Positions 1 through 21,251 of a stretch of 21,251 nucleotides of DNA are shown here, piece by piece. This DNA is from a virus. The DNA lies in IMG/VR virus record IMGVR_UViG_3300048597_000206, positions 1-21,251 of that record. One strand, written 5' to 3'. The stretch's first letter is position 1. Each line of letters starts with the position of its first letter. The position numbers and the translations under genes were made by a program. The notes below the pieces were generated by a model. The model worked only from the letters and a program-made list of their open reading frames with translations, was not told the origin of the DNA and ran no database searches.

Positions 1-121
1 GCAGGTGGCCGATGCCACCGGGACCCTGACGATTCTCCACGACATCAACTTCGAGCTGCGGGCGCAGGAATCGGTGGCCATCGTCGGTGCTTCGGGTTCG
101 GGCAAGAGCACCTTGCTGACG

Positions 122-126
122 ATCAT
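122..126. other. Putative 5-bp target-site duplication (right copy)
   Basis: The five host bases directly outside the prophage terminus are ATCAT. Mu-type transposition duplicates 5 bp of target, so these bases should recur next to the left end, which lies outside this window. The call rests only on the position of the terminus at 127. Confidence 0.45.
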
Positions 127-129
127 TGA

Positions 130-157
130 TGCCGCGCGAGAAAAAAGTGCCGCGCGA
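130..157. repeat. 10-bp direct repeat in the terminus
   Basis: TGCCGCGCGA occurs at 130-139 and again at 148-157, an 18-bp period separated by an A-rich stretch. The first copy lies within the region aligned to the Mu R1 site. The repeat may be part of transposase recognition; binding is inferred from position only. Confidence 0.6.
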
Positions 158-181
158 TTGAGATAAAGGAAGCGGCCTGCT

Positions 182-224
182 CCTTGCAACGAGCGCAAAC
201 AAATTGCGCCGGGCGCAAGCAAGG
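182..224. repeat. Nested inverted and direct repeats near the right end
   Basis: An inner hairpin has arms GCGCAA (193-198) and TTGCGC (204-209) around ACAAA. Outer arms CCTTGC (182-187) and GCAAGG (219-224) are also complementary. Direct copies GCGCAAACAA (193-202) and GCGCAAGCAA (213-222) start exactly 20 bp apart, about two helical turns. The structure could be a weak terminator for the late operon, which ends at 243, or a pair of protein-binding sites. There is no U-tract, so the binding-site reading is preferred. Confidence 0.55.
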
Positions 225-242
225 CATGCGGACGGCCCGCAC

Positions 243-1877
243 CTACGCCAGAGTGGCCTCGATCGAGCCGACGATCGAGCACACGATGTTGTTCCCTGCT
301 GCGTCGGTGGCCACCTCGATGCTGTAGCCGCAGGTGTACGTGCCAGCAGGGTCGCCGTTGGCCGTACTGACGGTGAACTCCAGCAGGTCGAACACGTCCA
401 GCCACACGCCGGGCGGCTTGGTGCTCGCGTACCCGTCCCACTCCCGATTGCCTGAAGTCTTGCCCAGCCTGAAGTACAGGTCGGGGAAACCTATCTCGTC
501 GCCGCCCGACGCGTAACGGTCATCGCCGACGTAGACCTTGTTGACCGGACCGCCGCCGTCCAACGAGTAGTAGGCTGACAACGCGCGGCAGTCGCCCTCG
601 ATGTAGCCGCCCCCAGCAACCGTGACGATGTCGAGCTCGATGCGCAGCACCAGATACCCGGTCGAGATGTGCGCCAGCAGGCTCAGGTCCACGTTGAAGA
701 AGTCCCACCCGCCCAGCACACCGATCTCGAACGGCGGCGAATCGTCGTATCGCCTGTTCCTGGCCGAGTCATAGAAGGTGTCGCTGCAGCGCAGCACGAT
801 GCCGGGATAGGAGCCAGGCCCGGTCGGCGTCCCGCTCAGGACGCCGGTGCTGCCGTCCAGCGCCACGCCTGCAGGCAGCGAACCGGCCAGCACGCTGTAG
901 CTACGCGGCGGCGCGCCGCCAGTCCAGAAAGACGAGTAGTCGGTGCTATGGAACTCGTCCTGCCTCAGCGTGCGCTGGAAAACCGCAGTCGCGTCCACCG
1001 TCGGGGGGTCTGGCCGCGGGTTGTCCAGAAAACCAATGATCCGAGCGGCCCCCCAGCCTTGGCTCAGATCCACCACCACGCGCGAGTCGTCGTTGAACGC
1101 CCGGCAATCCGACTGCATGTAACGGAAGGCCACGCCCGTCAACGTCGCCCGGTCGTTGACATTCAGCCGCTGCGCGCTGGACAGCGCGGCGCCCAAGCTC
1201 ACGTTGCCGATGTTGCCCTCCCAGTCGATGAAGCTCAGCGTGCCCCAGCGGTAAAGCGGCTTGTGCCGTTGCCAGCCTGGCAAGACCGCCGCATTGAAAA
1301 AGCATTGCGCCGGGCTCATCAGCTCGCGCGCCAGCACCTCGCCGTCGATCGGGGGAATGTGCCCGCGCGCGTAGGGGGCAATGACAATCAGGCCAGGCTC
1401 TCCCGGCAGCTCCAGGGTCGCCACGGTGCCCACCGCGTCCTCGGTGAAGGTCACGCACCAGACGCTGCGCGTTTCCACCACGCCCAGGTTCTGCCACGCC
1501 GCCTGGCGCAGCAGCATGGCTGCCTTGGCTGCTTTCAAGGCCGCCAGGGCAAGCCGCGCAGGCGCGTTCTTGGCCTGCACCTGGCGGTACTCGCGCAGGA
1601 TCGACTCGAACACCTTCTGGGCCGCGCTGGCGCCGGCCGGGTCGGCCTGCAGCGTCTGGCTCACGAACTCGAAGGCCTCGTTCAGGTTGGCCCGAAGCGC
1701 GGCCTCATACACCTCGGCCTCGTTGACCAGGGGCTGCTGCTTGGCGATCGCCTTATCCAGTGCCACCACGCCGGCGACGGCAGCGTCATACAGCGCCACG
1801 CGCCGCGCCTCCCCAAAGTCCAGCCGCACGGTGTAGCGGCCATCCTTGCCGCCGCCGGTGATCAGCGCCCGGCCCAT
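243..1877 (-). CDS. Putative tail tip/fibre-like protein with Ig-like (He_PIG-type) segment
   Basis: 544 residues. The frame is open further upstream, but ATG at 1877 is chosen because it overlaps the stop of the preceding tail gene (TAATG) and begins MGRALITGGGKDGRYTVRLD, a coherent protein start. Residues 35-130 are Ala-rich and helical. Residues 135-285 are beta-rich with aromatic patches (GTLSFIDWEGNIGNVSL). Residues about 320-366 resemble a He_PIG/Ig-like fold (LPAGVALDGSTGVLSGTP). The C-terminal part from 390 is beta-rich and Gly/Tyr-rich, as in surface-exposed tail proteins. It is the last gene of the late operon, 116 bp from the prophage end, the place where tip or adhesion proteins often sit. 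No enzymatic motif is visible. Receptor binding is an inference from position and composition; the exact family is not recognised. Confidence 0.8.
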   Translation of the reverse strand: MGRALITGGGKDGRYTVRLDFGEARRVALYDAAVAGVVALDKAIAKQQPLVNEAEVYEAALRANLNEAFEFVSQTLQADPAGASAAQKVFESILREYRQVQAKNAPARLALAALKAAKAAMLLRQAAWQNLGVVETRSVWCVTFTEDAVGTVATLELPGEPGLIVIAPYARGHIPPIDGEVLARELMSPAQCFFNAAVLPGWQRHKPLYRWGTLSFIDWEGNIGNVSLGAALSSAQRLNVNDRATLTGVAFRYMQSDCRAFNDDSRVVVDLSQGWGAARIIGFLDNPRPDPPTVDATAVFQRTLRQDEFHSTDYSSFWTGGAPPRSYSVLAGSLPAGVALDGSTGVLSGTPTGPGSYPGIVLRCSDTFYDSARNRRYDDSPPFEIGVLGGWDFFNVDLSLLAHISTGYLVLRIELDIVTVAGGGYIEGDCRALSAYYSLDGGGPVNKVYVGDDRYASGGDEIGFPDLYFRLGKTSGNREWDGYASTKPPGVWLDVFDLLEFTVSTANGDPAGTYTCGYSIEVATDAAGNNIVCSIVGSIEATLA

Positions 1878-3256
1878 TACGCGCTGCGTTCGCCCACGTC
1901 CATGTAGGCCTCGACGCCGCCGCTTGTCAGCGTGGCGGTGTAGTTGATGTAGGCCACCACCATCGATGTGTCGGCATACAGCGCGCGCATGGCCGGGCGC
2001 AGCAGCCAGTCCATCTTGCAGCGCACCCGTGCGCCGCTGCTGTAGGTGCTGATGCTGCGCAAGCCCGCCAGCGTGCGGTCGTAGACCGCGCTCGGGTTGT
2101 CCACGGCGGGCACCGCGTCGCCGTAGCCGCTCAGGCTGGCCGTGTGGTTGGTGGGGCCCTGGTCGATCTGCAGCGTCTGCAGCGGCGCGGCCGCCACCTC
2201 CACCTCGATCTTCTCGCCGCTGGACAGCACCGCAATGCGCTTCACGGAGAAGGCCGTCGCCAAGGCCAGGGTGTCGATCCAGACCCCGCACGCCGGAATC
2301 ACGCAGCTGGCAAAGCATGCGCCGCCGGTCTGCAACGTGGCCTGCCAGCTGCTGATCGGCACGCGCACCAGCCCGCCTGGCGTGCTCAAGTCCATGACGT
2401 GGCGCTCGGTGATCAGCGCCGCCAGCCGGCCCGTCCAGTCGTGGAAAGCGCGCACTGCCGGCTGGCCCAGCAGCGAAGCATCGGATAACCGCGCGTTGAA
2501 TCGACCGGCCGAGCCTAGCAGCGACACGGCACCGAGCATTGAATCCGCGGCGAGCCGGGCGCTTAGCCCGCCTTCCTCGAACTCAGCCACTGGCGGGGTG
2601 AACGCCGCGGTGTAGCGCGCCACCCCCTTGGTGATGCGGATGTCGTCGATCCAGCCATAGTGCCCCGCAGTGCCGTCCGCATCGTTGCCGATAGTCAGCG
2701 CGGCCGCAGTGCTCTTGAGCGTGGCCGAGCTGCTGCCAGACACTGGCGACGCGCCATCTACAAACAGCCGAAATGTGCTTCCGCTGCGGGTTACAGCCAG
2801 GTGATACCAAACGTTCTTTACAAGCGCTGCACCGTGCGTCAGGGCAATGACCTGGCTGTCTGCGGTGTTCACCGCCTGGAAAACCGCCTGGTATGAAGTC
2901 CCGCCTGGTGAATCGGCCCACAACGACCACTGATCAAAGCTGCTGTTCCCAGGCTGCGCCAGCAGCCAGCTGCCGCTCCAAGCATCGGCGTCCTGCTGGA
3001 AGCGCACCCAGCACTCGATCGTGAAGTCGCCCGTCGCCAGATTGAAGGCCGACGCGTAGGGGACTGTCAGCTTGTCGTCCGTCCCGTCGAACTGCGCCGA
3101 CGCGCTGCCGTACTTCTTCTGCCCGGTATCCACCTGGGCATTGGCCAAGGCCGTGACCGTATGCGCGTTGCTGCTGCTATCGGGGAAGCTGGTCGAACCG
3201 TCCGTGCCGTTGCAGTGCAACAGCAGGCCGACGTTGGCGAAGTTCGGGTCGGACAT
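1877..3256 (-). CDS. LamG/concanavalin A-like domain tail protein
   Basis: 459 residues. Residues 1-225 form a LamG-like jelly-roll: LLLHCNGTDGSTSFPDSS at the start, then FTIECWVRFQ, WYHLAVTRSGSTFRLFVDG and YGWIDDIRITKGVARY, the usual signature of this fold in phage and surface proteins. Residues 230-459 are a different structural domain (FHDWTGRLAALITERHVMDL; ACFASCVIPACGVW) of the kind found in tail-tip proteins, without any enzyme motif. The gene starts at ATG 3256, 24 bp after the preceding gene, with no clear Shine-Dalgarno, and its stop overlaps the next ATG. A plausible role is carbohydrate or surface recognition at the tail tip, which would act in host range. The LamG assignment is clear from the sequence; the binding role is inferred. 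Confidence 0.85.
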   Translation of the reverse strand: MSDPNFANVGLLLHCNGTDGSTSFPDSSSNAHTVTALANAQVDTGQKKYGSASAQFDGTDDKLTVPYASAFNLATGDFTIECWVRFQQDADAWSGSWLLAQPGNSSFDQWSLWADSPGGTSYQAVFQAVNTADSQVIALTHGAALVKNVWYHLAVTRSGSTFRLFVDGASPVSGSSSATLKSTAAALTIGNDADGTAGHYGWIDDIRITKGVARYTAAFTPPVAEFEEGGLSARLAADSMLGAVSLLGSAGRFNARLSDASLLGQPAVRAFHDWTGRLAALITERHVMDLSTPGGLVRVPISSWQATLQTGGACFASCVIPACGVWIDTLALATAFSVKRIAVLSSGEKIEVEVAAAPLQTLQIDQGPTNHTASLSGYGDAVPAVDNPSAVYDRTLAGLRSISTYSSGARVRCKMDWLLRPAMRALYADTSMVVAYINYTATLTSGGVEAYMDVGERSA

Positions 3257-3280
3257 GGCCAGCGCTGCGCGTGGCTGGCG

Positions 3281-3670
3281 TCAGCCGATCGTGGCGCTCA
3301 GCAGCTCCACGGGCGTGCCGGCCACCAGCGACAGCGTGTTGATCACCAGCTTGCCGGCCACCGGGCTGCTGCCGGCTTGCGCATCCATCGCCAGGTACAC
3401 CGTGCCGGTCGAGTTGCACACCTCGCCATAGGCAGCTGCGCCGGTGGCCGCAGCGTTGGGGGTGCTGGCCGCCGTCAGCGTCAGCTGGCCGGTGGTGCCG
3501 TTCACCGTGCCGCAAGGGTCGGTCAGCGTGATGGTGGCCAGCAGCACGTCGGCGCTGCTGCGGATCTTGATCGTGCCCGGGCCGCTGCCGCTGTCGACCA
3601 GGTCGCGGAACGACGTATGCGCCGCGATCTTGGCCGCGGCCGAATAGGTGGGTGCGCCAGGTGCCGGCAT
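3281..3670 (-). CDS. Small phage structural protein, hypothetical
   Basis: 129 residues, rich in Ala, Thr, Ser and Gly and almost without charged residues after the first 40, with beta-strand patterning (KLVINTLSLVAGTPVELL). It starts at ATG 3670 behind a good AAGGAG Shine-Dalgarno that overlaps the stop region of the gene before it. It lies among tail-tip genes, so a minor virion component or an accessory to the LamG protein is likely. No family is recognised and no enzymatic motif is present. Confidence 0.75.
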   Translation of the reverse strand: MPAPGAPTYSAAAKIAAHTSFRDLVDSGSGPGTIKIRSSADVLLATITLTDPCGTVNGTTGQLTLTAASTPNAAATGAAAYGEVCNSTGTVYLAMDAQAGSSPVAGKLVINTLSLVAGTPVELLSATIG

Positions 3671-3683
3671 GGTGTGCGCTCCT

Positions 3684-4034
3684 TCAGTTGAGTTTTTGAA
3701 GCACCAGCGCGCGCAGCGTGGACTCGTCGGCGCCTGGGCTGTAGGACTCCAGCGCCACCAGGTACACGCCGTCGCGCGTGGCCGCCACCACCTGGTGGTA
3801 CAGCTCCACCAGGCGGCGCACAGCGGCCTCGCGCGTGGCGCTGTCGCTCACCCAGGCCAGCTCCAGCACCCGGTCGGCCGCGGTGTAGCCGCCGTCGTTG
3901 ACCACCGCGCCGCCATCCAGCGTGGCGATGCGGCTCACGCGGCGGCGAGTCTCGCCGCCGGTGCTGTCGGCGTTGACAGGCAACTCCACGTGCCCGGCCA
4001 GGTCGGCAGTCATGGTGGACAGCGTGACCAGCAC
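3684..4034 (-). CDS. Tail protein following the tape measure, hypothetical
   Basis: 116 residues, starting at GTG 4034, one base after the tape-measure stop codon (4036-4038). An in-frame ATG eight codons in is the alternative start. The sequence has strand-rich segments (RRRVSRIATLDGGAVVNDGG) followed by a helical part (REAAVRRLVELYHQVVAATRDG) and ends at the Shine-Dalgarno of the next gene. Genes in this position directly after the tape measure in siphoviruses usually encode distal-tail or tip-attachment proteins; that role is inferred from order alone. Confidence 0.75.
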   Translation of the reverse strand: MLVTLSTMTADLAGHVELPVNADSTGGETRRRVSRIATLDGGAVVNDGGYTAADRVLELAWVSDSATREAAVRRLVELYHQVVAATRDGVYLVALESYSPGADESTLRALVLQKLN

Positions 4035-4035
4035 C

Positions 4036-5991
4036 TCATACCCCCAGCAACAGGCCCAGGCCGTCTTTGTTCACGCGGACCTGGATCGTGCGCAGAATCT
4101 CCCACATGAAGGCTTCCAGCTGCGGCTGCAGCCCGGCGCCGTCGATCTTGATCAGCGCGTCGCCTTTTTCCAGGCTGCGGGTCTGGGCCTTCATGTTGGC
4201 GATCTGGGCCTGGACCAACTCTTTCTGCAGCTCAAAGGACTTTTCGCGCAGCGTGTTCTCCTTGTCGATCTGCGCGAACAGCGCATTGCGCGCGCTGCTG
4301 TCCAGGCCATCGAGCGAATTGAACAGCCCGAACAGGTCGCCCAGCACGTCGCCGGTGCTGCTGATGCTGGTGTTGATCGAGTCGAACGCGGCAATCACCT
4401 TCTTCGCATCGGCCTCGATGCGCGCCACGTCGATCTTGGCCTTGAACTCCATCGCCTTGATGCGCTCGTTGCTGGCCAGCTTTTCCAGCTCCAACTTCAG
4501 CTTGCCGGCCGACTGTTCGGCTTTGTCGGTCTGATCCTGCAGCTTTTTCAGGTTCTCGGTGGCCTTGCCAGTCGGGTCCAGGATCTTCTGCTGTGCTTCG
4601 CCCAGCTTGATCGTCGCCTTGCTGAACTCATCGGCCGAGAGGCGGTTCTCGAGGTACGTCTTCGTCAGCGCGCCGCCGAGCTTGTTGATGTCCTCGATCG
4701 AGGCCGCCGACTTGAGTGCCGCGGAGAAACCGGCCAGTATCTGCTCGCCTCTCGCGGCAGGGTTTGCAGCCAAGTCGTTGAAAGCCCGGATGATCGCCTC
4801 GATTGGCTCCTTCACCTGGCTGGGCTTCACGCCCAGCGCCGCCAGGCTTTCATTCAGCTTCTTGGCCTGCGCCGCGGACGTGTCGAGGCCGCCTCCAGCG
4901 TCCTTGATTGCAGCCCCGATCTTTTGCATTGCTCCGGGAATGAGCAGCCCGCTCTTTTCGCTCTCCTCCGTGTAGCCCAGTAGGTCGTCCCGCGCTCCGC
5001 GCGTGCTGTCGGCCGCCTTGGCCATCGCCCGGTCGATCGCATCGCCCAGGCCGGTGAAATTGCCGGTCGCAAGCGCTCCGGCCACGGAGCCGGCCACTTC
5101 GAGAAGCAGCCGGAGGCCGGCCACCGCGCCAGTCACCGCTGCGGTCGCCAATTGAACGCCCTTGGTCAACACCTCGAAGGCGCCGGTCTTGCCGATCTCG
5201 ATAAACGCCAGCGATACGCTGTTCTGCAGCCGCGCCATGCTGGCCGCATAGCCCTCGACGAAACTGGTGTCGCCGAACGTTTCCCTCAGCGCGGCAGCAA
5301 ACTTCGGCAAGAACTCGGTCGCTGTCAGGCCGCCAGTGCTGATCAGCTTGTCCAGCTCCTCAGTGGTCAAGCCCATTGCTTTGGCTGCAATCTGGAAGGC
5401 GCCCGGCAGCCGCTCGCCGAGCTGGCCGCGCAGCTCTTCCATGCTGACGGTGCCCTTGCTCACGATCTGGCTGATCGCCAACAGCGCGCCCTGCGTGTCG
5501 GCACTGCTCTTGCCCAGCGACGACATCGCCTTGCTCACCGCCTCGAAGATGTCGCGGGTGGCCTGCCCTTCCAGCGTGGTGCCCCGGGTGGCTGCAGTCA
5601 GACTCACATAGGCGTCGGCCGCGTCGAAAAGGTTCAGACCAAGCGTTCGTGACAATCCGCTGATGTAGGCAAACTCCTGCCCGGCCGCTTCGGTGCTGCC
5701 CTTCAGCAGCGTCATGGCCCGGTCGAACTTCTCGGCCTCCACGTTGGCGTCGACGAACGCCTTCAACACCACGCCGGCCGCCAGCGCCTTGAGTGACTCC
5801 ACCAGGCGGTCCACGTTCTTGCCCCTATCGCCCAGCTTCTCGGTCTCCTGCGCCAGCTGGTCCACCTTCGATGCGGCGCCCCCTGCAGCGCCACCGATGG
5901 TGGATATGTCGTCGGCCAGCTTGCCCGTCACCGCGCTGGCGTTGTCGGTCGCCTTGAAGATGATGCCCACAGTCCTGGCCAGGTCAGCCAT
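4036..5991 (-). CDS. Tail tape measure protein
   Basis: 651 residues. Residues about 80-270 match the tape-measure N-terminal domain type (TMP_3), with the characteristic QIVSKGTVSMEELRGQ and LGERLPGAF around 176-199. A hydrophobic stretch follows at about 280-308, and long helical, probably coiled-coil sequence at about 465-620 (QDQTDKAEQSAGKLKLELEK). The protein sets tail length and is ejected with DNA. At about 0.15 nm per residue it predicts a tail near 100 nm, at the short end for siphoviruses. ATG at 5991 abuts the TGA of the second-frame extension of the tail chaperone (TGAATG), the usual chaperone-to-tape-measure arrangement. No peptidase or lysozyme domain is visible. Confidence 0.93.
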   Translation of the reverse strand: MADLARTVGIIFKATDNASAVTGKLADDISTIGGAAGGAASKVDQLAQETEKLGDRGKNVDRLVESLKALAAGVVLKAFVDANVEAEKFDRAMTLLKGSTEAAGQEFAYISGLSRTLGLNLFDAADAYVSLTAATRGTTLEGQATRDIFEAVSKAMSSLGKSSADTQGALLAISQIVSKGTVSMEELRGQLGERLPGAFQIAAKAMGLTTEELDKLISTGGLTATEFLPKFAAALRETFGDTSFVEGYAASMARLQNSVSLAFIEIGKTGAFEVLTKGVQLATAAVTGAVAGLRLLLEVAGSVAGALATGNFTGLGDAIDRAMAKAADSTRGARDDLLGYTEESEKSGLLIPGAMQKIGAAIKDAGGGLDTSAAQAKKLNESLAALGVKPSQVKEPIEAIIRAFNDLAANPAARGEQILAGFSAALKSAASIEDINKLGGALTKTYLENRLSADEFSKATIKLGEAQQKILDPTGKATENLKKLQDQTDKAEQSAGKLKLELEKLASNERIKAMEFKAKIDVARIEADAKKVIAAFDSINTSISSTGDVLGDLFGLFNSLDGLDSSARNALFAQIDKENTLREKSFELQKELVQAQIANMKAQTRSLEKGDALIKIDGAGLQPQLEAFMWEILRTIQVRVNKDGLGLLLGV

Positions 5992-6180
5992 TCACTTCCC
6001 CTTGGTCTTGGTTTCCGCGGCGCGGCGTTCGTAGTAGACGAACCACAGTGCGATTTCCTCGTCGGTGACCCAGCCCTGCGGGATCAGGTCGGGGCGGAGC
6101 TGGTAGAGATAGCCGCCTCGCTGCTCGGCGATGCGCATGCAGGCGAAGAGCCCGTCTTCTGCGGCGAGGCGGCTTCGGGC
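5992..6180 (-). CDS. Second-frame extension of the tail chaperone (frameshift product or coupled small ORF)
   Basis: In the -1 frame relative to the chaperone gene, an open stretch runs into a well-formed sequence that includes GLFACMRIAEQRGGYLYQLR and RPDLIPQGWVTDEEIALWF. It ends with TGA at 5992-5994, touching the tape-measure ATG. This matches the G/GT arrangement of long-tailed phages, where a fraction of ribosomes shift -1 near the end of the first chaperone. The candidate slip site is A-AAG at 6180-6183, which would give a fusion of 149 + 62 = 211 residues. It is a short slippery tract, not a full heptamer. Alternatively the 48-residue ORF from ATG 6138 is translated alone, but no good Shine-Dalgarno precedes it. 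That the frame is coding is fairly sure; the mechanism is not. Confidence 0.6.
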   Translation of the reverse strand, partial: ARSRLAAEDGLFACMRIAEQRGGYLYQLRPDLIPQGWVTDEEIALWFVYYERRAAETKTKGK

Positions 6181-6626
6181 TTTACAAGGTCGAAGCCCTC
6201 GCCCGTGAGAGTCGAGATCTGCCCGGTGATCTGTAAAAACTCCACCGGGAAGGCCTCGGCGAAGCGCACCGCGTCCGGCAGTTCCACGGCCGGGCTCACC
6301 GAGCCCATGACGAACATCTCAATGCGCTTGGCCATCTCGCCCGGCGTGGCCGTGCCCACGGCTGCCAGGCCCAGCGATTCGCGGATCGCGGCCACGCGCT
6401 CGCCGCTGCTGCTTTCCAGCGCCTTGGCCACGTCCTGGCGTGCCTTCTGGTTCTGGGCCGCCTCGCTGGCGCGGTGGAGTTCGTTGCCGGAAAGGCCCCG
6501 CACCGTCCATTCGATCGGCTCGCCCGTGCCGAAGAAGGCGGCCAGCGCAATGGTCGGGTCCAGCGTCACCACCGCCGTGCGCGGCTCGAACTTGGCGCGG
6601 CGGAACGCGTCGAGATCAAAACCCAT
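6084..6626 (-). CDS. Tail assembly chaperone
   Basis: 180 residues in the zero frame, starting at ATG 6626 behind a strong AAGGAGGT Shine-Dalgarno. The N-terminal 145 residues look like a normal soluble protein (FEPRTAVVTLDPTIALAAFF ... EFLQITGQISTLTGEGFDLV). The last 30 residues (from EAASPQ) are Ser/Ala/Thr-rich and are overlapped by the better-looking -1 frame described separately. Position between tail tube and tape measure is that of lambda gpG-type chaperones, which coat the tape measure during assembly. Assignment is by position, size and the second-frame extension; sequence families here are highly variable. Confidence 0.7.
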   Translation of the reverse strand: MGFDLDAFRRAKFEPRTAVVTLDPTIALAAFFGTGEPIEWTVRGLSGNELHRASEAAQNQKARQDVAKALESSSGERVAAIRESLGLAAVGTATPGEMAKRIEMFVMGSVSPAVELPDAVRFAEAFPVEFLQITGQISTLTGEGFDLVKPEAASPQKTGSSPACASPSSEAAISTSSAPT

Positions 6627-6647
6627 TCAGTACCTCCTTGCTGCAAC

Positions 6648-6681
6648 AAAAAGGCGCGGGTGCCGTCAAGCCGCCCGCGCC
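6648..6681 (-). terminator. Intrinsic terminator between tail tube and tail chaperone
   Basis: On the minus strand, GGCGCGGG (6674-6681) pairs perfectly with CCCGCGCC (6653-6660) across a 13-base loop and is followed at once by five T residues (6648-6652). It lies 26 bp after the stop of the abundant tail-tube gene and just before the Shine-Dalgarno of the chaperone. It would let most transcripts end after the highly expressed structural genes, with partial read-through for chaperone and tape measure. Confidence 0.8.
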
Positions 6682-6706
6682 GAGGTGATCGCGCTCTGCG
6701 CGCTGA

Positions 6707-7714
6707 TCAGGAGACTTCGACCGAGGCCTTCTGCGCGCTGATCGTGCAGGCCGCCTGGATGGCATCGCCGGCCGGGAAGGTGCGCGCAATGCCCAGCTTG
6801 CCCTGCGACAGGATGTACGGCGCGGCGTAGCGGTCCGGGTAGAAGCGGAACCACAGCACCGCGTTCTTCAGCGCCACCAGCGCGTCGCTCACGCCGTCCA
6901 CCAGGTAGGCGGTAAAGCTGCCCTGGCCCAGGCTCGATGCAGTGCTGCCCAGCGTGGCGCCGTACACCTGCGTGGAACTCACCGAATGCGATGTCTCGGG
7001 CGGCACGTACTCGCCGGCCAGCGCCACGTCGGCAAAGATCGGTGCGCTGTAGCTGGCATACACCCGCGCCGCGGTCGGGCCGGTGTGGATCAGCGGCAGC
7101 GCGCCGTACAGGCTGACCGATCCGCCCGGCTTGGTCTGCACGCCGTTGTCGATGACCGGGCCGTAGTTGATGTCGTACAGCGGCACGCGCTCCTGGTGCG
7201 TGCCCGGCACCTGGAAGATCTGCGCCGCGGTGATCGGCGCGGCCGTGTTGGACGTCACCCGCACCTGCGCGATCTCCACGCTGTCCACCGGAATCAGCGG
7301 CGGGCCGCCAGCCGCGCCGCGCGTCTCGGAAAACGCCGTCGTGGCGCTGTCTGTGCCGGCCACCACCGCAATGGCGCCGGCCGCGTTGACGGTGATGCTG
7401 TTCACCTTGGCCACCGCCGTCGCCGGCCGCGTGATCGTCGCGCCGCCCGCCGCCACGGCCGTGACCACGCCGTTCAGGTTGAGCGTCAGCGCGGCCACGT
7501 CCACCGCGTTGTTGGCTGCCGCATCGTCGGGGACGACTGCGCCGCCAGTCAGCAGCCCGTTGGGCCGCACCACCGGGGCGGCACCGGCCCGGCCAGACCA
7601 CAGGCTGGCCGCGCTGGTGAAGGTGGTGTTGTCGCCGCTGTTGGTCAGCAGCGTCATGGCCACGGCGCTCTGGCCGGCCTCGTATTGCAGTTTCGCGTTC
7701 TCGGCGGTTGCCAT
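6707..7714 (-). CDS. Putative major tail (tube) protein
   Basis: 335 residues, starting at ATG 7714 behind AGGAG. The first half is low in charge and rich in Ala, Val, Thr and Gly (VDVAALTLNLNGVVTAVAAG). The second half has beta-strand and aromatic patches (HQERVPLYDINYGPVIDNG; AVLWFRFYPDRYAAPYILS). It follows the connector genes and precedes the chaperone and tape measure, the usual place for a tube protein, and has its own downstream terminator, consistent with high output. There is no companion sheath gene, which argues for a non-contractile tail. Family membership is inferred from order and composition. Confidence 0.75.
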   Translation of the reverse strand: MATAENAKLQYEAGQSAVAMTLLTNSGDNTTFTSAASLWSGRAGAAPVVRPNGLLTGGAVVPDDAAANNAVDVAALTLNLNGVVTAVAAGGATITRPATAVAKVNSITVNAAGAIAVVAGTDSATTAFSETRGAAGGPPLIPVDSVEIAQVRVTSNTAAPITAAQIFQVPGTHQERVPLYDINYGPVIDNGVQTKPGGSVSLYGALPLIHTGPTAARVYASYSAPIFADVALAGEYVPPETSHSVSSTQVYGATLGSTASSLGQGSFTAYLVDGVSDALVALKNAVLWFRFYPDRYAAPYILSQGKLGIARTFPAGDAIQAACTISAQKASVEVS

Positions 7715-7747
7715 GTGGGTCTCCTGGTCAGCAGTGCAGCGGGCGCA

Positions 7748-8206
7748 TCAGCTCATCGCCTCGGCCATCGTGAAAATCAGCGGGTAGTAGCTCACGTCGC
7801 GGCCGTAGTTGGGTCGTGGCCCCGTGCGCCAGGCAAAGCGGCGCTGCGGCACGGCCTGCACCGGCGCATAGCCCTGCAGCGCGGCCACCACCTGCGGCAG
7901 CAGCGTGCCGGCGCTGGCACTGGCGGCGTCGGCCTCGGCGCGCGCGCTGCGCACCGCAATGGCCACCATCCAGTCCTGCTCGCAGTTGTTCGGCAGCGTG
8001 TACACGTTGCCCCTGGTCACCACGCGCAGCTGGTCCAGCAGCACGATGGCGCCGGGCAGCTGCCGCGGCACCGTGGTGTTGGGGTCGAACTCGTCCACCA
8101 GCTGCACCGCGCGCAAGTCGCTCACCTGCGCCTGCAGCCGCGCCACGATGGCCTGGCCAGGCCACAGTGCATTGGCGGCCCACAGGGCTTCGATCTCGGC
8201 AGCCAC
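7748..8206 (-). CDS. Mu gp37-like connector / tail terminator-type protein
   Basis: 152 residues, start GTG 8206 directly abutting the TGA of the upstream gene (8207-8209). The sequence begins MAAEIEALWAANALWPGQ and contains LPGAIVLLDQLRVVTR and a C-terminal RPNYGRDVSYYPLIFT, the layout of the Mu gp37 family of neck proteins. These complete the tail end or join tail to head. Order gp35-gp36-gp37 after the capsid gene is conserved in Mu-like phages and supports the call. GTG is the only start available without losing conserved-looking sequence. Confidence 0.75.
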   Translation of the reverse strand: MAAEIEALWAANALWPGQAIVARLQAQVSDLRAVQLVDEFDPNTTVPRQLPGAIVLLDQLRVVTRGNVYTLPNNCEQDWMVAIAVRSARAEADAASASAGTLLPQVVAALQGYAPVQAVPQRRFAWRTGPRPNYGRDVSYYPLIFTMAEAMS

Positions 8207-8638
8207 TCACACCGCCTCCCGGCCGAAGACCTTGCTGCCGCTTTCAAACTGCGGCAGGTTCTGGCTGGGTGCCGCGGCGCTGGCGCCGGTGACATCCACG
8301 CCCAGCGGCAGCGCCCCGGTCTGGATGTCGCGCAGCGTCTTCTTGGCCGCGTCAAAGCGCGTCTGCACCCAGGTGGGCGGCTCGGTCTGGTACAGGTAGT
8401 AGTGCGCCAGGTCCAGCGCCACGTAGCGCAGCACCTCGGGCACGCTGGCCAGCGGCACCGCGTAGCGCGCGCTCAGCGCGGCGGCAATCTCGGTGTTCAC
8501 GCGGTCGCAGGTGCGCTGCGCCACCGCAAAGTCCACCTCGTTGGCCCTTGGCGAGCCGATGTCCGTCAGCTCAACGAGCTCGCGCTCGCCGAACTCGTCG
8601 ACCAGCGCCTGCGGCTCCACGTAGGCCGTGATCGACAT
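8207..8638 (-). CDS. Mu gp36-like protein (DUF1320), head completion
   Basis: 143 residues from ATG 8638 (MSITAYVEPQALVDEFGERE). An upstream in-frame start would add 16 unlikely residues (MPPAWWKRPSSRPG) and is rejected. Features typical of the DUF1320/gp36 family are VNTEIAAALSARYAVPL, then VLRYVALDLAHYYLY, a mostly helical protein that attaches below the portal as an adaptor. It is followed with no gap by the gp37-like gene. Confidence is high for the family; the adaptor role is known for related connector proteins rather than shown here. Confidence 0.88.
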   Translation of the reverse strand: MSITAYVEPQALVDEFGERELVELTDIGSPRANEVDFAVAQRTCDRVNTEIAAALSARYAVPLASVPEVLRYVALDLAHYYLYQTEPPTWVQTRFDAAKKTLRDIQTGALPLGVDVTGASAAAPSQNLPQFESGSKVFGREAV

Positions 8639-8654
8639 GGCTGCGCCCGGCCTG

Positions 8655-8843
8655 CTACTTGGTCGCTTCCACCACGCCGGCGGCAATCAGCGGCTCGGCG
8701 CTGATCGGGTCGAGCTTGACCTTCTCGCCGGGCACGTAGAAATCGCCGTCGTGCATCAGGTTGCTCAGCACCACGTAGGTGTCGGGCTTGCCGGCGTCGG
8801 CCGCTGCGGCCGCGGCCTGGGTGCGCTTGGATGCGGTCGTCAT
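8655..8843 (-). CDS. Small Mu gp35-like protein
   Basis: 62 residues, ATG 8843 one base after the capsid gene stop. After a Lys/Ala-rich start it reads DTYVVLSNLMHDGDFYVPGE and then KVKLDPISAEPLIAAGVVE, the pattern of the small gp35-type proteins found between capsid and gp36 in Mu-like phages. It probably folds as a small beta domain bound to the head or neck. The function is not established. Confidence 0.8.
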   Translation of the reverse strand: MTTASKRTQAAAAAADAGKPDTYVVLSNLMHDGDFYVPGEKVKLDPISAEPLIAAGVVEATK

Positions 8844-8844
8844 G

Positions 8845-9777
8845 TCAGGCCACCGCGTTTTCGAACCAGTAGCCCAGGTCCGTCGCGCAGACGATCTCCT
8901 TGCAGCGGTGGCCCACCCGCACCTCTTCGCCGCCGTTGTAGCCGCGCTTGGGTTCGGGGATGCTGCCGCTCATCATGCTGCCGGCCTGCGCCGTGAAGCC
9001 GAAGGTCACGCCGGCCTGCGGCCCGGCCGCGCGGTCGCGGTACAGGAAGGCGGCATGCTTGCCCCACACGCGGCTGGTGGCCACCGTCTGGCCCTTCTTG
9101 GCGGTGTTCACGAAGCCGGCACCCACGTACACGTTGCTCAGCTCGAAGAAGTCGGCGAACTCCATGCGCGAGACCATGCCCGCGCCCTGGTTGGTGCCCT
9201 TGATGGCCTGCACCAGCTTGGGGTGGCGGCGCGTCTTGGTCCAGGCGGCCTGGCCGAACACGGCGATGTTGGGGCGGTAGATCGGCACGTCCAGCGCGTC
9301 GCCGATGGCGGCCACCGGGTCGCTGTTGGTCTGGTCGCTCCACTGGCTGGTGCCCGACAGCGTCACGCGGTTTGCGGCCACGTAGCTGGCGCTGTTGAAC
9401 ACCAGCGCGGCGGCGCGGATCTCGCGCGCCAGCTTCAGCAGGTTGGTCAGGTACGCCACCGAAGTGCCGCGCGGGTCCACGCCCTGGTTGTCGTCGTCGA
9501 TGTCCTCGTTCGGGATGAAGTCGCCCAGCGCGAAATCCACCACCTTGTCGGCCTGCTCGGTGGCCGAGAACTCCACCTCGGTCGGAAAGCTCTTGCGGCC
9601 CACCTTCACGTCGGGCACGGTGAAGCCGTTGGCCAGGTCGTAGCGCAGCCACTTGAACTCGGCGCTGGTGGGCGTGGGCGGCAGCACCTCGTCGGCAATC
9701 AGCGCGATGTCGGGGTTGCGGTAGGCCAGGGCGATGGCGGTCAGGCGCGCATCGACGGGAAACGGGCGGGTTGCCAT
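8845..9777 (-). CDS. Major capsid protein
   Basis: 310 residues, ATG 9777 preceded by GGAG. The sequence is typical of the major head protein of Mu-like phages: DEVLPPTPTSAEFKWLRYDL near the N-terminus, VEFSATEQADKVVDFALGDF, LTNLLKLAREIRAAALVFNS, the PNIAVFGQAAWTKTRRHPKL region, and a C-terminus ending CKEIVCATDLGYWFENAVA. These suggest an HK97-fold capsid subunit. It lies after the protease/scaffold and decoration genes in the conserved order, and about 30 bp after the decoration gene. The start follows the same CCGGAGA(A)CACC-type leader as the decoration gene, consistent with strong matched expression. Confidence 0.9.
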   Translation of the reverse strand: MATRPFPVDARLTAIALAYRNPDIALIADEVLPPTPTSAEFKWLRYDLANGFTVPDVKVGRKSFPTEVEFSATEQADKVVDFALGDFIPNEDIDDDNQGVDPRGTSVAYLTNLLKLAREIRAAALVFNSASYVAANRVTLSGTSQWSDQTNSDPVAAIGDALDVPIYRPNIAVFGQAAWTKTRRHPKLVQAIKGTNQGAGMVSRMEFADFFELSNVYVGAGFVNTAKKGQTVATSRVWGKHAAFLYRDRAAGPQAGVTFGFTAQAGSMMSGSIPEPKRGYNGGEEVRVGHRCKEIVCATDLGYWFENAVA

Positions 9778-9794
9778 GCGGTGTTCTCCGGTAG

Positions 9795-9809
9795 GTCAGT
9801 CAGTCAGTC
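9795..9809. repeat. Short GTCA tandem repeat
   Basis: Three full GTCA units plus GTC lie in the short gap between the decoration and capsid genes, upstream of the capsid Shine-Dalgarno. It is too short to be called more than a simple repeat; it could vary in length by slippage. Confidence 0.5.
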
Positions 9810-9817
9810 GGTGGGGG

Positions 9818-10192
9818 TCAGCCCTGCACGGAGCCGGGGTTCACCAGCACCTTGATCACGTCGCCGCTCACACCGCTCATCAGCGCGCGGCCGATGACGT
9901 TGTTGTTGGTGCCGGCCGCCGGTGCGGCGGCCACGCCCTGGCCGGTGGCGTTGCTGGTGACCAGGCCGCCACGGGCGACCGTGCCGCCCAGCTGCACCTC
10001 GCCGATGCCGGCCAGGATGATGTCCACACGCTCGCCGGCAGCCGGCGCGATGAAGTTGCAGATGCCGATCAGCGCATCGCCGACAGCGGCGCCCTGGACG
10101 ACGAAGTCGTCCGTGCTGCCGAACTTGACGATGCGGAACTGGTTGATCGCCGTCTCGGCGACGAACTGCTTGTTCAGGAGAGGGTTGGACAT
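9818..10192 (-). CDS. Capsid decoration (cement) protein, DUF2190-like
   Basis: 124 residues, ATG 10192 behind GGAG. MSNPLLNKQFVAETAINQFR is followed by short beta-strand blocks with Gly turns (GDALIGICNFIAPAAGERVD; GEVQLGGTVARGGLVTSNAT), the repeated-strand pattern of DUF2190/cement proteins that bind the outside of the capsid. It sits between protease/scaffold and major capsid genes, where Mu-like siphoviruses carry such a protein. The alternative is an unrelated small head protein, but position and fold pattern agree well. Confidence 0.82.
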   Translation of the reverse strand: MSNPLLNKQFVAETAINQFRIVKFGSTDDFVVQGAAVGDALIGICNFIAPAAGERVDIILAGIGEVQLGGTVARGGLVTSNATGQGVAAAPAAGTNNNVIGRALMSGVSGDVIKVLVNPGSVQG

Positions 10193-10222
10193 CGTGGTGT
10201 CTCCGGTGTGTTCGGGGGTGCG

Positions 10223-10798
10223 TTACTTGGCGCCGGCCAGCACGGCGTCCACCGCCTGGCTGGTGCTCAGCTCGATGCCGGCCGCCAGCTGGGCGGTCTG
10301 GTAGGCCACCGCCTTGCGGGCCACCTCCACCGGGTCGGTGCTTTCCTTCTTGCCGCGGTCCAGCCCGCCGGTCTGGCCGTTCAGGCCGGGGATGGCCACC
10401 GCGCTGTCCACGAAGGCCTTCAGCGCGGCCATGTCCTTCTTGCCCAGGCCCAGGGCCCAGTCGCGCTGGGCCGGCATGAGCTTGTGCGCGTCGATCGCGC
10501 TGTCCACCAGCTCGGTGACATCGCGGTCCTGGATCTGCGCCGACAGCGTGGCCACCTTGCCCTGCAGCTCGGTCAGCTGCTGCAGCGATGCGGCGTCGGG
10601 CGTGCTCTTCAGCTTGCCCAGCGCGGCCAGCGCGGCGGCCTCGTCGGCGCCGTCGGCCAGGCCGAGTGCGGCCGTCATGGCCTTCGGCAGCGGCGGTGCC
10701 TTCTCCAGCGCAGCCAGCGCGGCAATGCGCTGGGTGATCTGCGTGTCGGTGGCGTCGTCCTCCAGGCCGAGCGCGGTGATCAGTTGCTTGCGGTCCAT
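10223..10798 (-). CDS. Nested scaffold protein from internal start of the protease gene
   Basis: An in-frame ATG at 10798 inside the protease gene is preceded by GAAAGG about 7 bases upstream, giving 191 residues beginning MDRKQLITALGLEDDATDTQ. The encoded segment is helical, acidic and Ala/Leu-rich, including a coiled-coil-like stretch (QQLTELQGKVATLSAQIQ), as expected of a scaffold. In Mu the protease gene likewise contains an internal start producing the scaffold (Z). The sequence supports the same here; separate translation is inferred. Confidence 0.55.
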   Translation of the reverse strand: MDRKQLITALGLEDDATDTQITQRIAALAALEKAPPLPKAMTAALGLADGADEAAALAALGKLKSTPDAASLQQLTELQGKVATLSAQIQDRDVTELVDSAIDAHKLMPAQRDWALGLGKKDMAALKAFVDSAVAIPGLNGQTGGLDRGKKESTDPVEVARKAVAYQTAQLAAGIELSTSQAVDAVLAGAK

Positions 10799-11311
10799 GA
10801 AAGGGCCTTTCGTCTGCGGGGGTTGTTCGGTGAGTGCGGCCAGCGCCGCCACCACGGGCTCCATGCCCACGATGGCCGGCACGCTGACCAGCGCGGCGTT
10901 ATGCAGCCCGACCACGTTGCCCTGCTCGTCGTACAGGATCACCGGGCTGATGTAGCGGTACTCGTTGGCCGTGATGTGCGCCTTGGCGCGCTCGGTCCAG
11001 TTGACCTGCGCGAACAGGCCTTCACCTGCGCGCCAGTCGACGCCGGTGATCCAGCCCGCGGCGGGCGCCGGCTGGCCGTTGCTCTTGGCCAGCAGCGTCT
11101 GGTGTTCGTAGTCGATGCTGATCGGCGTGCGCTGGGCAATCTCGTTCAACTGCGCGGCCAGTGCCAGGCCGAGGCGGTTGTCGAGCTTCCAGGTCTTGCC
11201 GGCACCGGGGCGGCCGTCGCGTGCCGCGAAGTCGCCCGCCGGCAGCAGCTGTGCCTGGCCGTTGGCCAGCAGGGGCAGCGCGGTGGCAAGCAGGGCGGCA
11301 GCGAAACGCAT
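10223..11311 (-). CDS. Mu I-like prohead protease/scaffold
   Basis: 362 residues from ATG 11311 (a TTG three codons earlier is possible). Hallmarks of the Mu gpI family (peptidase U35 type) are QLLPAGDFAARDGRPGAG at about 21-38, SIDYEHQTL with a candidate catalytic His70, PAPAAGWITGVDWR, and EYRYISPVILYDE with a candidate catalytic Ser122. The first 170 residues are the protease. The rest is a helical scaffold that can also be made from an internal start. The hydrophobic extreme N-terminus (MRFAAALLATALPLL) resembles a signal peptide but is part of the normal family start region, so export is not proposed. The gene has no good Shine-Dalgarno and follows the accessory region, so its expression may depend on read-through. 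Confidence 0.88.
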   Translation of the reverse strand: MRFAAALLATALPLLANGQAQLLPAGDFAARDGRPGAGKTWKLDNRLGLALAAQLNEIAQRTPISIDYEHQTLLAKSNGQPAPAAGWITGVDWRAGEGLFAQVNWTERAKAHITANEYRYISPVILYDEQGNVVGLHNAALVSVPAIVGMEPVVAALAALTEQPPQTKGPFMDRKQLITALGLEDDATDTQITQRIAALAALEKAPPLPKAMTAALGLADGADEAAALAALGKLKSTPDAASLQQLTELQGKVATLSAQIQDRDVTELVDSAIDAHKLMPAQRDWALGLGKKDMAALKAFVDSAVAIPGLNGQTGGLDRGKKESTDPVEVARKAVAYQTAQLAAGIELSTSQAVDAVLAGAK

Positions 11312-11411
11312 GGCCGCCAATGTGCCGCCGCACCCGCGCGGGGCCTATCTAAACCGGCTTAGTACAAGGCGCGGCGCGCACGCCCCTGCGGCCGCGCGGC
11401 GCGTGCTGCTA

Positions 11412-12161
11412 TCAGTTTTCCGCTCGGCACAGCGTCACCAGCTGCGGCAGGCCAGGCGCGGCGCACCAGGTGCCCGCGGCGTTGACGAAGCGCTGCACCT
11501 GGCAGTCACACGGCTGGCCGACCGTGGCACGCGGCGCCGCAGCCAGCAGCCGGCCGCCGACCAGGCTGTAGGTGGCACGCGTGCCGCCGGCCAGCGGCGC
11601 CACCAGCCAGCGCTTCTCCAGCGGTGGTGGGGGCGGGGGTGGCGGTGGAACAGCACCCGGCGTGGGCAGCGCCTGTGCCGCCTCGATGGCCTGCATGGCC
11701 ACGCGCTGCCAATCGGGGTCGCACGGGTCATCTGGCGTACACGTTGCCTGGCGTGGCCCGTACTTGGGCCACAACTCGGCCAGCGCGTCGATCACGCTCG
11801 GCGCCTTGCGCAGCGTCTCCGCAGCTTCCCACAGGTACAGCGCTTTCCACTCCTCCTTCACCACGCGGTAGCCGACGCGGCCATCGGGGCACTTCCAGGC
11901 CCAGTAGATGCCGTTGTCCATGATGGATTCGTGCACCACCTCGGACCCGGTGCCGCCGGGAATGACGAAGGGGCCGAACCGGGAAGGCCAACACGGTGGC
12001 GGTGGCGAGCCCTGAGCCCTGGCCGGTGGCGACAGGAGCAGCAGCGCCGGCAGCAGCAGCGCCGCCGGCAGTGCCAACAGTAGCGCCACGGCCAGCGCGG
12101 CAGCGCGATGGAGTGCGGGGCAACGGTGCAGCGGGGGCACCAGGCGGTAGGGCGTGTTCAT
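11412..12161 (-). CDS. Secreted cysteine-rich polyproline protein (accessory)
   Basis: 249 residues from ATG 12161; an upstream GTG would add three residues. The N-terminus is a long Sec-type signal: positively charged start, then AALAVALLLALPAALLLPAL and a likely cut after PPARA-QG. The mature part has eight cysteines (PPPPC, WKC, ATC, DPC, QPCDC, TWC, TLC), enough for four disulfides in the periplasm. A run of nine prolines at residue about 175 separates an N-terminal domain from a C-terminal domain (RWLVAPLAGGTRATYSLVGG, then Cys pairs). It is not a known virion gene and lies in the accessory segment between gpG and the protease. A role in the lysogen's envelope, such as blocking superinfection, or in the virion is possible but unproven. 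Family not recognised. Confidence 0.75.
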   Translation of the reverse strand: MNTPYRLVPPLHRCPALHRAAALAVALLLALPAALLLPALLLLSPPARAQGSPPPPCWPSRFGPFVIPGGTGSEVVHESIMDNGIYWAWKCPDGRVGYRVVKEEWKALYLWEAAETLRKAPSVIDALAELWPKYGPRQATCTPDDPCDPDWQRVAMQAIEAAQALPTPGAVPPPPPPPPPLEKRWLVAPLAGGTRATYSLVGGRLLAAAPRATVGQPCDCQVQRFVNAAGTWCAAPGLPQLVTLCRAEN

Positions 12162-12216
12162 GCCGGGCACTTTGCCGGCGCTGCCGGCGCGCCTCCATGC
12201 ATGGCAGTTTGCGAAG

Positions 12217-12303
12217 TCAACCGCCGAACACGTCGTCCAGGAACGCGACGATCTCGTCGCGCAGGTCGGCCTCGTCTTCGGCGCCCAGCGTACCGGCTTC
12301 CCA
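12217..12303 (-). pseudogene. Orphan 3' remnant of a gpG (virion morphogenesis) gene
   Basis: On the minus strand, 28 codons and a TGA read WEAGTLGAEDEADLRDEIVA then FLDDVFGG. The intact gpG gene ends WQAGTLGAEDEADLSQEIVK then FLDDVFGG. By my count 24 of 28 residues and 71 of 87 bases agree, with many synonymous changes. Similarity fades upstream of the Trp codon. This is a direct repeat of the gpG 3' end lying 1.77 kb further along the operon, without a start codon. The divergence suggests it came from a related phage rather than from recent duplication. Confidence 0.85.
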
Positions 12304-12307
12304 GTTG

Positions 12308-12333
12308 GCCCGCCAGCTTGCCGGCCGGCGGGC
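12308..12333 (-). other. Perfect hairpin at the remnant junction
   Basis: GCCCGCC and GGCGGGC (7-bp arms, 12-base spacer) flank the point where similarity to gpG ends, 37 bp after the stop of the 88-residue gene. No T-run follows on the minus strand, so a terminator role is doubtful. It may mark the recombination junction. Confidence 0.45.
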
Positions 12334-12369
12334 GCTGCCTACAGACAGACACGTTTGCCATTCAGCCCG

Positions 12370-12636
12370 CTATGGCTCTGCCCTCAAGCTGTCGGCGGCA
12401 ACCGCCGCCTTCGAGTTGACCAGCGCCACGCGGCGCCGCATCTCGGCGTTGAGCACGTCGATCACCAGTCCCAGCGCGTAGTGCTTGACCTCCATCGACG
12501 GGTGCAGGTCGCCCACCAGCGAGCCCAGCACCTCAAAGGCCAGCGTCATGTCCTCCACTTCGGTGAGCGCGTCCATGATGCCGCCCACCGCCAGCATGGG
12601 CGGCGTCAGCTGCGGCTTGGCACTGTAGGCCGTCAT
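12370..12636 (-). CDS. Hypothetical 88-residue protein coupled to the Rha regulator
   Basis: The ATG overlaps the stop of the Rha gene (ATGA at 12633-12636), a strong sign of coupled translation. The protein is predicted to be mainly helical (GIMDALTEVEDMTLAFEVLG; HYALGLVIDVLNAEMRRRVA) with no membrane segment or metal-binding motif. It shares the accessory cassette with the regulator and may act with it. I do not recognise a family. That it is a real gene is supported by the overlap and by good codon use. Confidence 0.7.
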   Translation of the reverse strand: MTAYSAKPQLTPPMLAVGGIMDALTEVEDMTLAFEVLGSLVGDLHPSMEVKHYALGLVIDVLNAEMRRRVALVNSKAAVAADSLRAEP

Positions 12637-13346
12637 TGCGCACCCCCCGGCACCTGGGCCATACGGTCGTTGTGCTCGCGCCGGGCCGGCGAGTAGCCGC
12701 CTTCGATGATGCGGTAGATGGTGGTGCGCGGCAGGTCGATCTCCAGCGCGATGGCCACCTTGGTGTAGCCCTGGGCAAACATCAGCCGCACGCGGTCTTC
12801 CACCTCGCTGGTGACGGTGGCATAGGGCCGGGTGCGCGGCTTCTTCTTCTGGTTGCTTTCCAGCAGGCTGACATAGCGCTTGGTCACGTCCACCAGGTCC
12901 AGGATGGCATTGACCTTGGTGTCCACCTCGGCCTGCCGCTCGATGAGCGCGGCCACGTTGCGCTGCATGGTATCCACCGCCTGGGCCAGCGCCGGCAACG
13001 CCGCGCCGCCGCGCAGCTGCGATTCCATTGCGTTGAAGGCGGCGATGAAGGCCTCCTTGAACTGCGCCGCGCGCGGGCCGGTGAAGCCCATCGCCAGGAA
13101 GGTGAAGCCGTCGCGGGTCATTTCGACCATCGGCTGGGGCTTGTTCTGGGCGTTGACGAAGGCGGACTCCTCAAAATTGAGGAGTCGGAACGGCTCCGAG
13201 CAGTCAAGCCGCTGGATGTCCCTCAGCACGTTGTCGTGTCGCTTGCCGAAAATCTCGGCAACATCGCGGCTGGTGACGCGAGGGTGGCCCTCGCGGATCG
13301 TCATTGGGATCGGCGGCAATTGCACCGCCGGCAGCACTTCGGTCAT
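12633..13346 (-). CDS. Rha-family phage regulatory protein with C-terminal HTH
   Basis: 237 residues, ATG 13346 with GAGGAGT five bases upstream. Residues 24-107 are a pRha domain: VTSRDVAEIFGKRHDNVLRD, FEESAFVNAQNKPQPMVEMT, RDGFTFLAMGFTGPRAAQFK. Residues about 118-165 are helical and may form a coiled coil. Residues about 183-215 contain a helix-turn-helix pattern (AQGYTKVAIALEIDLPRTTI) of a type not present in the minimal Rha domain, so this is a two-domain DNA-binding candidate. Rha proteins are regulators in lambdoid and other temperate phages; finding one inside the head-gene cluster of a Mu-like phage is unusual. It probably has its own promoter in the 13347-13657 region. Targets are unknown; operator-like inverted repeats lie upstream. 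Confidence 0.88.
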   Translation of the reverse strand: MTEVLPAVQLPPIPMTIREGHPRVTSRDVAEIFGKRHDNVLRDIQRLDCSEPFRLLNFEESAFVNAQNKPQPMVEMTRDGFTFLAMGFTGPRAAQFKEAFIAAFNAMESQLRGGAALPALAQAVDTMQRNVAALIERQAEVDTKVNAILDLVDVTKRYVSLLESNQKKKPRTRPYATVTSEVEDRVRLMFAQGYTKVAIALEIDLPRTTIYRIIEGGYSPARREHNDRMAQVPGGAQ

Positions 13347-13403
13347 GGGTCACTCCTCGCAGTAAGCGAATGGCTCCAACCTGAGCCATCCAGTTTCGCC
13401 TGC

Positions 13404-13568
13404 TGTTCAGACAGGCGGCCGGGTGCTGAACACCGCTGCGAGGCGGCCCCCAGTTTTCCCCTTGCGGGTCTTGTATGGCTGGGCGCCACCCGGCCATAGA
13501 TCATGGCCGAAGAAATGCCCCGGATGTCGGCCGAGGCTTCCCGCTCGCAGAAAAGGTGTGTTCAGCAC
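13404..13568. repeat. Inverted repeat copies of TGTTCAG / GTGCTGAACAC
   Basis: GTGCTGAACAC at 13423-13433 has a perfect 11-bp reverse complement, GTGTTCAGCAC, at 13558-13568, 125 bp away. A partial copy, TGTTCAG, lies at 13404-13410 facing the first, so 13404-13433 is itself a dyad of half-sites. The arrangement could be operators for the Rha/HTH protein with looping between them. Confidence 0.65.
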
Positions 13569-13601
13569 CTAGGGGGGTATGTTACGCGGTGCGCAAACCC
13601 T

Positions 13602-13630
13602 TTGCAACCGGCGAAATGGTTAGGCATCAT
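13602..13630 (+). promoter_or_regulatory. Candidate sigma70-type promoter for the 81-residue gene
   Basis: TTGCAA at 13602-13607 and CATCAT at 13625-13630 are separated by 17 bp; each matches 4 of 6 consensus bases. The start would be near 13637, 20 bases before the ATG, with an AAGGGG Shine-Dalgarno at 13645-13650. Its match is modest. Confidence 0.4.
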
Positions 13631-13657
13631 CGATGCGCAACTTCAAGGGGCCAGCTC

Positions 13658-13903
13658 ATGACACTGGAAGAACGCACCGACCACCTGCACGGCCAGATCA
13701 GCGCGCTCAGCTCAGCACTTCGAACGCTGATCCTGGGTCATCCGCTGCGCCTCGAGATTCAGGCGGCGCTGCGTGACCATGCAGCGGACGAGGCCCTGGC
13801 GGCGAGCCTTTTCGAACCGGTGACGGATGCGTATCAGGCGGGTCTCCTGGAGATGCGCGCTTTCCTGGCGAGCCCCGATCCGACCATTGGGCGGGGATCC
13901 TGA
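13658..13903 (+). CDS. Divergent hypothetical 81-residue protein
   Basis: This is the only convincing plus-strand gene in the prophage part of the window. ATG 13658 follows AAGGGG at good spacing; the longer upstream frame reads as poor protein and is not used. The product MTLEERTDHLHGQISALSSA continues as helical, amphipathic sequence (LRLEIQAALRDHAADEALAA) and ends TIGRGS. The N-terminal part has heptad-like spacing and may dimerise. No family is recognised. Its orientation against the late operon means it can be expressed from the lysogen when late genes are silent, the usual sign of a moron. Confidence 0.65.
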   Translation: MTLEERTDHLHGQISALSSALRTLILGHPLRLEIQAALRDHAADEALAASLFEPVTDAYQAGLLEMRAFLASPDPTIGRGS

Positions 13904-13983
13904 TCGCGGCCGCAGCGGGATGGCGCTGACCCGCACTCAGCCGGGCACTGAAGGCGGCCCACCACTGGTGGTACAGCACAGCG

Positions 13984-14481
13984 TCACCCCCCGAACACGT
14001 CGTCGAGAAACTTCACGATCTCCTGGCTCAGATCGGCCTCGTCCTCGGCGCCCAGCGTGCCTGCCTGCCAGTCGGCCAGGAAGATGCCGCGGCGCAGCAT
14101 GCGGCGGGTGCCGGTTTCGTGCAGCAGCGGGATGCTCCAGCGGCCACCGTCGGTGAGGCGGCTCATGCCCACCTCGACGAAGTCGTCGCCGGCGTTGCGC
14201 GACAGGCTGTCGCGCATGCGGCCGGTGCGCTCCAGCAGCGTGCCCTTGCGCGCGCCCTTGTCCTGCTTGGCGTAGCGCTCCGTCGTGGACGGTGCCAGCG
14301 GCTGCCACGGCACGCCCGACGGGTCGCGCTTGGTGTCGAAGCGGCGCTCGATGTTCCTCACCAGCTTGTCGCCCAGCGACAGCATCAGGTCGCGCGGCTT
14401 GCGCAGCTGCTGCACCGCGCGCAGCAGCTCGGCCCGCAGCTCGTCGGCGCCGGTGACTTCGATGCTCTTGAACTCGGCCAT
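13984..14481 (-). CDS. Mu gpG-like virion morphogenesis protein
   Basis: 165 residues, ATG 14481 two bases after the MuF stop. It has the phage virion morphogenesis (Phage_tail_S, Mu gpG) pattern: ELRAELLRAVQQLRKPRDLM, FDTKRDPSGVPWQPLAPSTT, a Lys-rich loop, LLERTGRMRDSLS, and the C-terminal GIFLADWQAGTLGAEDEADL. The family acts in head-tail assembly. Its 3' end is repeated in diverged form as an orphan fragment at 12217-12303, and the accessory genes start directly after its stop codon. Confidence 0.9.
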   Translation of the reverse strand: MAEFKSIEVTGADELRAELLRAVQQLRKPRDLMLSLGDKLVRNIERRFDTKRDPSGVPWQPLAPSTTERYAKQDKGARKGTLLERTGRMRDSLSRNAGDDFVEVGMSRLTDGGRWSIPLLHETGTRRMLRRGIFLADWQAGTLGAEDEADLSQEIVKFLDDVFGG

Positions 14482-14483
14482 GC

Positions 14484-15254
14484 TCAGCCGCCGCGCTGGC
14501 GCAGCGCGCTCATGCGCGCCTCGCCCGGGTTGTAGGCAAAGCCGGGGTCGATACCTGCAGGCACCTCGCCCTCCTGCCCGGTGCGCTTGTCCAGATAGCG
14601 CACCATCTGCACCGGCGGCGCCTCGCGCTTGATGGCGAAGCCGTCATCCACATAGCGCTGCAGGTCTTCCTCGCCCATTGCGATCGCACGGCAGCGGCAG
14701 CGCCAGCCGTTGGGCGGGAAGTGCGTCTTCCAGAACGGGTGGTCCACCGGCAGTGCCACGCCGTCCCAGGCGCGGTGGCTGATGCGCACACGCTCGTCGC
14801 GCATGGTGCGGTACAGCAGAAAGGGCGCACGGTCACGCCCGCGCACGGCCGCCGCCCAGCGCCCGGCGGCGTTGCTCTGGCGCAGGTTGGTGTCCAGGAT
14901 GAGCTGCAGCCTGGCCGGGTTGAAGCGCGTGATGCGTTGCTCGCCGGTGGCGGCGTCGGTGATCGACACGTCGCCCCACCAGCCGGCCTTGGCCAGCTCG
15001 GGCTGCAGCGCGTCGGTAAAGTCCCGCAGGCTCTGGCCGGTGCGCAGCGCTTCTTCGACGCTGCCGCGCACCAGCTGCAGCACGTCGTTCTCGGCGATGC
15101 CCGACACCATGAACGCAGCCGCGTGCTCGGCCTGCCACACGTCCCACCAGTTGAAGGTGGGCTCGAGCAGCTGGCGCTCGATGAAGGCGGCGATCGCCTC
15201 CTCGGGCGTGATGCTGCCCAGGCGGAACCCAGGCGGTGTGGGCGTGTCGGCCAT
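14484..15254 (-). CDS. MuF-like head morphogenesis protein
   Basis: 256 residues from ATG 15254; the frame is open upstream but that part overlaps the previous gene in another frame and is rejected. The MuF domain is clear: NLRQSNAAGRWAAAVRGRDR at about 123-142, RISHRAWDGVALPVDHPFWK with His160 and His172, and PPNGWRCRCRA at 180-190. MuF proteins are minor head proteins carried in the virion near the portal. No toxin domain is fused here; the C-terminus is short and ends GFAYNPGEARMSALRQRGG. There is no visible Shine-Dalgarno, so translation may depend on the gene ending 13 bases upstream. Confidence 0.92.
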   Translation of the reverse strand: MADTPTPPGFRLGSITPEEAIAAFIERQLLEPTFNWWDVWQAEHAAAFMVSGIAENDVLQLVRGSVEEALRTGQSLRDFTDALQPELAKAGWWGDVSITDAATGEQRITRFNPARLQLILDTNLRQSNAAGRWAAAVRGRDRAPFLLYRTMRDERVRISHRAWDGVALPVDHPFWKTHFPPNGWRCRCRAIAMGEEDLQRYVDDGFAIKREAPPVQMVRYLDKRTGQEGEVPAGIDPGFAYNPGEARMSALRQRGG

Positions 15255-15267
15255 GTCAACTATGGTG

Positions 15268-15528
15268 TCAACTGCCCAGCGGCGGATGCACGCGCCGCGG
15301 CGGCGCCACGGGCACCGGGTGCGCCGACGCGGCCGAGATCCAGTACCCGCAGGGCAACGAGTACGCGCTGCGCTCCAGGTTGAAGTCGGCCAGCGACGCG
15401 CCCTGCGCCGGCAGCGGCGCCAGGTAGCGCGCGCAGGTGTCGCGCCGGCACGCGGGCAGCGCACGCGGCTCGCAGCGCGCCACGTCGGCGGCCAGCCACA
15501 CGCGCGGGTCGCGGGGCATGCGGCTCAT
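15268..15528 (-). CDS. Small Cys-containing protein between portal and MuF
   Basis: 86 residues, coupled to the portal by an ATGA overlap (15525-15528). It contains four cysteines (RCEPRALPACRRDTCARYLA and LPCGYW), which may bind a metal or form disulfides, and a Pro-rich tail (VPVAPPRRVHPPLGS). Small proteins of this general look occur near portal genes in related prophages, but I cannot name a family or function. The overlap and spacing to MuF make it a likely real gene. Confidence 0.65.
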   Translation of the reverse strand: MSRMPRDPRVWLAADVARCEPRALPACRRDTCARYLAPLPAQGASLADFNLERSAYSLPCGYWISAASAHPVPVAPPRRVHPPLGS

Positions 15529-17141
15529 GTTTCCAGGTCCAGCTGCGCCTCGCCGGCCAGGCGGGCGCTGAACGCGGCACGCGCCAGGCGCTCGGCCATC
15601 GGCGCGGCGTCCATGCGCTGCGCCAGCGCCGGCAGCCGCTCGGCAAAGGCGGCCAGGCTTTCACCGGCGGCAAGGGCGTTTTCCAGTTCGGCCAGCAGCG
15701 GCTGCACCATCGGCGCCAGCATGGGCCGCCAGTGCGCCAGCTCGGCGTCGACCAGGTCGTCGATGGCGTCGCGCGGCGGCGCGCCCGCGCCGGGCTTGGC
15801 GGCCAGCGCCTCGGGCGCAGGCGGCAGTTTGGGTTTGTTTGGCTGGACGTCCAAAACACTGCCGTCGGCCGCGGCCGCGCGCAGCAGCTCTTCGCCCTCT
15901 TCGGCCTCGGGGATGCGCAGCTTCTTGTGCGCCCAGCCCACGCCGATGCGCAGGCCCGCGGCGGCCAGCTTGGGCAGGTTTTCGGCGTACAGCTGCAGGT
16001 CTTCGCCCTCGCCGGTGTCGAAGGCAAAGCGCGGCAGCCGGTGCGGCGCCACGCCGGCGTGGTTGATCAGGCAGTAGGCGCGGATCAGCTGGTTGTTCAG
16101 CGTCTGCTCGACCTGGCGCGCGTCGGCGTTGCGGATGTCCATCCGCACTTCGTTGTGGATGGTGCCCAGCGCCTGCGTGCCGGTCTGCCCTTCGCCGGCC
16201 GTCAGCGTCTGCCCCAGGATCACGCGGCTCTCGATCGCCTCCATGCGGTCCCACATGGCCGCAAAGGGCACCGCGCTGCCGTCGGCCGCCTTCTGGAAGT
16301 CGATGGCCATGCCCTGCGGGATGATGCCGGCCGCGTTGTGGCCGATGTTCACCACCGCCTGCAGCAGCGTGGCCTTCTCGGTGTCGCTGGCGCCGGCCGG
16401 GTACTTGCCCAGGCGCAGCGGCAGGCCGAAGATCTCCAGGAACTCGGCCAGGTCGCGCACCGCGTAGTTCTTGAACAGGTAGGGCCAGGCCAGCACCCGC
16501 GCCAGGCTGTTGCGCGTGACGTAGCCGCTGCGCGCATGGTGCTGGTGCGCCAGCCAGCCAAAGGGCTGCAGCGGCTCGGCCGCGCCGGCCAGGGCGCGCA
16601 TGCTGCCGCCGCCGGCGCTGCGCAGCATCAGCATGCTGCGGTCTTCGTCCACCGTGAACCAGCGCTGCGGCCTGAAGGTGAAGCTCGGGCTCAGCACCTT
16701 GCGGCCCAGGCCGGGCTCGGGGCTCCACACCAGCTCGTGCATGGCAAAGCCCTTGAGCACGCCGTCCATCATGCCGAAGAGCACGTCGGCCAGCTCGGGC
16801 AGGCCCTGCAGCCAGTCGCGCACCTCGGCGGCCAGGCTTTCTTCGGCGGCGCTGGCCTTGTCGGGCGCGTGGATGTCCCATTCCAGCGCCGACACCGCGC
16901 CCTTGCGCTTGAACAGCTCGGCGTAGATGTGGCCGTCGCGCTCTTCCATGTCGTCGGCCAGCTCGAGCTGGTCGACCAGGTTGCCCAGCTCGGCCTGGCC
17001 CAGGATGCCCTGCAGCCGCGCCGGCGTCAGGCCGCGCGCCGGGTGCTGATCGAACTCACGCTTGAGGTAGCCCACGCGGCTGCTCTGCGGCTCGCGCAGC
17101 GCGTTCAGGTCCACCTGGTGGCCGTACTGGTCGAGGATCAT
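15525..17141 (-). CDS. Portal protein, Mu gp29-like (DUF935)
   Basis: 538 residues, ATG 17141 preceded by AGAAGG. DUF935 hallmarks are an N-terminal TPARLQGILGQAELGNLVDQ, IYAELFKRKGAVSALEWDIH, FTFRPQRWFTVDEDRSMLML, NSLARVLAWPYLFKNYAVRD LAEFLEIFGLPLRLGKYPAG, and GTIHNEVRMDIRNADARQVE. The portal forms the dodecameric ring through which DNA is packaged and ejected. Length is usual for the family. The C-terminal 100 residues are Ala-rich and helical, as in other members. It lies 124 bp after the large terminase gene. Confidence 0.93.
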   Translation of the reverse strand: MILDQYGHQVDLNALREPQSSRVGYLKREFDQHPARGLTPARLQGILGQAELGNLVDQLELADDMEERDGHIYAELFKRKGAVSALEWDIHAPDKASAAEESLAAEVRDWLQGLPELADVLFGMMDGVLKGFAMHELVWSPEPGLGRKVLSPSFTFRPQRWFTVDEDRSMLMLRSAGGGSMRALAGAAEPLQPFGWLAHQHHARSGYVTRNSLARVLAWPYLFKNYAVRDLAEFLEIFGLPLRLGKYPAGASDTEKATLLQAVVNIGHNAAGIIPQGMAIDFQKAADGSAVPFAAMWDRMEAIESRVILGQTLTAGEGQTGTQALGTIHNEVRMDIRNADARQVEQTLNNQLIRAYCLINHAGVAPHRLPRFAFDTGEGEDLQLYAENLPKLAAAGLRIGVGWAHKKLRIPEAEEGEELLRAAAADGSVLDVQPNKPKLPPAPEALAAKPGAGAPPRDAIDDLVDAELAHWRPMLAPMVQPLLAELENALAAGESLAAFAERLPALAQRMDAAPMAERLARAAFSARLAGEAQLDLET

Positions 17142-17265
17142 GGTGCGGCGCCTTCTGAAAAATCGGCCCTGGGAGCGTTTTTCCGGACCTGGAGGTACGC
17201 AGGTACCACCCGCGCGCCGATCGCGGCAGCCAGGCCCAAATGGACGCGTCCGGACACGGGTGTCA

Positions 17266-18912
17266 TCACACGGCCGCCTTGCGCCGGGGCATGCCGGCGC
17301 CCGATGCGGTGTCGAACAGCGCGAAATCGTCGTCGGCGTCGCCCCAGGCGTCGGCCTTGGACGGCGCGGCCGTGAAGCCGATCTCGCCGGCCTCGCGGTG
17401 GAAGGCGTACTCGGCCATCAACAACGACACCGCGAAGTCGCCGTGCCGCTTCTGGCCCTTGCCGCCGCCTTCGGCCGCCTGGGCGCGCGCGGCGCCGCTG
17501 GCGGTGTTGACCTTGGGCACCATCGGCACGCCCTGCACCAGCTCGATGGCGCGCAGGTCATCGCGCAGCGCGTCGTCGCGCGGGATGCCGTGCAGCGTGC
17601 CGTCCTGCAGCCCGGCCTTGAGCTTGGGCATGTGCGCCGTGTACCACCCGGCGTTGATCTTCACCTGCTCGATCATCGCGGTGCCGTAGCGCTGCGCCGC
17701 GGCCTCGGCCAGCGCCGCGCCGTTGCCGGTGGCGTCCATCGCCCCGCCGCGGAAGCGCCGCCGCTGCAGGCCGTTGATCACGGCAAACAGAATCTGCTCC
17801 TGGCTGCTGAAGGGGCAGTTGGCCAGCTCGATGACCAGGCGCACCTGGTGGCTCATGTCGGCCAGCTCGGCCGCCACGGTGATCACGCTCAGGTCGGAGC
17901 TGCGCGCGAAGTCCTGCCCGAACACGTGGCGGCGGTCGCCGTCCAGGCGCTGCAGGTGCGGCTCCACGTGCTCGCGCAGCCAGCCGGCAATGGCGTAGCG
18001 GCGCACGTCTTCGGCCAGGTAGGCGAAGCCGTCGTCCCACTTGCCGCGCACCAGCGCCGGGCCGTCGGGCGCGCTGGCCGACCAGGCCGGCACCATGCGC
18101 TGACTGATCAGCGCCAGCGAAAGGTACTTTCCGCCGCTGGAAGACGGCACTACGTCCAGCTCTTCGGCCGCGTCGTCGCCGTAGAAGCTGTAGGCCTGCT
18201 GCACCCAGGCGTCCTCGCCGGCCTGCGTGAAGGCGATGCCGCGGCGCAGGCACACGCGGCGGTACAGGCCCTGCGCCACCGCGTCGCGGAAGGCGATGCG
18301 GTGCACGCTGGCCTGGCCGCGCTTGCCGGCGCGCACCTCTTCGATCAGCTGCGCGAAGGGGTTCTCCACGCCGTTGTGCGTGCTGATCACGCGCACCTTG
18401 CTGCCCCACAGCAGCAGCGCCAGCGCGGCCTTCAGCATGGCGGCCAGGTCCGTGTGGAAGGCGGCCTCGTCGATGACCACCGTGCCCTGCTTGCCGCGCA
18501 GGTTGGTGGGCCGGCTGCTCAGCGCCACGATGCGGTGCCCGGTGGCCGGGAAGCCCACCTCGAAGGTCTTGATGGCGCGGCCGCCGCCGTCGTCGTACAG
18601 GCCTTCGCTGATCTGCCCGGCCGCGTAGTCGAAGGCCTTGGCCCACATGGCGCAGGCCTCGATGTACTCGCGGCCCATGTCCTCCGTCGCGCTGATGTAC
18701 ATCACGTTCTCTGGCAGGTGCTCGCGCGCGGCGATCATCACGTCGTCGGCGGCCTCGGCCCAGGTCAGGCCCACCCGGCGGCCCTTCTCGGCGATCTTCA
18801 GCACCGCCTCGTCGGCGATCCAGGCCTGCTGATAGGGCAGCAGCACCGCCGGCGGCAGGTCGTCGCCCGGGGCCGGGGCGGCCAGGTCTGCGAGCGGGTT
18901 GGGGGCAATCAC
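17266..18912 (-). CDS. Large terminase subunit, Mu gp28-like
   Basis: 548 residues, start GTG 18912. The ATPase half has a Walker A-like KGRRVGLT (43-50), Walker B TVVIDEA (144-150, with D148 and catalytic E149) and a coupling motif ISTHN (176-180). The nuclease half has FGQDFARSSD (D334), AMDATGNG (D393) and RHGDFAVS (D491), the acidic set of an RNase H-like headful nuclease. It packages DNA into proheads from the integrated copy together with the DUF3486 small subunit. The start is two bases after the stop of the 44-residue membrane protein, so translation is probably coupled. All catalytic residues appear present. Confidence 0.93.
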   Translation of the reverse strand: MIAPNPLADLAAPAPGDDLPPAVLLPYQQAWIADEAVLKIAEKGRRVGLTWAEAADDVMIAAREHLPENVMYISATEDMGREYIEACAMWAKAFDYAAGQISEGLYDDGGGRAIKTFEVGFPATGHRIVALSSRPTNLRGKQGTVVIDEAAFHTDLAAMLKAALALLLWGSKVRVISTHNGVENPFAQLIEEVRAGKRGQASVHRIAFRDAVAQGLYRRVCLRRGIAFTQAGEDAWVQQAYSFYGDDAAEELDVVPSSSGGKYLSLALISQRMVPAWSASAPDGPALVRGKWDDGFAYLAEDVRRYAIAGWLREHVEPHLQRLDGDRRHVFGQDFARSSDLSVITVAAELADMSHQVRLVIELANCPFSSQEQILFAVINGLQRRRFRGGAMDATGNGAALAEAAAQRYGTAMIEQVKINAGWYTAHMPKLKAGLQDGTLHGIPRDDALRDDLRAIELVQGVPMVPKVNTASGAARAQAAEGGGKGQKRHGDFAVSLLMAEYAFHREAGEIGFTAAPSKADAWGDADDDFALFDTASGAGMPRRKAAV

Positions 18913-18915
18913 GGC

Positions 18916-19050
18916 TCAGGCACTCCACGCGTGCAGCAGCGGCTTGAGCAGATCCCAAAGCCAGGGCACGCCCACAAACAAGGCCGCGCCGATGCCGATG
19001 CCAAACAAGACCAGCACGGCCATGAACCAGAAGAAATCGCGGTCACTCAT
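18916..19050 (-). CDS. 44-residue single-pass membrane protein
   Basis: ATG 19050 overlaps the end of the DUF6527 gene by 8 bases and the stop lies just before the terminase GTG. The product is MSDRDFFWFMAVLVLFGIGI then GAALFVGVPWLWDLLKPLLH and AWSA: one strong membrane segment (about 7-29) followed by an amphipathic Trp/Leu-rich tail. Small membrane proteins in this position could assist lysis timing or alter the envelope. No family is recognised; the tight overlaps make it a probable real gene. Confidence 0.6.
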   Translation of the reverse strand: MSDRDFFWFMAVLVLFGIGIGAALFVGVPWLWDLLKPLLHAWSA

Positions 19051-19423
19051 GGGCGCGCGCGGGGAAGTCGGGCAGGTCGACCGTCTGGCCAGCCAGCGCG
19101 TGCGTGCAGTCGTCCAGGAACTGGATGCGGCCGTCCGTCACGAAGGTGTGGCAGCGCACGTCCTGCGACTCGAACTGCGGTGCCGGTTTCGGGCAGCCTG
19201 CGTCGTGCCACGCGTCGAATGCGGCTTCTCCCGCTTCGGTGAAGGTGTGGCCGGTCACCAGCACACTCGGGGTGAACGTGGGCTTTTCGGCGTTGCCGTT
19301 CCAGCCCCAGCGCGGGCCAACGCCCTCGCCGGCCCAGACCACGTGCGCCTCGCAGCAGCCAGGGCAGAAGAACGGTAAGCCGCCGCCGGCGATGTTGCGC
19401 AAGGTGCGCGACAGCTGCCCCAT
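19043..19423 (-). CDS. DUF6527-family phage protein
   Basis: 126 residues, ATG 19423 with GAGGT upstream. The family pattern is clear: LPFFCPGCCEAHVVW, RWGWNGNAEKPTFTPSVLVT, then RCHTFVTDGRIQFLDDCTHA and LAGQTVDLPDFP. Cysteines at CPGC and the conserved CH and DC pairs suggest a small metal-binding fold. Such proteins are widespread in prophages, often mislabelled as ammonia monooxygenase; there is no evidence of that activity. Role unknown. Confidence 0.82.
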   Translation of the reverse strand: MGQLSRTLRNIAGGGLPFFCPGCCEAHVVWAGEGVGPRWGWNGNAEKPTFTPSVLVTGHTFTEAGEAAFDAWHDAGCPKPAPQFESQDVRCHTFVTDGRIQFLDDCTHALAGQTVDLPDFPARAHE

Positions 19424-19429
19424 CGCGCG

Positions 19430-19636
19430 CTACCTCAGCCACTGAAGAAAAGCGGGGGCGGCACCGCAAGCAGGCGCGGCATCCCCGCCTCGACCGGTTG
19501 GTCTTGCGGATCCGGCCAGCGCCATGACTTTGCCCCGTGCTTCGCGGTCGGTAGCGTCAGGGCCTTGCGGCCCCTTGCCTTCAAAACCTGTCGCATCACG
19601 GTTAGCCCCCTTCGGGGTGTTTTCATTCGGGTTCAT
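19430..19636 (-). CDS. Small hypothetical ORF coupled to small terminase (frame uncertain)
   Basis: 68 residues beginning MNPNENTPKGANRDATGFEG. Its ATG overlaps the stop of the DUF3486 gene (ATGA), the coupling used repeatedly in this operon. The product is polar, Gly/Ala/Asp-rich and probably disordered. Third-position GC is only about 59%, lower than its neighbours, and a second frame across the same bases looks more gene-like in codon use. Only one of the two is likely to be real. Confidence 0.35.
   Translation of the reverse strand: MNPNENTPKGANRDATGFEGKGPQGPDATDREARGKVMALAGSARPTGRGGDAAPACGAAPAFLQWLR
19435..19626 (-). CDS. Alternative small ORF in an overlapping frame
   Basis: 63 residues beginning MKTPRRGLTVMRQVLKARGR, basic in the first half with a WRWPDPQDQP segment and ending PPPLFFSG. 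Third-position GC is about 73% by my count, nearer to the rest of the operon than the competing frame, but there is no Shine-Dalgarno and no overlap with the upstream stop. Listed because the sequence alone does not decide between the two frames. Confidence 0.4.
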   Translation of the reverse strand: MKTPRRGLTVMRQVLKARGRKALTLPTAKHGAKSWRWPDPQDQPVEAGMPRLLAVPPPLFFSG

Positions 19637-20208
19637 GCCGCCGCCTGGGTCTGCACGATGCCCAGGATCGACGCGCGGATCTCGGCCACCGTGCGCGCGT
19701 CCATGCCGCCCTTCTTGGCCAGCTTGGTCACCTGGTCGGCGGCGGCCTTGGCCTTCTTCTCGACCTCGGCATTCCAGCGCGCCTGGTTCACGCGGCTGCG
19801 GCTCAGGCGGCTGAGGCCCAGCGCGGCCTCGTTCATGATGTCCAGGCGCTCGCGCGGGTCGTCGATGTCTTCGGACTCGCGCACCTTGAGCAGCAGGTCG
19901 AACACCTCGCTCTGCACGATGGCCATTGCCGCGGCGCTGCGGTTGTCGCCCTCGTCGGGCGCGCTTTCGGCAATCAGCCGGGCGGCCTCGGTGGTGGCGC
20001 GGATGGCCTCGCTGGCGCGCTTGATGCGCTGGCTTTCGACGCCCACCGCGCTTTTGCCCACGCTGACGGCCACGCCGCCTTCCTTGCACAGCGCGTTCAG
20101 CTCTTCGGTGAGCGCGACGATGTCGCCATAGCCGCGCTCGACGATGGCCTTGTGCAGCCAGGCGCGCAGCTCGGCCGGCAGGGTGGCGATCTTGCCGCGC
20201 GGGGGCAT
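19633..20208 (-). CDS. Small terminase subunit, Mu gp27-like (DUF3486)
   Basis: 191 residues, ATG 20208 five bases after the previous stop. DUF3486 pattern: MPPRGKIATLPAELRAWLHK with an HTH-like start (LTEELNALCKEGGVAVSVGK SAVGVESQRIKR), then long helices (DNRSAAAMAIVQSEVFDLLL; MNEAALGLSRLSRSRVNQAR). The protein recognises phage DNA for packaging and partners the large terminase. The N-terminal unit that senses DNA and the C-terminal helical part are both complete. Confidence 0.9.
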   Translation of the reverse strand: MPPRGKIATLPAELRAWLHKAIVERGYGDIVALTEELNALCKEGGVAVSVGKSAVGVESQRIKRASEAIRATTEAARLIAESAPDEGDNRSAAAMAIVQSEVFDLLLKVRESEDIDDPRERLDIMNEAALGLSRLSRSRVNQARWNAEVEKKAKAAADQVTKLAKKGGMDARTVAEIRASILGIVQTQAAA

Positions 20209-20213
20209 GGCCT

Positions 20214-20513
20214 TCAGGCGCCGGGCTGGGGGCGTGCCACGCCGGGCACCTGGGTGCGGCCGGTGGACACGTCCAGGCCGCGCGCGGTGAGCGTGGCCAC
20301 GGTGACGCCGCCTTCGCCGCCCAGCGTGACCAGGCCGCTGTCGAACAGCCAGGCCAGGTCGGCCTCGATGCGGTCGGCGCCCACCACGTGGCCCACCGCG
20401 TCGCAGTAGCGGCGCAACAGCAGCGCGTTGGCGCGGTACTGCGCCGCGGCGCCCAGCGCGCGCAGCAGCACCAGGCGGCGGTCTTCGTCTTGGAAGGCGG
20501 AGAAGGTGCTCAT
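20214..20513 (-). CDS. Small winged-helix-like phage protein (VpaChn25_0724-type)
   Basis: 99 residues, ATG 20513. FQDEDRRLVLLRALGAAAQY, then ANALLLRRYCDAVGHVVGAD, ADLAWLFDSGLVTLGGEGG and VATLTARGLDVSTGRTQV form a winged-helix-like pattern seen in a family found just upstream of DUF3486 in Mu-like phages. It may bind DNA or a packaging partner; the function is unknown. It lies 4 bases after the DUF2730 gene, within the same operon. Confidence 0.78.
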   Translation of the reverse strand: MSTFSAFQDEDRRLVLLRALGAAAQYRANALLLRRYCDAVGHVVGADRIEADLAWLFDSGLVTLGGEGGVTVATLTARGLDVSTGRTQVPGVARPQPGA

Positions 20514-20517
20514 GGTG

Positions 20518-20859
20518 TCAGCCGTTGCGGCGCAGCAAGTAGTCCTCGATGCGCACCAGCGATGCGCGCACGGTGATCATGTTGTCGTGCAGGCCGGTGG
20601 CGCGCTCGTTCAGGTTGGCCACCACGCCTTCGAGCTTGGCCAGCTCGCTGGTGGTGGGCATGTGCGTCATGTGGGCGCGGATCTCGACCACCTGCTTGTC
20701 CAGGTGCTTGAAGCGGCTGTCCATGTCGGTGCGCAGCTCGTCCACGGCCTGGCCGGCGTCGATGCCGGGCTTGCGCAGCCACAGCGCGGCGGTGAGGCCG
20801 CAGTTCCAGACCACGATGGCCAGCTGCAGCCAAAGGCCGGGTTCGGCGCTGATGTTCAT
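20518..20859 (-). CDS. DUF2730 protein, Mu gp25-like
   Basis: 113 residues; its ATG overlaps the previous stop (ATGA at 20856-20859). One N-terminal membrane segment (WLQLAIVVWNCGLTAALWL) is followed by a long coiled-coil-like helix (DMDSRFKHLDKQVVEIRAHM; LAKLEGVVANLNERATGLHD). This is the DUF2730/gp25 layout, conserved beside the lysis and terminase genes of Mu-like phages. It is probably an inner-membrane protein; its task in lysis or assembly is not established. Confidence 0.85.
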   Translation of the reverse strand: MNISAEPGLWLQLAIVVWNCGLTAALWLRKPGIDAGQAVDELRTDMDSRFKHLDKQVVEIRAHMTHMPTTSELAKLEGVVANLNERATGLHDNMITVRASLVRIEDYLLRRNG

Positions 20860-21236
20860 GAGGCGGGGCCTTCGTCGGTGTTGTTGGGGCAGCCGCTGGC
20901 CTGGCCGGAATCGGCGTCCAGCGGTGTGATGGCGTTGCGCAGGTCGCGCAGCTCGGCGCGGGCGGCACGCAGCTGGCGCTGGGCGGCGGCGGCGCGGCGC
21001 ACGGCGGTGACGGCCAGGTCCTGCGCATCGGCGCGGCGCTGGCGCTCGGCCAGCAGGGCCCTGTCGTGTGCCTGCGCGGCCTGCTGGGCCCGCGTTTCGG
21101 CCGCGGCGATGGCCTGGTCAGTGCCGTGCAGCCAGCCGGCGTAGCCGGCGCACAGCAGCAGCAGCGAGACCACCGCGGCCCACAGCAGCGCCGTGCCGTG
21201 CGGCCAGGGGGCTTGCGTGGTCCAGACGATGGGCAT
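20856..21236 (-). CDS. Rz-like inner-membrane spanin candidate
   Basis: 126 residues, ATG 21236. One membrane segment (about 16-35, ALLWAAVVSLLLLCAGYAGW) is followed by a long Ala/Gln/Arg-rich helix (AAAETRAQQAAQAHDRALLA; RQLRAARAELRDLRNAITPL) and a polar tail. This is the topology of i-spanins, which join inner and outer membranes at the end of lysis. In Mu-like phages such a gene follows the endolysin, expected just outside the window. No convincing Rz1 lipoprotein is seen in the overlapping frames. The call is by topology and position. Confidence 0.65.
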   Translation of the reverse strand: MPIVWTTQAPWPHGTALLWAAVVSLLLLCAGYAGWLHGTDQAIAAAETRAQQAAQAHDRALLAERQRRADAQDLAVTAVRRAAAAQRQLRAARAELRDLRNAITPLDADSGQASGCPNNTDEGPAS

Positions 21237-21251
21237 GGCGCCACTGTGCCG

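What the first reader, a model, noticed from the sequence alone, without database searches (positions are those of the whole stretch)
12217..14070. Diverged direct repeat of the gpG 3' end flanks the accessory genes
The last 29 codons of gpG occur twice: in the intact gene (13984-14070) and as an orphan (12217-12303), by my count about 82% identical in DNA and 24/28 in protein. Changes are mostly synonymous, so both were under selection as gpG genes in separate phages. The simplest history is that a block containing the Rha cassette entered next to the 3' end of a related gpG allele, leaving the old 3' end stranded. It is a readable scar of modular exchange.
Basis: seen in the sequence. Interest (0 to 1): 0.65.

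Follow-up and report, generated by a model that had tools for sequence, protein, structure and literature searches.

The report
Phage gene scar beside antirepressor RNA
A virus of bacteria carries a leftover tail end of one of its own head-building genes, the mark of a past gene swap, and the swapped-in block holds a small RNA that by every sign switches off the gene next to it by pairing with that gene's ribosome-binding site, a rule that holds across many phages and bacteria.

Summary
The repeat is real: 95 nt, 82% identical, 25/30 residues plus the stop (12216-12310 and 13983-14077). Nothing else in the window comes close. It is best read as a scar of exchange between diverged gpG alleles; most differences arose while both copies were functional. 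No relative with either parental arrangement was found, so the direction is inferred. Related Mu-like phages usually have gpI within about 200 nt of gpG. That gap is a known cargo slot (anti-CRISPR operons in Pseudomonas phages). A second phage contig (L019) has a like scar.

Its hairpin loop is perfectly complementary to the rha Shine-Dalgarno region over 8 nt, and a second segment pairs with the leader. Across 86 distinct viral loops, loop and ribosome-binding site change together (z about 25); an independent chromosomal set agrees (z about 10). Downstream genes are mostly phage antirepressors or small unknown proteins, and symE toxins in some chromosomes. So sRNA-Xcc1 appears to work like C4 antisense RNA, a role I found nowhere in the library searched. 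The pairing pattern is shown; repression is inferred.

The parts
13984..14481 (-). intact gpG (Mu-like virion morphogenesis / tail completion protein, 165 aa)
   Evidence: PF05069 E 7e-15; PHROG 26; relatives at 62-63% identity, in L005 followed by gpI
13983..14077 (-). repeat copy 1: last 30 codons and stop of intact gpG
12216..12310 (-). repeat copy 2: orphan gpG 3' end (30 codons and stop, no start codon), the scar
12311..12369 (-). spacer between the 88-aa gene and the orphan; breakpoint side, no detectable gpG homology
13658..13903 (+). 81-aa ORF of unknown function, convergent with gpG and divergent from rha
   Evidence: no family match above cut-off
13409..13495 (-). sRNA-Xcc1 RNA (RF02221), full-length match, same strand as rha and 62 nt upstream of its start
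   Evidence: 78.2 bits, gathering 53, E 8e-14
13436..13443 (-). RNA hairpin-2 loop CCUCGCAG, complementary to the rha ribosome-binding site
   Evidence: 8 nt perfect
13353..13360 (-). target site CUGCGAGG overlapping the rha Shine-Dalgarno sequence (GAGGAG)
13426..13432 (-). RNA junction segment UGUUCAG, second pairing element
13404..13410 (-). leader segment CUGAACA, perfect complement of the junction segment
12633..13346 (-). rha: Rha-family phage regulator / antirepressor type, C-terminal HTH, 237 aa
   Evidence: PF09669 E 7.2e-33, HTH_7 E 5e-6; TIGR02681
12370..12636 (-). 88-aa ORF overlapping the rha stop by 4 nt (translationally coupled layout), unknown function
   Evidence: ORF table; no family match above cut-off
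11412..12170 (-). secreted-protein gene (N-terminal signal-like stretch) directly after the orphan stop; no homologue found
10223..11320 (-). gpI, Mu-like head maturation protease; far side of the slot
   Evidence: PF10123 E 1.5e-85

Best explanation
Two linked things. (1) The repeat is a scar of module exchange in the accessory slot between head genes gpG and gpI of a Mu-like phage. A block bearing an accessory cassette, together with at least the 3' end of a gpG allele, was joined inside the gpG of a related phage by recombination that was not clean, so the recipient's last 30 codons were left stranded beyond the cassette (topology and divergence shown; order of events inferred). (2) The cassette is an antirepressor-type unit under antisense-RNA control. 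An sRNA-Xcc1 RNA lies just upstream of rha on the same strand. Its hairpin-2 loop is complementary to the rha Shine-Dalgarno site and a second single-stranded segment to the leader upstream of it, so the RNA should block translation of Rha during lysogeny (RNA match and complementarity shown; transcription, processing and repression inferred). In other loci loop and ribosome-binding site change together, which makes each cassette specific to its own gene, like C4 RNA of P1/P7. That would let such units move between phages, including into the gpG-gpI slot, without cross-silencing.
For: Scar: 95 nt, 82%; substitution pattern rejects mostly neutral divergence of the orphan; slot empty (203 nt or less) in 23 of 27 loci; lower GC in the cassette; second scar in L019; in Pseudomonas phages MP38 and Meltemi, with no annotated acr genes in the gap, the last ~14 gpG codons belong to a different allele, i.e. 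an exchange breakpoint inside the gpG 3' end; anti-CRISPR operons occupy the same gap in JBD30, JBD5, D3112, Ab30. RNA: RF02221 78.2 bits; loop/SD complement 8 nt, junction/leader 7 nt. Permutation: 86 distinct viral loops, mean longest complement 6.01 against 3.53 (sd 0.098), at least 7 nt in 56% of true pairs against 1.0% of mismatched pairs; hairpin-free version 6.61 against 3.95 (n 90); second site 5.84 against 4.08 (n 81); negative control, loop against upstream leader, 4.00 against 3.91. Independent chromosomal hits found by covariance model alone: 6.07 against 4.23, z 10 (n 30). Downstream proteins: Rha 11, AntA 9, ORF6N 8, P22_AR_C 8, KilA-N 7, P22_AR_N 4, ANT 3, Bro-N 2 of 76; SymE toxin in four chromosomal loci. 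RNA unit between gpG and a protease-like gene also in L019, L151, L192, L208.
Against: No close relative shows either parental arrangement, so the exchange history is inferred. The orphan is only 30 codons. No transcript, processing or repression has been measured here; complementarity could act within one mRNA leader rather than through a separate RNA, and the predicted fold of the window leader does form the pair in cis. The scars and the RNA units need not be causally linked: three other phages with the RNA after gpG show no scar. Rha as an antirepressor is inferred from its family.
Confidence: 0.82

Rival explanations
1. The orphan arose by tandem duplication of gpG inside one phage, followed by insertion of the cassette between the copies and decay of the second copy.
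For: Same topology (intact copy, cargo, 3' fragment).
Against: If the copies had been identical at first, at least half of the 17 differences should have built up in an untranslated orphan; the observed 5 amino-acid differences are then seen in about 0.4-5% of simulations, depending on the constraint assumed for gpG. Homology also stops right after the stop codon, as expected of alleles from phages with different neighbours.
Confidence: 0.1
2. Site-specific or homing insertion: the cassette is a mobile element that targets the gpG 3' end and carries a replacement 3' end, as elements that insert in gene ends do.
For: Recurrent insertion after gpG in many phages; L019 repeats the scar; breakpoints inside the gpG 3' end in MP38 and Meltemi.
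Against: No recombinase or endonuclease recognised in the cassette beyond a resolvase-type HTH in Rha; the two copies share no long identical core at the breakpoint edge; cargo and orientation differ from phage to phage and three phages with the RNA unit after gpG show no repeat.
Confidence: 0.08
3. The orphan is kept for a function: a translated C-terminal peptide, or a homology arm for cassette excision.
For: The frame is intact and all family-conserved residues of this stretch are kept.
Against: No ATG/GTG/TTG in frame between the previous stop and the fragment; a short stretch at 82% identity is a poor substrate for simple homologous excision; recent stranding explains the intact frame.
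Confidence: 0.05
4. For the RNA: it is a cis-acting leader (riboregulator) of rha rather than a separate antisense RNA.
For: Same strand, 62 nt upstream; predicted fold of the joint leader forms the loop-SD pair.
Against: The founding member is a discrete 88-nt RNA with mapped ends in Xanthomonas (PMC2996969); the two-site layout matches C4, which is described as a separate antisense RNA (PMC12197685).
Confidence: 0.3

Closest known systems
C4 antisense RNA (RF01695; phages P1, P7, N15)
   Same: Small structured RNA just upstream of an antirepressor gene, same strand, two segments complementary to the leader near the ribosome-binding site.
   Different: Different covariance family: the window and its relatives match RF02221, not RF01695; Rfam puts C4 in clan CL00128 and sRNA-Xcc1 in no clan. 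Neighbouring genes are more varied, including SymE and small unknown proteins.
sRNA-Xcc1 (RF02221)
   Same: The window RNA is a member by score and structure.
   Different: In the literature read here it is an integron-borne RNA upstream of symE with unclear mechanism, or a virulence-linked trans-acting RNA (PMC12444791, PMC2996969, PMC12189769). Here its rule is complementarity to the gene next to it.
Anti-CRISPR locus (acr-aca) of Casadabanvirus Mu-like phages; RGP G
   Same: Same slot, between gpG and gpI; low-GC accessory cargo with a regulator.
   Different: No known Acr or Aca here; regulator is Rha plus an RNA; an orphan gpG end is left behind.
Mosaic scars and morons of tailed phages
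   Same: A gene fragment left beside inserted cargo.
   Different: Made of the 3' end of a conserved head gene; seen in two of about 56 gpG loci examined.

Membership tests
sRNA-Xcc1 (RF02221) | Covariance-model score above gathering threshold, full length | tested here: met
   78.2 bits against 53, positions 1-87
C4 antisense RNA (RF01695) | Match to the C4 covariance model | tested here: not met
   Only RF02221 matches 11000-15000 and 13300-13700 at E up to 0.01
C4 antisense RNA (RF01695) | Lies upstream of an antirepressor-type gene on the same strand | tested here: met
   62 nt upstream of rha; antirepressor families are the commonest named ones downstream in viral loci
C4 antisense RNA (RF01695) | Two segments complementary to leader sites near the ribosome-binding site, conserved as complementarity | tested here: met
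   both sites; loop site
C4 antisense RNA (RF01695) | Separate RNA that represses in trans | not testable with these tools
   needs transcript mapping and reporters
Mu-like gpG (PF05069) | Profile match and order portal-gpF-gpG-gpI | tested here: met
   Portal_Mu, Phage_Mu_F and Mu-like_Pro in order
Rha regulator (PF09669 / TIGR02681) | Profile match above cut-off | tested here: met
   113.5 bits against 29.9
Anti-CRISPR locus of Mu-like phages | Position between gpG and gpI | tested here: met
Anti-CRISPR locus of Mu-like phages | Contains a known Acr or Aca protein | tested here: not met
   No family match for the 81- and 88-aa proteins above cut-off in Pfam, PHROGs, NCBIfam or PADLOC; an unknown Acr is not excluded
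Site-specific integrated element | Own recombinase and identical att core at both ends | tested here: not met
   no recombinase among cassette proteins; repeat edges not identical

The most novel reading that the evidence does not exclude
sRNA-Xcc1 is a widespread class of self-addressed antisense RNAs: each copy carries in its hairpin loop the complement of its own neighbour's ribosome-binding site. RNA plus gene thus forms a portable, self-silencing cassette, used by phages for antirepressors and in chromosomes (and probably integrons) for SymE-type toxins, and loaded repeatedly into the gpG-gpI cargo slot of Mu-like phages, where incoming blocks sometimes leave gpG scars.
Probability: 0.75. 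Interest if true: 0.82.

Novelty: new variant of a known kind. Interest (0 to 1): 0.72.

Why it matters
The scar is a readable trace of how cargo enters the slot that carries anti-CRISPR genes in other Mu-like phages. More important, the loop-to-ribosome-site rule gives a concrete, testable mechanism for sRNA-Xcc1. The literature read here treats that RNA family as a virulence-linked or vesicle-carried regulator of many distant targets, and leaves open how it relates to symE. If right, the main target of each copy can be read from its sequence, the family belongs functionally with C4 RNAs, and distant-target predictions for it need re-examination.

Tried and rejected
Chance similarity of the repeat: rejected. 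Gapped gpG homology upstream of the orphan: not above shuffles. A 27-28 nt match between the orphan edge and 3346-3373: inside a coding region, judged GC-rich chance. Sigma-70 promoters and terminators: none or at chance level. Close relatives of gpI, the secreted protein, the 88-aa and 81-aa proteins: none in the collections searched. Weak chromosomal hits of the 88-aa protein turned out antisense to a Lon-like gene, judged chance. The 88- and 81-aa proteins as members of the small proteins found after other sRNA-Xcc1 RNAs: not significant. Degenerate FLDDVFGG-stop pattern in viral contigs: no hit. N15 as a validated sRNA-Xcc1 member: no, it has C4. gpG remnants in twelve Pseudomonas Mu-like phages: none convincing. 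A 13-nt element shared by the sequence after the orphan and the gpG-gpI gap of L011/L016/L018 suggests the orphan side is the native junction, but after multiple comparisons it is only suggestive.
Full report
WHAT WAS CHECKED. The window is a 21,251-base virus record (IMG/VR type) holding a Mu-like head module on the minus strand: portal (PF06074), gpF (PF04233), gpG (PF05069) and gpI protease (PF10123), each by Pfam. The claimed repeat is real: 12216-12310 and 13983-14077, 95 nt, 82% identical, E 6.7e-23 within the record. It covers the last 30 codons and the TGA of gpG, 25/30 residues identical, with 11 of 17 differences at third positions. The next-best long direct repeat of the window is 50 nt at 72%. 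The orphan has no usual start codon in frame.

WHAT THE SCAR MEANS. I simulated divergence with different fractions of the changes falling on a neutral orphan. With half or more neutral, five or fewer amino-acid differences occur in about 0.4-5% of runs or fewer; with all neutral, in none of 2000. In relatives the slot is usually empty: among 27 loci with a recognisable gpI after gpG, 23 have a gap of 203 nt or less; the exceptions are L079 (882), L071 (1100), L019 (1532) and the window (2663). The cassette has 61-67% GC against 70-72% in its neighbours. L019 (IMGVR_UViG_3300021057_000053) has an intact gpG followed by a second, frameshifted gpG 3' fragment with a 64-nt, 78% direct repeat: a second scar of the same kind. 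Among about 56 gpG loci examined, only these two show one convincingly.

THE SLOT. In Pseudomonas Mu-like phages the gap between gpG and gpI is the anti-CRISPR locus: JBD30 carries AcrF1 and an HTH protein there, JBD5 AcrE1 and AcrF3, D3112 AcrF2, Ab30 two Acr proteins. The literature calls the acr-bearing region RGP G, a low-GC region (PMC4378225). MP38 and Meltemi, which have no annotated genes in the gap, match JBD30 up to about 14 codons before the gpG stop and then carry a different allele end and a different downstream sequence. Exchange breakpoints inside the gpG 3' end therefore do occur when cargo is swapped. L004, one of the two closest relatives by gpG, carries an Acb2/Tad1 hairpin gene downstream of its gpG. 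The 81- and 88-aa proteins of the window match nothing above cut-off; an anti-defence role is possible from position alone but untested.

Rfam finds sRNA-Xcc1 (RF02221), full length, 78.2 bits, at 13409-13495 on the minus strand, between the divergent 81-aa gene and rha and 62 nt before the rha start. Its hairpin-2 loop CCUCGCAG is the exact complement of CUGCGAGG, which overlaps the rha Shine-Dalgarno sequence. A second segment, UGUUCAG, is the exact complement of CUGAACA in the leader. The same family sits in L019, the other scarred locus, and upstream of another rha in L020, again with loop-to-ribosome-site complementarity but different letters.

TEST OF THE RULE. For 86 distinct loops the mean longest perfect complement to the 26 nt before the start codon is 6.01 nt against 3.53 (sd 0.098, maximum of 2000 shuffles 3.88) when loops and leaders are re-paired at random. 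Complements of at least 7 nt occur in 56% of true pairs and 1.0% of false ones. Start codons were chosen by ribosome-site strength, not by complementarity, and several of the failures look by eye like wrong hairpin calls. Without calling hairpins the result is 6.61 against 3.95 (n 90). The second site, junction against upstream leader, gives 5.84 against 4.08 (n 81), and the negative control, loop against upstream leader, gives 4.00 against 3.91. Chromosomal loci found by the covariance model alone give 6.07 against 4.23, z 10, n 30. Shuffling does not remove relatedness between loci, but the loops were de-duplicated, and the effect is specific to the right pair of segments.

WHAT THE RNA CONTROLS. 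Of 76 proteins scanned (75 downstream viral proteins plus the window's Rha), Pfam places 11 as Rha, 9 AntA, 8 ORF6N, 8 with the P22 antirepressor C-terminal domain, 7 KilA-N, 4 P22_AR_N, 3 ANT and 2 Bro-N; classes overlap, and these ORFs had been chosen for complementarity of at least 6 nt, so the census is not independent of the test. Named examples are Escherichia phage Rac-SA53 ant and a KilA-N gene of Vibrio phage Cla. In chromosomes four loci have SymE toxin downstream, three of them with 7-8 nt complements. This bears on a published puzzle: in Xanthomonas integrons sRNA-Xcc1 lies upstream of symE with an unexplained mode of regulation (PMC12444791). The founding RNA is a discrete 88-nt transcript (PMC2996969). 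No paper in the library holds both 'sRNA-Xcc1' and 'antirepressor'; most subscription papers are not covered.

HOW IT LIKELY WORKS. Shown: RNA family match, position, two-site complementarity, its change together across loci, and classes of neighbouring gene. Inferred: the RNA is transcribed with or ahead of rha, pairs with the leader and blocks translation of Rha in the lysogen; loss of the RNA or excess mRNA releases Rha, which acts on the repressor. This is the logic of C4 RNA in P1/P7 (PMC12197685). It is not a member of the C4 family: the C4 model does not match here, while it does match N15. Whether the pairing acts in cis or in trans is open; the predicted fold of the window leader allows cis pairing.

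LINK BETWEEN THE TWO. In five phages (the window, L019, L151, L192, L208) an sRNA-Xcc1 unit lies between gpG and a protease gene (by profile for the window and L019; for the other three the downstream ORF is protease-like by my reading of its sequence only). The unit runs with gpG in the window and against it in the others. A sixth case, genome G491, has a weak gpG match and a sub-threshold RNA match about 1.15 kb apart in the same layout. Only two of these keep a gpG scar, so the scar is an occasional by-product of loading the slot, not a requirement.

VERDICT. The scar alone is a modest, good example of phage mosaicism. The finding that deserves follow-up is the self-addressed sRNA-Xcc1 RNA within the cassette.

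Noticed in passing
window 13409-13495 (-): sRNA-Xcc1 RNA upstream of rha; loop and ribosome-binding site complementary, rule holds across loci.
   Followed up: yes
L004:7230-7457 (+): Acb2/Tad1 hairpin-domain gene (anti-CBASS type, PF24729 E 1.7e-17) in the accessory genes after gpG of one of the closest relatives.
   Followed up: partly
L102 and L103, last ~14 codons of gpG: MP38 and Meltemi carry a different allele end of gpG with no annotated acr genes behind it: recombination breakpoint inside gpG.
   Followed up: yes
L118-L123: Relatives of sRNA-Xcc1 below the Rfam cut-off (about 71 nt) upstream of short proteins, several with 6-8 nt loop complements to the ribosome site; a likely unlisted subfamily.
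   Followed up: partly
L152, L227, L124, L190: A subgroup with a longer leader where the loop pairs with a CCGCA-type element rather than a purine-rich ribosome site (9 nt in L152 by eye).
   Followed up: no
L246, L248, L270, L271: SymE toxin genes (PF08845) directly after sRNA-Xcc1 in chromosomes, loop complementary to the symE ribosome site in three by 7-8 nt.
   Followed up: partly
L021:5691-5882 (+): isrK and C4 RNAs upstream of another Rha gene: two different RNA families serve the same gene family.
   Followed up: no
window 12167-12179 (-): 13-nt GCCGGCAAAGTGC just before the secreted-protein start also precedes gpI in L011, L016, L018; possible native gpG-gpI junction element, weak statistically.
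   Followed up: partly
window 8845-9777 against L005, L015: gpG is closest to L005/L004 while the capsid protein is closest to L015; L005 shows no match to the window's capsid protein: older mosaic junction between gpG and the capsid genes.
   Followed up: no
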